Source: Streptomyces sp. SAI-127 (GTDB lineage Bacteria > Actinomycetota > Actinomycetes > Streptomycetales > Streptomycetaceae). From it: a DNA stretch of 64,000 bases. The stretch covers positions 6,716,501-6,780,500 of the forward strand of contig NZ_JARXYJ010000001.1 of the NCBI RefSeq assembly GCF_029894425.1. Reading direction: 5' to 3'. The first letter of the stretch is position 1, and each line of letters starts with the position of its first letter. Made by a program: the position numbers and the translations under genes. Shown piece by piece: positions 1-64,000 of the stretch. The notes beneath the pieces are model-generated. The model was given only the letters and a program-made list of their open reading frames with translations. It was not told the origin of the DNA and ran no database searches.

Positions 1-1508
1 ATCCGCCGCCCCGCCGGAGGCACCCGAGTCCCCAGCCGTGACACCTCCCCGTCCAGCTTCGGGAACAACTCCGTGTCGGTGACGCGGACTTCGGGGCCGA
101 AGAGCGTCGACAGGGAGGGCCTGGCACGGCCCGTCTGCAGGGAGACGACCTCGCGCAGGACCCCGGTCAGCTGTTCCGACATCTCCTGCGCCGAGGCGAA
201 ACGGCGGGCCGGATCCGGATCGGTCGCCCGGACCAGCAACCGGTAGAACGACTCGTACTGGCGGAAGACCTCGATGTGGTCGGGGTCGGGCAGCGAGTCG
301 ACGAAGACGTTGGTGTAGCCCTGGAAGTCGAAGGTCAGCACCGCCAGGGTGCGGGCGACCGTGTACAGGTCGGAGGCGACCGACGGGCCCACCTCCGCGA
401 CCTCCGGGGCCTGGTAGCCCACCGTGCCGTAGATGGCCGACTCCTCGTCGTCCATCCTGCGCACCGCGCCCATGTCGATGAGCTTGAGCTGGTCCTCGGT
501 CTGGATGGCGTTGTCGACCTTGAAGTCGCAGTACAGGAGGTTGCGGCTGTGGAGGTGGCCGAGCGCCTCCAGGGCCTCGATGCCGTACGCGCACGCCTGC
601 TCGACCGGCAGCGGGTCCCGCTTCCCGGCCGCCGAGCGGCGGCCGTTGGCGATCTCCTTGAGCGACTTGCCGCCGACGTACTCCATGACGATGTAGCCGT
701 CGAGCGAGCCGGTGCGCTGGTCGAGGTGCTCCACGAAGTTGTAGATCCGCACGATGTTGGCGTGCTCGATCTCCGCGAGGAAGCGCCGCTCGGAGATCGC
801 GGCGGCCATCGCGTCCTGGTCGCCGGTGTCCAGCAGACCCTTGAGGACCACCCAGCGGTCGGACACCGCGCGGTCCACGGCGAGGTAGACCCAGCCGAGG
901 CCGCCGTGCGCGAGACAGCCCGCGACCTCGTACTGGCCGTGCACGATGTCACCGGACTTCAGCTTCGGCACGAACGAGTAGGGGTGGCCGCACTTCGTGC
1001 AGAAGCCTTCCGTGCGCCCGGACTTCTCCCCGCGCGAACGCCCCACCGGGGCCCCGCAGTCGGAGCGCGAGCAGAACCGCTTGCGCTCGGGCACCTCGGG
1101 GTTCTCCAGGACCATCTCGCGCGGGTCGGGCCGCGGCACCCCGGGCACCTCGACGAGGCCCGCTCCGAGCCGGCCGCGCCCGCTCGAGCCGGTGCCGGAG
1201 CCGGAGCTGCGCACCGACACCGAGCGGCCCGTGGACTTCCCCGAGACCGAGCGCGACAGCCGTCCCGACACCGAGCGCCGGGACTTCGACGACTGCGAGG
1301 ACGTACGCGAGGAAGCGCGGCCGGTGGCGCGCGAAGTGCCGCTGCTGCCCTGCGAGCCCCTGCCCGTGGACGCCGAACCGGCCCGGCCTTCCCCGGCCGG
1401 GACGACCGGCGCGAGGCCGCACGTGTCGCAGTACAGCTCGCCGCCGCCCATGTCCTCGTACGTACCGTCGCAGCCGGGCCGCTGGCAGGGCTGCTGTTCC
1501 TGACTCAT
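1..1508 (-). CDS. pknG: PknG-type serine/threonine protein kinase (C-terminus outside window)
   Basis: Reading the minus strand from ATG at 1508 gives an open frame to the window edge (502 codons). The N-terminus carries paired cysteines (CQRPGC, YCDTCG), then a Ser/Arg-rich linker, then a second set (FCSRSDCG, GFCTKCG) like the rubredoxin-type metal site of mycobacterial PknG. The kinase domain follows: a glycine loop (HGGLGWVYLAVDR), the VVLK lysine, the catalytic loop YCDFKVDN and a DMG metal motif, as in PknG (usually DLKPEN and DLG). The expected C-terminal TPR domain lies beyond the edge. It is the last visible gene of a four-gene minus-strand operon with GlnX- and GlnH-like proteins. 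In actinobacteria PknG links amino-acid sensing to control of 2-oxoglutarate metabolism through the GarA/OdhI FHA protein; that role is inferred by homology. Confidence 0.9.
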   Translation of the reverse strand, partial: MSQEQQPCQRPGCDGTYEDMGGGELYCDTCGLAPVVPAGEGRAGSASTGRGSQGSSGTSRATGRASSRTSSQSSKSRRSVSGRLSRSVSGKSTGRSVSVRSSGSGTGSSGRGRLGAGLVEVPGVPRPDPREMVLENPEVPERKRFCSRSDCGAPVGRSRGEKSGRTEGFCTKCGHPYSFVPKLKSGDIVHGQYEVAGCLAHGGLGWVYLAVDRAVSDRWVVLKGLLDTGDQDAMAAAISERRFLAEIEHANIVRIYNFVEHLDQRTGSLDGYIVMEYVGGKSLKEIANGRRSAAGKRDPLPVEQACAYGIEALEALGHLHSRNLLYCDFKVDNAIQTEDQLKLIDMGAVRRMDDEESAIYGTVGYQAPEVAEVGPSVASDLYTVARTLAVLTFDFQGYTNVFVDSLPDPDHIEVFRQYESFYRLLVRATDPDPARRFASAQEMSEQLTGVLREVVSLQTGRARPSLSTLFGPEVRVTDTELFPKLDGEVSRLGTRVPPAGRR

Positions 1509-1529
1509 GACGTCGCCGCACCCCCTTGG

Positions 1530-2864
1530 TCACTCACGTTCCGGGCCCCCACGGTCTTCGGGACCGCTCTGCTGCGGTACTCGCGGGGCTCCCAGCAGTT
1601 CGGCGGCCGCGTGCTGGTAGCGCAGCACGGCCTGTTCGGCGACCCGCAGGTCGCAGGGCGCGCTCCACAGCATCCGCCGGGCCGCGTCGTAGCGCTCGAT
1701 CAAGAACGGGTCCTCGGCCAGGCCGTGCCGTGCGACCTTCGCCTTGTACGCGTCGAGACGGCCGCGCAGCTCCGCGCGGACCGCCAGCGGCGCGGTGACC
1801 GCGGTCAACGACTCGCGGGCGCGCAGCAGTTCGTCCTCCGCCTTCTCCTCCAGGGACTCCAGGAGCGGTGACAGGCGGTGCCACTGGGCGTGTCTGCGGT
1901 ACTCGGCGGCCGTCGCCAGCTGCTCCTGCAGCACGGTCGGCGGTCCGCTGACGACCGGCACCTCCGTGGCGGCGATCTTCGCGAGGACCTCGCCGCGCGC
2001 GGTGCGGGCCTCGGCGAGCGTACGGTCCGCGCGGGAGAGCACGTCCCGCAGCTTGACCAGCCGGGCCTCCGCGTCCTGCCGGACGGTGAGCACGGCGTCG
2101 ATCTCCCGGCGCACGTCCTCCAGGGCGCGCGCCTCACGGTCGTACGCCGTGGTGTCCGGCTTTCCGCCGCCGGGCGCCGAACTGCCCTGCGCCTGCCGCC
2201 AGAAGGCGAGCGGATCGGAGATCACCCGCTCGCGCAGTGAGGTGAGCGCGCCGGTGATGCGCTCCAGGTCGTCGCCGGCCGGGTGTTCCCCGGGGCGCAC
2301 GCCGACTGAGTGCGCGAGCCGGCGGGTGCGCTGGAGTTCGGCGGCCAGTAGATCTATCCGCGCGGGCAGCGCCGACCACACCGCGTCGGCGGCGACGACC
2401 ATGTCCAGGCTCGACGCGTACAGGTCGTTCATCCGCTCGACGAGCGTCACCAGCGAGAACCGCTCGCTCAGCTTGCCCGAATTGCCGTGCAGGGTGGGCG
2501 CGTTGGCCGTGGCGGTCGCCGAGCCCGCGACGGTGACCGACTCGCCGCGCAGCAGCTCGGTCAGCTCCACCAGGTCCTCGCGGCTGGACCAGCGGCGGCG
2601 GGAGCGGATGTCGCGGGCCGAGCGCAACGCGTCCGAGTACGCGTCGAAGTACGCCCACAGCAGGGTGATCGAGGCGTCGGCGGACGTCCAGCGCTCCTTG
2701 GTGACACCGGTGAGTTCGGCGCCCTCCAGGAGCCTGCGGCCCGCGTGGTCCTGCAGGGCGAGGAGCGAGGTCTCTATCGCCTCGTGCTCCGCGCCGAGCC
2801 GCGCCAGCGCACGGTCCACCTCGTCCCGGTCCATCACCGGCCCGGGGGGTCCCGTGACGCCCAT
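1530..2864 (-). CDS. coiled-coil protein of the pknG operon, function unknown
   Basis: The product has 444 residues, no signal peptide or membrane segment, and long charged helical stretches, for example residues 15-60 and the Arg/Glu/Ala-rich segment from about 230 to 340. This suggests an extended coiled-coil or helical-bundle cytoplasmic protein. A second ATG at 2834 (MDRDEVDRALARL) is an alternative start. It lies 21 nt upstream of pknG and 60 nt downstream of the glnH-like gene, so it is probably co-transcribed and part of the same signalling unit. The three-gene mycobacterial locus has no counterpart that I know of. I recognise no catalytic motif; a scaffold or adaptor role between sensor and kinase would be a guess from position. 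Confidence 0.75.
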   Translation of the reverse strand: MGVTGPPGPVMDRDEVDRALARLGAEHEAIETSLLALQDHAGRRLLEGAELTGVTKERWTSADASITLLWAYFDAYSDALRSARDIRSRRRWSSREDLVELTELLRGESVTVAGSATATANAPTLHGNSGKLSERFSLVTLVERMNDLYASSLDMVVAADAVWSALPARIDLLAAELQRTRRLAHSVGVRPGEHPAGDDLERITGALTSLRERVISDPLAFWRQAQGSSAPGGGKPDTTAYDREARALEDVRREIDAVLTVRQDAEARLVKLRDVLSRADRTLAEARTARGEVLAKIAATEVPVVSGPPTVLQEQLATAAEYRRHAQWHRLSPLLESLEEKAEDELLRARESLTAVTAPLAVRAELRGRLDAYKAKVARHGLAEDPFLIERYDAARRMLWSAPCDLRVAEQAVLRYQHAAAELLGAPRVPQQSGPEDRGGPERE

Positions 2865-2924
2865 CGATCACCTCTCGCTGCTGAAGGGTTGCTGCGTGGT
2901 TGTGAACACTGTTGTCGGCGGTCG

Positions 2925-4007
2925 TCAGCTCTTGCGCAGGTACTGCGGTGCGGGCGGCTCCGACTTCGCCGAGTCCTTGTCCAGTGTGGCCGACAGCCAC
3001 CTGTTGTACGACGCCTGCCAGCCGTCGGTGGTGTCCTTGCGGTAGTCCACCAGAATCTGGTTGACCCGGCGTACCAGATCGTCGGCGTCCTTCTTCATCG
3101 CCACGCCGTAGTACTCGGTGGTGAAGGGGGAGCCCTTCAGTTCGACCGTGGGGTCCTGGGCGGCCTGGCTGGCGGCGAGGGCGCCGTCGGTGACCACGGC
3201 GTCGACCTCGCCGAGCTGGAGCCTGACGAGACAGTCGAGTTGGTTGGGGACGGTGGTCCTGATGTCCGCGGAGGCGACGAGCTTCCCCGACTTCCTGTCC
3301 TCGTCCAGCTGGCTGAAGGCGGTCGAACCCTCCGCCGTGCAGATCTTCTGTTTCGCCAGCGTGCCGTTGTAGCCCTTGATGCCCGAGGACTTGGGGGCGA
3401 GGACCTGCTGCCCCGTCTTGAAGTACGGCGCGGAGAACGCCACGTCGGCCAGGCGCTTGCAGTTGATCGTCATCGTGCGCACCACCATGTCGACCCGGCC
3501 TTTCTGGATCGCCGGGATGCGCTGGTTGGTGGGGATCGCCTTGAACTGCACGGCGTTCGGGTCACCGAGGATGTCCTGCGCGATCCGGTGCACCAGGTCG
3601 ATGTCGAAACCCTCCAGGTCGGCCGTCGGGCCGCCGTTGGGGTTGCGGTAGCCCCAGCGGTAGCTGTTCTGGTCGACGCCGACGATCAGCTTGCGCTTCT
3701 CGCCCTGCCGGGCCTTGATCTTGTCTATGGTCGGGCCGTCGGCACCCGAGGGGGACAGCGTCTGCTTCTCCGGGGCCGCCTTGATCGCCGGATTCGTACA
3801 GGGGCCGTCGTCCGCCACCTGATCGGCTCGGGTCACACCCGGCCCGCCGGTGCCCGTGCTGCCGTCGCCGCGCGACTGGGCCACCGGCAGCAGGAGTGCG
3901 AAGGCGAGTACCAGGCCGCAGACGACCGCCATCGCCCCGACACCGCCCCAGCCCCTGAGACCGGCCCGTACACGTCCACGCATCCGCATCGTCACGCCCC
4001 CTCTCAC
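2925..4007 (-). CDS. glnH: GlnH-like glutamate/amino-acid solute-binding protein (SBP_bac_3)
   Basis: The 360-residue protein starts with an Arg-rich stretch and one hydrophobic segment (about residues 24-45), followed by a type-3 periplasmic binding fold with hallmarks such as LIVGVDQNSYRWGYRN, GFDIDLVHRIAQDI and DMVVRTMTINCKR. No convincing lipobox cysteine follows the hydrophobic segment, so it may be membrane-anchored rather than lipidated. Its GTG start overlaps the upstream stop as GTGA; ATG at 3989 is an alternative. In mycobacteria GlnH senses extracellular Asp/Glu and signals through GlnX to PknG. The absence of a permease or ATPase nearby fits a sensory rather than a transport role. 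Confidence 0.85.
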   Translation of the reverse strand: MRGGVTMRMRGRVRAGLRGWGGVGAMAVVCGLVLAFALLLPVAQSRGDGSTGTGGPGVTRADQVADDGPCTNPAIKAAPEKQTLSPSGADGPTIDKIKARQGEKRKLIVGVDQNSYRWGYRNPNGGPTADLEGFDIDLVHRIAQDILGDPNAVQFKAIPTNQRIPAIQKGRVDMVVRTMTINCKRLADVAFSAPYFKTGQQVLAPKSSGIKGYNGTLAKQKICTAEGSTAFSQLDEDRKSGKLVASADIRTTVPNQLDCLVRLQLGEVDAVVTDGALAASQAAQDPTVELKGSPFTTEYYGVAMKKDADDLVRRVNQILVDYRKDTTDGWQASYNRWLSATLDKDSAKSEPPAPQYLRKS

Positions 4008-5464
4008 CGGTACTCCGACAGCCTGCGCCCGATGCCGAGCACCGCGCCCGCCGCTCCCAGGACGGCCAGCACGGCGGCGCCCGCCGACAGGCCGGTCATG
4101 GCGCCGAGACCGTCACCGGCCGAGCGCTCGAACTCGGCCTCCTCGTGGACCAGGGCCTTGGCGAGGTTGGCGTCGACGCTGTCGAAGCACTCTCCCGTCG
4201 CCCCCTTGGGTCCTATGACCCGGTTCAGCGCCTCTTCGTAGTTGCCGTTGTCGTCCTGCGCGCGGGCCGCGGTGTGGCGCTGCTTCCACACCGTCATGTT
4301 GCCCTCGGCGGCGGTCACCGGCGTCTTGCCGCTGCTGTCGTCGGCGAGCTTCGACGCCTCGGCGAGGCCCTTGCCGAGGGTGTCCATGTCCTTGTCGAAG
4401 TCGAAGTCGTAGGCGTCGTAGGTGACGTCCACGCCCTGGGCGTTCTTCTTGGTGACCGTCTCGGCGCCGCGGGCCACGAGGGTGAGGTTCTCGTTGCCGC
4501 GGGCCTTGAGGGAGGCGATCCGGGCGTCGTGCAGCACGTTGAGCGAGCGCACTCCGTGGTCGTAGGAGTCGTTGAGCCCCGCGCGCGCGACGGTGTGGCC
4601 GACGACCAGCCACAGCAGCACCACGGTCGCCGTCGCGGTGGCCGCGACCAGGCCGTGGTTGAGTACCCGGTTGGTGCGCCGGTAGTTGCGGTGCTGGGCC
4701 CAGGCGAGCCCGGCGAGGGCCAGGACGCCGAGGCCGATCGCGGCCCACGGGTAGGGCGTGGCGTCGGCGTAGTCGGCGCGCAGCCGCTGGTTCTCGCTGG
4801 TGTAGAGGTTCTGCGCCTTCGGGAGCATCTCCTCCTGCATCTTCTCGTTGGCGTACCGCAGATAGGCGCCGCCGACCGGGAAGCCCTGGCGGTTGTACGT
4901 ACGGGCCCGCTCCACCAGACCCTTGTACTCCGGCAGCAGGGTGTTGAGCTCGGCCACGGTCTTCGCGGCGGGGGAGTCCGGGTCGGAGTTCGAGGCCGCC
5001 CTGACCAGACCGGCCGCGGCCAGGTCGATGTCCTCCTCGTACCGCTCGCGGGAGTCCGCCGTCTCCTGGCCGCCGGCGAGGAAGCCGCTGGAGGCCGCGG
5101 TGTTGGCGTCGGCCAGGTAGCGGTAGATGTCGGCGGCGGCGCTGCTGAGCGGCTGGCTCTTGTGCAGCACGTCGTCCGCGGCGGCGGCCCGGTCGTTGGT
5201 CTGCCAGGCGGTCACCGCGCCGAAGAGGACGACGAGCAGGGCGAGCGCCGCGCCGATGATGCGCAGCCGGCCCGGTTCGGTGGTGGCGGCCGCGCGCACC
5301 TGGTCGAGACCTTCCGCGAAGGCCGTACGACGGGCGGGCGCCGCGGGCAACACCGGGGCGGGCGGGGCCGGCTGGGCCGGGGGTCCCGGCTGCGGTGGTA
5401 CGGCCGGCATCGTGGGCACACCGGAATCCGGTGGTGCCGCGCTGCTCTTCGGCGGGTGTGTCAC
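4004..5464 (-). CDS. glnX: GlnX-like transmembrane sensor-relay protein
   Basis: A Pro-rich cytoplasmic N-terminus is followed by a membrane segment (IIGAALALLVVLFGAVTAW), a large extracytoplasmic region, two central membrane helices flanking AQHRNYRRTNR, a second long extracytoplasmic region and a final membrane helix near the C-terminus. This topology and the position directly before the GlnH-like gene match mycobacterial GlnX, which passes the GlnH signal to PknG. The frame opens upstream to 5527, but GTG at 5464 has a good GGAGG seven bases upstream and gives a natural N-terminus (VTHPPKSS), so I place the start there. The orthology call rests mainly on synteny and topology. Confidence 0.8.
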   Translation of the reverse strand: MTHPPKSSAAPPDSGVPTMPAVPPQPGPPAQPAPPAPVLPAAPARRTAFAEGLDQVRAAATTEPGRLRIIGAALALLVVLFGAVTAWQTNDRAAAADDVLHKSQPLSSAAADIYRYLADANTAASSGFLAGGQETADSRERYEEDIDLAAAGLVRAASNSDPDSPAAKTVAELNTLLPEYKGLVERARTYNRQGFPVGGAYLRYANEKMQEEMLPKAQNLYTSENQRLRADYADATPYPWAAIGLGVLALAGLAWAQHRNYRRTNRVLNHGLVAATATATVVLLWLVVGHTVARAGLNDSYDHGVRSLNVLHDARIASLKARGNENLTLVARGAETVTKKNAQGVDVTYDAYDFDFDKDMDTLGKGLAEASKLADDSSGKTPVTAAEGNMTVWKQRHTAARAQDDNGNYEEALNRVIGPKGATGECFDSVDANLAKALVHEEAEFERSAGDGLGAMTGLSAGAAVLAVLGAAGAVLGIGRRLSEYR

Positions 5465-5662
5465 TGTTTGACCTCCCCCATGGTCATCCCTCGCCGCAAG
5501 TATCGCTGCCGGGACCGACATCCGCACCGGGCTTCACTGGATCTTGATCGAACCGCAGCGGATCGCCTGCGACGGCTCGGTCGTGCCCCCGCACCACCCC
5601 TTGCCCATGAATACGCCACCGGAATCGGTTCGGTTCCCCCGGGGGCGCGTAGGGTCGCCCTC

Positions 5663-6253
5663 GTGCGCGGGGTGCGAGTGGTGATGATCGGCGGAACGTC
5701 CCATACCGGCAAGTCCACGGTCGCGGGGGCGCTGGCCGACCGGCTCGGCTTCGAGCACCGGTCGACGGACCTGCTGGCGAGACACCCGGGGCGGCCCTGG
5801 CGCACGCCGGAGCGTGAGGTGCCGCCGCATGTCGCCGAGCACTACGGGACGCTCGCCGTCGACGAGTTGATCGACTCGGTCCTCGCCCACTACGAGCGGC
5901 TCTGGCCCCGCATCGAGGAACTGGTCAGGACGCACGCCGGTGGACCGGGCCTGGTCCTGGAGGGCTCGGCGCTCTGGCCGGAACGGGTCGCGACGCTGGA
6001 CGTGCCGCACACGGCCGCCGTATGGCTCACCGCCGACGAGGACGTCGTACGCGCCCGGATCCGTGCGGCCGGGCGCTACGACGCGGCCACGGAGCAGGAA
6101 CGGTTCCTGATGGACAAGTTCCTGGCCCGCAGCGTGCGTTACCAGTCGCTGATGGTGGAGGACGTGGACCGGCTGGGGCTGGCCCGCGTCGGCGTCGGGA
6201 AGGACATGTCCGTCTCCGGGGTGGCCGACGCGGTGCTCGCTCAGGCCTCGTAG
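5663..6253 (+). CDS. small P-loop kinase (2-phosphoglycerate kinase-like / AAA family)
   Basis: This is a protein of about 196 residues with a Walker A motif GGTSHTGKS right at the N-terminus, followed by DLLARHPGRPW and a conserved tail resembling nucleoside or 2-phosphoglycerate kinase-like proteins. Several starts are in frame (GTG 5663, 5672, 5678, 5681; ATG 5684); all precede the P-loop and none has a clear ribosome binding site. It is divergent from the glnX operon, and its last 13 bases overlap the 3' end of the csnK-like gene on the other strand, with no terminator between them. The substrate cannot be deduced. Confidence 0.8.
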   Translation: MRGVRVVMIGGTSHTGKSTVAGALADRLGFEHRSTDLLARHPGRPWRTPEREVPPHVAEHYGTLAVDELIDSVLAHYERLWPRIEELVRTHAGGPGLVLEGSALWPERVATLDVPHTAAVWLTADEDVVRARIRAAGRYDAATEQERFLMDKFLARSVRYQSLMVEDVDRLGLARVGVGKDMSVSGVADAVLAQAS

Positions 6254-7212
6254 TAGGCCCGCGTCCGCGCCTGTACCTCCGCGGACGCCCCGGCCCGGTC
6301 GAGGCCGAGGAGTGCGGCGCCCAGGACCGGACTCGCCGTCACCACCCGGGGTACGGCCTTCGGGGCGCGCACGGCCAGGAGTTCCCGCACGCCGTCGTCC
6401 AGCCGGGGGTGCCGGGCGGCCAGGACACTGCCGCCGAGCAGCACCGGCGTCTCCTCGTCGAGGAGGTCGAGACGGGTCAGGGCCACCGTCGCCATGGACA
6501 CCACCTCGTCGGCCAGGCGGTCGACGAGCGAGCGGGCCACCGGGTCCCCGGCGGCGGCCGTGGCGAAGAGCACCGGCGTCAGCTCGTGGCGGCGGGCGGG
6601 GGCGATGTCCTCCAGGTGCAGGGCCTCGATGAGGGCGTACATGGACGGCAGCCCGAAGTGCCGCGGGAGCACGCGCGCGAGGTCGGTGTCGACGCCCCGC
6701 CCGTCCTCCGCGCGGGCCGCGTGCCACAGGGCCTCCTCCGCGAGGCCCCAGCCGCCGCCCCAGTCGCCGGAGATCCGGCCGAGCGCGGGGAAGCGGGCGG
6801 TACGTCCGTCGGGGCGCATGCCGACGCAGTTGATGCCCGCGCCGCACACCACGGCGACCCCGCGCGGTTCGGTGACACCGGCCCGCAGGATCGCGAAGGT
6901 GTCGTTGCGGACCTCCACCTCCGCGCCCCACGCGCGCGCGTGCAGGGCGGCCGCCAACTGCTGCTCCTCGACGGGGAAGTCGGCGTTGGCCAGACAGGCC
7001 GAGACATGGTCCACCGACCCGACCCCGGCGGCGGTGAACGCCTGTCCCACCGCGTCGGCGATCACGTCCACCGCCGCCTCGACGCCCACCACCGGCGGCC
7101 GGAACCCACCGCCGCGGGCCGTGGCGAGGACACTGCCGTCGGCCGCGACGACCGCGACGTCGGTCTTGCTGTTGCCCGCGTCGACGGCGAGGACACATGC
7201 GGTCAGGCCCAC
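6241..7212 (-). CDS. csnK: BadF/BadG-type sugar kinase of the csn operon (CsnK-like)
   Basis: The 323-residue protein has an ASKHA-fold phosphate-1 motif (LAVDAGNSKTDVAVV), a GAGIN segment, GDWGGGWGLAEEAL and LGGSVLAA near the C-terminus, as in N-acetylglucosamine kinase/BadF-type ATPases. GTG at 7212 overlaps the GH4 stop by 10 nt, indicating translational coupling. It is the last gene of a six-gene operon that matches, by order and family, the csnR-K operon I know from S. coelicolor for uptake of glucosamine oligosaccharides. The likely job is ATP-dependent phosphorylation of an imported sugar, supplying a phosphorylated substrate to the GH4 enzyme or to central metabolism. The exact substrate is inferred. 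Confidence 0.85.
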   Translation of the reverse strand: MGLTACVLAVDAGNSKTDVAVVAADGSVLATARGGGFRPPVVGVEAAVDVIADAVGQAFTAAGVGSVDHVSACLANADFPVEEQQLAAALHARAWGAEVEVRNDTFAILRAGVTEPRGVAVVCGAGINCVGMRPDGRTARFPALGRISGDWGGGWGLAEEALWHAARAEDGRGVDTDLARVLPRHFGLPSMYALIEALHLEDIAPARRHELTPVLFATAAAGDPVARSLVDRLADEVVSMATVALTRLDLLDEETPVLLGGSVLAARHPRLDDGVRELLAVRAPKAVPRVVTASPVLGAALLGLDRAGASAEVQARTRAYYEA

Positions 7213-8468
7213 GCGAGATGCTCCCGGTTGTGTGCGATCAGTCGGTCGGTGAGGCCCTCGGCGTACGCGTACTGGCCGACGAGGGGGTGTGCCAGCAGCG
7301 CCCTGAAGACCCGGTCCCGGCCACCGCGCAGGGCCGCCGTCAGCGCCAGGTCCTCGTACGCCGTCACGTTCGCCATCAGGCCCGCGTACAGCGGGTCCAC
7401 GGCGGGCACCGCCAGCGGGGTCGGCCCCTTCGGGCCCACCGCCGCCTGGACCTCGATCACCGCGTCGTCGGGCAGGAACGGCAGCGTGCCCCGGTTGAGG
7501 GTGTTGACCACCTGGTAGGGGCTGCCGCCCCCGCCGAGCAGCCCGGCGGCCAGGTCGACGGCCGCCTCCGAGTAGTAGGCACCGCCCCGCTTGGCGAGCA
7601 GCTCCGGTTTCTCGTCCAGGGCCGGGTCGCCGTACATCGTGAGCAACTGCCGTTCCATCTCCGCCACTTCGGCGGCACGGGACGGCTTGTTGCCGAGTTC
7701 CCGCACGACCTCGTCGTGTGCGTAGAAGTAGCGCAGGTAGTACGACGGGACCACGCCGAGCCGGTCCAGTAGGGGGCGCGGCAGGTGCAGGTCGCCGGCG
7801 ATGGTGTCGCCGTGCTCGGTGAGCAGCTCGGGCAGGGCGTCCTCGCCCTCGGGGCCGCCGAGCCGTACCGCGGTCTCCCAGGTGAGGTGGTTGAGGCCCA
7901 CGTGGTCGAGGTGGATGTCGGTGGGGGTGACGCCGAGGAGCCGGGCGAACTTCCGCTGGAAGCCGATCGCCACGTTGCACAGCCCGACCGCCTTGTGCCC
8001 GGCCTGGAGGAGGGCGCGGGTGACGATCCCGACCGGGTTGGTGAAGTCGATGATCCAGGCGTCCGGGTTGGTGCGGCGGACCCTTTCGGCGATGTCGAGG
8101 ACCACCGGGACCGTGCGCAGCGCCTTGGCGAGGCCGCCCGCGCCGGTCGTCTCCTGGCCGACGCAGCCGCACTCCAGGGGCCACGTCTCGTCCCGCTCGC
8201 GGGCGGCCTGGCCGCCGACGCGGAGCTGCAGGAGCACCGCGTCGGCGCCGTCCACGCCCGCGTCCAGGTCGTCCGTCGTCGTGATCCGGCCGGGGTGGCC
8301 CTGCTTGGCGAAGATGCGCCGGGCGAGCCCGCCGACCAGCTCCAGACGCTCGGCGGCCGGGTCGACCAGGACGAGTTCCTCGACGGGCAGGGTGTCCCGC
8401 AGGCGCGCGAAACCGTCGATGAGTTCGGGGGTGTAGGTCGAGCCTCCGCCGACCACGGTGAGTTTCAC
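7203..8468 (-). CDS. csnH: family 4 glycoside hydrolase (6-phospho-beta-glucosidase type, CsnH-like)
   Basis: The 421-residue protein opens with the NAD-binding motif VVGGGSTYTPELIDGF and contains the GH4 signatures IIDFTNPVGIVTRAL, GLCNVAIG and DHVGLNHLTW, with the conserved Cys and His that bind the divalent metal. GH4 enzymes cleave glycosides through an NAD+-dependent oxidation/elimination cycle and often act on 6-phosphosugars. The GTG start at 8468 has AGGGA seven bases upstream. There is no PTS component here; the partner kinase directly downstream could provide phosphorylation instead. Within a csn-type operon, glucosamine oligomers are the most likely substrate class. Confidence 0.9.
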   Translation of the reverse strand: MKLTVVGGGSTYTPELIDGFARLRDTLPVEELVLVDPAAERLELVGGLARRIFAKQGHPGRITTTDDLDAGVDGADAVLLQLRVGGQAARERDETWPLECGCVGQETTGAGGLAKALRTVPVVLDIAERVRRTNPDAWIIDFTNPVGIVTRALLQAGHKAVGLCNVAIGFQRKFARLLGVTPTDIHLDHVGLNHLTWETAVRLGGPEGEDALPELLTEHGDTIAGDLHLPRPLLDRLGVVPSYYLRYFYAHDEVVRELGNKPSRAAEVAEMERQLLTMYGDPALDEKPELLAKRGGAYYSEAAVDLAAGLLGGGGSPYQVVNTLNRGTLPFLPDDAVIEVQAAVGPKGPTPLAVPAVDPLYAGLMANVTAYEDLALTAALRGGRDRVFRALLAHPLVGQYAYAEGLTDRLIAHNREHLAWA

Positions 8469-8520
8469 TGGAGGTTCCCTCGCTTCCGGGTGCCGGGGAC
8501 GGCGTCGGTCGGCCGGGGGT

Positions 8521-8538
8521 CCGGGGGTTGGCCCCCGG
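8521..8538 (-). terminator. intercistronic hairpin between csnG and csnH
   Basis: CCGGGGG-TTGG-CCCCCGG forms a perfect 7-bp stem with a 4-nt loop in the 89-nt gap between the permease and GH4 genes. Genes on both sides run in the same direction, so it may attenuate read-through or stabilise the upstream transporter mRNA rather than end the operon. Confidence 0.45.
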
Positions 8539-8557
8539 GGAGATGCAGCATGCGTGG

Positions 8558-9451
8558 TTAACCCTTCACTCCGGTCAGCGTGACGCCCTCGACGAACGCC
8601 TTCTGCGCGAAGAAGAACACGAGGATCACGGGGGCCATGACCAGCACGGTCGCGGCCATGGTGAGGTTCCAGTCGGTGTGGTGCATGCCCTTGAAGGACT
8701 CCAGGCCGTAACTCAGCGTCCAGGCGTTCTGGTTCTCCGAGGCGTAGATCTGCGGGCCGAAGTAGTCGTTCCAGGCGTAGAAGAACTGGAAGAGGGCCAC
8801 CGCGGCGATCCCGGGCCTCGCCATGGGGATCACGACCCGTACCAGGGTGCGGAAGTCACCGCAGCCGTCGACCTTCGCCGCGTCCACGTACTCGTTCGGG
8901 ATCGTCATCAAAAACTGCCGGAGCAGGAAGATCGAGAACGCGTCACCGAACGCCATCGGGATGATCAGCGGCCACAGGGTGCCCGACAGGTCCAGCTGCT
9001 TCGCCCAGAAGAGGTACATCGGGATGATGACGACCTGTGGCGGCAGCATCATCATCGAGATCACCAGCATCAGGGAGAGATTGCGGCCCCGGAAGCGGAA
9101 CTTGGCGAGCGCGTACGCCACCGGGATCGACGACACGACCGTAAGGACTGTTCCCAGTCCCGCGTAGATCAGCGTGTTGCGCCACCAGGTCAGAAAGCCC
9201 GGGGTGTCGAAGACCCGCTGGTAGTTGCCCCATTCCCAGGTGTGCGGGATCAGATCGCGGCTGAGGGCCTGGGAGTCGCTCATCAGCGAGGTCAGGAACA
9301 CGAAGACGAAGGGCAGCGTGAAGAAGAGGGCCGCGGCCAGGCCGAGGGAGTGGATCGCGATCCACTCCAGGGCGGCCTTGCGTCGGGCGGTGCGCTCGGC
9401 GGGCGAGGCCGGGGTCTTCAACTCCACCGGCCGGTCCAGTACTTGGGTCAT
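8558..9451 (-). CDS. csnG: ABC sugar transporter permease, MalG family (CsnG-like)
   Basis: This is a 297-residue protein with six predicted membrane helices and the MalG-type EAA loop (EYVDAAKVDGCGDFRTLVRV) that contacts the ATPase. It is separated from the upstream permease by 2 nt. It would form the membrane channel with the MalF-type partner. No ATPase gene is present in the operon; in streptomycetes a shared ATPase such as MsiK usually energises CUT1 importers, so the same is expected here. Confidence 0.92.
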   Translation of the reverse strand: MTQVLDRPVELKTPASPAERTARRKAALEWIAIHSLGLAAALFFTLPFVFVFLTSLMSDSQALSRDLIPHTWEWGNYQRVFDTPGFLTWWRNTLIYAGLGTVLTVVSSIPVAYALAKFRFRGRNLSLMLVISMMMLPPQVVIIPMYLFWAKQLDLSGTLWPLIIPMAFGDAFSIFLLRQFLMTIPNEYVDAAKVDGCGDFRTLVRVVIPMARPGIAAVALFQFFYAWNDYFGPQIYASENQNAWTLSYGLESFKGMHHTDWNLTMAATVLVMAPVILVFFFAQKAFVEGVTLTGVKG

Positions 9452-9453
9452 GG

Positions 9454-10395
9454 TCAGTCACCTGCCTGGATGAGACCGCCCCGGCGCCGCATCAGGAACG
9501 CGGTGAACACCATCGACAGGGCGAAGAGGACGAGGGCGACGACACACGCGGAGCCGTAGTCGAAGCGCTGGAAGCCGAGGTTGTAGACGAGCTGGGGAAG
9601 GGTCAGCGTGGACTTCTCCGGATAGCCGGGCTCGAACTGCGTGCCCGCGCCCTGGATCACACCCGAGGCGACCTTTCCGGCGATGAGTGGCTGTGTGTAG
9701 TACTGCATCGTCTGGATCACGCCGGTGACCACGGCGAACATCACGATCGGCGAGATGTTGGGAAGGGTGACGAACCGGAACCGCTGCCACGCCGACGCCC
9801 CGTCCAGCTCCGCGGCCTCGTACTGCTCCTGCGGCACGTCGAGCAGCGCGGCCATGAAGATGACCATCAGGTCGCCGATGCCCCACAGGGCGAGCAGGGT
9901 CAGGGCCGGTTTCGACCAGGTGGGGTCGTTGAACCAGCCGGGGGCCGGGATGCCGACCTTCTCCAGGACCGAGTTGACCGGTCCCGTACCGGGGTTGAGG
10001 AGGAACGCGAAGGCCATGGTGGCCGCGACGGGCGGGGCCAGATACGGCAGGTAGAAGAGCGTCCGGAAGACCCCCGTACCTGTCTTGATCTTCGTGATGA
10101 GCAGACCGACCCCCAGGCCGAAGACGACCCGGAGGGAGACCATCACCACGACCAGCCACAGGGTGTTGCGCAGGGCCGGCCAGAAGAAGGGGTAGTGCTC
10201 GAAGACGTAGGTCCAGTTCTTCGTCCCGCTCCAGGTCGGCGGCTTGAAGCCGTCGTAGTGCATGAACGAGAAGTAGACGGTCGAGAGCAGCGGATAGGCG
10301 AAGAAGACCGTGAAGCCGATCAACCAGGGCGACATGAAGGCGGCCGTACGAAGCGCCGACCTGCGGCGCTTCGACGCCAGCGTGACGGTGCTCAT
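9454..10395 (-). CDS. csnF: ABC sugar transporter permease, MalF family (CsnF-like)
   Basis: A 313-residue protein beginning MSTVTLASKRRR, with a first membrane helix at about residues 20-40, six helices in all and the coupling loop EQYEAAELDGASAWQRFRF. ATG at 10395 lies two bases after the stop of the binding-protein gene. It pairs with the following MalG-type permease in a CUT1-class importer for oligosaccharides. Confidence 0.92.
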   Translation of the reverse strand: MSTVTLASKRRRSALRTAAFMSPWLIGFTVFFAYPLLSTVYFSFMHYDGFKPPTWSGTKNWTYVFEHYPFFWPALRNTLWLVVVMVSLRVVFGLGVGLLITKIKTGTGVFRTLFYLPYLAPPVAATMAFAFLLNPGTGPVNSVLEKVGIPAPGWFNDPTWSKPALTLLALWGIGDLMVIFMAALLDVPQEQYEAAELDGASAWQRFRFVTLPNISPIVMFAVVTGVIQTMQYYTQPLIAGKVASGVIQGAGTQFEPGYPEKSTLTLPQLVYNLGFQRFDYGSACVVALVLFALSMVFTAFLMRRRGGLIQAGD

Positions 10396-10397
10396 CG

Positions 10398-11741
10398 CTA
10401 CTTCGCCTGCGCGATGTCCGTGTCGATCTGCTGGGCCGTGTCGGCGAGGCCCTTGTCCAGGTCGGTGGCCTTGCCGCTCTCGTAGTCGTAGCCGAAATTC
10501 TGGATCGTGGCGAGGTAGACACCGCCGTTGATCGACGCCGGGGACGAGGACGAGTTCGGGTTCGCCGCGATGTCCAGGAACGTCTTGAAGCGCGGGTCGT
10601 ACTTCAGCTTCGGCGACTTGAGGGCGGCCAGCGTGGACGGCACGTTGTGGATGTCGTTCGAGAAGCCGACGACCGCGTCCGTGTCCGTGGTGATGTACTT
10701 GACGAACTCCCAGGCCGCGTTCTGCTTGGTGCTGTTCGCGGCGATGCCGGCGATCGTGCCGGTGATGTAGCCCTTGCCGTACTGGTCCGCCTGGTCGTCG
10801 GGGACGGGCAGCGGGGCGACACCGATCTCGAAGCCGGGCTTGGCGTCCAGGGCCATGCCCAGCCGCCACTCACCGTCGAGCTGCATGGCGACCTGGCCGG
10901 TCTGGAAGGGGTGCTTGGGGCCCCACTCGTCGCCCAGCGTGGCGCGGAACTTCTCCAGCTTCTGATAACCGCCGAGGTCACCGACGAGCTTCTTCTGGAG
11001 GGTGAACGCCGCCTTGAACGCGGGGTCCTTGGCGACGTTGGACTTGCCGCTGGAGTCGAAGTACGTCGGCGAGAACTGGCCCAGGTAGTGCTCGGTCGTC
11101 GTCTCCCAGCCGTGGTAGTTCGGCATGAAGCCGAGCTGCTTGTACGTGCTGCCCTGCGTGATCGTCAGCTTCTTGGCGTCGGCCTCGAACTCGGACCAGG
11201 TCTTGGGCGGCGAGGTGATGCCGGCCTTCTCGAACGCGGTCTTGTTGTAGTAGAGCCCGTACGCGTCGCCCAGCAGCGGCACGGCACAGCGGTCGCCGTT
11301 GAACTGCGTGTACTCGTTCATCGCGGCCGGGAAGGTCTTCTCCGGGTCGACGCCCGACTTCTTGAAGAACGGGTTGAGGTCGACCAGCGCACCCGAGGAG
11401 CAGAACTTGCCCACGTTGTTCGTGGTGAACGACGAGATGACGTCCGGGGCCTTGCCGCCGCCCGTGCGCAGCGCCTGGTTGATCTTGTCGTCGGTCATGT
11501 TGCCGACGACGTTGACGTGGATGTTGGGGTGCGCCTTCTCGAAACCGGCGACCAGCGTCTTCACGGCCTTGACCTCGGAGTCCGCGCTCCAGGCGTGCCA
11601 GAAGTTGATGGTCGTCTCCTTCGAGGCGTCGTCCTCGGCGCCGGAGGAGGACTGGCCGGTACAGGCGGTGGTGACGAGCACCGCGGACACGGTCAGGGCA
11701 AAGGCCGCTTTTCGGGCGACTGAGGGTATGGCTGTGCGCAT
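10398..11741 (-). CDS. csnE: sugar-binding lipoprotein of ABC transporter (CsnE-like)
   Basis: This is a 447-residue extracellular binding protein with a lipoprotein signal: a basic start (MRTAIPSVARK), a hydrophobic core and a cysteine in VTTACTGQSSSG. Family 1 solute-binding features follow (TINFWHAWSADSEVKAVKTLV, NYHGWETTTEHYLG, GQVAMQLDGEWRLG). It lies 55 nt after the ROK regulator and two bases before csnF. The operon context points to chitosan/glucosamine oligosaccharides as ligand; this is inferred from gene order rather than from binding-site residues. Confidence 0.92.
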   Translation of the reverse strand: MRTAIPSVARKAAFALTVSAVLVTTACTGQSSSGAEDDASKETTINFWHAWSADSEVKAVKTLVAGFEKAHPNIHVNVVGNMTDDKINQALRTGGGKAPDVISSFTTNNVGKFCSSGALVDLNPFFKKSGVDPEKTFPAAMNEYTQFNGDRCAVPLLGDAYGLYYNKTAFEKAGITSPPKTWSEFEADAKKLTITQGSTYKQLGFMPNYHGWETTTEHYLGQFSPTYFDSSGKSNVAKDPAFKAAFTLQKKLVGDLGGYQKLEKFRATLGDEWGPKHPFQTGQVAMQLDGEWRLGMALDAKPGFEIGVAPLPVPDDQADQYGKGYITGTIAGIAANSTKQNAAWEFVKYITTDTDAVVGFSNDIHNVPSTLAALKSPKLKYDPRFKTFLDIAANPNSSSSPASINGGVYLATIQNFGYDYESGKATDLDKGLADTAQQIDTDIAQAK

Positions 11742-11795
11742 GACGGGGTCTCCCAGGGACGGGACGGCGTGGAAGAGGGGGGTGGGTACGGGGGT

Positions 11796-12989
11796 TCAGC
11801 GCGAGGTGTCGAAGACCTCGTCGCGGGTGGCCGCGAGCGCGCTCTCCAGCGCGCCGCGCAGCACGGGGTGTTCATGGACGTCGCCGACGACCAGCCGGGG
11901 GCGGGAGGCTGCCAGTTCCTCCAGCTCGGCCTGGACGAGGGCGCGCAGGGTGTCGCCGCCGGCGGTGAGCGAGGCGCCGCTGAGGACGACGAGTTCGGGG
12001 TCGAGGACGGAGACGAGGGAGGCGAGACCGGTGGCCAGCCGGGTGGCGTAGGTCTCCAGGAGCAGCCGGTTCAGGACGGTGTCCTCGGTGGCGGCCCGCT
12101 CGACGAGGGCGGCGGCGACCTCGGCGTACGGCCCCGAGGGGATGTCCGTCATGCCGAGCTCACGGGCGAGGTGGGGGATGGCCTGGGAGCCCGCCAGCTC
12201 CTGATAGCCACCACTGTTGGCTTTCCTCACCTGCCGCACCAGCGGTGCTCCGGGAACCGGCAGGAAACCTACCTCTCCCGCGCCGCCGGTCCAGCCGCGG
12301 TGCAGCCGTCCGCCGAGGACCAGGGCGGCACCGAGACCGCCCTCGTTCCACAGCAGCACGAAGTCCTCGTGCCCGCGGGCCGCACCGAGCCGTTGTTCGG
12401 CCACGGCCACGAGGTTGACGTCGTTCTCGTACTCGACCGGCATGGGCAGGGCGGCGGCGAGTTCGCCGAGGAGGGCGGGGGTGTGCCAGCCCGGCAGGTG
12501 GGAGGCGTAGCGCAGCCGGCCCGTGCCCGGGTCGAAGGCGCCCGGGGTGCCGATCACGAGCCGGTGGACGTCACCGCGGGCGAGTCCCGCCGCCTTGACC
12601 GCGCCGTCGAGGGCGTCGGTGACCTGCCGGACGACGGGCTGGGCGGGTCTGCGTCCCGGGGTCGGCAGTTCGAAGGAGCCGACCGTGCGGCCGGTGATGT
12701 CGGCGACCGCGGCGAGGATGCGTTCGGGGGTGACGTCGAGCCCGGCGGCGTACGCGGCGGTCGGGTCGACCTCGTACAGCTGGGCGTTGGGACCTGGCCT
12801 GCCCTCGGTGGTACCGGTGGCGAGGACGAGGCCCGACGCCTCCAGGCGGGCCAGGAGCTGGGACGCGGTCGGCTTGGAGAGGCCGGTGAGCTTGCCGATC
12901 CGCGTACGGGAGAGGGGACCGTGCTCCAGCAGGAGGTCGAGCGCGGCACGGTCGTTCATGGCGCGGAGTGTGCGTGGTGTGCCTGCCAT
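11796..12989 (-). CDS. csnR: ROK-family transcriptional repressor (CsnR-like)
   Basis: The 397-residue protein has an N-terminal winged helix-turn-helix (DLLLEHGPLSRTRIGKLTGLSKPTASQLLARLEASG, quoted in part: SRTRIGKLTGLSKPTASQLL) and a C-terminal ROK sugar-kinase-like domain. It is the first gene of the operon, so it is autoregulated together with the transporter. The ROK signature is recognisable only in fragments (ENDVNLVAVAEQRLG). The palindrome just upstream is the expected operator. In streptomycetes CsnR represses csnA (chitosanase) and its own operon and is released by chitosan-derived oligomers; the identification rests on operon content and operator form. Confidence 0.88.
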   Translation of the reverse strand: MAGTPRTLRAMNDRAALDLLLEHGPLSRTRIGKLTGLSKPTASQLLARLEASGLVLATGTTEGRPGPNAQLYEVDPTAAYAAGLDVTPERILAAVADITGRTVGSFELPTPGRRPAQPVVRQVTDALDGAVKAAGLARGDVHRLVIGTPGAFDPGTGRLRYASHLPGWHTPALLGELAAALPMPVEYENDVNLVAVAEQRLGAARGHEDFVLLWNEGGLGAALVLGGRLHRGWTGGAGEVGFLPVPGAPLVRQVRKANSGGYQELAGSQAIPHLARELGMTDIPSGPYAEVAAALVERAATEDTVLNRLLLETYATRLATGLASLVSVLDPELVVLSGASLTAGGDTLRALVQAELEELAASRPRLVVGDVHEHPVLRGALESALAATRDEVFDTSR

Positions 12990-13037
12990 GGGTGCCCCTC
13001 TCCGTGACTGCCGGACGACTTTACTGTCCAGCGACTG

Positions 13038-13054
13038 TTAGGAAGGTTTCCTAT
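13038..13054 (-). promoter_or_regulatory. ROK/CsnR-type operator palindrome
   Basis: TAGGAA-GGT-TTCCTA (13039-13053) is a perfect 6-3-6 inverted repeat, flanked by a T and a T. It lies immediately downstream of the deduced -10 box, where a bound repressor would block initiation. The TAGGAAA/TTTCCTA form is what I know for actinobacterial ROK repressors including CsnR. Confidence 0.75.
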
Positions 13055-13065
13055 CGGATGCACGG

Positions 13066-13094
13066 AACATAGGTCTGGACCACCTGTCCGTCAA
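13066..13094 (-). promoter_or_regulatory. sigma70-type promoter of the csnR operon
   Basis: On the minus strand TTGACG (13094-13089) and TATGTT (13071-13066) are separated by exactly 17 bases. A start is expected near 13059, overlapping the operator. This is one of the clearest vegetative promoters in the window. Confidence 0.7.
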
Positions 13095-13108
13095 GGGGGG
13101 AACGACAA

Positions 13109-13150
13109 ACCGCCCCCGCAGGAAACGGAGTCGTTACCTGCGGGGGCGGT
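13109..13150. terminator. strong bidirectional terminator hairpin
   Basis: ACCGCCCCCGCAGG (13109-13122) and CCTGCGGGGGCGGT (13137-13150) form a perfect 14-bp stem with a 14-nt loop, 21 nt past the stop of the secreted-protein gene and upstream of the csnR promoter. It insulates the csn operon from read-through. Confidence 0.85.
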
Positions 13151-13171
13151 CGCGAGGGCCGGAGTGAGCGC

Positions 13172-14005
13172 CTACTGGACGTCGATGTAGTCGCCGGCGG
13201 CCGTCGCCGAGCCGGTGGTGGTCGTCCCCGCGAAGACGTAGCGGTAGTAGCCGTCCTCGGTGGCCTTCGTCGTCGTCTTCAGCGCGCCGCCGGTCCCGGA
13301 GATCACCGTCTTGACGGTGGTGTAGCTGTTGGAGCCCTTGGCGCGGAACTGAAGGGTGGCGTTCTGGGAGATGTAACCCGTGTACGTGCCGGTCTCCCAG
13401 TTCGCCCGGGTCAGCTTGCCGGTGACCGTGACGGTCCCGCCCTTCTTCACCGGCTCGGGCGACGCGTTGACGGTGAGCCTGGCGGCGCGCTTGATCCGGG
13501 CTCCGCTGCCGAGGGGGCCCCAGGCGTCGTAGCTGGAAGTGAAGCTGATGTGACCGTCCGAGTCGTCGTCGTCCTGGTCGAGCTTGCTGTAGACGCCGGC
13601 CGCCTTCCAGGTGGTGGCGTCCGAGGCCGTGTACAGGTAGCCCGGTTCGAACGCCAGGGTCTCCTTGCACGACTCGGTGACGGTGGTGTCCGTCGTCGCG
13701 GTCGTGGTGCAGGTGGGCGCGTCCTCGGGGTCGATCTCGTTCGCCATCCTGCTGAGCGTGCCCCGGTAGAGCATGACGCCCGAGAATTTGGTCTTGTAGT
13801 CGACCGTCAGGTCGGAGGGGCGGGTGAGGGTGTACGTCACCGGCACGTTCACGGTGGCGGTGCCGACGACGATGGCCTTGCCGCTGTTGACCGTGACGGC
13901 GGAGAAGACCAGGTCGGGCGAGGTGTCCGCGGACGCGGCGGGCGCGACCAGGCCGGTCAGTGCCAGGGCGCCGGACGCGGCGATGCCTATGGCGAGCTTT
14001 CTCAT
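13172..14005 (-). CDS. secreted protein of unknown function
   Basis: This is a 277-residue protein with a clear Sec signal peptide (MRKLAIGIAASGALALTGL, cleavage after ASA). The mature part is Thr/Ser-rich and probably all-beta: two segments around TFSAV/LTRPSD and LTVNASPEPVKKGGTVTVTG resemble the bacterial Ig-like modules common in streptomycete exported proteins. Two cysteines (CTTTATTDTTVTESC) could form a disulphide, and an acidic run (DQDDDDSDG) may bind calcium. ATG at 14005 has GGGGA six bases upstream; an in-frame GTG at 14017 is less likely. No enzyme motif was recognised. Confidence 0.8.
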   Translation of the reverse strand: MRKLAIGIAASGALALTGLVAPAASADTSPDLVFSAVTVNSGKAIVVGTATVNVPVTYTLTRPSDLTVDYKTKFSGVMLYRGTLSRMANEIDPEDAPTCTTTATTDTTVTESCKETLAFEPGYLYTASDATTWKAAGVYSKLDQDDDDSDGHISFTSSYDAWGPLGSGARIKRAARLTVNASPEPVKKGGTVTVTGKLTRANWETGTYTGYISQNATLQFRAKGSNSYTTVKTVISGTGGALKTTTKATEDGYYRYVFAGTTTTGSATAAGDYIDVQ

Positions 14006-14152
14006 GCGTTTCCCCACATTCGAAGCGGGCCCCTGGGCGTTGCGCTCCAGAACAAGGGCCCGCTGTGGGGGCGACGCTAGATGATCACATCCGCGGCCGG
14101 AGTGTGGAGTTCACGTGAAGACGGTGAGAGTTCGCCGCAGCACCGCCGGTCG

Positions 14153-15256
14153 TCACTTCGCCGCCGGACGCTGAGCCGGTGCCGACGAGAGCGGGGAGGC
14201 CGCCGCGGCCTGCGGGGACTCGGAGTTGGCGAAGACCGACGGGGCCGCGACCGCCGCGGTCGGGTCCGCGGCCTCCTCGTCGGTGGCGACGGCCGCGCCG
14301 CCGACGATGCGGATGTCCGCCGCGTCGAAGGCACGCTTGATGCGCCAGCGCAGCTCACGCTCGACCGTGAGGGACTTGCCGGGCATCGTCTTGGCGGAGA
14401 CCCGCACGACCATGGAGTCCAGCAGGACGCTGTCCAGGCCGAGCACCTCGATCGGGCTCCACAGGAGCTCGTTCCAGGGCTCCTCCTTGCTCATCTTCTC
14501 GGCGACCTCGCTCAGCACCCGCTTCACCTTGTCGAGGTCCTCGGAGGCCCGGACGGTCACGTCCACGCCGGCCGTCGCCCAGCCCTGGGAGAGGTTGCCG
14601 ATGCGCTTGACCTCGCCGTTGCGGACGTACCAGATCTCGCCGTTGTCGCCGCGCAGCTTGGTCACCCTGAGGCCGACCTCGATGACCTCGCCGGAGGCCA
14701 CGCCCGCGTCGATGGTGTCGCCGACGCCGTACTGGTCCTCCAGGATCATGAACACCCCGGAGAGGAAGTCTGTGACGAGGTTGCGGGCGCCGAAACCGAT
14801 CGCCACACCCGCGACACCGGCCGACGCGAGCAGCGGGGCCAGGTTGATCTCGAAGGCGCCCAGGACCATCAGGGCGGCGGTGCCCATGATGATGAAGCTC
14901 GCCACCGAGCGCAGCACCGAGCCGATGGCCTGTGAGCGCTGCCGGCGGCGCTCGTTGTTGACGAGCAGACCGCCGATCGCGGTGCCGTCGACCGCCTGGG
15001 CGGTGCGGTTCATCCGGTCTATGAGCTTGGTGATGGCCCGCCGCACGACCAGTCTCAGCACCCCGGCGATCACCAGGATCAGCAGGACCCGCAGGCTGAT
15101 CGCGAGCCAGGTCGACCAGTTCTGCTCGACCCAGCTCGCGGCGTTGGTCGCGCTCTCCTGGGCGTCCTGGAGACTCGGCACGGCCGGCGTCGAGGTGTCC
15201 GAGGGGGACGGCGACGGCGACGGACTCGCGGCCAGTAGGACGGCGGACAAGGACAC
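14153..15256 (-). CDS. MscS-family mechanosensitive ion channel
   Basis: The 367-residue protein has a Pro/Ser-rich N-terminal segment, membrane helices from about residue 50, and the MscS pore helix LLASAGVAGVAIGFGARNLVTDFLSG (pore core AGVAGVAIGFGARN). The beta domain follows (GVGDTIDAGVASGEVIEVGLR), then a cytoplasmic cage region and an Ala/Pro-rich tail of about 60 residues. It would release solutes on hypo-osmotic shock. GTG at 15256 has GGAGG eight bases upstream. It is transcribed divergently from the HNH gene. Confidence 0.92.
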   Translation of the reverse strand: MSLSAVLLAASPSPSPSPSDTSTPAVPSLQDAQESATNAASWVEQNWSTWLAISLRVLLILVIAGVLRLVVRRAITKLIDRMNRTAQAVDGTAIGGLLVNNERRRQRSQAIGSVLRSVASFIIMGTAALMVLGAFEINLAPLLASAGVAGVAIGFGARNLVTDFLSGVFMILEDQYGVGDTIDAGVASGEVIEVGLRVTKLRGDNGEIWYVRNGEVKRIGNLSQGWATAGVDVTVRASEDLDKVKRVLSEVAEKMSKEEPWNELLWSPIEVLGLDSVLLDSMVVRVSAKTMPGKSLTVERELRWRIKRAFDAADIRIVGGAAVATDEEAADPTAAVAAPSVFANSESPQAAAASPLSSAPAQRPAAK

Positions 15257-15538
15257 GGCAGGTACCTCCAGGTGCTGCGTCTGCCTTCCGGTACGGCGGT
15301 CAAGGTCACGAAAAGGTCACCGGTAAAGCAGGCTCACCACACTAACGGTGCATCGTGTGTGGATCGTTGCAATGTTCGGGGGAGAGACGGCTCTCACCTG
15401 GGGATGAAGAAAGGTGTGGTCGAAAACACTCCCAGCCCGTTACCGGCACATGGTGGCGTTTCTCCCGGCTGAGAGGGGAGACTGACCTCAGTTCGTCCCG
15501 GCGCGAGCCACGTGCCGCCGACGCCCAAGGAGGCATCC
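15257..15538. other. divergent intergenic region, mscS / HNH nuclease
   Basis: This 282-bp spacer holds the promoters for the two divergent genes and the AAGGAGG ribosome binding site at 15527-15533. I saw no gene and no convincing palindrome in it. Confidence 0.5.
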
Positions 15539-16075
15539 GTGCCGCATGTCCTGGTACTCAACGCGTCGTACGAGCCCCTCGGCGTCGTACCGCTTCGTCG
15601 CGCGCTCGTCCTCGTCCTGGAGAACAAGGCGGTCTCCCTCGAGGAATCCGGCGCCTTCATGCACAGCGCGACCGTCACAGTCCCCGTACCCAGCGTGGTC
15701 CGGCTCAAGCGATTCGTCCGGGTTCCCTATCGGGGGCCCGTTCCTCTCACCCGCAGGGCGCTCTTCGCCCGCGACGGGGGCCGGTGCATGTACTGCGGTG
15801 GCGTCGCAACCAGCGTCGACCACGTCATCCCGCGCAGCCGCGGGGGCAAGCACGTCTGGGACAACGTGGTGGCGTCCTGCCGGCGCTGCAACCACGTGAA
15901 GGCCGACCGACATCTGTTCGAGATCGGCTGGCGGCTGCGCCACAAACCCGCCCCGCCCACCGGTCTCGCCTGGCGCATCATCGGCACCGGGCACAGGGAC
16001 CCACGCTGGTTGCCGTACTTGCAACCGTACGGCGCCGAGGACGCCATGGCCCGGATCGACGGCATCTCTGCCTGA
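15539..16075 (+). CDS. HNH endonuclease
   Basis: The 178-residue protein carries a complete HNH/zinc-ribbon module: CMYCGG, the catalytic VDHVIPRSRGG, the Asn in WDNVV and CRRCNHVKADR. The N-terminal half (VLVLNASYEPLGVVPLRRA) is typical of a widespread chromosomal actinobacterial HNH family of unknown physiological substrate. GTG at 15539 is chosen because AAGGAGG sits five bases upstream. It stands alone, with a strong terminator behind it, and no mobile-element features surround it. Confidence 0.9.
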   Translation: MPHVLVLNASYEPLGVVPLRRALVLVLENKAVSLEESGAFMHSATVTVPVPSVVRLKRFVRVPYRGPVPLTRRALFARDGGRCMYCGGVATSVDHVIPRSRGGKHVWDNVVASCRRCNHVKADRHLFEIGWRLRHKPAPPTGLAWRIIGTGHRDPRWLPYLQPYGAEDAMARIDGISA

Positions 16076-16111
16076 CGACGATCCGGGCCTTTGTGTTGCC
16101 GCACGCGGCTA

Positions 16112-16146
16112 CCGGTCCCGGAGGCCCCCCGTACCTCCGGGACCGG
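16112..16146. terminator. bidirectional terminator between HNH and ABC permease genes
   Basis: CCGGTCCCGGAGG (16112-16124) and CCTCCGGGACCGG (16134-16146) form a perfect 13-bp stem with a 9-nt loop between two convergent genes. Confidence 0.85.
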
Positions 16147-16158
16147 AGTATCACCTGG

Positions 16159-17553
16159 TCACGTCTGCCTGAGTTCCGCCGGGCGTACCGAGCGGCGCAG
16201 CAGCGGCAGTGAGGTGGCGGCGGCCAGGAGGCAGGCCGCGTACACCGCGACGGGGACCAGGAGAGCCGCGTACGGCAGGCCCGTGTCCGAGTGGTGCGTG
16301 GTCAGCGAGGCGTACCAGGCGCCGATCGCCGTACCGCCCACGCCCGCCACCGCGACCGCGGGGGCCAGCGGCAGCGCGGTCTCCAGGAGCAGCGCCCTGG
16401 CCAGCACCCGGTACGGCACCCCGGCGGCGACCTGGGCGGCCAGGCCCCGGCGCCGGGTGGCGAGGGACTCGACGGTGCCGACGGCCAGCCCCGTGACGGT
16501 CAGTGCGAGGGCGACGAGGATCGCGGCGGCCGTCAGGTCGATGCCGGTCGTGTAGTACGCCATGTCCGTCCCCAGCGTCCCCTCGCGGTGCATGGTGTCC
16601 AGGATCGTCAGCAGCACCTGACGCACGCCCACGAATCCGGCCCCCACGACCGTCACCAGCAGCACCGCGGCGTGCGTGCGGGCCGCGGCCCACGGGTCGT
16701 CCCGCAGCCGTTCCGCCGCGATCAGTACCGCGGGGCTCTGGGCGCGGGCCGCGAGGACCCCGCCCAGCCGCCGGGCCGCCGTACCGGCCAGCGACACCGT
16801 CGCGGCCCCGACGACCAGGACGACGGCGAACAGCGCGAGCGGGCCCTGGGCGAGACGCACCGGGCCGCCGGTGACCGACGACAGGCCGAGGAACAGCGCC
16901 ATGACCCCGAGCGGGACGATCACCGCCCGCAGGGTCCGCCCCGGACCCCACACGGGCCGTACCCGCCGGACCCAGCCCAGCGGTGAGGCCACCACGCGCC
17001 GCAGCGACAGCGCGCTCACGGCCGCGCCCAGCACCGGTACGGCCACGGCGACCAGGGCGATACCGGTCCAGGCGAGCGCGGTGGGCCGCGCCCACAGGTG
17101 CAGCAGCAGCGGTACGAACCCGGCCGTGGCCGTCAGCGAACCCGCCAGGCAGGCCGGCCCCGACTCCAGCGCCGCGATCCGCCGGACCTGCCACGCACCG
17201 GCCCCCGCCAGCCGCAGCGCGGCCAGCCGCCGGTCCCGGTGCACCGCGCCGATGCGCGCGCACTGCCCGAGGAACCCGAGCACCGGGACGAGCAACAGCG
17301 CCATGACGAGACTCACGTTCCGCCGGTCGCTCGCGGAGTCGAGCAGTCCGGCCCCGAAGGACACGGAGTAGTACCCGTCCAGGGAGTTCAGCGCGGCGAC
17401 CGCCAGCCCGATCCCCGTCGTGAGCGCCGCCCCGACAGCCGTGAGCCCGATACGCCACCACTCCCGCCGGTCGGAACCGCGGGTGAGCAGCCAGGCCAGG
17501 CGGAGATCGGCGGCCAGGGGGCTGCCGGTCCGTGCATCGAGGGCGGTCGTCAT
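16159..17553 (-). CDS. FtsX-like ABC transporter permease
   Basis: This is a 464-residue membrane protein with about eight predicted helices, two FtsX-type segments and a large soluble loop, as in MacB/LolC-type exporter permeases. Its ATG overlaps the stop of the ATPase gene as ATGA, so the two are coupled. With the preceding ATPase and PadR regulator it forms a compact drug- or peptide-efflux type operon. The substrate is unknown; PadR control suggests a toxic or signalling small molecule. Confidence 0.88.
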   Translation of the reverse strand: MTTALDARTGSPLAADLRLAWLLTRGSDRREWWRIGLTAVGAALTTGIGLAVAALNSLDGYYSVSFGAGLLDSASDRRNVSLVMALLLVPVLGFLGQCARIGAVHRDRRLAALRLAGAGAWQVRRIAALESGPACLAGSLTATAGFVPLLLHLWARPTALAWTGIALVAVAVPVLGAAVSALSLRRVVASPLGWVRRVRPVWGPGRTLRAVIVPLGVMALFLGLSSVTGGPVRLAQGPLALFAVVLVVGAATVSLAGTAARRLGGVLAARAQSPAVLIAAERLRDDPWAAARTHAAVLLVTVVGAGFVGVRQVLLTILDTMHREGTLGTDMAYYTTGIDLTAAAILVALALTVTGLAVGTVESLATRRRGLAAQVAAGVPYRVLARALLLETALPLAPAVAVAGVGGTAIGAWYASLTTHHSDTGLPYAALLVPVAVYAACLLAAATSLPLLRRSVRPAELRQT

Positions 17554-18248
17554 GCCGTCACCCCCGCCGGGGCCACGGCTCCGTCGGCCATCCGCACCTC
17601 GCGGTCCGCGTACGCCGCCACCTGGGCGTCATGGGTGATCAGCAGGACCGCCGTGCCGGACTCGCGGGCCGTGTGGACCAGGGCCGTCATGACCTGCTCG
17701 GTCGCCAGGGAGTCCAGTGCGCCGGTCGGCTCGTCCGCGAAGACGACCTTCGGCCCGGTGATCAGGGCGCGGGCCAGCGCGGTCCGCTGGGCCTGGCCGC
17801 CGCTCATCTCGCCGGGCCGGAGACCCGCCTGGCCGCGCACTCCGAACCGCTCCAGCCACTCACCGGCCCGGGTGTGGGCGTCGGCGCGGGAGAGGCCCGC
17901 GAGCAGCAGCGGCAGCGCCACGTTGTCGACCGCCGTCAGCTCGGGGATGAGCTGCCCGAACTGGAACACCACGCCGAACTCCGTGCGGCGCAGCTCGCTC
18001 AGCCGCTTCTCGGGCAGCTCGTCGAGGCGCTCACCGCCGTAGGACACCGAACCGGCGTCCGGCCGCACGATCCCGGCCAGGCAGTGCAGCAGCGTCGACT
18101 TCCCGCTGCCGCTGGTGCCGGTGACGGCGAGGATCTCGCCGGCGGCCAGCCCGACCGAGGCGCCCCGCAGGGCCTCGGACCTGCCGTACGCCTTGACGAG
18201 GTCGCGGGCCGCGAGGAGCGGCTCCGGGTTGTCCCCCGTTGTGTTCAT
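17550..18248 (-). CDS. ABC transporter ATP-binding protein (LolD/MacB type)
   Basis: The 232-residue ATPase has Walker A GTSGSGKSTLLHCLAGI, a Q-loop (VVFQFGQLIPELT), the signature MSGGQAQRTALARAL (Met instead of the usual Leu) and Walker B VVFADEPTGALDS. Its start overlaps the PadR stop as ATGA. It would energise the FtsX-type permease encoded next. Confidence 0.93.
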   Translation of the reverse strand: MNTTGDNPEPLLAARDLVKAYGRSEALRGASVGLAAGEILAVTGTSGSGKSTLLHCLAGIVRPDAGSVSYGGERLDELPEKRLSELRRTEFGVVFQFGQLIPELTAVDNVALPLLLAGLSRADAHTRAGEWLERFGVRGQAGLRPGEMSGGQAQRTALARALITGPKVVFADEPTGALDSLATEQVMTALVHTARESGTAVLLITHDAQVAAYADREVRMADGAVAPAGVTA

Positions 18249-18778
18249 GCTGAGTCGACCTCCGCGGTCAAAGTGGTGAGCCGGGCCGCCGTCGTGTTCA
18301 TCCAGCGGAGGTCGGCGTCAAGGTGGTTGAGGGCGTAGTCCGCCGAGAGCACGGTCGCGAGGTCGGCCCCGTGGGCGGTCTTGACCGCCGTGAGCTCCCG
18401 CATCCGGGCCATGTGTGCGGCGCGCTGGGCCCGGAGATAGGCCTCCGGGTCGCCGCCGGCCAGGATCGAGACGACGACCTTGGCGAAGATCTCGTTGGTC
18501 ACGAAGGGCGCGGGCGGGGCGATCTGCCCGGCCCACCGGTCCAGTTCACGCGTCCCCGCCTCGGTCGAGCGGTACCTGGTGCGCTCCGGGCCGCCGTCCG
18601 AGTCGGTGCCGTCGACCTCCGCGAGGCCGTCCCGGACCAGGCGCTGCAGGGTCGTGTAGACCTGCCCGTAGGCCAGTGGACGGGCCTCGGGAAAACGGTC
18701 GTCGTGGCGTCGCTTGAGGTCGTAGCCATGGCTCGGCCCTCCGGCGAGCAGCCCCAGCAGGATGTGGCGGGTGCTCAT
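18245..18778 (-). CDS. PadR-family transcriptional regulator
   Basis: The 177-residue protein has the PadR winged-helix N-terminus (HILLGLLAGGPSHGYDLKRR, LAYGQVYTTLQRLVRDGL) and a C-terminal dimerisation helix (MARMRELTAVKTAHG). It is the first gene of the operon with the ABC exporter and therefore probably controls itself and the exporter in response to a ligand. The upstream stretch 18785-18822 is strikingly AT-rich for this genome and is the likely promoter/operator. Confidence 0.9.
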   Translation of the reverse strand: MSTRHILLGLLAGGPSHGYDLKRRHDDRFPEARPLAYGQVYTTLQRLVRDGLAEVDGTDSDGGPERTRYRSTEAGTRELDRWAGQIAPPAPFVTNEIFAKVVVSILAGGDPEAYLRAQRAAHMARMRELTAVKTAHGADLATVLSADYALNHLDADLRWMNTTAARLTTLTAEVDSA

Positions 18779-18784
18779 GGCGAT

Positions 18785-18822
18785 CAGTATGCATCACGTA
18801 TATGTATTGAGTGAATAGTGAT
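18785..18822. promoter_or_regulatory. AT-rich promoter/operator region of the PadR operon
   Basis: This short block contains ATGCAT, ACGTATATGTATT and an imperfect inverted pair (ATCAGTAT / ATAGTGAT, one mismatch). It is unusually AT-rich against its surroundings and lies directly upstream of padR. The operator assignment is inferred. Confidence 0.4.
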
Positions 18823-18930
18823 CAGCACACCATGATGAAAAGCACGTTCTCCCCTCCGGTACGTCTGCCGTCGCGTCCTGTGGGTAGGCCTGCGGTAACC
18901 CCCGTCGTCGTACTCGACAAGGAGGCCCCC

Positions 18931-19143
18931 GTGGCCGCATCGGCACACCTTCTGCTCTCGGCCCTGTCCAAACCCGAGGCGCCCGCTGAACACTTCTGTG
19001 TCTTCAGCGCCGAGGGCGCCTGCACAGAGACCCCGCTCACCAGCGAACCGCCCCTGCCCGACGCCGAGCCCCTCACCAGCGAACCGCCGCTCGCCGACGC
19101 CGCCCACCTGATCAGCGAGTCCGACGCATTCATGGAGCCGTAG
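18931..19143 (+). CDS. small acidic protein with internal repeats, upstream of malQ
   Basis: This is a 70-residue open frame starting at GTG 18931 with AAGGAGG eight bases upstream; its stop (TAG) touches the ATG of malQ. The second half has a tandem repeat: TPLTSEPPLPDAE, then PLTSEPPLADAA, then a degenerate HLISESDAFMEP. The first half (HLLLSALSKPEAPAEHFCVF, EGACTET) has two cysteines. There is no signal peptide. The position and strong ribosome binding site argue that it is translated and coupled to malQ. Function unknown; a leader-type or small accessory protein is possible. Confidence 0.6.
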   Translation: MAASAHLLLSALSKPEAPAEHFCVFSAEGACTETPLTSEPPLPDAEPLTSEPPLADAAHLISESDAFMEP

Positions 19144-21198
19144 ATGACGGCGCCCCCCGGTCCGGAGCTGTCCCGCCTCGCCGAGTCGTACGGCGTCGCC
19201 ACCTCCTACCAGCCCTCCCCGGACCGTACGGTCGCCGCCTCCGCCACCGCCGTCACGCTGGCCCTGGCCGCCCTCGGCGTCGACGCGGGCGACCCGGCCG
19301 CCGCGCTCGCCACCCGTGAGCGTGAGCTGCGTGAGCGCCTGCTGCCGCCGACGGTGGTGTGCTGGAGCGGCAGCCCGCCCGCCTTCGTGGCCGACCTGCC
19401 CGAGGGCACCCGGCTGCGTATCGCGACCGAGCAGGGCGAGACCCGCTCCGCCGCCGACCAACTCCCGCCCGGCGTCCACCGGCTGACCGCCACCGCTCCC
19501 GACGGCCGTACCGCAGACGCCCACCTGATCGTGGCCCCGCCCCGGCTGCCGGCGCCGCCCGGGCGGTCGTACGGCCTGCTCGTCCAGCTCTACTCCCTGC
19601 TCTCGCACCGCTCCTGGGGCATGGGCGACCTCGGCGACCTCGCCGAACTGACCTCCTGGGCGGGACGCGCCCTCGGCGCCGGCTTCGTCCAGGTCAACCC
19701 GCTGCACGCGGCGGTACCCGGCGCCCCCACCGACCCGTCCCCCTACCGGCCGTCCTCGCGCCGCTTCCCCGACCCGGTGCACCTGCGGATCGAGGACATC
19801 CCCGAGTACGCCCAGGTCGCGGACCCCGACCGGCTGCGGGCCCTGCGCGAGCGGGCCGAGCGGCTGCGTGAAGCGGTGCTGGAGAAGGGCGCGTTGATCG
19901 ACCGGGACGCGGTGTGGGAGCTGAAGCGGGAGGCACTCGAACTCGTCCGCGAGGTCCCCCTGGGACCCGGCCGTCGCGCCGCCTACGCCGACTACCTCGC
20001 CGAGGGCGGCGAGGCCCTGGAGGACCACGCGACCTGGTGCGCGCTGGCGGAGGTGCACGGCTCGGACTGGAGCCGCTGGCCGGCCGGCCTCCGCGACCCG
20101 CGCTCGGCCGAGACGTCCCGTGCCCGCGGTGAGTTGATGGACCGCGTCGACTTCCACTCCCGCCTCGCCTGGCTCACCGAGAGCCAGCTCGGCGCCGCCC
20201 AGCGGGTCGCGCGGGAGGCGGGGATGCCGCTGGGTGTCGTCCACGACCTCGCGGTGGGCGTGCATCCCGAGGGCGCGGACGCATGGGCCCAGCAGGCGTA
20301 CTTCGCGGCCCGGATGTCCGTAGGAGCGCCTCCGGACGCCTTCAACGCGCGCGGCCAGGACTGGGGGCTGCCGCCGTGGCGCCCGGACCGGCTGGCGGAG
20401 TCGGGGTACGCGCCGTACCGGCAGTTGCTGCGGGCCCTGTTCCGGTACGCCGGCGCGCTGCGCATCGACCATGTCATGGGCCTGTTCCGGCTGTGGTGGG
20501 TCCCGCAGGGGCGGCCGCCGACGGAGGGCACGTACGTCCGCTACGACGCGGAGGCGATGCTCGCCGTGCTCGTCCTGGAGGCGTCGCGGGCCGGGACGGT
20601 GGTGATCGGGGAGGACCTCGGCACGGTCGAACCCGGTGTGCGGGAGGTGCTGCGCGAGCGCGGGGTGCTGGGGACGTCGGTGCTGTGGTTCGAACGGGAC
20701 TGGGAGGGCGACGGGCGTCCGCTGCCGCCCGAGCGGTGGCGGGCGGACTGTCTGGCGACGGCGACCACGCACGACCTGCCACCGACGGCTTCTCGTCTCA
20801 CCGGGGAGCACGTCGAACTCCGGGACGGCCTCGGCCTGCTGACCCGGCCGCTGGACGAGGAACGTGCGGAGGCCTCCGCGGACACGGCGGAGTGGCTGGA
20901 GCTGCTGGCCCGTCTCGGTCTGCTGCACGGCACGGGGGGCGGTACCGACCCCTCCGCGGAGGAGGCCCAGATCCAGGCCGTCCACCGGTTCCTGCTGCAC
21001 ACCCCGGCCCGGATGGTGGGCATCTGGCTGCCGGACACGGTGGGGGACCGCCGGCCGCAGAACCTGCCGGGGACGTGGGACCAGTATCCGAACTGGCGGT
21101 TGCCCATCGCGGACGGGGAGGGGCGGGTGGTGACGCTGGAGGAGCTGGCGGCGTCGCCGCGTTTGCATGCGCTGGTGGAGGTGCTTCGGGCGCCGTAG
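19144..21198 (+). CDS. malQ: 4-alpha-glucanotransferase (amylomaltase, GH77)
   Basis: The 684-residue protein has GH77 landmarks: SYGLLVQLYSLLSHRSWGMGD, FVQVNPLHAA, PYRPSSRRFPDP, the nucleophile region ALRIDHVMGLFRLWW, VIGEDLGTV with the acid/base Glu, and TTHDLPPTASR. It disproportionates maltodextrins by moving alpha-1,4-glucan segments, a step in glycogen/maltodextrin metabolism in the cytoplasm. Actinobacterial MalQ usually carries the extra N-terminal domain seen here (residues 1-140). ATG at 19144 abuts the stop of the small upstream gene. Confidence 0.95.
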   Translation: MTAPPGPELSRLAESYGVATSYQPSPDRTVAASATAVTLALAALGVDAGDPAAALATRERELRERLLPPTVVCWSGSPPAFVADLPEGTRLRIATEQGETRSAADQLPPGVHRLTATAPDGRTADAHLIVAPPRLPAPPGRSYGLLVQLYSLLSHRSWGMGDLGDLAELTSWAGRALGAGFVQVNPLHAAVPGAPTDPSPYRPSSRRFPDPVHLRIEDIPEYAQVADPDRLRALRERAERLREAVLEKGALIDRDAVWELKREALELVREVPLGPGRRAAYADYLAEGGEALEDHATWCALAEVHGSDWSRWPAGLRDPRSAETSRARGELMDRVDFHSRLAWLTESQLGAAQRVAREAGMPLGVVHDLAVGVHPEGADAWAQQAYFAARMSVGAPPDAFNARGQDWGLPPWRPDRLAESGYAPYRQLLRALFRYAGALRIDHVMGLFRLWWVPQGRPPTEGTYVRYDAEAMLAVLVLEASRAGTVVIGEDLGTVEPGVREVLRERGVLGTSVLWFERDWEGDGRPLPPERWRADCLATATTHDLPPTASRLTGEHVELRDGLGLLTRPLDEERAEASADTAEWLELLARLGLLHGTGGGTDPSAEEAQIQAVHRFLLHTPARMVGIWLPDTVGDRRPQNLPGTWDQYPNWRLPIADGEGRVVTLEELAASPRLHALVEVLRAP

Positions 21199-21210
21199 GG
21201 GTGGGCTGCG

Positions 21211-21240
21211 GCGCCGTGGTGGCGGGCGCTCGCACGGCGC
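21211..21240 (+). terminator. putative terminator after malQ
   Basis: GCGCCGTG (21211-21218) pairs with CACGGCGC (21233-21240) across a 14-nt loop, 13 nt after the malQ stop. Confidence 0.5.
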
Positions 21241-21300
21241 GGGCGTCTCATACGGCACCCCGGGCGCGCGGCCCGAACCGCGGTTGGATACTTTGACTCC

Positions 21301-21591
21301 GTGGACAAGAAGAACGCCCTGCGCGCCGGCGCCCTGGTGGCCGGTACGACGCTGATGATGCTGCTCATGTCGTCCCCCGCCTCCGCGCTGGTCCGCGACG
21401 ACGGTGACGACCCCGGCTCGGGCCTGAGCGTCATCGAGACGCTGGGCCTCTTCGTCGTGGCCCCGCTCGCGCTGTTCGCGGTCATCGCCGGCCTGGTGAT
21501 GGTCCTGGACAAGTCCAAGGAAGAGCACCGGGTGACCAGCCGCAACATCAAGACCAAGCCGGCCGAGGCCAAGGCCGGATCGAAGGCCTGA
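21301..21591 (+). CDS. small membrane protein with signal sequence
   Basis: This is a 96-residue protein with an N-terminal signal-like segment (ALRAGALVAGTTLMMLLMSS, then PASA), a short acidic loop (RDDGDDPGSG), one strong membrane helix (about residues 48-70) and a Lys/Glu-rich tail (KSKEEHRVTSRNIKTKPAEA). Small proteins of this layout are common in streptomycetes and uncharacterised. GTG at 21301 begins the frame; the promoter probably lies in the preceding 60 bp. Confidence 0.75.
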   Translation: MDKKNALRAGALVAGTTLMMLLMSSPASALVRDDGDDPGSGLSVIETLGLFVVAPLALFAVIAGLVMVLDKSKEEHRVTSRNIKTKPAEAKAGSKA

Positions 21592-21622
21592 CCACGCCTT
21601 TTCCGGGGCGCCGACCCCGCCG

Positions 21623-21647
21623 CACGTACGCGCCTCTGCCGTACGTG
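21623..21647. terminator. bidirectional terminator hairpin
   Basis: CACGTACG (21623-21630) pairs with CGTACGTG (21640-21647) between the small membrane protein gene and the convergent tetR-type gene. Confidence 0.55.
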
Positions 21648-21673
21648 GGCGAGGCCGGCGCCCTGGCGCGTTC

Positions 21674-22267
21674 TCAGGGGCTCGGCTCCGTGAGGTACCG
21701 CTGCAGCGTGGGCGCGAGCCACGCCACGATCTCCTCGCGCGTCAATGCCACGGTCGGCGCAAACCGCAGGACGTACCGGGTCAGTGCGAGCCCCAGCAAC
21801 TGCGTGGCGGCGAGCGCGGCCCGCGCGGGAGCCTGTTCCGGGTCCGGGCACACCCGCAGGGCGACCGGCATCACCTGCTCCCGGAAGATGCCCTGCATCC
21901 GTTCGGCCCCCGCCTGATTGGTCGCGCCGACCCGCAGCAGCGCGGTGAGCACCTCGTTCTCCTCCCACAGGTCGAGGAAGCGCGTCACGAGTGCGCGGCC
22001 GATGTCGTCCCGGGGCAGTGAGCCGGGCTCCGGCAGCTCCAGTTCGACGGAGACGGCCGCCGCGAACAACCCCTCTTTGTTGCCGTAATAGCGCATCACC
22101 ATGGACGGATCGATGCGCGCGTCCTTGGCGATGGCGCGGATGGTGGCGCGCTCGTATCCGTCGGCGGCGAAACGCTCACGGGCCGCGGCGAGGATCGCGG
22201 TGCGGGTGGCGTCGGAGCGGCGACGCACGCTTGTGGAGCCGGAGTCTGCGCTGTTGCTGCCGTTCAT
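21674..22267 (-). CDS. TetR-family transcriptional regulator
   Basis: The 197-residue protein has the TetR N-terminal helix-turn-helix (RTAILAAARERFAADGYERA, TIRAIAKDARIDPSMVMRYY) and a variable ligand domain. It is divergent from a flavin monooxygenase gene, with operator-like repeats between them, so it probably represses that gene and is released by an aromatic compound or antibiotic. The inducer is unknown. Confidence 0.92.
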   Translation of the reverse strand: MNGSNSADSGSTSVRRRSDATRTAILAAARERFAADGYERATIRAIAKDARIDPSMVMRYYGNKEGLFAAAVSVELELPEPGSLPRDDIGRALVTRFLDLWEENEVLTALLRVGATNQAGAERMQGIFREQVMPVALRVCPDPEQAPARAALAATQLLGLALTRYVLRFAPTVALTREEIVAWLAPTLQRYLTEPSP

Positions 22268-22282
22268 GCCGGTGAGTCTAGG

Positions 22283-22370
22283 TCAACAACTGTTGGCCAA
22301 CAAGTGTTGACGCCCGCGAGTGCCCCCGCTATCTTCGTCAACAAGCGTTGGCAAACAAGCGTTGGCAACA
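22283..22370. promoter_or_regulatory. operator-like repeats between tetR and monooxygenase
   Basis: A near-perfect 30-bp palindrome (22283-22312; arms GTCAACAACTGTTGG and CCAACAAGTGTTGAC, two mismatches) lies beside the tetR start. A second block (22337-22370) holds two direct copies of ACAAGCGTTGGCA with a 14-bp period, ending at the ribosome binding site of the monooxygenase gene. All share the AACAA-N-TGTTGG/GCGTTGG theme, consistent with several TetR sites controlling both genes. Confidence 0.65.
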
Positions 22371-22380
22371 GGAGGTCACC

Positions 22381-23817
22381 ATGAACGGCACCCCCGTGAT
22401 CGTCGTCGGCTCCGGCCCCACCGGCCTGCTCCTGGCCGGTGACCTGGCCACCGCCGGTGTCCCCGTCACCCTCGTCGAGAGGCGCCCGCACAGGATCAGC
22501 AACCTCTCCCGCGCCTTCGTCCTGCACGCCCGTACCCTCGAACAGCTTGACGCCCGGGCCCTGGCCGACGGCCTGGAGGCGCTCGGGCAGCGCCTGGACA
22601 CACTGCGCCTGTTCGGCCGCCTGACCATCGACCTCGACGACCTTCCCTCCCGTTTCAACCACCTCCTGGTCCTCCCGCAGTACGAGGTCGAGAAGGCCCT
22701 GGAGCGGCGGGCGGTGGAGGCGGGCGTCGACTTCCGGTACGAGACCGAGGTGACGGGTCTGGTCCAGGACAGGAACGGCGTCACGGTGGAGGTCAGGGGT
22801 CCGGGCGGGTCCACGGAGTCCCTCCGCGCCGGGTACCTCGTGGGTGCCGATGGCATGCGCAGCGCCGTACGCGACGCGATCGGTCTGCCCTTCCCCGGCC
22901 ACTCGGTGATCCGCTCGGTGGTCCTCGCCGACGTGCGCCTCGCCGAGCAGCCCGAGACCCTGCTCACCGTCAACGCCGTGGGTGACGCCTTCGCCTTCAT
23001 CGCCCCCTTCGGCGACGGCTACCACCGGGTCATCGCCTGGAACCGCGCCCGCGACGTCGCCGACAGCGAGCCCCTCGACCTCGACGAGATCAAGGAGGTC
23101 ACCCGGCTCGCCCTGGGCCGCGACTTCGGGATGCACGACGCCCGCTGGATGTCCCGCTTCCACAGCGACGAACGCCAGGCCCCCGCGTACCGGGTGAGCC
23201 GGGTCTTCCTGGCCGGCGACGCCGCCCACGTCCACACCCCGGCGGGCGGCCAGGGCATGAACACCGGCCTCCAGGACGCGGCCAACCTGAGCTGGAAGCT
23301 GGCCCAGGTGGTGGGCGGCCACGCGGGCCCCGAACTGCTGGACACCTACCAGGCCGAACGCCACCCCGTGGGCAGGTCGGTCCTGCGCAGCAGCGGCGGC
23401 ATCGTCCGCCTCGCGATGGCCAAGCGCCCCTGGGAACTGGCCCTGCGCGCCGCCCTCACCACCGTCCTCGACCACGCCGGCCCGGCCCGCCGCCGCATGC
23501 TCGGCCGGCTCACCGGCATCGGCTACCGGTACGCGGCCCCCCGCGGCTCCCACCCCCTGACCGGCACCCGCGTCCCCGATGTGGCCCTCGCGGACGGCGG
23601 CCGCCTCTACGCGTCCCTGCGTGGCGGCCACTTCGTCCTGATCACCCCCGAGGGCTACGACGACCGGGGCGCCCACAAGGGCCGCCTCACGGTGCAGCGC
23701 TGGGCGAGCGGACGGCGTACGACCGTGCTGGTGCGGCCCGACGGGTATGTGGGGTGGGCGGCGGACAGCGCGACCGCGGCGGACACCGAGGCGGCGCTCG
23801 CGGCCCACGTCGGCTGA
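22381..23817 (+). CDS. FAD-dependent aromatic monooxygenase (PheA/TfdB type)
   Basis: The 478-residue flavoprotein has the FAD-binding GxGxxG region (VVGSGPTGLLLAGDLATAG), the DG motif (YLVGADGMRSAVRDAIG) and the GD motif (VFLAGDAAHVHTPAGGQGMN), the class A flavoprotein hydroxylase pattern. A thioredoxin-like C-terminal segment follows (DVALADGGRLYASLRGGHF). ATG at 22381 is chosen because AGGAGG lies five bases upstream; the frame is open 33 nt further. It hydroxylates an aromatic substrate using NAD(P)H and oxygen. Control by the divergent TetR protein suggests detoxification or tailoring of a phenolic compound. Confidence 0.9.
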   Translation: MNGTPVIVVGSGPTGLLLAGDLATAGVPVTLVERRPHRISNLSRAFVLHARTLEQLDARALADGLEALGQRLDTLRLFGRLTIDLDDLPSRFNHLLVLPQYEVEKALERRAVEAGVDFRYETEVTGLVQDRNGVTVEVRGPGGSTESLRAGYLVGADGMRSAVRDAIGLPFPGHSVIRSVVLADVRLAEQPETLLTVNAVGDAFAFIAPFGDGYHRVIAWNRARDVADSEPLDLDEIKEVTRLALGRDFGMHDARWMSRFHSDERQAPAYRVSRVFLAGDAAHVHTPAGGQGMNTGLQDAANLSWKLAQVVGGHAGPELLDTYQAERHPVGRSVLRSSGGIVRLAMAKRPWELALRAALTTVLDHAGPARRRMLGRLTGIGYRYAAPRGSHPLTGTRVPDVALADGGRLYASLRGGHFVLITPEGYDDRGAHKGRLTVQRWASGRRTTVLVRPDGYVGWAADSATAADTEAALAAHVG

Positions 23818-23937
23818 CGCGGATTCCGGTGCCCGCGGCGAGAGTGATGTTTTCCTCTCCGGGGCAGTGTTCGGAGAGGAGCGGCTCGAACCGGTCCGCG
23901 GTCGGCCACGGAATGGTCACCACTCGGGTGCCACTTC

Positions 23938-24867
23938 GTGCGTCGGGCGGCGGGCCGCTTCGGCGCGCTGTACATTCGGCGGGTGCTCCCCCCGTACGTG
24001 GATCTTCGTCCGATCGGCAGATGTAATCTGAGCTGCCCTTTTTGTTTCGGACCTCGCCACGAAATGCCCACCATGCGTCGTGCGGAGGCATTCCGGATCG
24101 CCGCGACACTGCGGCAGGAAGGGGTGCAGGGAGTGGTGATCTCGGGGGGCGAGCCCACGCTCCTGCCGTATCTCGCGGACCTCGTCCAGGAGTTGAGCAG
24201 TCCACTGCCGGACGGCGGAGCGCCTCCGAGGGTGGTGCTCAGCACCAACGGGCTCGCACCGCTCAAGGTCATGCAACGCGTGCTGCCGGGGCTGTGGTCG
24301 ATCGCCCTGCCGCTGGAATCGGCGGACGAGAAGGAGCACCGGGAACTGCGCAAAGGTGTCGCGCCGCACCGGGGAAGGGTTCTCGATCTGCTGCGGGAAG
24401 TGCGGAAGAACCACCAGCAGGTCGGGGTGAAACTGGGGACCGTCGTCACCCGGCGCAATGTCGCCGGAGCTCCGCGCGTGCTCGACCTCATCGAGGACTC
24501 CTGCCGTCCCGACGTGTGGAAGGTCTACCAGATGTCGGAGACCAACTACGGTGCCGACAACGCCGGTTGGCTGTCCGTCGGCGACGAGGAGTTCGAAGAG
24601 GTGGTGGCCCGCTGCCAGGTGGCCGCCGACGAACGCGACGTCCCTCTTCGGGTCTACCGGAACGCGGACCGGTCGGGCACCTACTTCTTCATCGACCCCG
24701 ACTGTGAGGTCGTCGTGGTCGACGCGGGCGAGGAACGGCGGCTCGGCAACTTCTTCGACCTGGTGCGGGACGACGACGGCGTTCGCCGGGCCGGTCTGGT
24801 CCAGCCGTTCAGCAATGCCGCGAATTTCGTCGGAACATATCCGGAAGCACGGAGAGACCAGGGATGA
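23938..24867 (+). CDS. radical SAM protein of unknown function
   Basis: A protein of about 309 residues with the [4Fe-4S]/SAM motif CNLSCPFC (residues 29-36), the GGEP motif (70-73), VVLSTNG and a TIM-barrel-like remainder. There is no SPASM-type cysteine cluster at the C-terminus. The start is uncertain: GTG 23938 has no good ribosome binding site, and GTG 23983 or 23998 would still precede the cluster motif. The CxxxCxxC spacing is standard, and the following FGPRH resembles FxFH motifs only superficially. It overlaps the NUDIX gene by ATGA, so the two are translationally coupled. The reaction is unknown; coupling to a nucleotide-type hydrolase hints at a modified nucleotide or cofactor. 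Confidence 0.85.
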   Translation: MRRAAGRFGALYIRRVLPPYVDLRPIGRCNLSCPFCFGPRHEMPTMRRAEAFRIAATLRQEGVQGVVISGGEPTLLPYLADLVQELSSPLPDGGAPPRVVLSTNGLAPLKVMQRVLPGLWSIALPLESADEKEHRELRKGVAPHRGRVLDLLREVRKNHQQVGVKLGTVVTRRNVAGAPRVLDLIEDSCRPDVWKVYQMSETNYGADNAGWLSVGDEEFEEVVARCQVAADERDVPLRVYRNADRSGTYFFIDPDCEVVVVDAGEERRLGNFFDLVRDDDGVRRAGLVQPFSNAANFVGTYPEARRDQG

Positions 24868-25277
24868 CGACGCCACACGTACGCGTGGGAGTGCAGGCCA
24901 TCGTCCGCTCCGGCGGGCGCGTCCTGCTGGGGCTGCGGGTCAACACCTTCGGCGCCGGCAGCTGGGGGCTGCCCGGTGGGCATCTGGAGATCGGCGAGAC
25001 GCTGACCGGTGCCGCGTGCCGGGAACTCGAGGAGGAGACCGGCGTCCGTGCCCGCGGCGCGCGCGTCGTCTGTGTCACCGACCCGGACCCGGCCGCCAAC
25101 CATCACATGCAGGTCGGTGTGGAGATCCCCGACTACACGGGCGAGATCCGGGTGCGTGAGCCGGACCGGTGCGAGCGCTGGGAGTTCTGGCCGCTGGACG
25201 CGCTGCCGACGCCGTTGTTCGTGGGCTCGGTGGAAGTGCTGCACAAGGTCAGGGAAGGGGCACTTCTCCCCTCCTGA
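24864..25277 (+). CDS. NUDIX hydrolase coupled to radical SAM gene
   Basis: The 137-residue protein contains a complete Nudix box running from GGHLEIGETL to CRELEEETGV (G-x5-E-x7-RELEEETG). Its ATG overlaps the stop of the radical SAM gene. It would hydrolyse a nucleoside diphosphate-linked substrate with Mg2+. The last 29 bases overlap, tail to tail, the 3' end of the TPR/PLD-like gene on the other strand. Pairing with a radical SAM enzyme suggests it removes or processes a product of that enzyme; this is inference. Confidence 0.9.
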   Translation: MTTPHVRVGVQAIVRSGGRVLLGLRVNTFGAGSWGLPGGHLEIGETLTGAACRELEEETGVRARGARVVCVTDPDPAANHHMQVGVEIPDYTGEIRVREPDRCERWEFWPLDALPTPLFVGSVEVLHKVREGALLPS

Positions 25278-26970
25278 CACTCGCCCTCATCCGCACGGAG
25301 GCGAGCGCCCCCATCTCCGACCGCAGCGCGGCCTTGTGCTGTTCCTGGTTGGCCTCGAACTCCCTGAAGGTGCTGGAGAGTTCCCACTGCGCCCGGAACT
25401 CCTCCAGGCTGTCCGCGTAGTACCGGCTGTCCTTGCGGAACTCCACTTCGAAGACGCTCATGCCCCGTCGGGTCCGGCGCTGCGGATTCGACGTGATGTA
25501 CGGCTCGAAGAACCCGACGTTCGACGTGAGCAGGGTGGAGCCGCTGACGTCGAGGGAGGTGATCCGCAGCTCGATCAGGTCCGGGTACATCGACTTGAGC
25601 AGCTGGTACGACTCGACCACGGGCAGGAAGGTGTTGTTGTACGACGGGCTGCTCTCCACCAGTTCCACGATGTTCTGGTAGTTGCCCGGTTCGGCGGCGG
25701 TGTCGTGCGGCATGAAGGCGGCGAGGCTGTTCCACGGACTGCTGATGACCACGTTGAACCGGACCCCGCGCTCCAGCGCGTCCTTGACCCGGCCGTAGAA
25801 GAGCCGTGTCTCCTTCAGGAAGTAGGAGGCGCCGGCGTGGGCGATGAGCCGGATGATGCCGGTCTCCTCCTCCAGCGCCCTGCGCTTCGCGTCGTTGCGC
25901 TCGGTGTTCTGGTGGGGCTTGTACACCCTCTCGATGTGGTACGGGAGTTCGTCGTCCGCAGTGATGGCCGCCCGCATGTCCGCGAGTTCGTCCTGCAGGA
26001 TGTGCGTCTGGGGATGTTCCTGGCCGAGGTCGGGAGAGGTGACGGCACGGGTGGCGGCGGTGACGAAGGCCTGCACGGCGGCCTCCGTGCGTTCGTTGGC
26101 CTGCCCGTCCCAGCCGCCCGCCGCAGCGAACTCCGTGGCGGCGAGGGTGGCTTGGGCGATGATCGTCTCGCGGTGTTCCAGGCCGAGTGTCACCTGCGCG
26201 GTGACGTACAGGAGTTCCAGGGCGGCCAGGTTCTCGAGGCCGGGGTCCAGGTCGTGGCGTGCCGCGGCCAGTGCGACGCGGGCGCCGAGGGCCCGGGCGT
26301 GGTCGCCGCCCTCGCTCTCGACGAACCGGGTCACCGACTGGTCGAAGCTGTCCACCGCGTTGTGCAGTTCCTGCTCGTCGCCGGACGCCCTGGCGAGGTC
26401 CAGGCGGACCCGGTCGGCGGTCAGCCGGGTCTCCAGATCCTTGTCCTGTTCGTACTTGAGCGAGTCGAGCGCCTTGTTGGCCCAGATCGCGGCCGCGTCC
26501 GGATCGCCCAGCTGAAGGCTCACGACACTCAGGTTGGCGAGGATGGCCGGGACCTCATAGGTCTCGTACTCGTGGGCGCGGGTGAGCGCGCAGTCCAGTA
26601 CGGCCATGGCCCGCACCAGGTCACCCTGTTCGGCGAGCAGGGAGCCGAGGTGGTTCCAGAGTTCGGGCTCCCGGTAGACGACCTGGTCGATCTCGGAGAG
26701 CCGCATGGCGCGCAGCGTCGTGTCGGTCAGGTCCATCGCGGCCTTGTCGAGGCCGAGCGCGAGCAGCAGTTCGACCAGGTGGGCGTACCGGGCGATCCGC
26801 TCCGGTTCGTCCTCCCACACGGCCTGTCCGCTGCGCAGCCGGTCCACGTAGCTGATGAGCGCCGCTTCGGACTCCCGTGCGGAGGACTGCTTTTCCGTGC
26901 CGCCGTCCTCGTGTTCCGCCTTTTCCTCGGCGATCGATATCGCTTCGTCGAGGTCATCGATTTCGGTCAT
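25249..26970 (-). CDS. TPR-like repeat protein with C-terminal PLD/DUF5919-like domain
   Basis: The 573-residue protein has an acidic N-terminus and about 300 residues of TPR-like helical repeats (units such as LGSLLAEQGDLVRAMAVLDCAL and LSVVSLQLGDPDAAAIWANKAL). A separate C-terminal domain of about 200 residues follows (RLIAHAGASYFLKETRLFYG, FNVVISSPWNSLAAFM, TLLTSNVGFFEPYI), whose pattern resembles phospholipase-D-like/DUF5919 folds without obvious HKD catalytic motifs. It starts three bases after the trypsin-like gene, so they are one operon. Repeat scaffold plus effector-like domain is a layout common in conflict and stress-sensing systems; the actual function is unknown. Confidence 0.75.
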   Translation of the reverse strand: MTEIDDLDEAISIAEEKAEHEDGGTEKQSSARESEAALISYVDRLRSGQAVWEDEPERIARYAHLVELLLALGLDKAAMDLTDTTLRAMRLSEIDQVVYREPELWNHLGSLLAEQGDLVRAMAVLDCALTRAHEYETYEVPAILANLSVVSLQLGDPDAAAIWANKALDSLKYEQDKDLETRLTADRVRLDLARASGDEQELHNAVDSFDQSVTRFVESEGGDHARALGARVALAAARHDLDPGLENLAALELLYVTAQVTLGLEHRETIIAQATLAATEFAAAGGWDGQANERTEAAVQAFVTAATRAVTSPDLGQEHPQTHILQDELADMRAAITADDELPYHIERVYKPHQNTERNDAKRRALEEETGIIRLIAHAGASYFLKETRLFYGRVKDALERGVRFNVVISSPWNSLAAFMPHDTAAEPGNYQNIVELVESSPSYNNTFLPVVESYQLLKSMYPDLIELRITSLDVSGSTLLTSNVGFFEPYITSNPQRRTRRGMSVFEVEFRKDSRYYADSLEEFRAQWELSSTFREFEANQEQHKAALRSEMGALASVRMRASVRRGEVPLP

Positions 26971-26973
26971 CGA

Positions 26974-27672
26974 TCAGTTTCCTTCTGACGGACGCCGGGC
27001 ACGCCGGTTCGGTTCGGTCCTCGTCCAGCGCGGGCGCACACTTCCGTATCCCCTGTCGTGCAGAACCTGGTTGGCCCGGGTGCGCTTTTCCGCCTTCTTG
27101 CCACCGGTGACGTCGTTGAACAGCCTGAGCGCCTCAGTCACGGAAATGGCGAAAGCCTCGTCGCTCTCGCGGGGAGAGGCGTCCCGGGGTTTCACCAGCA
27201 GACCGAGGACGACCGGCGGGTCCTGGCGGGTCTCCTCGATCGGGCTGCCGGCGTAGGCCGCCGGGTCGCGCAGGACGCGCTCGCAGCGCAGCCGCAGGGC
27301 CGTCACCGTGAGGTGGGGACTGTCGTGGTAGACGGCTTCCGGTTCGACGACGCTGCCCGTCAGGGGCTTGGGGTCGACGGAGACGGTCGCCCGCCAGGAC
27401 TGGCCCTGGTGCGCCTCACCGAAGGCGGTCGTCGCCAACGGGCCCGTGGTGCCGTTCAGTTCGAGTCTGAGCAGGGCGAGGTCCGACGGTGTGTTGCCCC
27501 AGAGGATGTGCGCGGGTGTTCCGTCCCGCAGATGCAGGAGCGGCTTCGTGGTGAGGACGTCCGGCCCGAGCGCGTGGGCGGTCGTCAGCGCGAAGGGCCG
27601 TGCGATACGCAGGCCGGACGCGATGCGCCTGCCCGCGAGATATAACTCGATCAAATGCTCGTCCCGCGCCAT
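26974..27672 (-). CDS. trypsin-like protein with altered nucleophile site
   Basis: The 232-residue protein has a chymotrypsin-fold layout without a signal peptide: His33 in LTTAHALGPD, Asp64 in PSDLALLRLEL, and where GDSGGP is expected the sequence is AYAGSP (residues 139-144), followed by VVLGLLVKP. The aligned nucleophile position is Ala, so it may be a pseudoprotease, or the Ser two residues later may serve. A basic C-terminal tail (RTRANQVLHDRG onward) is Arg-rich. Intracellular trypsin-like modules next to TPR proteins are typical of multi-gene conflict systems in streptomycetes. Coupled to the downstream TPR gene by a three-base gap. Confidence 0.7.
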   Translation of the reverse strand: MARDEHLIELYLAGRRIASGLRIARPFALTTAHALGPDVLTTKPLLHLRDGTPAHILWGNTPSDLALLRLELNGTTGPLATTAFGEAHQGQSWRATVSVDPKPLTGSVVEPEAVYHDSPHLTVTALRLRCERVLRDPAAYAGSPIEETRQDPPVVLGLLVKPRDASPRESDEAFAISVTEALRLFNDVTGGKKAEKRTRANQVLHDRGYGSVRPRWTRTEPNRRARRPSEGN

Positions 27673-27730
27673 GTCCGGCCCCCGTCTGTTCCGCTGCGCG
27701 TTCCAGAAGTCTCACCCGGAAAGAAGAATG

Positions 27731-28360
27731 TTAACCGCGGTCAGAGTTCCGCGACGCCTTCTTCCCGATGACTGTTTCCCATGAGGCGGAGGAGCCGGAT
27801 GTGGTCACGCTCAGTTTGATTCCGAGGAAGCGGCCGGCCGGTAACCGTCTGGATCCCGGTCGTTCGCCGTGGATGTCGGCCAGCAGCAGCGCGAGGAGTT
27901 CGCTGTCGGCCTCCTCCGCCTCCTCGACGCGTTTGGTGAACTTCTTCCACAGGCCGTCGGCCTGGCTGGGGAGACGGACGGCGGCACCCTGCTCATGCCA
28001 CTCCTCCCAGGCCTCCAGCCACCGCTGCATGCCGTCGAACGACTTCTCGCAGGCCTCGCGGAGCCGCTCGGAACTGTAGAGCTCGATACGTGCCGCCAAC
28101 GCGGCCGCGGAGTGCAGGGCCTCGCTGCGCACGCCTTCCAGTTCCGGGAGGTCGAAGCTGCGCCGGGTGTGGGCGCGGAGCTGGGCGTAGGTGTGCACGG
28201 TGCTCATGAGGTCGTCGTACGTGGCCACCCGGCGGTCCCAGAGCCGCCGTTCCCGTTCGCGTCTCGACGTCGCCCGCTGGGTGATCCAGGCCGCGCTGAG
28301 GGTGGCCGTCGCGCCCAGTGACGTACCGATGATCGCGGCCTCTGCCGGTGTGATGCGCAC
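27731..28360 (-). CDS. membrane-anchored helical protein, unknown function
   Basis: This is a 209-residue protein with one N-terminal membrane helix (ITPAEAAIIGTSLGATATLS) followed directly by a basic Arg-rich segment (RATSRRERERRLWDRR) and a mostly helical cytoplasmic body (AQLRAHTRRSF, MQRWLEAWEEWHEQG). The topology fits a small inner-face membrane anchor. It is the first gene of a three-gene minus-strand operon, 58 nt before the trypsin-like gene. No family recognised with confidence. Confidence 0.7.
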   Translation of the reverse strand: MRITPAEAAIIGTSLGATATLSAAWITQRATSRRERERRLWDRRVATYDDLMSTVHTYAQLRAHTRRSFDLPELEGVRSEALHSAAALAARIELYSSERLREACEKSFDGMQRWLEAWEEWHEQGAAVRLPSQADGLWKKFTKRVEEAEEADSELLALLLADIHGERPGSRRLPAGRFLGIKLSVTTSGSSASWETVIGKKASRNSDRG

Positions 28361-28430
28361 GCCGTCATGATGAGGTGGTGGCGGGGGCGGACGGAACTGC
28401 TACGGCGTCGTGGGTCTCCGGGAGGCCTGG

Positions 28431-28940
28431 TCACTCCGGTGAGTTCTGGGCCCCTTCCAGCAACTCACGCAACAGATCGGCCAGTTGGCCGGCCTGTTCG
28501 TCGTCGAGGGTGGACAGGGCCGCCGTCTGGGGTGCCAGGCCCGCTCCCACCGCCTCGTCGATGACGGTCAATCCCTTCTCCGTCAGGGTCACTTGGAGGC
28601 CTCGGCGGTCGTGGGGGTCGGGGGAGCGGCGGAGGAGGGCGGCGCGTTCCAGTTTGTCGAGGCGGCCCGTCATGCCGCCCGTGGTGAGCATCAGCGTCGA
28701 GGAGAGCTGGCGGGGGGAGAGCGTGTACGGCTCGCCGGCCCGGCGGAGGGTGGCGAGGACGTCGAATTCGCCGCGGGAGATGCCGTAGGGGGCGTACGCC
28801 TTCTCCGCGCGGTCGCCCATGGCGCGGGAGAGGCGGTAGATCCGCCCGAACACCTCCATGGCCCTGGTGTCGAGGTCGGGCCGCACGGCCGCCCACTGGT
28901 CGATGATCGCGTCGACGGCGTCCTTGCGCTGTGCACTCAT
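28431..28940 (-). CDS. MarR-family transcriptional regulator
   Basis: The 169-residue protein has the MarR winged helix (ISRGEFDVLATLRRAGEPYT, then LSPRQLSSTLMLTTGGMTGR) and the DPHDRRGLQVTLTEKG wing. The frame is open upstream, but MSAQRKDAVDAIIDQW at ATG 28940 is the natural start. It is divergent from an EamA transporter with a perfect palindrome between them, indicating control of the transporter and itself by a small-molecule ligand. Confidence 0.92.
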   Translation of the reverse strand: MSAQRKDAVDAIIDQWAAVRPDLDTRAMEVFGRIYRLSRAMGDRAEKAYAPYGISRGEFDVLATLRRAGEPYTLSPRQLSSTLMLTTGGMTGRLDKLERAALLRRSPDPHDRRGLQVTLTEKGLTVIDEAVGAGLAPQTAALSTLDDEQAGQLADLLRELLEGAQNSPE

Positions 28941-28992
28941 GTGCCGAGTATCCGCAGGCTTCCGGTCGCCCGCAAGAAAGTTGCTTGTGGAA

Positions 28993-29016
28993 AAGTAGCT
29001 TAGAGGTAAGCTACTT
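28993..29016. promoter_or_regulatory. MarR-type operator palindrome
   Basis: AAGTAGCTTA (28993-29002) and TAAGCTACTT (29007-29016) are perfect inverted repeats with a 4-bp centre, located between the divergent marR and eamA genes, 29 bp before the transporter start. This is typical MarR operator geometry. Confidence 0.8.
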
Positions 29017-29044
29017 GCTGCCAAGTCAGCGATGAGGGGGAACC

Positions 29045-30094
29045 GTGAGTACACCGACCAGGAACCGCACCGCCACCGTCCTCCTCACCGCTCTCGCGCC
29101 CGTCTCCTGGGGCACCACCTACGCCGTCACCACCGAGTTCCTCCCCGCCGACCGTCCCCTGTTCACCGGAATGATGCGCGCCCTGCCCGCCGGACTGGTG
29201 CTGCTCGCCCTCGCCCGGGTGCTGCCGCGCGGGGTCTGGTGGGGCAAGGCGGCCGTGCTCGGGGCGTTGAACATCGGGGCCTTCTTCCCGTTGCTGTTCC
29301 TGTCGGCGTACCGGCTGCCGGGCGGGATGGCCGCGGTGGTCGGGTCGGTCGGACCGCTGATCGTCGTCGGGCTGTCGGCGGTGCTGCTGGGGCAGCGGCC
29401 CACGGCCAGGAGCGTGCTCACCGGGCTCGTGGCCGCGTTCGGCGTCAGCCTGGTCGTGCTCAAGGCGGCCGGTGCCCTGGACGTCGTCGGGGTGGCGGCG
29501 GCGTTCATCTCCGCCGCCTCGATGTCCGCCGGCACCGTGCTGACCAAGCGCTGGGGACGCCCCGACGGCGTGGGCCCGCTAGCCCTCACCGCCTGGCAGC
29601 TCACCGCCGGTGGCCTGCTCATCGCGCCCCTCGCCCTCCTCGTCGAGGGAGCCCCGCCCGCCCTCGACGGCCGTGCGGTCGGCGGCTACCTCTACCTCGC
29701 GCTGGCGAACACGGCGGTGGCGTACTGGCTCTGGTTCCGCGGCATCGGCCGTCTCACCGCCACCCAGGTCACCTTCCTCGGCCCGCTGTCCCCGCTGACC
29801 GCCGCGGTCGTCGGCTGGGCGGCGCTCGGGCAGAGCCTGACGCCGGTGCAGTTGGCGGGCATGGCCCTGGCCTTCGGGGCGACGGTGGCGGGCCAGCTGG
29901 GGGCGCGGCCCACTGCCGACCGGTCGTTCGGCCCCGCGGAAAGCAACCGCCGAGAGGCAGACCTGGCGGGTCCGGTGCCGCGGTGGCAGGGGGGTGAGGG
30001 TGCGGGAAGCGCTGCGGGTCGGGGGTGTGGCCCGCTGCCGGCTGGTCGTTCGGCCTCGCTGGAGGCGACCGTCGAGGGGCTTCGGCAGACCTGA
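29045..30094 (+). CDS. EamA/DMT-family transporter with repeat-derived C-terminal tail
   Basis: The 349-residue protein has ten predicted membrane helices in two EamA halves (residues 1-145 and 150-285; SWGTTYAVTTEFLPADRPLF is the typical start). It probably exports a metabolite or drug. After about residue 290 (GQLGARPTADRSFG) the sequence loses membrane character and becomes a Gly/Ala/Arg-rich tail encoded by the tandem repeat tract; the stop lies inside the first complete repeat. The original stop was therefore probably lost or displaced. Regulated by the divergent MarR protein. A short 7-8 base leader separates it from a GAGGGG ribosome binding site. Confidence 0.88.
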   Translation: MSTPTRNRTATVLLTALAPVSWGTTYAVTTEFLPADRPLFTGMMRALPAGLVLLALARVLPRGVWWGKAAVLGALNIGAFFPLLFLSAYRLPGGMAAVVGSVGPLIVVGLSAVLLGQRPTARSVLTGLVAAFGVSLVVLKAAGALDVVGVAAAFISAASMSAGTVLTKRWGRPDGVGPLALTAWQLTAGGLLIAPLALLVEGAPPALDGRAVGGYLYLALANTAVAYWLWFRGIGRLTATQVTFLGPLSPLTAAVVGWAALGQSLTPVQLAGMALAFGATVAGQLGARPTADRSFGPAESNRREADLAGPVPRWQGGEGAGSAAGRGCGPLPAGRSASLEATVEGLRQT

Positions 30095-30300
30095 GGTGTG
30101 CGGCGCTGCGGCAGACTTGACGGGTCAGGTGCCGTGGTGGCAGGGATGCGAGGGTGCTGGAAGCTCTGCGGGTCGGGGGTGTGGCCCGCTGCCGGCTGGT
30201 CGTTCGGCCTCGCTGGAGGCGACCGTCGAGGGGCTTCGGCAGACCTGAGGTGTGCGGCGCTGCGGCAGACTTGACGGGTCAGGTGCCGTGGTGGCAGGGG
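29902..30300 (+). repeat. 154-bp tandem repeat tract behind eamA
   Basis: Positions 30012-30145 are repeated exactly at 30166-30299 (134 identical bases, period 154). A diverged earlier copy starts near 29902 inside the eamA coding sequence. The tract runs straight into a dehydrogenase remnant at 30302. Confidence 0.85.
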
Positions 30301-30301
30301 C

Positions 30302-30520
30302 GCGAGGACGTTCACCGTCGAGAAGCTCGCCGCGGTCAACCCGGCCATCGACGAGAGCGCCGTCCAGGGCATCATCGACCACCTCGCCGGGATGCGCATG
30401 ACCCGCCGCAACCCCACCCTCGCCGAGGTCGCCGCCACCGCCGTGTTCCTCGCCTCCGACCACGCGGGCGGCATCACCGGCACGTTCGTCAACGCCACCG
30501 GCGGGATGGTCAGCGTCTGA
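30302..30520 (+). pseudogene. C-terminal remnant of a short-chain dehydrogenase
   Basis: In frame to the TGA at 30518 the sequence reads RTFTVEKLAAVNPAIDESAV, then HLAGMRMTRRNPTLAEVAAT, then ITGTFVNATGG, the characteristic C-terminus of SDR-family oxidoreductases (about 72 codons). The N-terminal Rossmann part with the TGxxxGxG motif and the YxxxK catalytic pair is absent; the tandem repeat tract takes its place. It overlaps the 3' end of the M50-type gene by 11 bp. No start codon or ribosome binding site was seen. Confidence 0.75.
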
Positions 30521-31676
30521 GCCCGCGGCCCCGCCACCACGTGCGCAGCCACAGGGCGTGCAGCCCGCCGAGCGTGACGACGACGGCGATCCCGTCCAGC
30601 CGGTCCCACACCGACCGCCCGGTGCCCGCCTCGACCACCGCGCGGGCGAACAGCGTGAGGTCCGCGGGCAGGGTGACGGCCGCGAAGAACGCGAGACACA
30701 GCGTGGTGCCGACGACCAGCACCACGCTGTACACCCGTACGGCCCGCCGTTCGTGCACGGGCAGTCCGAGGCTGGGGTCCCGGTCGTCGCTACGGCGGCC
30801 CCGGCGCCCCAGCAGGCGCCGGGCCCGGTACTTCGTGTACGCCACCCCGTCCCCGAACAGATCGCGGCAGCGCGTGAGGTCCTGGAGGACGAAGTACAGG
30901 TCCGTGCGCAGGAAGACCAGGAGCTGGAAGGGGAGCGGAAGCAGGGCGAGCAGGGCCACGGCGGCGAGGACACGGCGGGGTGTGCCGGTCGTGACGCCCG
31001 CGGCGAGGGCGGCCAGGCAGGCGGCCGTCAGATTGGTCGCGATGCCGGCGAGGTAGGCGGTCAACCGGTGTCGGCGCGGGGCGAGTTCGATCCCGCTGAT
31101 GTCCGTCTGCATCACCAGGAACTGCAGCCGGGTACCGAGCCGCATCCGCCCCGCCACGCCGGTCGCGCGAGCGGTCAGCAGATGGGCGCACTCGTGGAGC
31201 AGCAGCAGGCTCCAGCCGACGGCCGCGCCGAGGGCGAGGACCGCGCTGCCGTGCGAACTCCACAGCAGCGTCCGGTGGTCGAGCGGCACCGGAGGGCGGG
31301 TGAGCAGGGTGACCGCGATCAACAGGACGACCGCCACGAGGACAGCGGGACTCAGCAACCAGCGCACATGACGGGGCCGTATCCATGCCAGGGTCGGTGT
31401 CGGCGGCGGCTCCTGGTCGATCACGCGGCCGTCGACCTCCGCCACGAAACCGAGCCCGAGCAGGGCCTCCACGAAGTCCGGTACGTCGACGTCGTGGCCG
31501 GTGCGGGCGCGGAGCCGTTCGCCGACCTCGGCCGGGGGCAGGCCCTGGCCGAGCAGGTCCAGGGCCTGTTTGCCCACCTCGGGCAGGGCGACGAAACGGC
31601 CGGTCGCCCTGCGGCCCACGATCCACTCGTCGCCGTCGGGGCGGGAGTCCAGCGCGTGCAGCCGCACCCGGTTCAC
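30510..31676 (-). CDS. M50-like membrane metalloprotease with N-terminal PqqD/RRE-like domain
   Basis: The 388-residue protein starts with a soluble wHTH-like domain (residues 5-85; GRFVALPEVGKQALDLLGQG, VPDFVEALLGLGFV) resembling PqqD/RiPP recognition elements. It continues with several membrane helices and a zinc-protease motif HECAH (161-165) at the end of a helix, with TDLYFVLQD further on, as in putative peptide zinc metalloproteases. GTG at 31676 overlaps the stop of the ThiF-like gene (GTGA). It is therefore coupled to an E1-like enzyme and lies opposite two tiny peptide genes, which suggests maturation or export of a modified peptide. Function inferred from context. Confidence 0.82.
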   Translation of the reverse strand: MNRVRLHALDSRPDGDEWIVGRRATGRFVALPEVGKQALDLLGQGLPPAEVGERLRARTGHDVDVPDFVEALLGLGFVAEVDGRVIDQEPPPTPTLAWIRPRHVRWLLSPAVLVAVVLLIAVTLLTRPPVPLDHRTLLWSSHGSAVLALGAAVGWSLLLLHECAHLLTARATGVAGRMRLGTRLQFLVMQTDISGIELAPRRHRLTAYLAGIATNLTAACLAALAAGVTTGTPRRVLAAVALLALLPLPFQLLVFLRTDLYFVLQDLTRCRDLFGDGVAYTKYRARRLLGRRGRRSDDRDPSLGLPVHERRAVRVYSVVLVVGTTLCLAFFAAVTLPADLTLFARAVVEAGTGRSVWDRLDGIAVVVTLGGLHALWLRTWWRGRGLRR

Positions 31677-32968
31677 ACGCGCTCCCCGCACGCCGGGCAG
31701 TCCAGGTGGCGTGGAGTGCGCTGGTGGACGGGGTCGCCGGGGAGCATGAGGTTCACGCCGAAGCGGAAGCCCGGCTCCATCGCGGGCACCCCGGTCAGCA
31801 GGGCGAGGGCGGCATGCGCGAGCAGGGCTCCCGAGAGACCGGCGGTGACGGCACTCGCCGGGTTCCACGGCATCCGCGGCGAGGCGACCTCCGGGTCCTG
31901 TCCCGGCCCGAGCCGCAGATCCCGCCGGGCGATCTCCCCGTCCCGCAGACACTCCCAGCAGGCCCCCTGCCCGGGCACGTACACCCCGGCGGTCACGAGA
32001 GGCCCCCGGTAACCGGCGTCCACCCACGGCAATCCGGCCGCCAGACAGACCCGGTTGGCCCACCGCCGGATCGCGTCCGGGCGGTCGGCGGCGAGGACGA
32101 GGAGGTCGTAGGGGGACGGCGGGAGAGCAGAGGCGGGCGTCGACGAGGCGACCGCTCGCCCGGGCCCGTCGGCGGTCTCGGCCGGCGGGTCGGCGGCTCC
32201 GAGGGTTCCACCGGGTCTGCGGCGCTCCACGGCGGCCCTCACCGGTGGTGGCCCGCCCGGGGGTCGTCCCGCCTGTCGTGATCCGGCCACCAGCTCCGCC
32301 AGGTCTTCCGGCCCCGCCACCTCCCTCCGCTCCCCGGTCACCGTCACGTCCGAGTTCAGCGCCCGCAGGGTCGCCACCGCCGCCTCCACCTTCGGCCGGC
32401 CGAGGTCGGACTCGCGGTACAGGGGCTGGCGGTTGAGGTTGGAGAGCTCGACCGTGTCCGGGTCGACGCAGTGGACGTGTCCCACCCCGGAGGCGACCAG
32501 GGCCTGGGCCGCGTGGCCGCCGGTGCCGCCGACCCCGATCAGCAGGACGCGGGCCTCGCGCAGGCGGAGCTGGGCGTCCCAGGGGCCGGTGCGGGGGGTG
32601 AGGTCCATCCAGCGCAGGAGGGGGACGCCACGGCTGTAGCGGTCCTCCTCGCGGGGCGGCACCGGCACCGACGCCCGGGCGTCGTCCACGAAACCGGCGG
32701 CCAGCAGGTCGGCCATCGCCTGGCGGGCGTCATCGCCGGACAGCTCCGGGTGGGTGCGCAGGACCTCGGCGACCACCTCCGACGGCGCCCGCGACCCGTC
32801 CATCGCCTCGACGAGCGTCCACACCCAGCCCTGCGGATCCGCGATCTCCGCGCCGATGCCGTGGATCACGCTGCCGACGCGGACGTTGCCGTCGACCGTG
32901 CGGTAGGCGCGGTGCTCGGGCTTGATCCGGGGCCGCCCGAACGTCTCGACCGTCACCGCCTCCGTCAC
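31673..32968 (-). CDS. ThiF/E1-like adenylyltransferase with N-terminal RRE-like domain
   Basis: The 431-residue protein has a PqqD-like winged-helix N-terminus (about residues 20-100), an E1/ThiF nucleotide-binding domain (GVGGTG 145-150, CVDPDTVELSNLNRQ with the Arg finger, GRPKVEAA) and two CxxC pairs for zinc (CWECL, CPACG at the C-terminus). An unusual Pro/Gly/Ala-rich insertion of about 60 residues (from roughly 230) interrupts the E1 domain. ThiF-like enzymes adenylate a peptide or protein C-terminus or activate side chains, as in microcin C7 and azole-forming partners. GTG at 32968 has GGAGAGG upstream. Divergent from two small peptide genes that are its likely substrates. Confidence 0.85.
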   Translation of the reverse strand: MTEAVTVETFGRPRIKPEHRAYRTVDGNVRVGSVIHGIGAEIADPQGWVWTLVEAMDGSRAPSEVVAEVLRTHPELSGDDARQAMADLLAAGFVDDARASVPVPPREEDRYSRGVPLLRWMDLTPRTGPWDAQLRLREARVLLIGVGGTGGHAAQALVASGVGHVHCVDPDTVELSNLNRQPLYRESDLGRPKVEAAVATLRALNSDVTVTGERREVAGPEDLAELVAGSRQAGRPPGGPPPVRAAVERRRPGGTLGAADPPAETADGPGRAVASSTPASALPPSPYDLLVLAADRPDAIRRWANRVCLAAGLPWVDAGYRGPLVTAGVYVPGQGACWECLRDGEIARRDLRLGPGQDPEVASPRMPWNPASAVTAGLSGALLAHAALALLTGVPAMEPGFRFGVNLMLPGDPVHQRTPRHLDCPACGERV

Positions 32969-32999
32969 CGCGGCCCCTCTCCTTCACACGTACACCTTC

Positions 33000-33091
33000 T
33001 TGACACTCTGACCCCACCGGCACAGCCTTGACAAGAGCGGTCGGCGATCGCTTCGGGATGATCAAATCCCGTACAGCAGCGAGGAGTTGGG
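33000..33091. promoter_or_regulatory. divergent promoter region of the peptide locus
   Basis: The 123-bp spacer between thiF-like and peptide genes holds two TTGACA hexamers on the plus strand (33000-33005 and 33028-33033) and GAGGAG (33081-33086) as ribosome binding site of the first peptide. No convincing -10 could be assigned. Confidence 0.4.
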
Positions 33092-33169
33092 ATGCCGGAA
33101 GTGATCGTGATCCGCCCCTTGGACAAGAAGGAGACCACGGGGGAGAGCGGCGGCAACGGCGGCAGCTGA
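33092..33169 (+). CDS. 25-residue putative RiPP precursor peptide A1
   Basis: ATG at 33092 with GAGGAG five bases upstream opens a 25-codon frame ending at TGA 33167-33169. The peptide begins MPEV, continues with IVIRPLDKKETTG and ends in a Gly/Ser/Asn-rich tail (ESGGNGGS). There is no cysteine. The twin gene downstream conserves the central block with different codons (TTG/CTG, AAG/AAA, ACG/ACT), evidence of selection on the peptide. Neighbouring RRE-like proteins, an E1-like enzyme and proteases suggest it is a modification substrate. Which residues are modified is unknown. Confidence 0.75.
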   Translation: MPEVIVIRPLDKKETTGESGGNGGS

Positions 33170-33180
33170 GAGGAGCTCAC

Positions 33181-33255
33181 ATGCCTGTCAAGATCGTGAT
33201 TCGCCCGCTGGACAAGAAAGAGACCACTGGGGACAGTAATTCCCAGGGTGCTTGA
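33181..33255 (+). CDS. 24-residue putative RiPP precursor peptide A2
   Basis: ATG at 33181 with AGGAG seven bases upstream opens a 24-codon frame, only 11 nt after peptide A1. It begins MPVK, shares IVIRPLDKKETTG with A1 and ends in a tail rich in Ser, Asn and Gln (DSNSQGA). Duplication followed by divergence only at the ends resembles paired precursor peptides whose middle is read by a recognition domain or is the modified core. It lies 28 nt before the carboxypeptidase gene. Confidence 0.75.
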   Translation: MPVKIVIRPLDKKETTGDSNSQGA

Positions 33256-33283
33256 TCGGACCACCAGCGTTCGGAGGACCGGC

Positions 33284-34531
33284 GTGCGGACTTCGCTCTA
33301 TCCGGCAGTCGACGAACTGGAGCGAAGGGCCCGCACGCTGGCCCGCGCCGCCCCCGGCCTGGTGCGGCTCGGCCAGGTCGGGGAGAGCCGGGCGAGGCGC
33401 CCGCTGTGGCTGCTGTCCGCCGGACACGGCGACCGCCACATCCTCTCCGTCGCCGGCGCCCACGCCAACGAACCGGTGGGCGGGGCCTCGGCGTTGCGGC
33501 TCGCCGCCCTGTTCGCCCGCCGGCCCGGCCTGCTCGAACGCCTCGGCTGCACCTGGCACTTCCTGCTCTGCCTCGACCCCGACGGGGCGCACCTCGCGCA
33601 CGGCTGGCAGCCGGAGGAGCCGGAGCCGTCCCTGACGGAATGCCATCGGTACTTCTACCGGCCCGCGTTCACCCTCCAGCCGGAGTCCCTGCCCATGCCT
33701 CCCGGCAGGCCGCTCCCCGAGTCGGCCGCCCTGGTCGAGCTCCTCGACGAGCTGCGGCCGGTCGCCCAGTTCACCCTGCACGGCATCGAGTTCGGCGGCG
33801 CCTTCGTGATGATGACCCGGGAGGTACCGGGGGCCGCGGACGCCTTCCGGGAGACGGCGGCGCGGCTGCGCGTCCCCGTCGACCGCCACCCCGTCGACGG
33901 CCCCGACTGGCGGCTCGACCCGCCCGGCGTCCTGGTGCTGCCCGACGGCCACGGCGAGGGCGAACGCGACCCGAGCGGGTTCGTCGCCGAGAGCACCTGG
34001 TTCCATCCCCGCCGCCACGGCACCCTGACCACCCTGATCGAGGCCCCCGCCTGGGCCGTGCCCTCGGTGAGCGACGCCCGGCCCGTCACGGACCCGGACC
34101 GCGAGACCGCGCGGCTGAGCGAGGTGCTGCTGGGCCGGAGCCAGGAGCTGGCGGCCGTGCTCGGGACACGGCTCGACGCGGCCGTACCGGAGGATCTCGC
34201 GCCGCTGCGGGACGCCGCGCGGGAACTCCTCGACGTGGCGCCGTCGATCGTGGCGAGCTGGGCCGCGGAGCCACCCGGGCGGTTCCACGGCCACTTCGCG
34301 ACCCGGGGCATCTCGGCCCGCCGGATCCCGCTCAGGGTGGCCGCGATGGCGAGCCGCGCCCTGGCCCGCACCGATCCCCGGGCGGCCGAGATCCTCGACG
34401 ACCTGGTGCGCGAGTGGAGCCGGGAGCTGGAGAAGACCTACGACCTGCGGTGGGTGCCGGTGGCCGTGCAGACCGGGCTGCACGTGCGGACGATGCTCAA
34501 CACGGCCCGGCTGGTGTGCGGGGGAAGCTGA
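33284..34531 (+). CDS. M14-family zinc carboxypeptidase
   Basis: The 415-residue protein has the M14 zinc ligands His60 and Glu63 in GAHANEPVGG, His166 in FTLHGIEFGG and a candidate catalytic Glu253 in TLIEAPAW. There is no signal peptide, so it probably acts in the cytoplasm. GTG at 33284 is chosen because GGAGG sits six bases upstream; the frame is open a further 36 nt into the peptide A2 gene. It is co-directional with the two peptides and would trim the C-terminus of the modified product. The 3' end is followed by a tract of degenerate copies of its own last 40 bases. Confidence 0.85.
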   Translation: MRTSLYPAVDELERRARTLARAAPGLVRLGQVGESRARRPLWLLSAGHGDRHILSVAGAHANEPVGGASALRLAALFARRPGLLERLGCTWHFLLCLDPDGAHLAHGWQPEEPEPSLTECHRYFYRPAFTLQPESLPMPPGRPLPESAALVELLDELRPVAQFTLHGIEFGGAFVMMTREVPGAADAFRETAARLRVPVDRHPVDGPDWRLDPPGVLVLPDGHGEGERDPSGFVAESTWFHPRRHGTLTTLIEAPAWAVPSVSDARPVTDPDRETARLSEVLLGRSQELAAVLGTRLDAAVPEDLAPLRDAARELLDVAPSIVASWAAEPPGRFHGHFATRGISARRIPLRVAAMASRALARTDPRAAEILDDLVREWSRELEKTYDLRWVPVAVQTGLHVRTMLNTARLVCGGS

Positions 34532-34935
34532 GGACGGCTGGGGTGCGCGTGTGCCGATGCTGCGGACGGTCGGGTTGCGCGTGTGCCGATGCTGAGGACG
34601 GCCGGGGCGCGCGTGTGCCGATGCTCAACACGGCCGGGCTGGTGTGCGGGGGAAGCTGAGCACGGCCGGGTTGCGCGTGTGCCGATGCTGCGGACGGTCG
34701 GGTTGCGCGTGTGCCGATGCTGAGGACGGCGAGGTTGCGCGTGTGCCGATGCTGAGGACGGTCGGGTCGCCCCTGCGGGTGATGCTGAGGACGGCCGGGG
34801 CGCGCGTGTGCCGATGCTCACCACGGCCGGGCTGGTGTGCGGGGGAAGCTGAGGACGGCCGGGGCGCGCCTGCGGACGATGCGGCGGACGGCCCGGGGCG
34901 CGCCTGCGGACGGTGCTGGGCACCGCCCGGCTGGT
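34532..34935 (+). repeat. degenerate tandem repeat tract behind the M14 gene
   Basis: About 400 bp made of about a dozen imperfect units of 30-36 bp around GCGCGTGTGCCGATGCTGAG. Three longer units (near 34621-34660, 34813-34853 and 34910-34947) copy the 3' end of the M14 coding sequence (CGGCTGGTGTGCGGGGGAAG). No gene is supported here despite open frames. Confidence 0.8.
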
Positions 34936-34941
34936 GTGCGC

Positions 34942-34973
34942 GGGAGGCGGATGACCGGGGTCACCCGCCTCCC
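34942..34973. terminator. bidirectional terminator hairpin
   Basis: GGGAGGCGG (34942-34950) pairs with CCGCCTCCC (34965-34973); the loop contains a second stem TGACC-GG-GGTCA. It separates the repeat tract from the convergent pepN gene, whose stop is 9 nt away. Confidence 0.85.
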
Positions 34974-34981
34974 GCCGTGTC

Positions 34982-37558
34982 CTACTGCCCGGCCTGCGCG
35001 TCCGCGGCCTGGGCCTTCAGCGCTCGCTCCACGCCCGCGCGGGACTCGGAGACGAGCCGCCGCAGGGCCGCGTTGGGCTCGGCCGAGGCCAGCCAGGCGT
35101 CCGTCCTGTCCAGGGTCTCCCGGGAGACCTGGAGCGAGGGGTAGAGGCCGACCGCGATCTGCTGGGCGATCTCGTGCGAGCGGGACTCCCAGATGTCCTT
35201 GACCACCTCGAAGTACTTGTCCGTGTACGGCGCGAGCAGCTCACGCTGATCGGTCTGGACGAAGCCTCCGATGACGGCCTCCTGGACGGCGTTGGGCAGC
35301 TTGTCGGACTCGACGACCTGTGCCCAGGCCTCCGACTTCGCCTCCTCGGTCGGCCGCGAGGCACGGGCGGTCGCCGCATGGCGCTCGCCCGCCGCCGTCT
35401 TGTCCCGCTCGTACTCGCCGGCGATCTCCGACTCGTCGTAGCGGCCCACGGCGGCCAGCCGCTGGACGAACGCCCAGCGCAGCTCGGTGTCGACGGCCAG
35501 GCCCTCGACGACCTCCGATCCGCCGAGCAGTCCCTCCAGGAGGTCCAGCTGCTCCGGCGTACGGGCCGTCGCCGCGAACGCCCGCGCCCACGCCAGCTGG
35601 TGGTCGCTGCCCGCCGCCGCGGACCGCAGATGGGCCAGCGTGGCGTCGGTCCAGCGGGTCAGCAGGGCCTCACGGGCGGTGGGGGCGGCGTACAGCTCGA
35701 TCGCCAGCTTCACCTGCCGGTGCAGCGACTGCACGACACCGATGTCGGACTCCTTGCCGATACCGGAGAGGACCAGCGAGAGGTAGTCGCGGGTCGCGAG
35801 CTCCGCGTCCCTCGTCATGTCCCACGCCGACGCCCAGCACAGCGCGCGCGGCAGCGAGGACTCGAAGTCGCCGAGGTGCTCGGTCACGAAGGCCAGCGAC
35901 TGGTCGTCGAGGCGGACCTTGGCGTACGACAGGTCGTCGTCGTTGAGGAGCACGACCGCCGGACGGCGCTTGCCGACCAGCTGCGGTACGGCCGTCAGCT
36001 CGCCGTCGACGTCCAGTTCGACGCGCTCGTCGCGGACCAGCTTGCCGCTGGCGTCGTCGAGTTCGTAAAGGCCGACCGCGATGCGGTGCGGACGCAGGGT
36101 CGGCTCACCCTTCGCGCCCGCGGGCAGCGCCGGGGCCTCCTGGCGGATCGCGAAGGAGGTGATGACGCCGTTCGCGTCCGTCTCGAGCTCCGGGCGCAGG
36201 ATGTTGATGCCGGCCGTCTGCAGCCACTTCTGCGACCAGTTGCCCAGGTCGCGTCCGGACGTCTCCTCCAGCGCGCCCAGCAGGTCGGACAGGCGGGTGT
36301 TGCCGAACGCGTGGCGCTTGAAGTACGCCTGCACGCCGCCGAAGAACTCGTCCATGCCGACGTAGGCGACGAGCTGCTTGAGGACGCTCGCACCCTTGGC
36401 GTACGTGATGCCGTCGAAGTTGACCAGCACGTCGTCCAGGTCGCGGATCTCGGCCATGATCGGGTGCGTGGACGGCAGCTGGTCCTGGCGGTACGCCCAC
36501 GTCTTCATGGAGTTGGCGAACGTGGTCCAGGAGTGCGGCCACCGGCTGTCCGGGGCGTACGCCTGGCAGGCGATGGAGGTGTAGGTGGCGAACGACTCGT
36601 TCAGCCACAGGTCGTTCCACCACTCCATGGTGACCAGGTCGCCGAACCACATGTGGGCCAGCTCGTGGAGGATGGTCTCGGCGCGCATCTCGTACGCGGC
36701 GTCCGTCACCTTGGACCGGAAGACGTACTGGTCGCGGATGGTCACCGCGCCGGCGTTCTCCATCGCGCCCGCGTTGAACTCCGGCACGAACAGCTGGTCG
36801 TACTTCTTGAACGGGTACGCGTAGTCGAACTTCTCCTGGAACCACTCGAAGCCCTGCCGGGTCACCTCGAAGATGGCGTCCGAGTCGAGGTGTTCCGCGA
36901 GCGAGGGGCGGCAGTAGATGCCCAGCGGGACGGACTGGCCGTCCTTCTCGTACACGCTGTGCACGGAGTGGTACGGGCCGACGATCAGGGCCGTGATGTA
37001 CGACGAGATCCGCGGGGTCGGCTCGAAGACCCAGACGTCGTCCTTCGGCTCCGGCGTCGGGGAGTTGGAGACGACGGTCCAGCCGTTCGGCGCCTTCACG
37101 GTGAACTGGAAGGTGGCCTTCAGGTCCGGCTGCTCGAACGAGGCGAAAACGCGGCGGGCGTCCGGCACCTCGAACTGGGTGTACAGATAGGCCTGCTGGT
37201 CGACAGGGTCGACGAAGCGGTGCAGGCCCTCACCGGTGTTGGTGTATGCGGCGTCGGCGACGACCCGCAGGATGTTGCGTCCCTCCAGCAGGCCCGGCAG
37301 GGCGATACGGGAGTCAGCGAAGACCTCCGCCGGGTCGAGGGCGTCCCCGTTCAGCGTCACCTCGTGGACCGTGGGGGCCACCAGGTCGATGAAGGACTCG
37401 GCGCCGTTCTCGGTGACGTCGAAGCGCACCGTGGTCACGGACCGGTAGGTACCGCCCTCCTGCGCGCCGGAGAGGTCGAGATCGATCTCGTAGGACTCGA
37501 CGCTGAGCAGCGTCGCCCGCTGCCGAGCTTCGTCGCGAGTCAGGTTTGTGCCAGGCAC
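34982..37558 (-). CDS. pepN: aminopeptidase N (M1 family)
   Basis: The 858-residue cytoplasmic metallo-aminopeptidase starts MPGTNLTRDEARQRATLL and has the substrate-anchoring GAMEN motif (FNAGAMENAGAVT) and the zinc site HELAHMWFG with the third ligand in LWLNESFA. The ERAP1-like C-terminal domain is complete. It removes N-terminal residues from peptides in amino-acid recycling. A second, similar-length paralogue occurs at 54.4-57.0 kb. Confidence 0.95.
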   Translation of the reverse strand: MPGTNLTRDEARQRATLLSVESYEIDLDLSGAQEGGTYRSVTTVRFDVTENGAESFIDLVAPTVHEVTLNGDALDPAEVFADSRIALPGLLEGRNILRVVADAAYTNTGEGLHRFVDPVDQQAYLYTQFEVPDARRVFASFEQPDLKATFQFTVKAPNGWTVVSNSPTPEPKDDVWVFEPTPRISSYITALIVGPYHSVHSVYEKDGQSVPLGIYCRPSLAEHLDSDAIFEVTRQGFEWFQEKFDYAYPFKKYDQLFVPEFNAGAMENAGAVTIRDQYVFRSKVTDAAYEMRAETILHELAHMWFGDLVTMEWWNDLWLNESFATYTSIACQAYAPDSRWPHSWTTFANSMKTWAYRQDQLPSTHPIMAEIRDLDDVLVNFDGITYAKGASVLKQLVAYVGMDEFFGGVQAYFKRHAFGNTRLSDLLGALEETSGRDLGNWSQKWLQTAGINILRPELETDANGVITSFAIRQEAPALPAGAKGEPTLRPHRIAVGLYELDDASGKLVRDERVELDVDGELTAVPQLVGKRRPAVVLLNDDDLSYAKVRLDDQSLAFVTEHLGDFESSLPRALCWASAWDMTRDAELATRDYLSLVLSGIGKESDIGVVQSLHRQVKLAIELYAAPTAREALLTRWTDATLAHLRSAAAGSDHQLAWARAFAATARTPEQLDLLEGLLGGSEVVEGLAVDTELRWAFVQRLAAVGRYDESEIAGEYERDKTAAGERHAATARASRPTEEAKSEAWAQVVESDKLPNAVQEAVIGGFVQTDQRELLAPYTDKYFEVVKDIWESRSHEIAQQIAVGLYPSLQVSRETLDRTDAWLASAEPNAALRRLVSESRAGVERALKAQAADAQAGQ

Positions 37559-37700
37559 GCGGTCATCTCCTCGTTATGTCTAGGTTCGGCGGTTCGGTCA
37601 TCCTTCCATGTGACCCGCGTCGCCGGGAGCCGCCGCCCACCCCGAACACCAGGTCCGTATTCCGCCGGTCGTCCGCGCGCGCCCGCGCCAGCCTGATCCC

Positions 37701-39202
<1,502 letters not shown>

Positions 39203-39399
39203 CTATCTCTTCACACTTGACCGAGGCTTTTCCATCATGCGGCCGACCCGGGTCCCCCTGTCCAATTCTTTGCGCTCCATGCCCGAGGAATGGACTGCCG
39301 GACGGTGTGACGTACACCTCTCGGCGATTTTCCGCGGGATCCGGCGAACGTTTCCGTGCGCTGCGGCGTCGTAGAGGAAACGCGGTGAGGGGGTGGCTT

Positions 39400-39922
39400 G
39401 TGCTGCGCAGAAAGGCACGCCGGGTCCAAGAAGGGGACGATCCCCTGGACGCGGCGCAGGAACGCCGGGTGCGGGCTGTGCTCGCCCTGGGCGGGGGTGC
39501 CGCAGGCGGACCTGCCGGACGGGGTGCAGCAGGTCCGCCTGCGGTTGCTGGAGCGGGCGGCGAAGGGGTACGAGGCGCCACGGGACGTGTCCGCGTGGGC
39601 CGCGGTCGTCGCCTCCAACCTCGCCATGGACTGGCACCGCGCCAAGAGGCGCCAGGAGCGGCTGGGGGAGCGGCTGGCCTCCCTGCGCCAGCACGAGCAC
39701 CCCTCCGGGGAGGACACCAGCGTGCTCTCCCTGGCCGTCGCGCAGGGCCTGGACGAGCTGCCCGACCAGCAGCGCCAGGTCCTCGTGCTGCGGTTCTTCG
39801 CCGACCTGCCGGTGCGCTCGATCGCCCAGGAGCTGGGCGTCCCGGAGGGCACGGTCAAGAGCCGCCTGCACACGGCGGTCCGGGCCCTGCGTGCCCGCCT
39901 GCACGAGGACGAGGTGGTGTGA
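39400..39922 (+). pseudogene. ECF-like RNA polymerase sigma factor, frameshifted
   Basis: GTG at 39400 has GAGGGGG six bases upstream and starts LRRKARRVQEGDDPLDAAQE, continuing to VRAVLALGG near 39492. There the reading frame must shift by removing one G of the run 39493-39497 to continue as VPQADLPDGVQQVRLRLLER and the sigma2/sigma4 domains (NLAMDWHRAKRRQERLGE; LPDQQRQVLVLRFFADLPVR; ELGVPEGTVKSRLHTAVRAL). The gene is therefore either a recent frameshift in a homopolymer, a sequencing error, or starts inside at GTG 39497 with about 32 N-terminal residues missing. Its stop is one base before the membrane partner gene. Confidence 0.75.
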
Positions 39923-39923
39923 G

Positions 39924-40619
39924 ATGACCGCGGAACACGACGGTCTCGATGCCTTGATGGCCGCCATCACCGACGAGCCACTGCCCGAGAGCGCCGCCGC
40001 CGACCCGGACTTCCTCGCCGAGCACCGCTCGGCCCGGGCCGACCTCGCCCTGCTGAGGGAGCAGCTCGCGATCATCGGCGGGACACTCGCCGAGGCGGCA
40101 CCCGCCGCGAAACCCGTTCCCGTACGCCCCTCACGGGCCCGGCACCACGCCCGCACCTTCGCCTTCGGCACCCTCGCGGTGGCCGCCGTCGCGAGTGTGG
40201 TCACGGGCCTCGGCTGGCTCCTCGGGCACGGCGGTGCGGACAACCTGAGCTCGGCCGACTCGGGGTCCTCCAAGGCGGAATCCGGCGTCCGCTTCGGCAG
40301 CCCGTCCTACCTGGCCTGTGCCGTCACCGTCGCCGAGGGCGAGGTCACCGTGGTCAAGGAGCTCCCCACCACCGGGGAACTCCAGGTCACCGTGCATGTC
40401 ACCCACTCCTACAAGCCGACCCGCCCAGTGGCGAACCTCACCTATGTGATCAGCGAGTACGACCTTCCCGAACCCCTGGCCAAGGGCACCCGCGTCCTGT
40501 TCGGCGTGACCGAGGGCTCGCCGAGCCCCGACCACTGGGTCGTGGGGGAGCAGGAGATCGCCCGGGAGCGGGCCTGGATCACCACCTCGCTCCCGGCCTC
40601 GCGCGGGCTCACCTGCTAG
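39924..40619 (+). CDS. membrane protein partner of the sigma factor (putative anti-sigma)
   Basis: This is a 231-residue protein with a cytoplasmic N-terminus (residues 1-70), one membrane helix (FAFGTLAVAAVASVVTGLGW) and an extracytoplasmic domain (YLACAVTVAEGEVTVVKELP, VTHSYKPTRP). Position one base after the sigma gene and the topology suggest a membrane anti-sigma factor, although no zinc-binding HxxxCxxC motif is present. ATG at 39924 follows a GGTGTGAG stretch. Confidence 0.8.
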   Translation: MTAEHDGLDALMAAITDEPLPESAAADPDFLAEHRSARADLALLREQLAIIGGTLAEAAPAAKPVPVRPSRARHHARTFAFGTLAVAAVASVVTGLGWLLGHGGADNLSSADSGSSKAESGVRFGSPSYLACAVTVAEGEVTVVKELPTTGELQVTVHVTHSYKPTRPVANLTYVISEYDLPEPLAKGTRVLFGVTEGSPSPDHWVVGEQEIARERAWITTSLPASRGLTC

Positions 40620-40630
40620 GGCACGGGAAA

Positions 40631-40657
40631 GGGCGGGCGCCCGTCGGACGCCCGCCC
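40631..40657. terminator. bidirectional terminator hairpin
   Basis: GGGCGGGCG (40631-40639) pairs with CGCCCGCCC (40649-40657), extended by AA/TT, between two convergent genes. Confidence 0.8.
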
Positions 40658-40679
40658 CTTGCCGCCGTACGGAGAAGTG

Positions 40680-43600
40680 TTACGGCGTGACCTTCTCGAT
40701 CTTCACGTTGCCCACACCCGCGACCGTGCCGCGCGCGTTGACGAGGCTGACCTGGCCGAAGAACTCACGGCCCGCCGGGGCGGCCGCCAGGGCGGTGACG
40801 CTGCCGGAGACGGTCGTCGAGGCGCCCGTGGCGAGCTTCACCGGCGCGTCGGAGACGGTGACCGTGCCCAGGGTGCTGGAGAAGAACACGTCCTGGTAGT
40901 CGTACGCCGTGGAGCCGGCCGGGACCGAGTAGCCGGCGACCTCGATGGTGTACGTGCCGGCGGCGGGCGAGGCGACCGAGACGGCCTCCTCCGAGTCCCC
41001 GTCGGCGGCCTGGCCGACCACGGCGCCGGAGGCGTCGTAGACCGTCAGGTCCAGGTCGGCGGAGACGTCCGAGACGTTGCCGATGGCGACGTCGAGCGAC
41101 TTCGCGCCCGCGGGCACCTCGACCGTGGTGGTCTGGGTGGCGCCCTCGGCGATGGTGGGACGGGCCGTCTTGGACGAGCCGAGCGGGCCGCCGGCCAGCT
41201 TGCCGTCGATCGCGGCGAGCGTGTTGGTCACCTTCCAGGAGGCGGTGGCCGGGGTGCCGACCTTGGCCTCGGGGACGGTCACGGTCTCCGGGTCGAAGAG
41301 CGCGCCGTAGACGGCGACGTCCAGCTTGTACGGGTTGTCGAGCAGCGGCGAGGTGCGGCGCGACTCGACCTCGATCTCCCAGACACCGGCCTGCGGGTCC
41401 GCGTACGAACGCGTGTCGGGCTTGCAGCCGTTGCCGTCGAGGTAGTTGTTGTAGCAGTACGGGGTGCCGGTGTTGTCGACCGGGACGCCGTAGGGGTGGA
41501 TGGCGATGAACCGGGTCTGGCTCTTGTCCTTCAGCCCGCCGATCGCGACCTCGAGGGACTTGGCGCCCGCGGGGACGGTCACGAAGTACGACTGGGTGCT
41601 GTTGCGCTGCACGGTGTTCGAGGCGGTGTAGGTGTACTTCACCGGCGCCGAGACGACGACCGTGGTCAGGATCTGCTCATCGACGCCCTCGGTCCTCGGG
41701 TCGTCGACCTCCAGGATCGCGCTCTTGAGGCCCGCGGACCTCGGCTGGGCCTGGACCTTGACGGTCACCGGCTGGTTCAGCGGGAGCCTGACGTCGTCCT
41801 TGCCGAGGATCCGGAAGGTGTCACCGGCGTTGTTCGCGAAGTGCAGCTCGTGCGGGATCGCCTTGTCCGCGCCGGACGTACGGGTGATGGTGACGTCGTA
41901 CGTCTTCTTCTGACCGGCCTTCAGACCGCCCTCGCGGTCGTAGAGACCGGTGCCGTAGCCCGGGGTCTTCAGGAGCTGGTCGATCGCGGTGTCGACCGGG
42001 GCCTTCACGGTGTAGTCGTGGGCGGTGGCGCCGTCCTTGATGGCGTCCCAGGCGTCCACGATGTCGATGAGGCCCGCGCCCTCCTCGTACGCCTGCACAC
42101 CCTTGATGTGGTCGGCGGTCGAGGTCAGGGCGGTGCGCAGGGTGGCGGGCGTCAGCGCGAGGTGCTTCTGCTTGGCGGCGCTCAGCAGCAGCGCGGACGC
42201 GCCCGTGGCCTGCGGGGAGGCCATCGAGGTGCCCTGGAGCATCGAGTAGCCGGCCGGCAGGGTGTAGCCCGACTCGGCGACCGGGGAGCCCGGCAGCCAG
42301 GTCTGCGTGGTGTTGATGGCCGCACCCGGGGCGGACAGGGTCGGCGTGAAGCCGCCGTCCTCACGCGGACCGCGCGAGGAGAACGGCATCATCGCGTACT
42401 TCTTCTCCACGGCCGAGCCGTAGTTGGCGGCCCAGGTCGCCTTGGAGATGGTCGCGCCGACCGAGATGACCTTGTCGGCCAGGCCCGGGTCGCCGATGGT
42501 GTTCGCGCCGGGGCCGGAGTTGCCCGCGGAGATCACCAGCTGGACGCCGTAGGTGTCGATGAGGCGCGTGTAGAGCTCGGCGCGCGCGTTGTTGCCGTCG
42601 TTGAGCGCCGGCAGGCCGCCGATCGACATGTTGACGATGTCGACGCCGCGGTTGACGACGAGGTCGATCATGCCCTCGGTCAGCGCCACGTTGGTGCAGC
42701 CGCCGGTCCAGGTGCAGGCACGGGAGGAGACGAGCTTCGCGCCCGGGGCCGCGCCGTTCATCCGGCCGCCGAACAGGCCCTTGGCGGCGGTGATGCCGGC
42801 CACGTGGGTGCCGTGCTCGGACTCGATGACGCCGATGTTGACGTAGTCGGCCTTGTTGCCGGCGGCGTCGAAGACGACGTCCTTGCGGATCTCGACGACG
42901 AACGGCTGGCGCTCGGCCACGTCGGTCGACGGGTCGTCGGTGCCGAAGTACCCGACCTGGTAGCCGTCCTTGTAGGGCTTCATCGGCGTGTCGTCGCCGA
43001 AGTTCTGGTTGTTGTTCAGGTCGACCCGGACGGTCCCGGCGGCCTTGTCGTACAGCACGCCCCAGGTGTCGGTGGTGTCCCCGTCGCGGTTCGCGTCGCC
43101 CTTGGCGTCGCCGCCCGTGGTCGCGGCCTCGCGGAACAGGTTGACCTGGTACGACCCGGCGGGCGCCGTCCAGGTGCGGCCGTCGAAGGTGAAGCTCGGG
43201 CCGGAGACCGCGGTGGTCATGCGCCGCCAGGTGGCGTCACCGTCGGTGACCGGGTCGGTCGCGGTCACCCAGTCGACGATCTTCCGCTCACCGGTGGTGG
43301 TCTTCTGCAGCGCCGGGTGGCCGAGGTCCACGCCGGAGTCCAGGATGCCGATCGTGACACCGCGGCCGTCCGCCTTCGGGTGGTCCTCCACGAAGTCGAC
43401 GGCGCCCGTCTCGAAGGACGGGTTGTACGGGTTCTCGGCGGGGGTCTTCGCGCTCGGCGCCGGGTAGGCCTTCGTGGCCTTGCTCGCGGCGCCCTTGGCG
43501 GTGTCGGCGCTCGGCGTCGGGTCGTCCAGCGGGATGTCCTGCTTGACGTCGATGCCGTGCACGGAGGAGAGCTTCGCGGCGGCGGCGATGGCCGAGTCCG

Positions 43601-43973
43601 CCTTCGCGGTGGGAACGGTCGCCCGGACGTAACCGAGCTTGTCGTACGTGAGGCCCACCAGGCCGCCCTTGACCGCGTCCAGCTCCTCGGCGACCTGCTC
43701 GGTCTTCCCCGGGGCGGTGGCGACCATCAGCGTGATGTTCTTGGCGCCGTCGGCCTTGGCCTCGGCGAGTGCGTCGGCGTCGTCCGAACCGAGCTTCTCG
43801 TCGGCGGACTTCAGGCCCGGGTCGGAGGCGGCGGGGGCGTCGTCCGCGGCGGCGGAGAAGGCCATGGGTATCGGCCCCGCCGCGGAGAGCGCGGCGACCA
43901 GACCGGCGGCCACCGCTATGCGCGCCACACGTCTCGCGCCCGATATCGGAGGGTGCTGGGGGGTGAGGGTCAT
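40680..43973 (-). CDS. large secreted subtilisin-like serine protease (S8)
   Basis: The 1097-residue protein has a signal peptide (RIAVAAGLVAALSAAGPIPM), an inhibitor-like propeptide and a subtilase triad: Asp212 (GILDSGVDLGHP), His390 (SEHGTHVAGI) and Ser583 (LQGTSMASPQ), with the oxyanion Asn in SAGNSGPGA. The 178-residue stretch between Asp and His is longer than usual and holds an inserted domain (RTWTAPAGSYQVNLFREAA). About 480 residues after the catalytic domain form beta-rich modules. ATG at 43973 is preferred over earlier in-frame starts since AAGGGA precedes it. It is probably an exported nutritional or developmental protease. Confidence 0.93.
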   Translation of the reverse strand: MTLTPQHPPISGARRVARIAVAAGLVAALSAAGPIPMAFSAAADDAPAASDPGLKSADEKLGSDDADALAEAKADGAKNITLMVATAPGKTEQVAEELDAVKGGLVGLTYDKLGYVRATVPTAKADSAIAAAAKLSSVHGIDVKQDIPLDDPTPSADTAKGAASKATKAYPAPSAKTPAENPYNPSFETGAVDFVEDHPKADGRGVTIGILDSGVDLGHPALQKTTTGERKIVDWVTATDPVTDGDATWRRMTTAVSGPSFTFDGRTWTAPAGSYQVNLFREAATTGGDAKGDANRDGDTTDTWGVLYDKAAGTVRVDLNNNQNFGDDTPMKPYKDGYQVGYFGTDDPSTDVAERQPFVVEIRKDVVFDAAGNKADYVNIGVIESEHGTHVAGITAAKGLFGGRMNGAAPGAKLVSSRACTWTGGCTNVALTEGMIDLVVNRGVDIVNMSIGGLPALNDGNNARAELYTRLIDTYGVQLVISAGNSGPGANTIGDPGLADKVISVGATISKATWAANYGSAVEKKYAMMPFSSRGPREDGGFTPTLSAPGAAINTTQTWLPGSPVAESGYTLPAGYSMLQGTSMASPQATGASALLLSAAKQKHLALTPATLRTALTSTADHIKGVQAYEEGAGLIDIVDAWDAIKDGATAHDYTVKAPVDTAIDQLLKTPGYGTGLYDREGGLKAGQKKTYDVTITRTSGADKAIPHELHFANNAGDTFRILGKDDVRLPLNQPVTVKVQAQPRSAGLKSAILEVDDPRTEGVDEQILTTVVVSAPVKYTYTASNTVQRNSTQSYFVTVPAGAKSLEVAIGGLKDKSQTRFIAIHPYGVPVDNTGTPYCYNNYLDGNGCKPDTRSYADPQAGVWEIEVESRRTSPLLDNPYKLDVAVYGALFDPETVTVPEAKVGTPATASWKVTNTLAAIDGKLAGGPLGSSKTARPTIAEGATQTTTVEVPAGAKSLDVAIGNVSDVSADLDLTVYDASGAVVGQAADGDSEEAVSVASPAAGTYTIEVAGYSVPAGSTAYDYQDVFFSSTLGTVTVSDAPVKLATGASTTVSGSVTALAAAPAGREFFGQVSLVNARGTVAGVGNVKIEKVTP

Positions 43974-44008
43974 CGGCATCCCTTGTAGGTAAAGGAACGA
44001 GCGGGTTG

Positions 44009-44036
44009 GTGACCGGGACCGATCGGTCCTGGTCAC
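44009..44036. promoter_or_regulatory. 28-bp palindrome in the leader of the subtilase gene
   Basis: GTGACCGGGACC (44009-44020), centre GATC, GGTCCTGGTCAC (44025-44036): one mismatch in 12 pairs. It lies 36 nt upstream of the start codon and could be an operator or an mRNA hairpin. Confidence 0.55.
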
Positions 44037-44326
44037 GGTGATCCGGAAGAAGACCCCGGATGACCGCACAGCTTTACGCATGGGAAGGATGTTTAGGGAG
44101 AGTTGACCGAATCGATATGGGTGTATGGGGAAAACCCGCGATGCCCTTTGGGGACATCGGTGAAGAGGCGTGTGAAAGCGGGCAATTCGCCTTGCGGGCC
44201 CTTTGGTTGGTCTTTCAGCTTGTTTCTTGCGAGGAGCCCCGGGCGGCCTCGCTTGGGTCGGGCGGCGCGAGGAGCGGCCGGGTCTGTGGTCCGGTCAAGG
44301 GGTCGCCACACGCCCTTGTGTGTCAC
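44037..44326. other. intergenic region between subtilase gene and tnpB element
   Basis: This stretch of about 290 bp holds the upstream region of the subtilase gene. It is less GC-rich at 44090-44150 and contains a small inverted pair around GGGGAAAACCC. I found no gene with support on either strand. Confidence 0.4.
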
Positions 44327-44390
44327 TCGTTCAGGTGATCCACTTCGAACGTGCGGTGGCCTGTCGTGCGGGTGTGTACGTTCGGTGCTT

Positions 44391-45629
44391 GTGAAGCTGG
44401 TGGTGCAGGTCAGGCTGCTGCCGACGCCCGAGCAGGCGGCGGCACTGGAGGCAACCCTGCACGCCTGCAACGAGGCCGCCTCCTGGGTGAGCAATGTGGC
44501 CCTCGCGCGCGGGGAGTTCAAGAACTTCGCCCTGCGCCAGCACACCTACGACACCGTCAAGTCCCGCTGGGGGCTGGGCGCCCAGGCAGCCCAGCACGTC
44601 ATCAAGAAGACGTGCGATGCGTACACCACACTGAAAGCGAACCTGAAGTCCGGAAACCTCGGCAGGCCCGGCTCCCAGCGCTACCGCCGGGCCACCGAGA
44701 AGCCGATCTCCTTCCGCCCGCAGGGTGCGCAACCCTACGACGACCGCATGCTGTCCTGGCAGATCCCTGGCCGCACGGTCTCGATCTGGACCACCGCCGG
44801 GCGGGTCAAGAGCGTGGCATTCACCGCTTCCGCGGAGCAGCTGGCCACCCTGGCCCTGTACCGCAAGGGCGAGTCCGACCTGCTGGAGCGGGACGGCATG
44901 TGGTTCCTGAACGCCACCTGCGAAGTCCCCCAAGCGCCGCTGAACACGGAGCCGGTGGACTTCCTCGGGATCGACCTGGGCATCGTGAACATCGCCACCA
45001 CCTCCGACGGCGAGATCCTGGCCGGGCGCGAGCTCAACCGGCTCCGCACGCGCGAGCGCAGCCTGCGTGCCAAGCTGCAGAAGAAGAGCACCCCGTCCGC
45101 CAAGCGCCGGCTGAGGAAGCGGCGGCGCAAGGAGGCGCGGCGGGCGAAGGACATCAACCACAAGATCGCGAAACATGTGGTGGCCGAGGCAGAACGCACC
45201 GGTCGCGGGATCGCCCTGGAGGATCTGACGGGGATCCGCGAGCGGGTACGGCTTCGCAAGCCCCAACGGGCCACCCATTCCAGCTGGGCCTTCCACCAGC
45301 TGGGGCAGTTCATCGCGTACAAGGCCCGCCGCGCGGGGGTGCCGGTGGTGCACGTCGATCCGGCGTACACCTCCCGCACCTGCGCCGAATGCGGCCACAT
45401 CGACAAGGCGAACCGCATCTCCCAGGCCTGGTTCACGTGCCGGAGCTGCGGATTCGTTGATCACGCAGACAGCAACAGCTCCCGCAACATCCGCGCCAGA
45501 GCGTGGGAGTTGTGGCGACGCGGGGCCCAGTCAACGGCCCCTGCCCCGCCCCGGACACCTCGGGGCGGTACTGGACGCAAACGCAGCATCACCGCCAGTG
45601 ATGCCCGTTGTGCAAGCCCGGCGCTTTAG
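44391..45629 (+). CDS. tnpB: TnpB RNA-guided nuclease (IS605 OrfB)
   Basis: The 412-residue protein is full length. It has the N-terminal RLLPTPEQ block, a RuvC-type catalytic triad at Asp195 (GIDLGIVN), Glu277 (GIALEDL) and Asp360 (DHADSNSSRNI), and a zinc finger Cys331/334/350/353. GTG at 44391 is the likely start (GTG 44385 is possible). TnpB proteins are guided by an omega RNA made from the element's right end, with the guide read from flanking DNA. Its stop codon overlaps the stop codon of the convergent phosphoesterase gene (45626-45629). All key residues are intact. Confidence 0.95.
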   Translation: MKLVVQVRLLPTPEQAAALEATLHACNEAASWVSNVALARGEFKNFALRQHTYDTVKSRWGLGAQAAQHVIKKTCDAYTTLKANLKSGNLGRPGSQRYRRATEKPISFRPQGAQPYDDRMLSWQIPGRTVSIWTTAGRVKSVAFTASAEQLATLALYRKGESDLLERDGMWFLNATCEVPQAPLNTEPVDFLGIDLGIVNIATTSDGEILAGRELNRLRTRERSLRAKLQKKSTPSAKRRLRKRRRKEARRAKDINHKIAKHVVAEAERTGRGIALEDLTGIRERVRLRKPQRATHSSWAFHQLGQFIAYKARRAGVPVVHVDPAYTSRTCAECGHIDKANRISQAWFTCRSCGFVDHADSNSSRNIRARAWELWRRGAQSTAPAPPRTPRGGTGRKRSITASDARCASPAL

Positions 45630-45644
45630 CGTTGGGCAGTTGAC
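45560..45644 (+). ncRNA. putative omega-RNA region of the tnpB element
   Basis: By analogy with known TnpB systems the 3' end of tnpB plus the right end form the guide RNA scaffold. This segment is also what the 231-bp derivative retains, which supports a structural role. The guide would start at 45645. Transcription is not shown by sequence alone. Confidence 0.5.
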
Positions 45645-47404
45645 CCCTTCTTCAGTACCAGCTCCGTGTTCCGGTCCCCCGAGCCGCCGCCGAGCTTGTT
45701 GCTGGAACCGGGGGCGTTGTAGGCCAGTTCGCGGTAGAGGGCCGCGAGGCCGGTCTGGGAGAGGTCGGCGAAGTCGGTGCGGTGGGGGGCCGCGGACTCG
45801 ACCAGGGTGGTGAAGACCGAGATCGTGCCGTCCTTGTTGTCGGTCAGCTCGATGACCCGGGCGAGGTGCGGGAAGTCGATGTGGGAGGCGGTGGAGATCT
45901 CCCAGAAGGAACGGCCGTCGGGGGCGGAATGGGCGGTGATCACATTGCGGTGGATGTGGCCGTTGACCCAGGCGAGGACGTTGCGGTGACTGGCGAGGAG
46001 GGCGACGACGTCCTGGCCGCCGTACCGCCGCTCGCCCGGGTGGGCCGGGTCGGGGCGGGTGTTGTCCATCGAGTCGCTGGTGTGGTGACTGAAGACGACC
46101 ACGTAGGAGTCCTTGTTCTCCCGCAGCGTCCGGTCCAGCCACCGGAGTTGCTTGGCGCCGATGGACCCCTGGTAGTGACCGCCCGGGTCGGTGGTGTCGA
46201 GGCTGACGCCGATGACGTCGTCGGCGATGCGGAAGCTGTAGTACTGGGTGCCCGCGTCGAGGTTGGCGGTGGAGTAGCCGTGGCCGACCGGGCCCACGCC
46301 CCGGTGCGCGGGGTCGAGGTGGGCCGCGAGGTAGTCGCGGGCGGTGTAGGGGGCGCGCCGCTCGTCGGGGGTGACCGAGCGCATGTTCCGGGCGTGCGCC
46401 TTGAGCAGGTCGCGGAAGGCGTGGCCCTGGGGGTCACTGGCCTTCCTGATCATGTCCTGGAGCTTCTTCGACTCGGACGCGGGCAGCGACATGAGCTTCT
46501 TGCCGCCGACGGCGTATTCGGCGAGCCAGGAGTCGCCGTGGCCGTAGCAGCCAAGCGGCAGGCTGTCGTGGTTGCCGACCGTGGAGTACCAGGGGATGTT
46601 GAGGCCGGGGCTGTTGAGCTCCCGGATCGCGGCGGCCAGATAGCCCGTCAGGTGCGGGAAGCCGAGCTGCTTGTCGGCGTCGCGGGTGCTCGAGTCGGGC
46701 TGCCAGTACTGCTTGAGGCCGCTGTTCTGGACGCCCTCGTAGTGGCGCGGGTCCCCGGAGTTGGGGGTGATGCGGCCGCCGCTCATGACGGTGAGGAACC
46801 AGTCCAGCTCGGTGCGGGAGTTGTTGTCGGTGTTGTCGCCGGTCGTCATCGCGAACTGGAGCGGGGCGCCGGTGGCGGGGGCGCCCCGCAGCGCGTTGAT
46901 CCGCTCGACGAGCGAGATCGCGCCCGGCACGGTCAGCGCCTCCTGGGGCCGCCAGGCGTGCACATCGGTCGAGCGCAGGTACTCCAGGCGCAACGGGTGC
47001 TGGCTGTCCATCAGATGCAGGTCGGTGAGCTGCACGAACGCGGCCAGCGGGGTACGGCGGCCGGCCCGCCCGGCCTTCGGGGCGGCGAGGTCGGAACGCA
47101 CCTTGCGGCTCCAGCCGGCGCCGTCGCCCAGCCGCCGGTAGCCGGAGCTCGTGCGCGGGGCGGCGATCGAGGCGACGGTGGTGCCGCGGGTGTAGGGGGC
47201 GAGGGGGGCCTCGACCGGAGCGGCCTTGTGGACGGACTGGGCCACCGGCGCCTCGGCGTGGCCTGCGGTCGTCGCGGCCTGGCTGTCGGTGGGCCGCAGG
47301 GCGTAGCCGACGCCCGTGGAGACGGCGGCCGCGCCTGCGGCGGCGAGGACGGTGCGGCGGTGGACCCCCAGCGTGGTGCTGGCGACAGAGCGTATGCGCG
47401 ACAT
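45626..47404 (-). CDS. Tat-exported metallophosphoesterase (TIGR03767 type)
   Basis: The 592-residue protein has a twin-arginine signal (VHRRTVLAAAGAAAVSTG) and a calcineurin-like metal site: LTDLHLMD, TTGDNTDNN, TVGNHDSLP, FSHHTSD and NGHIHRN. ATG at 47404 follows GGGGAG by eight bases. The last five residues, STAQR and stop, are encoded by the right end of the tnpB element, so the native C-terminus has been replaced. It hydrolyses phosphoesters outside the cell membrane; the natural substrate is unknown. Confidence 0.92.
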   Translation of the reverse strand: MSRIRSVASTTLGVHRRTVLAAAGAAAVSTGVGYALRPTDSQAATTAGHAEAPVAQSVHKAAPVEAPLAPYTRGTTVASIAAPRTSSGYRRLGDGAGWSRKVRSDLAAPKAGRAGRRTPLAAFVQLTDLHLMDSQHPLRLEYLRSTDVHAWRPQEALTVPGAISLVERINALRGAPATGAPLQFAMTTGDNTDNNSRTELDWFLTVMSGGRITPNSGDPRHYEGVQNSGLKQYWQPDSSTRDADKQLGFPHLTGYLAAAIRELNSPGLNIPWYSTVGNHDSLPLGCYGHGDSWLAEYAVGGKKLMSLPASESKKLQDMIRKASDPQGHAFRDLLKAHARNMRSVTPDERRAPYTARDYLAAHLDPAHRGVGPVGHGYSTANLDAGTQYYSFRIADDVIGVSLDTTDPGGHYQGSIGAKQLRWLDRTLRENKDSYVVVFSHHTSDSMDNTRPDPAHPGERRYGGQDVVALLASHRNVLAWVNGHIHRNVITAHSAPDGRSFWEISTASHIDFPHLARVIELTDNKDGTISVFTTLVESAAPHRTDFADLSQTGLAALYRELAYNAPGSSNKLGGGSGDRNTELVLKKGSTAQR

Positions 47405-47635
47405 GGCGCGATCTCCCCGAGTGCGAACTGCGTCGGCAGTGGTCGCGGGAGTCGCCGGTGCGAATTTCCCGCTCGCTCTGGATGCTTGGCACCGGGAATG
47501 ACCTGCGCGTGAACGAGACGGCAACGCGCAACGCCGATCACCGTACGTCGATCTTGGGCCACCCTGCGCGTTCGGGAGCGCTCGTCGAACGGCCCGAGGG
47601 CGGTCACTCCGTGTTCATCTTGCGGGGTACGACAC

Positions 47636-48082
47636 CTATTCCGCGGGCCGCCCGGCCATCGGCCGCTCCCGCCACAGCCGCAGGCCGAAGTCGACCAGCG
47701 GCACCCGGTTCAGCCCGGGTACCGCGTCGAGGTCGTGCCACTGGGCCATGTCCGTGGAGCCGCCGACCTCGAACCGCAGCTCGCCGCCGGTGATGCGGGC
47801 CTCGTACACGAGCCCCACGCCGTGGTGGTCGACGGTGCGGCCGAAGCGGCGGCGGAGCGGGGGCCGGTGGGACCTGACACCGAGCAGGCCGGTGGCCTCG
47901 ACGCGGTAGCCCGTCTCCTCCTCCACCTCCCGCAGGACGGTGTCGTGGGGGTCCTCACCGTGCTCCATGCCGCCGCCCGGCAGCGTCCACTCCGGCCGGC
48001 CGCCGTCGATCCAGCGGGCGAGCAGGATCTGTCCGTCGCGGACGCATATGGCGTAGGCCGCCACCCTCAACGTCTTGCGCAT
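47636..48082 (-). CDS. NUDIX hydrolase
   Basis: The 148-residue protein has a full Nudix box (GGGMEHGEDPHDTVLREV followed by EEETGY) and the flanking LPGG motif (EWTLPGGGM). It hydrolyses nucleotide-linked diphosphates. It lies 9 nt from the start of the PNPOx-like gene's 3' end and runs in the same direction, so it may be part of that operon. 231 bp without features separate it from the phosphoesterase gene. Confidence 0.9.
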   Translation of the reverse strand: MRKTLRVAAYAICVRDGQILLARWIDGGRPEWTLPGGGMEHGEDPHDTVLREVEEETGYRVEATGLLGVRSHRPPLRRRFGRTVDHHGVGLVYEARITGGELRFEVGGSTDMAQWHDLDAVPGLNRVPLVDFGLRLWRERPMAGRPAE

Positions 48083-48091
48083 AGGAGGAAG

Positions 48092-48973
48092 TTAGTGCGC
48101 CGGGTCCGGATTGGCCGGTGAGTATTCGGGCGCGGACCAGCGCAGGGGGAGCGCCGACGGGGTCTCGACGGTCTCCCGTACGGTGAAGCGGACCCTGCGG
48201 TCCTCGCCGAACTCGGTGCTCGCCTCGCCGGTCAGCTGGAGGGCCGTGCCGGTCGTCCAGTCGAGGAACAGCAGGCCGGCCCGGGGATCGGCGGCGAGGT
48301 TGCCGAGGGTCAGGAACATCGAGTTGCCCGGGTAGTCGCGCCAGCTGAGCTCGCCCGGTGAATCGACGCGCACGAAGCCGGGGTTGCCGCCCCGGTGGCT
48401 GACGTCGGCGCCGCCCTCGTGCACGGTGGCCAGGAAGAAGGTGTCGGCCGCCGACACGAACTCGGCCTGTTCCGGGGTGAGTTCACCGCCGTGCCGTGTC
48501 TCGCCCCGGTGCCGGTCGGCCACGACCTCGTACGACGTCCTCCTCTGCAGGTACTTCGGGCAGTTCGAGAACACCTGGTCGGCCTCGATCGCGAACCCCC
48601 GTGCGGTGGGCCCGAGTCGGCCGTTGAGGCGCATACGGCGGCGGGTGCGGGGGTCGAGGGCGATCGTGCCGACGGGTGTGCCGGGCGTGGTGAAGGCGGT
48701 GGCGAGGGGGTCGGCCGGGGACCAGCCGCCGGTGACGGAGATCCGCTGCGGGCCCGTCGCCCGGACGAAGCCCGGCGCCCCGGTGAGCGGCGACGCCCAG
48801 ACCCGGCCCGTCGAGGGGTCGGCGGCGCCGGCGACCAGCAGCGGCTGGAGCTCCAGGAAGGCCGCGGCGACCTCCCGGATGCCCCGGCCGACGGAGCGGC
48901 CCACATGATCGGCCTGCTCGCGCACTCCCACCCGGTCCTGCACGGCCCGCGAGCCCGCGTGATAGACCCCCAT
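48092..48973 (-). CDS. pyridoxamine 5'-phosphate oxidase-like flavin-binding protein
   Basis: The 293-residue protein contains a split-barrel PNPOx fold (FVSAADTFFLATVHEGGADV, GNPGFVRVD, YPGNSMFLTLGNL, RAGLLFLDW) in its C-terminal half and a related N-terminal half. It is probably an FMN- or F420-binding oxidoreductase. ATG at 48973 lies two bases after the stop of the VOC gene, so the pair is translationally coupled. Confidence 0.88.
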   Translation of the reverse strand: MGVYHAGSRAVQDRVGVREQADHVGRSVGRGIREVAAAFLELQPLLVAGAADPSTGRVWASPLTGAPGFVRATGPQRISVTGGWSPADPLATAFTTPGTPVGTIALDPRTRRRMRLNGRLGPTARGFAIEADQVFSNCPKYLQRRTSYEVVADRHRGETRHGGELTPEQAEFVSAADTFFLATVHEGGADVSHRGGNPGFVRVDSPGELSWRDYPGNSMFLTLGNLAADPRAGLLFLDWTTGTALQLTGEASTEFGEDRRVRFTVRETVETPSALPLRWSAPEYSPANPDPAH

Positions 48974-48975
48974 GG

Positions 48976-49419
48976 CTAGAAGAACCCGCAGGTCGGAGCC
49001 GTACCGGAGGGGGCCGGGGCCTCCTCGGCGCCGCTCGGCACGGAGATCTCCAGGCGGGTGCCGTCGGGGTCGTGGAAGAAGATGCCGCCCGACCCCGCGC
49101 CCTCGCGGTGGGCGACCACGCCGTCGTAGGCGAAGTCCACCCCGTACGCCCGCAGCGCCTCCTCGTACTCCCTCACCTTCTCGATCGTGTCCGCTTCCAG
49201 GGCGAGGTGGTGCAGGCCCGCGCGCTCGGCGGCGTACGGCTGCTCGGCCTGCTGCCAGAGGGTGAGGACGAGGTTCTCGCCGTCGCCGAGGAAGGCGTAG
49301 CGACGGCCTTCCTCCTTGCCCTCGGCGAGTGGCGTGAAGCCGAGGACGTCCCGGTAGAAGGCGAGCGAACGGTCGAGGTCGGTGACGTTCAGGCCGATGT
49401 GGCCGGTGCGCAAGGTCAC
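48976..49419 (-). CDS. VOC-family (glyoxalase/dioxygenase superfamily) protein
   Basis: The 147-residue protein begins TGHIGLNVTDLDRSLAFYRD and ends with the metal-ligand region FFHDPDGTRLEIS, the vicinal oxygen chelate pattern. It is divergent from the CGNR regulator gene with two perfect palindromes between them, suggesting control by that regulator. Such genes often protect against reactive aldehydes or antibiotics. Confidence 0.9.
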   Translation of the reverse strand: MTLRTGHIGLNVTDLDRSLAFYRDVLGFTPLAEGKEEGRRYAFLGDGENLVLTLWQQAEQPYAAERAGLHHLALEADTIEKVREYEEALRAYGVDFAYDGVVAHREGAGSGGIFFHDPDGTRLEISVPSGAEEAPAPSGTAPTCGFF

Positions 49420-49453
49420 GGCTGTCCCCTTCAGCTTGGAAGACTCGCATGTT

Positions 49454-49481
49454 TAACCCTTGTAGATGACTTTAAGGGTTA
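49454..49481. promoter_or_regulatory. palindrome 1 in VOC/CGNR divergent promoter
   Basis: TAACCCTT (49454-49461) and AAGGGTTA (49474-49481) form a perfect 8-bp inverted repeat with a 12-bp spacer, a regulator-site geometry of just over two helical turns. Confidence 0.6.
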
Positions 49482-49495
49482 GGAGCGGAGGATGC

Positions 49496-49521
49496 AACCG
49501 GTCACGTACTCTTGACCGGTT
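49496..49521. promoter_or_regulatory. palindrome 2 in VOC/CGNR divergent promoter
   Basis: AACCGGTCA (49496-49504) and TGACCGGTT (49513-49521) form a perfect 9-bp inverted repeat with an 8-bp spacer, just upstream of the CGNR gene start. Confidence 0.65.
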
Positions 49522-49542
49522 AGTACGGAAGGGAGCCCCCAC

Positions 49543-50100
49543 ATGCCCGTCACCCGCGACCCCCGCCCGCTCACCGGCGAGCCGCTCGCGCTCGACCTGC
49601 TCAATACGCGGTGGATGAGCGAGGGAACCCTCCAGGACCTCCTCACCGACGTGGACGGGCTCGCGGCGTGGCTCGACTTGACCGGACTCAGCGGCGGTTA
49701 CACCCCCGACGGCAGGATGCTGCGGCACGTCCAGCAGGCCCGGGACGCCCTGCGCACGGCGGTGGACGGGTCACTCGAGAAGGGGGCACCCCTGGTCGAC
49801 GCCGTGCTGGAGCACGGGCGGGTCCGGGTCTCTCTCACCGCGCAAGGGCCCGTCGAGCGGGCCGAGTTGAGCGACCCCGGCTGGGGACCCGCCTGGCTCG
49901 CCGCGCGCAACTACCTGGAGCTGCTCGCCGCCGCGCCGGACCGGATCCGGTCATGCGCCCACGACTCGTGCGTGCTCCACTTCTTCGACACGTCGAGGAA
50001 CGGCACCCGGCGCTGGTGCTCGATGGCGACCTGCGGCAACCGCGCGAAGGCGTCCCGGCATTACGCGCGCAGCAAGGACGTGTCAACTGCCCAGCGCTAA
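49543..50100 (+). CDS. CGNR zinc-finger (ABATE-domain) regulator with element-derived C-terminus
   Basis: The 185-residue protein has an N-terminal ABATE ligand domain (PLTGEPLALDLLNTRW) and the C-terminal CGNR zinc finger (CAHDSCVLHFFDTSRNGTRR, WCSMATCGNRAKASRHYAR). It probably acts as a stress- or ligand-responsive transcription factor. Family members end shortly after the HYAR segment; here KDV is followed by STAQR and a stop that belong to the 231-bp tnpB-derived element. The DNA-binding cysteines are intact, so function is probably kept. Confidence 0.88.
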   Translation: MPVTRDPRPLTGEPLALDLLNTRWMSEGTLQDLLTDVDGLAAWLDLTGLSGGYTPDGRMLRHVQQARDALRTAVDGSLEKGAPLVDAVLEHGRVRVSLTAQGPVERAELSDPGWGPAWLAARNYLELLAAAPDRIRSCAHDSCVLHFFDTSRNGTRRWCSMATCGNRAKASRHYARSKDVSTAQR

Positions 50101-50312
50101 AGCGCCGGGCTTGCACAATGGGCATCACTGGCGGCGATGCTGGGTTTGCGTCCAGTCCTGCCCCGAGGTGTCAGGCGTGCAGGGTCGTTTCCGGTGCCGC
50201 CGCCTGCTCGGGCGTCGGCAGCAATCTGAACTGCACCACCAGCGTCACAAGCACCAAACGCACACACCCGCACGACAGGCCACCGCACGTTCGAAGTGGA
50301 TCACCTGAACGA
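50082..50312 (-). mobile_element. 231-bp deletion derivative of the tnpB element
   Basis: In reverse orientation this segment carries both ends of the 44.3-kb element: the right-end region (about 90 bp) at 50082-50170 and the left end plus about 28 tnpB codons at 50180-50312, joined by a deletion of about 1.1 kb. The TCAC target tetranucleotide (GTGA at 50313-50316 on this strand) is conserved. The two copies differ at several per cent of positions, so they are not a very recent pair. It resembles a non-autonomous element that keeps the guide-RNA end. Confidence 0.85.
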
Positions 50313-50534
50313 GTGAACGAGCCGTCTCGCGTCGCGGTCTCCGCCGGAGGTGACCCACGGCAGCTCCGCGCCGCGCCCTTGACGATGCGATTCCTCCCGG
50401 GCGTCACTGCCGATGCCCTTGCAAGAATTAGCTGAAACCGGCTCAACCAGCCGTACTCACCTCAACCTTCCCCCTCCGCCGCGGGTCTCTCCCGCCGATC
50501 ACGCTCGCCGAGCGTGCCCGAACAGGGGGAAGAC

Positions 50535-51689
50535 ATGACGGTACGTACGACAGTGGTGGTGGCGACGACGGCGGTGGCGCTCACGGCCGGCTTCGCCGCG
50601 CCGGCGATGGCGGCCGGCGCCGGGACCGGGACCAGGTCCGGCGACCATGACGCCACCCGGAAGGCCGTCCGCGCCGCCGTGAAGGACGGCGTCCCGGGCG
50701 TGACGCTGACCGCGAAGGACGGCGGGAGGACCTGGTCGACCACCGCCGGGGTCGGCGACCTCAGGACGCACGCGCCGCGTTCGGCGGACGACCGCTACCG
50801 CGTCGGCAGCATCACCAAGACCTTCGTCTCCACCGTGCTGCTCCAACTGGAGGCGGAGGGACGGCTGTCGCTCGACGACACGGTGGAGAGGTGGCTGCCG
50901 GGCCTGGTCCACGGCAACGGACACGACGGCAGCCGGATCACCGTCCGGCAGCTCCTCAACCACACGAGCGGGATCTTCAACTACACCGCGGACGAGACGT
51001 TCGGGCGCACGTACTTCCTCAAGGACGGTTTCCTCGAGCACCGTTACGACACGAAGACGCCCGAGCAGCTCGTCGCGATCGCCATGACCCACAAGCCGGA
51101 CTTCGCGCCGGGCGCGTCCTGGAACTACTCCAACACCAACTACGTCGTGGCCGGCATGGTGATCCAGAAGGTCACCGGACGGTCGTACGGCGAGGAGATC
51201 CGGCGCCGCGTCATCGACCCGCTGCATCTGACCGCCACCTCGGTGCCGGGCACCCGTGTCAACGTCCCGCAGCCCAGCAGCCGGGCCTACTCCAAGCTGG
51301 CGCGGACGGCGACGGGACCGACGTACGACGTCACGAGGCTGAATCCCTCCCTCGCCTCCTCGTCGGGCGAGATGATCTCCGACTCGGCCGACCTGGACCG
51401 TTTCTACGCGGCTCTGCTGAAGGGCCGGCTGCTCCCGCCGAAGCAGCTGAAGGAGATGAAGACCACGGTGCCCGTCGAGGGCCTCCCGAACGCCGGTTAC
51501 GGCCTCGGTCTCATCGACCGCGAGCTCAGCTGCGGGGTCCACGTCTGGGGTCACGACGGCGGCATCCACGGCTCGAACTCCGTGGCCGTGACCACGGCCG
51601 ACGGCCGGCACTCCGTCGCCTTCAACTTCAACGGCGACTGGTCGGGGGACACCGACGCGGTCGTCGAAGCGGAGTTCTGTGGCGAGTAG
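50535..51689 (+). CDS. class C beta-lactamase-like serine hydrolase / D-Ala-D-Ala carboxypeptidase
   Basis: The 384-residue exported protein has a signal peptide (TTVVVATTAVALTAGFAAPA) and the serine beta-lactamase motifs SITK (nucleophile Ser), YSN and HDGG. ATG at 50535 follows GGGGGA. It may be a penicillin-binding peptidase or an esterase acting on the cell wall; sequence alone does not separate these. The promoter lies in the 220 bp behind the 231-bp element. Confidence 0.9.
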   Translation: MTVRTTVVVATTAVALTAGFAAPAMAAGAGTGTRSGDHDATRKAVRAAVKDGVPGVTLTAKDGGRTWSTTAGVGDLRTHAPRSADDRYRVGSITKTFVSTVLLQLEAEGRLSLDDTVERWLPGLVHGNGHDGSRITVRQLLNHTSGIFNYTADETFGRTYFLKDGFLEHRYDTKTPEQLVAIAMTHKPDFAPGASWNYSNTNYVVAGMVIQKVTGRSYGEEIRRRVIDPLHLTATSVPGTRVNVPQPSSRAYSKLARTATGPTYDVTRLNPSLASSSGEMISDSADLDRFYAALLKGRLLPPKQLKEMKTTVPVEGLPNAGYGLGLIDRELSCGVHVWGHDGGIHGSNSVAVTTADGRHSVAFNFNGDWSGDTDAVVEAEFCGE

Positions 51690-51775
51690 TCGCACCGACT
51701 CGGACACGAAGCACGCAGTTCATCCGGACGTAATATCCGTACCGCCTCATATCGGCTAACCCGCACTTCACGGGG

Positions 51776-53017
51776 ATGGCTCGATCTGTGTGCAAGGCGG
51801 GTGGTCGTGTGCGTACGGGACACGAACTGCGAGTGCTGTCGGTGTACGAGGGTTTCTTCTCCGGCGGGGCCCGGATCGTGCACAGCGACATCGTGCTGGG
51901 CCTCGCCGAGGGCGGCCAGCACCATCAGGTGCTGAGCCTGCACGGCGAGGTCCACCGGGAGGCGACCCGGCAGCGGATGGAGGACGACACCTGCTACCGG
52001 GCGCTGACCGCGGCCGGAGTGGGCGTGACCTCCCTCGGGCGCACCTTCCGGAGCACCGGCGTTTCGGCCGGTTTCACCGGACCGGAGCTGGCCGGAACGG
52101 CCCGGGCGACGGCCGGCGCGGACGTCATCGTCTCCCTCAAGGAACAGCCCCTGGCGCTGCTCAACCAGGCGGGCCTGCCGCGCCGCCCGGTCGTGGTCTG
52201 TCTGCACCGCTCCGACCCGGAGAACCAGGGCACCGCCCTCGACGAGCTGAAGGCGGCCATCGCCGACGGCACGGTCGTCGCCTGCGTCTGCTGCGCCGAG
52301 TCGACCCGGGCCGCGTACCGGGCCGCCGGGATCCCCTCCGACCTGCTCCACGTGATCCCCAACGGCGTCGACCTCTTCCGCTTCCGCCCCGACGCGGCCC
52401 GCCGCCTCGCGGTCCGCACGGAACTCGGCATCGACTCCGCGGCCCCCGTGGTCGTCTTCGCCGCCCGTTACGACGGCATGAAGAACGTCCCCCTGCTGCT
52501 CGCCGCCGCCCGCGCCTGGCTCGGCCGGGTCCCGGACGGGCAGGTGCTGATGTGCGGGGCGGGCATGACGGCGGAGAACCCCGGGCTCACCGCGGACCTC
52601 GCGACGGCGTTCGAAGGGGCGACGACCCTGGCGGACCGGGGGGTGCGTCTGCTGGGCGTCCGAAGCGACATGGAGATGCTGTACGCCGCCTCCGACGTCG
52701 TCGCCCTCACCTCCGCCTGGGGCGAGGCGGCCCCGCTGTGCCTGATCGAGGGCATGATGTGCGGCGCGGTCCCGGTGGCGACGGACGTCGGCGACAGCGC
52801 GGTGATCGTGGCGGGCCGCGGCCTGGTCACGGCCCCGGATCCGGAGGTGATCGCGGCGGCCTGGTCACAGGCGGTGGCCGTACGCGCCGACCTCGCCCCG
52901 GCCCTAGCGGCGAGCCGCGAGCGCTTCAGCCGTACGAGGATGATCGCGTCGTACGCGGCCCTGCTGGACCGCGTCGCCGCGGGCGCCGCCCGCCCCGCGC
53001 TGCCCGGCCCGTTCTGA
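51776..53017 (+). CDS. glycosyltransferase family 4
   Basis: A protein of up to 413 residues with the GT-B fold of family 4: VYEGFFSGGARIVHSD near the N-terminus, HVIPNGVDLFRFRPD, VVFAARYDGMKNVPLLLAAA and the C-terminal nucleotide-sugar site ALTSAWGEAAPLCLIEGMMC with the E-x7-E pattern. GTG at 51809 (VRTGHELRVLSVYEG) is an alternative start. It transfers a sugar from a nucleotide donor; the acceptor is unknown and no other glycan genes adjoin. Confidence 0.88.
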   Translation: MARSVCKAGGRVRTGHELRVLSVYEGFFSGGARIVHSDIVLGLAEGGQHHQVLSLHGEVHREATRQRMEDDTCYRALTAAGVGVTSLGRTFRSTGVSAGFTGPELAGTARATAGADVIVSLKEQPLALLNQAGLPRRPVVVCLHRSDPENQGTALDELKAAIADGTVVACVCCAESTRAAYRAAGIPSDLLHVIPNGVDLFRFRPDAARRLAVRTELGIDSAAPVVVFAARYDGMKNVPLLLAAARAWLGRVPDGQVLMCGAGMTAENPGLTADLATAFEGATTLADRGVRLLGVRSDMEMLYAASDVVALTSAWGEAAPLCLIEGMMCGAVPVATDVGDSAVIVAGRGLVTAPDPEVIAAAWSQAVAVRADLAPALAASRERFSRTRMIASYAALLDRVAAGAARPALPGPF

Positions 53018-53033
53018 CAGCCGCGCGCGCAGC

Positions 53034-53072
53034 GAGGAGGGGCCCGGCTCCCCGGCGCCGTGGCCCCTCCTC
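53034..53072. terminator. bidirectional terminator hairpin
   Basis: GAGGAGGGGCC (53034-53044) pairs perfectly with GGCCCCTCCTC (53062-53072) between convergent genes. Confidence 0.8.
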
Positions 53073-53101
53073 TCCCCTCCTGGTCCTGCCCCGGTCCGTC
53101 A

Positions 53102-54160
53102 CTACCGGGGCAGCACCACGACATACGCGGCGGGATCCCGGTCGCCGGAGGCCATGAGGGCCGTACGGACCACCGTCGCCTGCTGTTCCATCGCGTCCCG
53201 GAGTTTGCGGGGGGTGATGTGGACGACCGTGATGCCGAGGCGCTCCAGGTGTTCGCGCTTGCGGGCGTACTCGGACCAGAGGGCGTCGTCGTCCTGCCGG
53301 TGGCGCTGCCGGGGCGCGCGGGTGTCGAGTTCGACCGCCACCGCCTGCTCCGGCCAGTACGCGTCCAGTCCGCCCAGGTGCGGCCCGCCCGGCAGCCTCA
53401 GATCCACGTTCCACACCGGGTCCGGGAGGCCGTACTCCTGGACCATGCGGTACAGGCGGTCCTCCGCGATGGCGCGGCCCTCGGCGAGCAGGGAGTCCAC
53501 CGCGTCCACCACGTGCGGGCGGCTGAGCAGCCTGGCCTCGTTCAGCTCCCGGACGACGGCGGCCGGTTCGCAGTGGCCGCCGCGGACCGCCTCCGTCAGC
53601 AGCCGGCGTACCGCGCCCGCGTCCGTCAGTTCGGTGACCGCGTCGGCGAGGGCGCGCGCGACCGGGGCGACCGGGACGCCGGTGACCTGCTCGGCGGCCG
53701 GGAGCGCCGACGTGCGGACGATCCGCGCGCCGCCCGCCGAGCGCAGCCGGCGCATCCTCGGGACCAGGACGTCGATCCGGTCCAGGGAGAGCAGCGGCGG
53801 GGTCGAGCTGAAGCCGTGCAGCGTCAGCGCCGCGAGACCGGTGATCATCGCCTCCGCGTACATCGGGCGGTGCGGGTCCTCCGCGCCCGGCTGCGCCGGG
53901 ACCCCGGCGGCGGTCTCCCGTGCCGCGTACATCAGCACCGCGTGCAGGCGCTCCTCGCTGGTCGGCGAGCCCGGGTGGAGCAGGTAGACACCCGGGAGGA
54001 TCTGCTGCCAGGGGCCGCCGGGCCGGCACTGCTCGTTCGCCTCGGCGACCGAGACGCCGGTCGTACGGAGCCGGCCGGCCGTCACGACACGGCGGTGCAC
54101 CTCGGAGAGGTGACGCAGGGGGCGGGGGGAGAGCGGGGGGAGCGGGGCGTTGTGGTTCAT
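53102..54160 (-). CDS. AbiEi-like / DUF559-like protein
   Basis: The 352-residue protein starts MNHNAPLPPL at ATG 54160 and combines an AbiEi-type winged helix and scaffold region (RVVTAGRLRTTGVSVAEANE, WQQILPGVYLLHPG, GLAALTLHGF, IDVLVPRMRRLRS) with a C-terminal nuclease-like fold (AYWPEQAVAVELDTRAP, YARKREHLERLGITVVHITP) of the DUF559/PD-(D/E)xK kind. Similar proteins are frequent, usually solitary, in actinobacterial chromosomes. No AbiEii toxin gene is adjacent, so a toxin-antitoxin role is not supported here. Confidence 0.75.
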   Translation of the reverse strand: MNHNAPLPPLSPRPLRHLSEVHRRVVTAGRLRTTGVSVAEANEQCRPGGPWQQILPGVYLLHPGSPTSEERLHAVLMYAARETAAGVPAQPGAEDPHRPMYAEAMITGLAALTLHGFSSTPPLLSLDRIDVLVPRMRRLRSAGGARIVRTSALPAAEQVTGVPVAPVARALADAVTELTDAGAVRRLLTEAVRGGHCEPAAVVRELNEARLLSRPHVVDAVDSLLAEGRAIAEDRLYRMVQEYGLPDPVWNVDLRLPGGPHLGGLDAYWPEQAVAVELDTRAPRQRHRQDDDALWSEYARKREHLERLGITVVHITPRKLRDAMEQQATVVRTALMASGDRDPAAYVVVLPR

Positions 54161-54273
54161 GCAGCGGAGATTCCCGCGTCCGGTCCGCCCGATAGCCGCT
54201 GTTACACGGCTGTCGACAAATGCGGACAAGGCAGTACTAAAGGACGGGTGTTCGGGTGCCGAGTAGAGAGCGA

Positions 54274-54306
54274 AACCCCTGGTCCATTCGGGTGGGACCA
54301 GGGGTT
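54274..54306 (-). terminator. terminator after the second pepN gene
   Basis: AACCCCTGGTCC (54274-54285) pairs perfectly with GGACCAGGGGTT (54295-54306), 9-nt loop, about 60 nt past the pepN stop. Confidence 0.85.
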
Positions 54307-54365
54307 ACGGCTGCTATTGAACGGATTTCGTAACGGCTACCGGGAGCCCAAGCTCAGGCCAAAGG

Positions 54366-56951
54366 TCATCCGTGGTTGACGGCCCGCGCATCGCACTCCT
54401 GTCCCCGCAGCGCCCGCGCCAGATCGTCCCGCCCTTCCAGCACCAGCCTGCGCAGCGCCGGCGCCGCGTCCTCGTGGGCCGCGAGCCACGCGTCGGCCGC
54501 GTCCAGCGTCGTCCGCGGGTCCTGGAGGGAGGGGAACAGCCCGGAGACGGTGTTCATCGCGATCTGGATCGAGCGGTCCTGCCAGACCCGCTCGATCACC
54601 GCGAAGTACTTCTCCGTGTAGGGCTCCAGCAGGTTCCGCTGGGACGGCTGGTTGAACCCCGAGATGGTGGCCTCGGCCAGGGCGTTGGAGAGCGCGTCGG
54701 ACTCCACGACCTGCGCCCACGCCTGCGCCTTCACCGCCTCGGACGGACGGGCGGCCAGACAGCGGACCTGATGGCGCTTGCCGGACGCGGTGTCGTCGCG
54801 GGCGAGTTCGGCGGCCAGCGCCTTCTCGTCGGCCACGCCCCACACGGTCAGCGGCTGCAGGAAGGCCCACCGCAGCTCCTGGTCGACGGTCAGCCCGTCG
54901 ATGGTCGCCGTGCCGTCCAGCAGGCCCTGCAACAGGTCCAGGCCGGCCGGGCTCTCGGCCGTCCGCGCGAAGAACCGCGCCCACGCCAGCTGCTGTTCGC
55001 TGCCCGGCTCGGCGGCGAGCAGTTCCCGCTCGGCCCCCTCGGCGAGCAGCCCCGCACCCCGGTCGCGCCATTCGGGCGCCGCGTAGTGCACGACCGCCGA
55101 CTCGGCCCAGGCGTGCAGCATCTGCAGGACGCCGATGTCGGACTCGCGGCCCGCGAAGCGCAGCACGATGTCGATGAACTCCCTGGCCGGGAGCAGCGCG
55201 TCCCGCGTCATGTTCCACAGCGCCGACCAGCACAGGGCGCGGGCGAGCGGGTCGGTGAGGTCACCCAGCCCCGACTTCAGGGTCTCCAGGGAGCCCGCGT
55301 CGAAGCGGGTCTTGCAGTACGTCAGGTCGTCGTCGTTGACGAGCACGAGCTCCGGCGCTTCAGCACCGGCCAGCTCCGCCACGACCGTCCGCGGGCCGTC
55401 GACGTCCACTTCGGCGCGCGCGTACCGTTCCAGCGCACCGCCCCCGGAGCGCCGGTACAGCCCCACCGCCACCCGGTGCGGCCGCAGCTCCGGGTGCGAC
55501 TCGGCCGCCTCCTGCACGACCGCCAGCTCGTCGACCCGTCCCTCGGCGCTCAACAGCACCTGCGGGGTGAGGGAGTTGACCCCGGCCGTCTGCAGCCAGG
55601 ACCGCGCCCACGCGCCCATGTCCCGCCCGCTGGTCTCCTCGAGCACCGACAGCAGATCGCCGAGGCGAGTGTTGCCGTACGCGTGCCGCTTGAAGTAGCG
55701 CCGCGCGCCCTCCAGGAACGCGTCCTGGCCGACGTACGCGACGAGCTGCTTCAGTACGGAGGCGCCCTTGGCGTACGTGATGCCGTCGAAGTTGAGCTTG
55801 GCGTCCTGGAGGTCGCGGATGTCGGCGGTGATGGGGTGCGTGGAGGGCAGCTGGTCGGCGCGGTAGGCCCAGGCCTTGCGGCGGTTGGCGAAGGTGATCC
55901 AGGCGTCCTCGAAGCGGGTCGCGCCGACGTTCGCGAAGGTGCCCATGAAGTCCGCGAAGGACTCCTTCAGCCACAGGTCGTCCCACCAGACCATGGTGAC
56001 CAGGTCGCCGAACCACATGTGCGCCATCTCGTGCAGGACGACGTTGGCCCGGCCCTCGTAGGACGCCTGGGTGACCTTGCCCCGGAAGATGAACTCCTCG
56101 CGGAAGGTGACGAGCCCCGGGTTCTCCATCGCGCCGAGGTTGTACTCGGGCACGAACGCCTGGTCGTACTTCCCGAAGGGGTACGGGTAGTCGAAGTGGT
56201 CGTGGAAGAAGTCCAGGCCCTGCTTGGTGACCAGGAAGACGTCGTCGGAGTCGAAGTGCGGGGCGAGCCCCTTGCGGCACAGGGCACCGAGGGGGATCTC
56301 CAGCCGGGTGCCGTCCTCGAAGACGCGCTCGTAGGAGTCCGTGACGTAGTGGTACGGGCCCGCCACCACACAGGTGATGTACGTCGAGATCGGCTTGGTC
56401 TCCGCGAACCGCCAGACGCCGTCGCTCTCCGAGCCGGCCCCGTTGCTCCAGACCACCCATCCCTCCGGCGCCCGCACCTCGAAGCGGAAGGGCGCCTTGA
56501 GGTCCGGCTGCTCGAAGTTGGCGAAGACGCGGCGCGAGTCGGCCGGCTCGTACTGCGTGTAGAGGTAGACCTCGCCGTCCTCGGGGTCGACGAAGCGGTG
56601 CATGCCCTCACCGGTGCGGGAGTAGGCGCACTGGGCGTCGACGACCAGTTCGTTGTCGGCGGCCAGGTCCTCCAGGGCGATCCGGGAGCCGTCGAAGACC
56701 GCGCCCGGGTCGAGGTCCCGGCCGTTCAGCGAGACCGCCGTGACGCTCGGCGCGATCAGGTCCACGAAACTCGTGCCCCCCGGCTCGTTGCACCGGAAGC
56801 GGATCGTGGTCACGGACCGGAAGGTGCGCGGGCCGTCCCCGGCCTGGTCGCCGACCGCCGAGCGCAGGTCGAGGGACACGTCGTACCCGTCGACGGACAG
56901 CAGGGCGGCCCGCTCCCGGGCCTCGTCGCGGGACAGATTCTCACCGGGCAC
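54366..56951 (-). CDS. pepN: second aminopeptidase N paralogue (M1 family)
   Basis: The protein has about 861 residues with LGAMENPG and the zinc site HEMAHMWFG plus LWLKESFA, closely parallel to the protein at 35-37.6 kb. GTG at 56951 (VPGENLSRDEARERAALL) is chosen because it aligns with the start of the first PepN and has GAGGGAG eight bases upstream; ATG 56981 and 57017 are in frame but would add an extra N-terminus. Two PepN paralogues 17 kb apart are known in streptomycetes. It is divergent from the DsbA-like gene. Confidence 0.93.
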   Translation of the reverse strand: MPGENLSRDEARERAALLSVDGYDVSLDLRSAVGDQAGDGPRTFRSVTTIRFRCNEPGGTSFVDLIAPSVTAVSLNGRDLDPGAVFDGSRIALEDLAADNELVVDAQCAYSRTGEGMHRFVDPEDGEVYLYTQYEPADSRRVFANFEQPDLKAPFRFEVRAPEGWVVWSNGAGSESDGVWRFAETKPISTYITCVVAGPYHYVTDSYERVFEDGTRLEIPLGALCRKGLAPHFDSDDVFLVTKQGLDFFHDHFDYPYPFGKYDQAFVPEYNLGAMENPGLVTFREEFIFRGKVTQASYEGRANVVLHEMAHMWFGDLVTMVWWDDLWLKESFADFMGTFANVGATRFEDAWITFANRRKAWAYRADQLPSTHPITADIRDLQDAKLNFDGITYAKGASVLKQLVAYVGQDAFLEGARRYFKRHAYGNTRLGDLLSVLEETSGRDMGAWARSWLQTAGVNSLTPQVLLSAEGRVDELAVVQEAAESHPELRPHRVAVGLYRRSGGGALERYARAEVDVDGPRTVVAELAGAEAPELVLVNDDDLTYCKTRFDAGSLETLKSGLGDLTDPLARALCWSALWNMTRDALLPAREFIDIVLRFAGRESDIGVLQMLHAWAESAVVHYAAPEWRDRGAGLLAEGAERELLAAEPGSEQQLAWARFFARTAESPAGLDLLQGLLDGTATIDGLTVDQELRWAFLQPLTVWGVADEKALAAELARDDTASGKRHQVRCLAARPSEAVKAQAWAQVVESDALSNALAEATISGFNQPSQRNLLEPYTEKYFAVIERVWQDRSIQIAMNTVSGLFPSLQDPRTTLDAADAWLAAHEDAAPALRRLVLEGRDDLARALRGQECDARAVNHG

Positions 56952-57087
56952 GGGCGGTACTCCCTCGGGTGTCTTCAGCATGCGGACAGGCCCGATCCTG
57001 CCATGTGCTCCTGACATCGGTCAGCCGGGAATGGGGTGGGCGACGAGCGGTGTTGCGGGTTGAAACGAACACTTTTCTAGGAGACTC

Positions 57088-57750
57088 ATGTCCGAGACCT
57101 CGAACGCCTCCGGCAAGACCCCCGTCGACTTCTGGTTCGACCCGCTGTGCCCCTGGGCCTGGATGACCTCCCGCTGGGTCCTGGAGGTGGAGAAGGTCCG
57201 GGACATCGAGGTGCGCTGGCACATCATGAGTCTGGCGGTGCTCAACGAGGACAAGATCGACCAGCTGCCCGAGGAGTACCGGGACATGCTGGCGACCAAG
57301 GCGTGGAAACCGGTGCGTGTGGTGACCGCGGCCTGGCAGAAGCACGGCGCCGACGTCCTCGGTCCGCTCTACACCGCGCTCGGCACCCGCATCCACAACC
57401 AGGACGAGGGCCCGACCGTCGAGGCCATCGCCGCCGCGCTCGAAGAGGTGGGTCTGCCCGCCGACCTGATCGACTACGCCGACCAGGAGGACTTCGAGTT
57501 CGACGCCGAGCTGCGGGCCTCCCACAAGGAGGGCATCGACAAGGTCGGCCAGGAGGTCGGCACCCCGGTCATCGCGGTCCCCGGCGCGGACGGCGAGCAG
57601 ATCGCCTTCTTCGGCCCGGTCGTCACGCCGGCCCCCAAGGGCGAGGACGCGGCCAGGCTGTGGGACGGCACGCTCGCGGTGGCGTCGGTCCCGGGCTTCT
57701 ACGAGATCAAGCGCACGCGCACGAAGGGCCCGGACTTCAGCAACCTGTGA
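57088..57750 (+). CDS. DsbA-family mycothiol-dependent oxidoreductase-like protein
   Basis: The 220-residue protein begins TPVDFWFDPLCPWAWMTSRW and keeps the thioredoxin-fold layout of mycobacterial Rv2466c (MSLAVLNEDKIDQLPEEYRD, LGTRIHNQ, VGTPVIAV, FFGPV, RTRTKGP). The active site reads CPWA where Rv2466c, as I remember it, has CPWC, so only one catalytic cysteine remains and a monothiol mechanism with mycothiol is expected. Start ATG 57088 with TAGGAG eight bases upstream. Its stop abuts that of the zinc-ribbon gene. Confidence 0.88.
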   Translation: MSETSNASGKTPVDFWFDPLCPWAWMTSRWVLEVEKVRDIEVRWHIMSLAVLNEDKIDQLPEEYRDMLATKAWKPVRVVTAAWQKHGADVLGPLYTALGTRIHNQDEGPTVEAIAAALEEVGLPADLIDYADQEDFEFDAELRASHKEGIDKVGQEVGTPVIAVPGADGEQIAFFGPVVTPAPKGEDAARLWDGTLAVASVPGFYEIKRTRTKGPDFSNL

Positions 57751-57957
57751 TCACTTCTCCGGCTCGGGGAAGGTGTCGCCGTCGGTCACGTCACCCAGCC
57801 GCTGGAACCGCCGGCAGCTCCCGCGTGAGCAGCGGTAGTACGCGTTCAGGCGGGTCCATTTCGGCTTGTGTTTCCGGACGTGTGCCTTCTCCTTGTCGTC
57901 CCTGAGGGGTTCGAACTCCTCGGAGGAGCCGCAGTTCGGGCATGGCATCTTCGGCAT
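57751..57957 (-). CDS. small zinc-ribbon protein
   Basis: A 68-residue protein starting MPKMPCPNCGSSEEFEPLRD at ATG 57957 with AGGGGG five bases upstream. Two cysteine pairs (CPNC, and CSRGSC in YYRCSRGSCRRFQ) form a zinc ribbon, and Lys-rich linkers suggest nucleic-acid binding. The frame ends immediately against the convergent DsbA-like gene. Function unknown. Confidence 0.78.
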   Translation of the reverse strand: MPKMPCPNCGSSEEFEPLRDDKEKAHVRKHKPKWTRLNAYYRCSRGSCRRFQRLGDVTDGDTFPEPEK

Positions 57958-58082
57958 GTGACCCCCTGACTGGCCAGAGGCCGACCGCCCCGGCCCCGCG
58001 AGCGTAGGTCCTCGCGGAGCCGAGGCGTCAGCCCGGAATCGGTCCCGCCACATCATCAGCACCGGGCTCATTCCCAGCCCCC

Positions 58083-58690
58083 TCGCCTCACCGGGGCCGG
58101 GTCTGCTTTGAGTTTCCTTGCGTCGCCGGCGCTGGGCCGTTTCGGGCCCCCGCGCGTCGTCAGCGCCGGGCCGCTCCCAGCCCCCTCGCCTCGCCGAGGC
58201 CGGGCCTGCTTTGAGTTTCCTTGCACCCCGGCGCCGGGCCGCTCCGGGCCTCCTCGCCTCGCAGGGGCCGGGCCTGCTTTGAGTTTCCTTGCATCACCAG
58301 CCCCGGCCCCGCTTCTAGCCTCCCCGCATCACCTGCGCCGGGCCGCTTCGAGCCCTTCTCGCGTCGTCGGGCCGGGCCTGCTTTGAGTTTCCTTGCGCCC
58401 CAGCGCTGGGCCGCTTCGGGCCTCCTGACGTTGTTGGCGTCGGGCCCGCCCCGATCCTCCCTGCACCCCGGCGCCGGGCCGCTTCGAGCCTCCTTGCGTC
58501 GTCGGGGCCGGGCCCGCCCCGATCCTCCCCGCACCCCGGCGCCGGGCCGCTCCGGGCCTCCTCGCCTCGCAGGGGCCGGGCGCGCTTCGAGTTTCCTTGC
58601 ATCACCAGCCCCGGCCCCGCTCCGAGCCTCCTCACATCGCCGGCGTCCGGTCCGCTCCAAGCTTGTTGCCGGCTCGCTCCCGGCCCTTTC
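58083..58690 (-). repeat. 600-bp degenerate repeat tract behind an FGGY kinase gene
   Basis: The core GCCTGCTTTGAGTTTCCTTG or close variants occur near 58105, 58207, 58276, 58380 and 58585, separated by irregular units of GCGCCGGGCCGC and CTCCTCGCCTCG type. On the minus strand some units (GCAAGGAGGCTCGAAGCGG) resemble the last codons of the kinase gene (AAGGAGGCTCGGGGGCGGG). Unit lengths vary from about 45 to 105 bp, unlike CRISPR. No gene is supported here. Confidence 0.8.
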
Positions 58691-58696
58691 GCATCG

Positions 58697-60124
58697 TCAG
58701 TGCCTCGCCCGCCCCCGAGCCTCCTTCAGCCGGCCCAGGTGGTCCTCGTATCCCTTCGCGTAGTACGAGGCCCGCCCCGCGTCGGGCTCCACGATCGCCG
58801 TCGGCTCGGTCCAGGCACCCGCGTCCAGCGAGACCCCGTACCGCTCCGCCGCCGCCAGCACCGCCCCCCGGGCCCCCACCTCGCCCTCGACAACCCGCAA
58901 CGGTCGACCCAGCACGTCCGCCAGCAGCTGCATCCACGCGGAGCTTCGAGTGCCTCCGCCGCACACCGCGAGCGAACCCGTCAGCCCGGCCGCCTCCAGA
59001 CAGTGCCGGGCCGCGTACCCGATGCCCTCGCAGGTCGCCCGGATCAGATCCGCCTTGGTCGTCTCCAGTGAGACCCCGCTCAGCTCGGCCCGCAGATGGG
59101 GCTCGACGAACGGAGCCCGCTCCCCGGAGGGAGCGAAGTACGGCAGCACCCGAACCCCGTGCGCCCCCGGCGGGGTCGCCGCCAGCAGGTCGTCCACCTC
59201 CGCATGCGTGAGGCCCGTGGTCGACAGCACCCAGTCCAGCGCCGCCGTCCCCACCATCGCCGGCATCGCCCGCAGCCGGTGGCCGGTCCGGTCGGTGGAG
59301 ATGTACAGCCCGGCCGGCTCCCCGCTCAGGTCCAGCTCGGTGGTGGCGACGAGCGCGGCAAGACAGGTTCCGACGATGAGGAGTCCGTCGCCCGGCGAGG
59401 TGACCCCGGCCCCGAGCGCACAGGCCGGCAGATCGTACGGCCCGTTCGAGAGCCGCGTCCCGGACGGCAGCCCCTCGCCCCGCGCCTCACCCGTGGCGAT
59501 CGGATCGCCGATCGTGGGGAGCAGCCGCCGGCGACGGGTGAGCCCCAGCAGCTCGACCACCCGGTTGTCGTACGTCCGTGTCCGAGGGTCGAGGAAGGGC
59601 ATGGACGCGTCCGACACGTCCGTCGTCGCCCGCGCGGCACCCGTCAGCCGCTGGAAGACCATGTCCTTGCAGTACACGGCGGTCGCGGCGGCATCCAGGG
59701 ACCTCGGGTCGTACCGGTCGAGCCAGGCCAGCAACGGCCCCGGCGAGCCGGGGAACATCGCGCCGCCGGTCCGCCGGAACACCGTCTCGAACGTGCCGTC
59801 CGCCAGCCACTGGTCGAGCAGTTCGTGGGCCCGGCCGTCCATCCAGGACAGCGCCGAACGCACCGGCCGCCCCTCCTCGTCGACCAGCCACACCCCGTCG
59901 CCCTGACCGGTCAGCCCGGCCAGCTCCACCGGCTCCGGCACCCGCCCGGTCAGCTTGCCGAGGACGTCGACGACGGCGTCGTAGACCTCCGCCATGTCCT
60001 GCTCGACGAACCCTCCGTGCAGGGAGAGCTCCACCGGGCGTGACTCGACGGCCAGTTGACGGCCCCCGCTGTCGAACGCGGCGGCCTTGACGACGGACGT
60101 GCCCACATCGATACCGACGTACAT
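58697..60124 (-). CDS. FGGY-family carbohydrate kinase
   Basis: The 475-residue kinase has the N-terminal phosphate motif YVGIDVGTSVVKAAAFD, AGLTGQGDGVWLVD, the catalytic Asp region LSWMDGRAHE and the C-terminal adenosine motif AVCGGGTRSSAWMQLLADVL. It phosphorylates a sugar or polyol. ATG at 60124 follows GGGAGG and lies 13 nt after the dehydrogenase stop, so the two are one operon. The substrate is not predictable; polyol or keto-sugar kinases are nearest in pattern. Confidence 0.9.
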   Translation of the reverse strand: MYVGIDVGTSVVKAAAFDSGGRQLAVESRPVELSLHGGFVEQDMAEVYDAVVDVLGKLTGRVPEPVELAGLTGQGDGVWLVDEEGRPVRSALSWMDGRAHELLDQWLADGTFETVFRRTGGAMFPGSPGPLLAWLDRYDPRSLDAAATAVYCKDMVFQRLTGAARATTDVSDASMPFLDPRTRTYDNRVVELLGLTRRRRLLPTIGDPIATGEARGEGLPSGTRLSNGPYDLPACALGAGVTSPGDGLLIVGTCLAALVATTELDLSGEPAGLYISTDRTGHRLRAMPAMVGTAALDWVLSTTGLTHAEVDDLLAATPPGAHGVRVLPYFAPSGERAPFVEPHLRAELSGVSLETTKADLIRATCEGIGYAARHCLEAAGLTGSLAVCGGGTRSSAWMQLLADVLGRPLRVVEGEVGARGAVLAAAERYGVSLDAGAWTEPTAIVEPDAGRASYYAKGYEDHLGRLKEARGRARH

Positions 60125-60137
60125 GTTGCCTCCCGGC

Positions 60138-61181
60138 TCAGGTCAGACAGTGCGCCAACGGCTCCCCCCGCACCCAGCGGCCCACCTCCTCCGCCGCGAT
60201 CCTCGCCGCCTTCTCGGCCACCGCGCGGCTCGCCCCGCCGAGGTGCGGGGTCAGGACGACCCGGTCGGCCAGGGCGTGCAGCCGGGAGTCCGGGGCCAGC
60301 GGCTCGTGCGCGTAGGTGTCGAGGGCCGCCGCCGACAGCCGGCCGGCCTCCAGCGCGTCGCACAGGGCGCTCTCGTCGAGGAGCGGACCGCGGGCCACGT
60401 TCACCACGACCGCCCCCTGGGGCAGCAGGCCCAGCTCGCGGGCGCCGATCAGGCCGCGGGTCTCGGCGGTGAGGCGGGCGTGCAGGGTGATCACCCGGGA
60501 GCGGGTGAGGAGCTGGTCCAGCGAGGACACGCGCAGGCCGTGGATCTCACCGCGCACATAGGGGTCGTACACCATGACCTGCGCGCCGAAGGCGCACAGC
60601 ACGCGCGCGACCCTGCTGCCGACGGCGCCGTAGCCGACGAGTCCGACGGGCAGGTCCTCCAGCTCCAGGCCGCTGTGCTCGTACGTGTAGTAGGCGGCGC
60701 CGCCCTCCCAACTGCCCTTCCCGGCCAGCAGGTCGTGGGCCTGCGGAATGCGGCGCATGGCGGCCAGCAGCATGCCGACGGTGAACTCGGCGGTGGCGGC
60801 GGCGTTGCGGCCGGGCGCGAAGCACACCCGTACGTCACGGGCCTTGGCCGCGTCGAGGTTCACGTTGACCGGGCCGCCCCGGCACACGACGACCAGCCGC
60901 AGGCTGTCGGCGGCGTTCAGCACCCGCTCGGTGACCGGGCCCATCTGGGTGACGAGGACCTCCGCGCCGTCCAGCGCCTCGATCAGCTCGTCCTCGGCGT
61001 CACTCGCCTCCGTCACCTCCGCCACGGGCCCGAAGGGGTCCAGCGGCCAGCCGAGCCTCAACTCCTTCGTCTCCGCGGCGATGTCGCCCAGCTCGGCCTC
61101 GACGGCCCCGGCGATCAGCCCCGGCAGTACGAAGTGGTCGCCGGCCGCCACGACACGTACGGGATCGGTCCTCTGGGGCAT
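60138..61181 (-). CDS. D-2-hydroxyacid dehydrogenase (PGDH-like)
   Basis: The 347-residue enzyme has the Rossmann motif VGLVGYGAVGSRVARVL, the GRNAAATAEFTVG segment, the Arg region VVVNVARGPLLDE, the Glu in YAHEPLAPDS and the catalytic His in LTPHLGGAS. It interconverts a 2-hydroxyacid and a 2-ketoacid with NAD(P). ATG at 61181 has GGAGG six bases upstream. Divergent from the second FGGY kinase; together with both kinases it suggests catabolism of a sugar acid or rare sugar. Confidence 0.9.
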   Translation of the reverse strand: MPQRTDPVRVVAAGDHFVLPGLIAGAVEAELGDIAAETKELRLGWPLDPFGPVAEVTEASDAEDELIEALDGAEVLVTQMGPVTERVLNAADSLRLVVVCRGGPVNVNLDAAKARDVRVCFAPGRNAAATAEFTVGMLLAAMRRIPQAHDLLAGKGSWEGGAAYYTYEHSGLELEDLPVGLVGYGAVGSRVARVLCAFGAQVMVYDPYVRGEIHGLRVSSLDQLLTRSRVITLHARLTAETRGLIGARELGLLPQGAVVVNVARGPLLDESALCDALEAGRLSAAALDTYAHEPLAPDSRLHALADRVVLTPHLGGASRAVAEKAARIAAEEVGRWVRGEPLAHCLT

Positions 61182-61269
61182 CGTCGACCTCCGGATCGTC
61201 GCTTCACTGTCACGATGTTGAGCCGCGGGTCCGGGGTACGCATAGACCCCGTGCGGGTGGGAGGCCCCG

Positions 61270-62709
61270 ATGACAGAGATGACAGACGAGAACGAGACGG
61301 TGTGGCTGGGGATCGATCTCGGCACACAGAGCGTCCGCGCGCTGGCGGTCACAGCCGGCGGAACCGTGCGGGGCCGGGGTTCCGCCCCGCTCGGCGGCCG
61401 GCGCGAGGGCGGGCGGCACGAGCAGGATCCGGGGGAGTGGTGGGAGGCCGTGCGCACGGCGTCCCGTTCCGCGCTCCTCACCCTGACGGGCGTACGGATC
61501 GGTGGGCTCGCGGTGTGCGGGACGTCCGGGACGGTGCTGCTGACGGACGTGGAGGGACGGCCGACGAGCCCGGCGCTCATGTACGACGACGCACGCGCGG
61601 CGGGCGAGGCGGCACGGCTGCGGGAGGCGGGGCTCGCGGTGCAGGACACGTGGGCGCTGCCGAAGGCGCTGTGGCTCGTTGGCGCGCACGGGAAGGGCCG
61701 GGTCACCCACCAGCCCGACATCGTCACCGCCCGGCTGATCGGCAGGCCGGTGCCGGCCGACTCCAGCCATGCCCTCAAGACGGGCTACGACCTCGAGCGC
61801 GACGCCTGGCCGGATATCGCGCTGGACCTCCCCGAGGTCGTCCTGCCCGGCACCCGGCTCGGCGAGGTCTGCCCGGCCGCCGCGGAGGCGACCGGCATCC
61901 CCGCCGGGACCCCGGTCATCGCCGGGATGACCGACGGCTGTGCGGCCCAGATCGCGGCGGGCGCCCTGCGGCACGGATCCTGGAACTCGGTGCTCGGTAC
62001 CACCCTCGTGCTCAAGGGGGCCGCCCCGGAGCCGGTGCGGGACCCCACCGGCGTGGTCTACAACCACCGCGCGCCGGGCGGTACCTGGCTGCCCGGCGGG
62101 GCGTCGAGCGTGGGCGCGGGGGCGCTGCCGGCGGACGTGGACCCGGTGGCCATGGACGAACGGGCCGCCGCCTTCGAGCCGTCCGGCGCGGTCGCCTACC
62201 CGCTGGTCTCGCGGGGCGAGCGGTTCCCGTTCCTGGCCCCGGACGCCACCGCCCTCCTCCTCGGCACGCCCGCCGACGACGCCGACCGCTGGGCCGGGCT
62301 CCTCCAGGGCGTCGGGTTCGCGGAGCGCCTGTGCCTGGACTACCTGCACCACCTGGGCGCCCCGCTCGACGGCCCCCTCACCTTCACCGGCGGCGCGGCC
62401 CGCAGCCCGTACTGGAACCAGCTCCGCGCCGACATCCTCGGCCGCCCGGCCCGCGTACCCGAACAGACCGAACCGGCCCTGGGAATGGCCGCGTTGGCGC
62501 TGCACGGCACTACGGGCACCCCCCTGGCGGAGGCCGCCGAGCACATGGTCCGCATCCGCACGGTCGTGGAACCGCGCCCCGGCCGCACGGCGCTCTTCGC
62601 CGAGCCGTACGCCCGTCTCGTCGGCGAACTCAGCGAGCGCGGCTGGCTCTCGGCGCAGGTGGCGGCCCACGCGCGCGCCCGACTCGACCAGGACACCACG
62701 GCATCCTGA
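61270..62709 (+). CDS. FGGY-family carbohydrate kinase (xylulokinase-like)
   Basis: The 479-residue kinase starts near VWLGIDLGTQSVRALAVTAG and has a glycine-rich centre (GMTDGCAAQIAAGALRHGSW) and the C-terminal TFTGGAARSPYWNQLRADIL adenosine motif. ATG at 61270 or 61279 are possible starts. It belongs to a divergent pair with the dehydrogenase and precedes a histidine phosphatase by 48 nt, which may act on the same phosphorylated sugar pool. Confidence 0.9.
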   Translation: MTEMTDENETVWLGIDLGTQSVRALAVTAGGTVRGRGSAPLGGRREGGRHEQDPGEWWEAVRTASRSALLTLTGVRIGGLAVCGTSGTVLLTDVEGRPTSPALMYDDARAAGEAARLREAGLAVQDTWALPKALWLVGAHGKGRVTHQPDIVTARLIGRPVPADSSHALKTGYDLERDAWPDIALDLPEVVLPGTRLGEVCPAAAEATGIPAGTPVIAGMTDGCAAQIAAGALRHGSWNSVLGTTLVLKGAAPEPVRDPTGVVYNHRAPGGTWLPGGASSVGAGALPADVDPVAMDERAAAFEPSGAVAYPLVSRGERFPFLAPDATALLLGTPADDADRWAGLLQGVGFAERLCLDYLHHLGAPLDGPLTFTGGAARSPYWNQLRADILGRPARVPEQTEPALGMAALALHGTTGTPLAEAAEHMVRIRTVVEPRPGRTALFAEPYARLVGELSERGWLSAQVAAHARARLDQDTTAS

Positions 62710-62757
62710 CGACGACCGACCGTGACCGACCGCAGAGAACCTGGAGACCCCACCCCC

Positions 62758-63381
62758 ATGAGCACGACCCTGCTGCTGGCCCGGCACGGACAGACCATCT
62801 GGCACGCCGAGAACCGTTACGCGGGGGTGAGCGACATCGGGCTCACCGACGAGGGCCGCGCCCAGGCGGCGGCGCTCGGCCGGTGGGCCGCCGTGCACCG
62901 CCCCGACGCGATCTGGACGTCCCCCCTCTCGCGGGCGATCGCCACCGCCGACCCCGCCTGCCGTGCCCTCGGCATCGTCCCGCGGCGCGAACCCGACCTC
63001 AGGGAGTGCGACTTCGGGGTGGTGGAGGGCCGTACCCTCGCGGAGTTCGCCGCCGAGGTCCCCGACGCGGCCGAGGCGTTCCGGGCGGACCCGGTGACGT
63101 ATCCCTTCCCCGGCGCGGAGGACCCGCTCGAGGCCGCCGCCCGTGGAGCCGGCGCCCTGCGCGGCATCGCCGCCGCCCACCCCGATGAGCGGGTCCTGGT
63201 CGTCGCCCACAACACCCTGCTGCGGCTGGTGCTGTGCACGCTGCTGTCGATCCCGCTCGGTGAGTACCGCAGAGTGTTCCCGCGGTTGCGCAACGCGGCG
63301 ATCTCCGAGCTCCGCCTCGGCGAAGACGGATCCGCCGCACTTCTCTCACTCAATGTGCCGTGCGAGCCGGACAGGTCGTAG
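62758..63381 (+). CDS. histidine phosphatase family protein (phosphoglycerate-mutase-like)
   Basis: The 207-residue protein has the RHG motif (LLLARHGQTIWHAENRYAGV), the second Arg (TSPLSRAIATADPA), Glu in LRECDFGVVEGRT and the second catalytic His in LVVAHNTLLRLVL. ATG at 62758 is preferred over an earlier GTG because it gives the natural MSTTLLLARHG start. It would dephosphorylate a small phosphate ester; linked to the FGGY kinase by distance and direction. Confidence 0.9.
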   Translation: MSTTLLLARHGQTIWHAENRYAGVSDIGLTDEGRAQAAALGRWAAVHRPDAIWTSPLSRAIATADPACRALGIVPRREPDLRECDFGVVEGRTLAEFAAEVPDAAEAFRADPVTYPFPGAEDPLEAAARGAGALRGIAAAHPDERVLVVAHNTLLRLVLCTLLSIPLGEYRRVFPRLRNAAISELRLGEDGSAALLSLNVPCEPDRS

Positions 63382-63393
63382 CACGATGGGCCC

Positions 63394-64000
63394 ATGACGG
63401 AGATCGACACCTCGGTGCCGCATTCGGCCCGGATCTGGAACTACTGGCTCGGCGGCAAGGACAACTACCCCGTCGACGAGGCGGCCGGCGACGCCTACAC
63501 GGCCGTCTTCCCCGGCATCGTCACGATCGCCCGGAGCAGCCGCGCCTTTCTCGGCCGCAGCATCCGGTACCTGGTCGAGGAGGCGGGCGTCCGCCAGTTC
63601 CTGGACGTCGGCACCGGGCTGCCCACGGTCGACAACACCCACGAGGTCGCCCAGCGCTTCGCCCCCGAATCGAAGATCGTCTACGTCGACAACGACCCGC
63701 TGGTCCTCGCCCACGCCCGCGCCCTGCTCACCTCCACACCGGAGGGCGAGACGGCGTACGAGGACCTGACGCTCTACGAGCCGGAGAAGATCCTGGACGC
63801 GGCCTCCCGGACCCTCGACCTCACCCGCCCGACCGCCCTGATCCTCAGCGGCATCCTCGGCCATGTCACCGACTACGACCTGGCCCGCGACCTGGTCCGC
63901 CGGCTGGTGGCGGGCCTGCCCTCCGGCAGCTACCTCTGCGTCAACGACGGCTCCCGCGGCACCGACCCGGACTACGAGCAGGCCCAGGACGCCTACAACG
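63394..64000 (+). CDS. SAM-dependent methyltransferase (DUF574 type), truncated by window end
   Basis: From ATG 63394 the frame runs open to the window edge (202 codons). It reads HSARIWNYWLGGKDNYPVDE, then FLDVGTGLPTVDNTHEVAQR, IVYVDNDPLVLAHARAL and LILSGILGHV, the hallmark of the large streptomycete DUF574/Methyltransf_19 family. The SAM-binding DVGTGLPT motif is intact. These proteins often neighbour regulators rather than biosynthetic genes and their substrates are unknown. Confidence 0.9.
   Translation, partial: MTEIDTSVPHSARIWNYWLGGKDNYPVDEAAGDAYTAVFPGIVTIARSSRAFLGRSIRYLVEEAGVRQFLDVGTGLPTVDNTHEVAQRFAPESKIVYVDNDPLVLAHARALLTSTPEGETAYEDLTLYEPEKILDAASRTLDLTRPTALILSGILGHVTDYDLARDLVRRLVAGLPSGSYLCVNDGSRGTDPDYEQAQDAYN

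Follow-up and report, generated by a model that had tools for sequence, protein, structure and literature searches.

The ThiF-like RiPPs form an established group (PMC12250964, PMC12150305), for which a network of 27,400 RRE-ThiF proteins exists; few members have been characterised, each with a different chemistry (PMC12150305). Pantocin A formation depends on the oxygenase PaaB, and its precursor PaaP has a Glu-Glu-Asn core besides an FXXLXXRI leader and a follower; for enterofaecin, EnfB requires the leader motif (V/I)RKA (PMC12250964). M50 proteases are described in two further systems. In daptides, MpaP is an M50 site-2 protease with an RRE fused N-terminally, stated to remove the leader (PMC10036551). 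In pearlins, TglG and TmoG are membrane proteases of the M50 family with peptides as substrates (PMC10885120).

The locus analyzed here lies within a window of 64,000 nt of Streptomyces DNA, and all coordinates are positions in this window. Its best explanation is the biosynthesis of a RiPP of the ThiF-like kind, with two precursors and one enzyme set, a reading we consider likely; the enzymes very probably modify and cut the twin peptides. The features are distributed as follows:

30510..31676, minus strand: RRE-M50 membrane metalloprotease, 388 aa, with HECAH and RTDLYF; N-terminal ~82 residues predicted to be RRE/PqqD-like
31673..32968, minus strand: RRE-ThiF (E1-like) adenylyltransferase, 431 aa, from profile, fold and alignment
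32969..33091, no strand: 123-bp gap between the divergently oriented ThiF and peptide 1 frames, from the sequence and a promoter consensus scan
33092..33169, plus strand: candidate precursor peptide 1, 25 aa, full sequence MPEVIVIRPLDKKETTGESGGNGGS; profile match E 4.9e-14
33104..33142, plus strand: leader block of peptide 1, 13 residues IVIRPLDKKETTG, constrained across relatives
33181..33255, plus strand: candidate precursor peptide 2, 24 aa, full sequence MPVKIVIRPLDKKETTGDSNSQGA; profile match E 1.1e-14
33193..33231, plus strand: leader block of peptide 2, same 13 residues, constrained across relatives
33284..34531, plus strand: M14 zinc carboxypeptidase, 415 aa; H60, E63, H166 and E253 invariant in 19 relatives

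The first-pass annotation had drawn attention to two tiny frames with ribosome-binding sites and a shared block, and all of these were recovered: GAGGAG ends 5 bases upstream of the ATG in both frames, and 5 of the 13 codons of the block differ between the peptides, every change being silent. The block is proposed to be the motif that the RREs of the locus would bind. Our guess at the border between leader and tail gives MPEVIVIRPLDKKETTG followed by ESGGNGGS in peptide 1, and MPVKIVIRPLDKKETTG followed by DSNSQGA in peptide 2; the last residues are Ser and Ala, respectively. On inspection both peptides were free of Cys, as had been claimed, and of EEN, and both tails were free of Trp. A profile that includes these two peptides gave two matches at E <= 0.01 in the whole 10.7 Mb genome, which are the window peptides themselves.

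The E1-like enzyme is composed of an RRE (residues ~12-96, PaaA-like N domain) and an adenylation domain (residues ~130-430) with GxGGxG, R180, K193, D295 and CxxC...CxxC. Its best profile match is PaaA (E 2.1e-33), which covers the RRE and runs halfway through the ThiF domain; MccB is also matched (E 2.2e-30), and comes first in the fold search as the nearest PDB fold. The Pfam model PaaA-like_N was matched below its cut-off. Positions aligned with the NxxRQ, K and AD of MccB are invariant in 20 sequences, and by sequence the ATP-activating site is intact. An RRE fused N-terminally to a ThiF domain with such a site is the arrangement of the ThiF-like RiPPs. ThiF models match far below the NCBIfam cut-offs (19.3 bits against 36.9 for TIGR03882). 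PADLOC E1-E2 models match the core of ThiF only, up to E 1.2e-14, and the scanned neighbours include neither an E2- nor a JAB-type family; an anti-phage E1-E2 system was rejected.

The GTG start of the M50 gene (31676-31674) overlaps the ThiF stop (31675-31673) as GTGA; this coupling and the HECAH motif were both read correctly in the first pass, which had also suspected an RRE. Such a domain is present, probably twice, at the N-termini of ThiF (PaaA-like) and M50 (TbiB1-like). RREs are present in about half of prokaryotic RiPP classes. In the M50 structure model (pLDDT 93.4), the N-terminal domain resembles TbiB1 by fold (probability 1.00, E 0.04; no fold match of the model reached E 0.001 or better) and by profile (E 0.022). 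At E <= 0.1, Pfam detects PqqD in only 12 of the 30 relatives of M50, which counts against this assignment. This N-terminus is probably the second RRE of the locus and would likewise bind the leader. TbiB1 itself is an RRE that was solved together with its leader. Model NF041824 gave 23.5 bits on M50, against a cut-off of 300. For M14, the most likely start is the GTG at 33284 behind GGAGG, rather than the mechanical start at 33248, and by sequence the zinc site is intact.

A consensus scan of 32900-33300, the intergenic region included, gave no sigma-70-type promoter. Rfam was empty at E <= 0.1 across 29500-35500, and an RNA element was dropped. No exporter gene is present within 30510-34531. 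An EamA transporter gene located 0.4 kb away, at 29045-30094, may or may not belong to the locus; it recurs in only 7 loci, window included. Eight neighbouring genes (25249-39193) were scanned for families, two of them matching none: the scan returned no MFS gene, oxygenase family, LanB-like ligase, aminotransferase, Fe-dependent alcohol dehydrogenase or methyltransferase. YcaO had been declared absent, and its Pfam model indeed has no match in the whole genome, with 5 of 14 control genomes positive; an azol(in)e RiPP with an E1-like partner was rejected.

The recurrence of the peptides with ThiF was examined in both directions. The forward test covered the 80 best-scoring public ThiF-relative loci out of at least 546, a sample in which nearer relatives are over-represented because it holds the best scores. 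Of these 80, 63 have a short frame carrying the leader motif, as identified by a motif regex widened stepwise after inspection of the misses; 15 others had no frame by script and 2 had a different frame. A profile search of 81 Streptomyces genomes is a less biased test, although the profile includes the two window peptides and one of genome G014 (locus L003). It gave 14 matches in 10 genomes, 13 of them (9 of the 10 loci) at most 1.5 kb from a ThiF relative. At the outlier, G043, no ThiF was found within ~6 kb, M14 aligns over the first 105 of 415 residues only, and the invariant Leu of the peptide is replaced by Pro; this locus looks like a relic. Among the 63 loci, the frame occurs on either strand and before or after ThiF; the peptide is therefore kept, and its position is not. 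Within 7 kb on each side, some loci ending at contig ends, M50 lies beside 39 and M14 beside 29 of the best 80 (of at least 546), and they were not found near the other 41 and 51; M50 and M14 are thus not obligatory, or are able to act from elsewhere. The conservation of the small frames, on which the first-pass RiPP reading had been staked, came out in its favour, and no known family sends the locus elsewhere, all matches being generic (ThiF, M50, M14, and PADLOC E1-E2 on the ThiF core). As far as sequence can tell, this combination of peptide and enzymes is found again in many actinobacteria.

The leader consensus is I-x-I-R-x-L-D-K-x-E-T-T, and the tails of the two precursors are rich in Ser, Asn and Gly. 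Among relatives, pN is 0.22 and pS 0.50 in the leader, against 0.46 and 0.48 in the tail of 6-13 residues, consistent with a constrained leader and an unconstrained tail, as in RiPP precursors. In 68 distinct peptides the tail contains Cys in 15, Trp in 5 and Lys in 5; no nucleophile is conserved there. Nine database relatives of one precursor were found, 7 named hypothetical protein and 2 without a name. The C-terminus varies with M14: the penultimate residue is Gly in every one of the 28 distinct peptides from M14 loci vs 19 of 40 without M14, and the last residue is Asn in 25 of the 68 (2 of 28 in M14 loci vs 23 of 40 without). Strong at first sight, this association is kept only as a lead, as independent changes are few (5 for M14, 6 for Asn); the Asn/M14 contrast amounts to 1 independent pair on well-supported branches and 5 on all, giving no support, and the penultimate Gly may be shared by descent.

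The locus thus combines the short precursor, conserved leader, variable core and adjoining modifying enzyme of a RiPP with RREs on ThiF and M50 (by fold and profile). The constrained leader, the co-occurrence with ThiF, the RREs and the absence of YcaO together argue for a ThiF-like RiPP locus. The first pass had assigned modification to ThiF, export or cleavage to M50 and trimming to M14; modification, cleavage and trimming are also what we infer. The RRE of ThiF would bind the leader, and the enzyme would adenylate a tail carboxylate, most probably that of the C-terminus; the activated group would then either be captured within the tail, as an amide, imide or ester, or stay linked to the nucleotide as a conjugate. 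The M50 protein would bind the same leader through its RRE and cut it at the membrane, releasing the core. M14 would act at the C-terminal end and remove the one residue that follows the penultimate Gly; alternatively, it may serve self-protection by destroying leaked product. Two precursors would yield two products from one enzyme set. A more specific order of events is rather doubtful: M14 would trim first, RRE-ThiF would adenylate the exposed Gly, as E1 enzymes do on ThiS, MoaD or ubiquitin, capture by a tail Ser, Thr or Asn would close a small ring without Cys, Trp or Lys, and RRE-M50 would set this ring free at the membrane. Where M14 is missing, relatives would use their encoded C-terminus (often Asn) directly. 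If true, the E1 reaction and the order of maturation of this RiPP family would both be new.

Other explanations would change the product. A microcin C-like Trojan-horse antibiotic would arise if ThiF attached a nucleotide, AMP or a different one, to the C-terminal residue; M14 would then stand in for MccF as the immunity carboxypeptidase and take off the toxic end. We regard this as unlikely. MccB is the nearest fold and MccA ends in Asn, as do the 25 relatives counted above, 23 of which come from loci lacking M14; in Microtetraspora (locus L061), an MFS-family protein lies just upstream of the precursor on the same strand. Against it, the window precursors end in Ser and Ala, Asn is nearly absent from M14 loci (2 of 28), the contrast is not independent of descent, no MFS gene was seen in the scanned neighbours, and the described MccB chemistry uses a C-terminal Asn (PMC12150305). 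The peptide could instead be a ubiquitin-like tag, its Gly exposed by M14, adenylated by ThiF and joined to another molecule or protein. The invariable penultimate Gly of M14 loci suits this idea, as canonical E1 substrates end in Gly, but that Gly may be inherited in common, a 24-aa peptide is too short for the ubiquitin fold, no E2- or JAB-type family accompanies the locus in the scanned genes, and the RRE indicates an E1 enzyme of the RiPP branch, which makes the tag very improbable.

Two further alternatives deny ThiF or the peptides their role. That the small frames regulate the M14 gene as leader ORFs is hard to believe: in the window they do directly precede M14 and share its strand, but no M14 was found at 37 of 66 precursor-bearing loci (window included), the frame occurs on either side of ThiF, and amino acids are kept while codons change silently. 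Scarcely any credit is left for ThiF as a mere docking protein for an azoline-forming YcaO-type enzyme elsewhere in the genome: the weak TIGR03882 match would suit it, but the adenylation residues are intact and, within the reach of the Pfam YcaO model, it is refuted for this genome.

The window enzyme belongs with the ThiF-like RiPPs of microcin C7, pantocin A, GrcB, enterofaecin and IndF. Like it, MccB of microcin C7 carries an N-terminal RRE-type domain on a ThiF/E1-like adenylation domain and goes with a tiny precursor. MccA is a 7-residue peptide, whereas the window precursors have 24-25 aa with a leader; the microcin C type, defined by a precursor with C-terminal Asn, was rejected on their Ser and Ala ends. 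PaaA is closest by profile, but the core, follower and leader of PaaP type, and PaaB, were not seen in the window locus, and pantocin A membership was rejected on the missing EEN and oxygenase; its PaaC is an EamA transporter, a family with rare counterparts beside relatives of the window locus. GrcB makes a Glu-Cys thiolactone from a core Cys, found in 15 of 68 relatives and not in the window peptides, and was rejected. Enterofaecin (EnfB) and the indolylamide (IndF) share with the window an RRE-ThiF and a short precursor, and their (V/I)RKA motif resembles the [IV]R[PRK]L of this family; they come from Enterococcus and Streptococcus, with transporters, their cores are hydrophobic and contain Trp (WWIVI, NWYFI), unlike the window tails, and IndP is an M16 protease where the window has M50. 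Membership was rejected on the missing core Trp, which 5 of 68 relatives have.

Daptides have, like the window, an RRE-M50 protease and several short precursors (PMC10036551). The RRE-M50 leader peptidase is found here in kind, not as the NCBIfam equivalog; the ELExMEAP leader is lacking, the peptides end in Ser or Ala and not Thr, and with the daptide-type aminotransferase, dehydrogenase and methyltransferase absent from the genes scanned, membership was rejected. In pearlins, M50 proteases free single modified residues from a scaffold (PMC10885120), whereas no LanB-like ligase accompanies the window locus in the scanned genes. The initial statement that the locus fits no class was too strong, since ThiF-like RiPPs are recognised: it fits this superclass, and none of its characterised types. 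The claim of novelty is likewise narrowed, the enzyme being of ThiF-like RiPP kind and RRE-M50 being known from daptides, and it holds for the family, which is apparently undescribed and in which an RRE-E1 enzyme goes with an RRE-site-2 protease and, in some of its members, with M14. GrcB and IndF use the side chains of Cys and Trp; as the window tails have neither, an enzyme assay would probably reveal a new linkage. The simple leader motif is a handle for finding such precursors. The locus adds to the ThiF-like RiPPs a broad, apparently unnamed actinobacterial branch, in which one leader would be served by two RRE proteins, an E1-like enzyme and a site-2 protease, known from separate RiPP classes.

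The locus lies in a genome of 10.7 Mb, and its nearest named ThiF relatives come from Streptomyces canus (94% and 93% identity). Its genes, with the closest neighbour on one side, are arranged as follows.

29045-30094: EamA transporter gene (by Pfam)
30510-31676, minus strand: M50 protein gene, overlapping the ThiF stop by GTGA
31673-32968, minus strand: ThiF protein gene
33092-33169, plus strand: small frame 1, 25 codons, GAGGAG ending 5 bases ahead of the ATG
33181-33255, plus strand: small frame 2, 24 codons, GAGGAG ending 5 bases ahead of the ATG
33284 (best start, GTG, preceded by GGAGG), plus strand: M14 protein gene, 3' of the small frames

The first-pass annotation described the two small frames as each having a ribosome-binding site and as sharing a block with synonymous differences, all of which was borne out. 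Both contain IVIRPLDKKETTG, and in this 13-codon block 5 codons and no residue differ; such silent divergence is the picture expected of selection on a peptide. The Pfam neighbours are a TPR protein, two proteins without match, a MarR regulator and the EamA transporter on one side, and an M1 aminopeptidase, a DUF1203 protein and a semialdehyde dehydrogenase on the other. The EamA and M1 genes look like neighbourhood, since each recurs in only 7 loci, the window counted, but the gap from the EamA gene end to the M50 gene is only 0.4 kb. A 154-bp tandem duplication (29956-30263, 94% identical) runs across the EamA 3' end, and the stretch after it (about 30300-30521) reads by eye as a C-terminal remnant of a short-chain dehydrogenase. 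Directly 3' of M14, a local repeat array (34459-34939) consists of about nine degenerate overlapping copies, mostly at 32-base spacing, whose unit includes the M14 3' end.

The ThiF protein matches Pfam ThiF (E 4.6e-41) and, below the cut-off, PaaA-like_N. With a profile of 20 relatives the top match is PaaA of pantocin A (E 2.1e-33), aligned from the N-terminus to halfway through the ThiF domain, followed by MccB of microcin C7 (E 2.2e-30). In the AlphaFold2 model (mean pLDDT 75.7, with a disordered inserted loop at 231-280) residues 13-90 form four strands and three helices, the plan of an RRE, a precursor-binding domain; the best PDB fold is MccB (E 2.6e-23), PaaA being next. GxGG, R180, K193, D295 and four cysteines are invariant in the 20 sequences, and R180, K193 and D295 align with the NxxRQ, K and AD of MccB. 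In EnfB, the enterofaecin enzyme, Arg167 and Lys180 are described as binding ATP and Asp225 as coordinating Mg (PMC12250964); mapping these residues onto the window ThiF is our own reading of the alignment. At E <= 1e-40, 801 of 7998 scored proteins match ThiF.

The association of peptide and ThiF was examined in both directions. In the forward scan, the alignment of 20 ThiF relatives was run against contigs of one genome per species; at least 546 stretches encode a ThiF relative, of which the 80 best-scoring loci were analysed. Of those 80, 63 have a small frame that matches I-x-[IV]-R-x-L-D-[KR]-x-E-T-[TA], exactly or nearly, no farther than 4.5 kb from ThiF; this count is partly fitted to the data, as the pattern was broadened stepwise. 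The short frame of two Amycolatopsis loci is of another type, MIEFIEV.RETTFSSPTQQS. In the other 15 the script detected no motif frame: one starts at a contig end (L013), three have possible short frames 5' of ThiF by eye, ribosome-binding site not considered (L049, L050, L060), five have such frames with a ribosome-binding site (L063, L075, L083, L084, L087), and six have no clear short frame by script or by eye (L040, L042, L081, L082, L085, L086). In the reverse search, 81 genomes of the genus were queried with a 20-peptide profile (A3), which matched 14 times, at a single locus in each of 10 genomes; a ThiF gene lies within 1.5 kb for 13 matches and 9 loci. Across the 25 genomes shared by both searches (G000-G024), ThiF (E <= 1e-30) and peptide co-occur in the same three (G000, G014, G016). 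The sole exception, G043 (L096, L102), looks like a relic: Pro replaces the motif's invariant Leu, the M14 alignment covers just residues 1-105 of 415, and no ThiF was found within about 6 kb.

L103 (G095) has ThiF and M50 next to a variant precursor (about 5442) in which IETKAVSR comes after the motif. The Bacillus and Brevibacillus relatives (L084, about 6833; L087, about 3911) have the ThiF-M50 pair and short upstream frames, one of them Cys-rich, MKIKAKKVEKIKPTVAAGCCCCCGCC, so that the pair may extend outside actinobacteria. In Nonomuraea cypriaca (L083, about 6649 and 6762) two short frames near a distant ThiF end in WVIF and WIIF, resembling the WIVI end of enterofaecin. In 16 loci (L041:9872-10510 and 15 others) a cluster of proteins of about 200 aa is represented close to ThiF or M50; the single member scanned is DUF6879, and in Streptosporangiaceae and some Streptomyces the cluster may be one more component of the system. 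Another cluster, of about 430 aa, occurs in 11 loci (single member scanned, MFS). In Amycolatopsis and Saccharothrix, large proteins next to ThiF resemble AfsR/SARP-type regulators when their sequences are read by eye.

Motif conservation was analyzed on 68 distinct peptides, excluding the MIEFIE frames as well as L001 and L004, which are duplicate loci. The conserved columns are Ile (63), Ile or Val (68), Arg (67), Leu (68), Asp (55) or Glu (6), Lys (53) or Arg (11), Glu (64), Thr (62) and Thr (59). The tails, i.e. the residues after ETT, are 6 to 13 residues long (8 or 9 in 53/68) and rich in Gly, Ser and Asn; Ser or Thr is present in 65, Cys in 15, Trp in 5 and Lys in 5. With all pairs pooled, pN and pS are 0.22 and 0.50 for the 12-residue leader versus 0.46 and 0.48 for the tail; these values are uncorrected, the pairs are non-independent and tails were compared at equal length. 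The leader is thus held while the tail drifts, the RiPP leader/core pattern. As 56 of the 63 loci have one precursor (five have two, two have three), twin precursors are a local feature, seen in the S. canus group and a few others. In Streptosporangiaceae, many precursors carry roughly 15-22 extra residues N-terminal to the motif. One Microtetraspora precursor has nine database relatives, seven called hypothetical protein and two nameless.

The first-pass annotation had set the block beside ThiF, M50 and M14 genes. This stood for ThiF in both searches, but M50 adjoins ThiF in 39/80 loci and M14 in 29/80, mostly Streptomyces and Actinacidiphila, in loci that extend at most 7 kb per side and are sometimes stopped by contig ends. 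Mapped on a tree of 81 ThiF proteins, the presence of M14 takes 5 changes and that of M50 takes 14. The M14 protein matches metallocarboxypeptidase profiles (best E 2.5e-9), and H60, E63, H166 and E253, the zinc-binding and catalytic residues of M14 enzymes, do not vary across 19 sequences. In M14 loci each of the 28 distinct peptides has a penultimate Gly, versus 19 of 40 others; common descent may explain this, and C-terminal trimming by M14 is therefore kept as a lead.

At E <= 0.1, all 30 M50 relatives match Pfam M50 and 12 match PqqD. The M50 model is confident (mean pLDDT 93.4) and has strands within 5-33, helices at 34-76 and a strand at 79-82, followed by membrane helices with HECAH; H162, E163, H166, T259 and D260 are invariant (these numbers exceed by one those counted from the true start). 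No PDB fold matched at E 0.001. The top three rows of the fold search are TbiB1 with leader peptide (prob 1.00, E 0.04-0.06); further rows, among unrelated low-probability matches, include TigE (prob 1.00), a sactisynthase (0.96) and ThcOx (0.91), whose matched parts are RREs. TbiB1 is also first in the profile search (E 0.022), thus two methods name the same RRE for M50. The RRE suspected at first reading is thus probably present twice, on ThiF and on M50.

In the likeliest scheme the leader, whose border with the tail is a guess, would be bound by the ThiF RRE, and ThiF would use ATP to adenylate a tail carboxylate, which would be captured within the tail or left nucleotide-linked. The M50 RRE would then bind the leader and M50 cut at the membrane, with M14 acting at the C-terminal end, earlier or later. 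We infer each reaction from the protein families; the parts and two RRE-type folds are observed.

No YcaO was found in the whole genome; the same search was positive in 5 of 14 control genomes. The leader letters gave zero matches in the text of open-licence papers, and no title or abstract start among the matches listed for such papers, supplements excluded, describes the gene set. Neither is it described in the available text of PMC12250964, PMC12150305, PMC10036551, PMC12710340, PMC7470986, PMC10885120, PMC9576775, PMC13252029 or PMC7794033; Streptomyces, M14, M50, carboxypeptidase, metallopeptidase and Actinobacteria never occur in the main text of PMC12250964. A description may exist beyond open-licence main texts. 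ThiF-like RiPPs are a recognised kind (PMC12250964, PMC12150305); the IndF study (PMC12150305) presents a network of 27,400 RRE-ThiF candidates and states that new chemistry may be encoded by several further groups. The locus, with its set of ThiF, M50, M14 and peptide, probably belongs with these known ThiF-like RiPPs. For the M50 role the best precedent is MpaP, the daptide protease, likewise an RRE-fused M50, which PMC10036551 says removes the leader.
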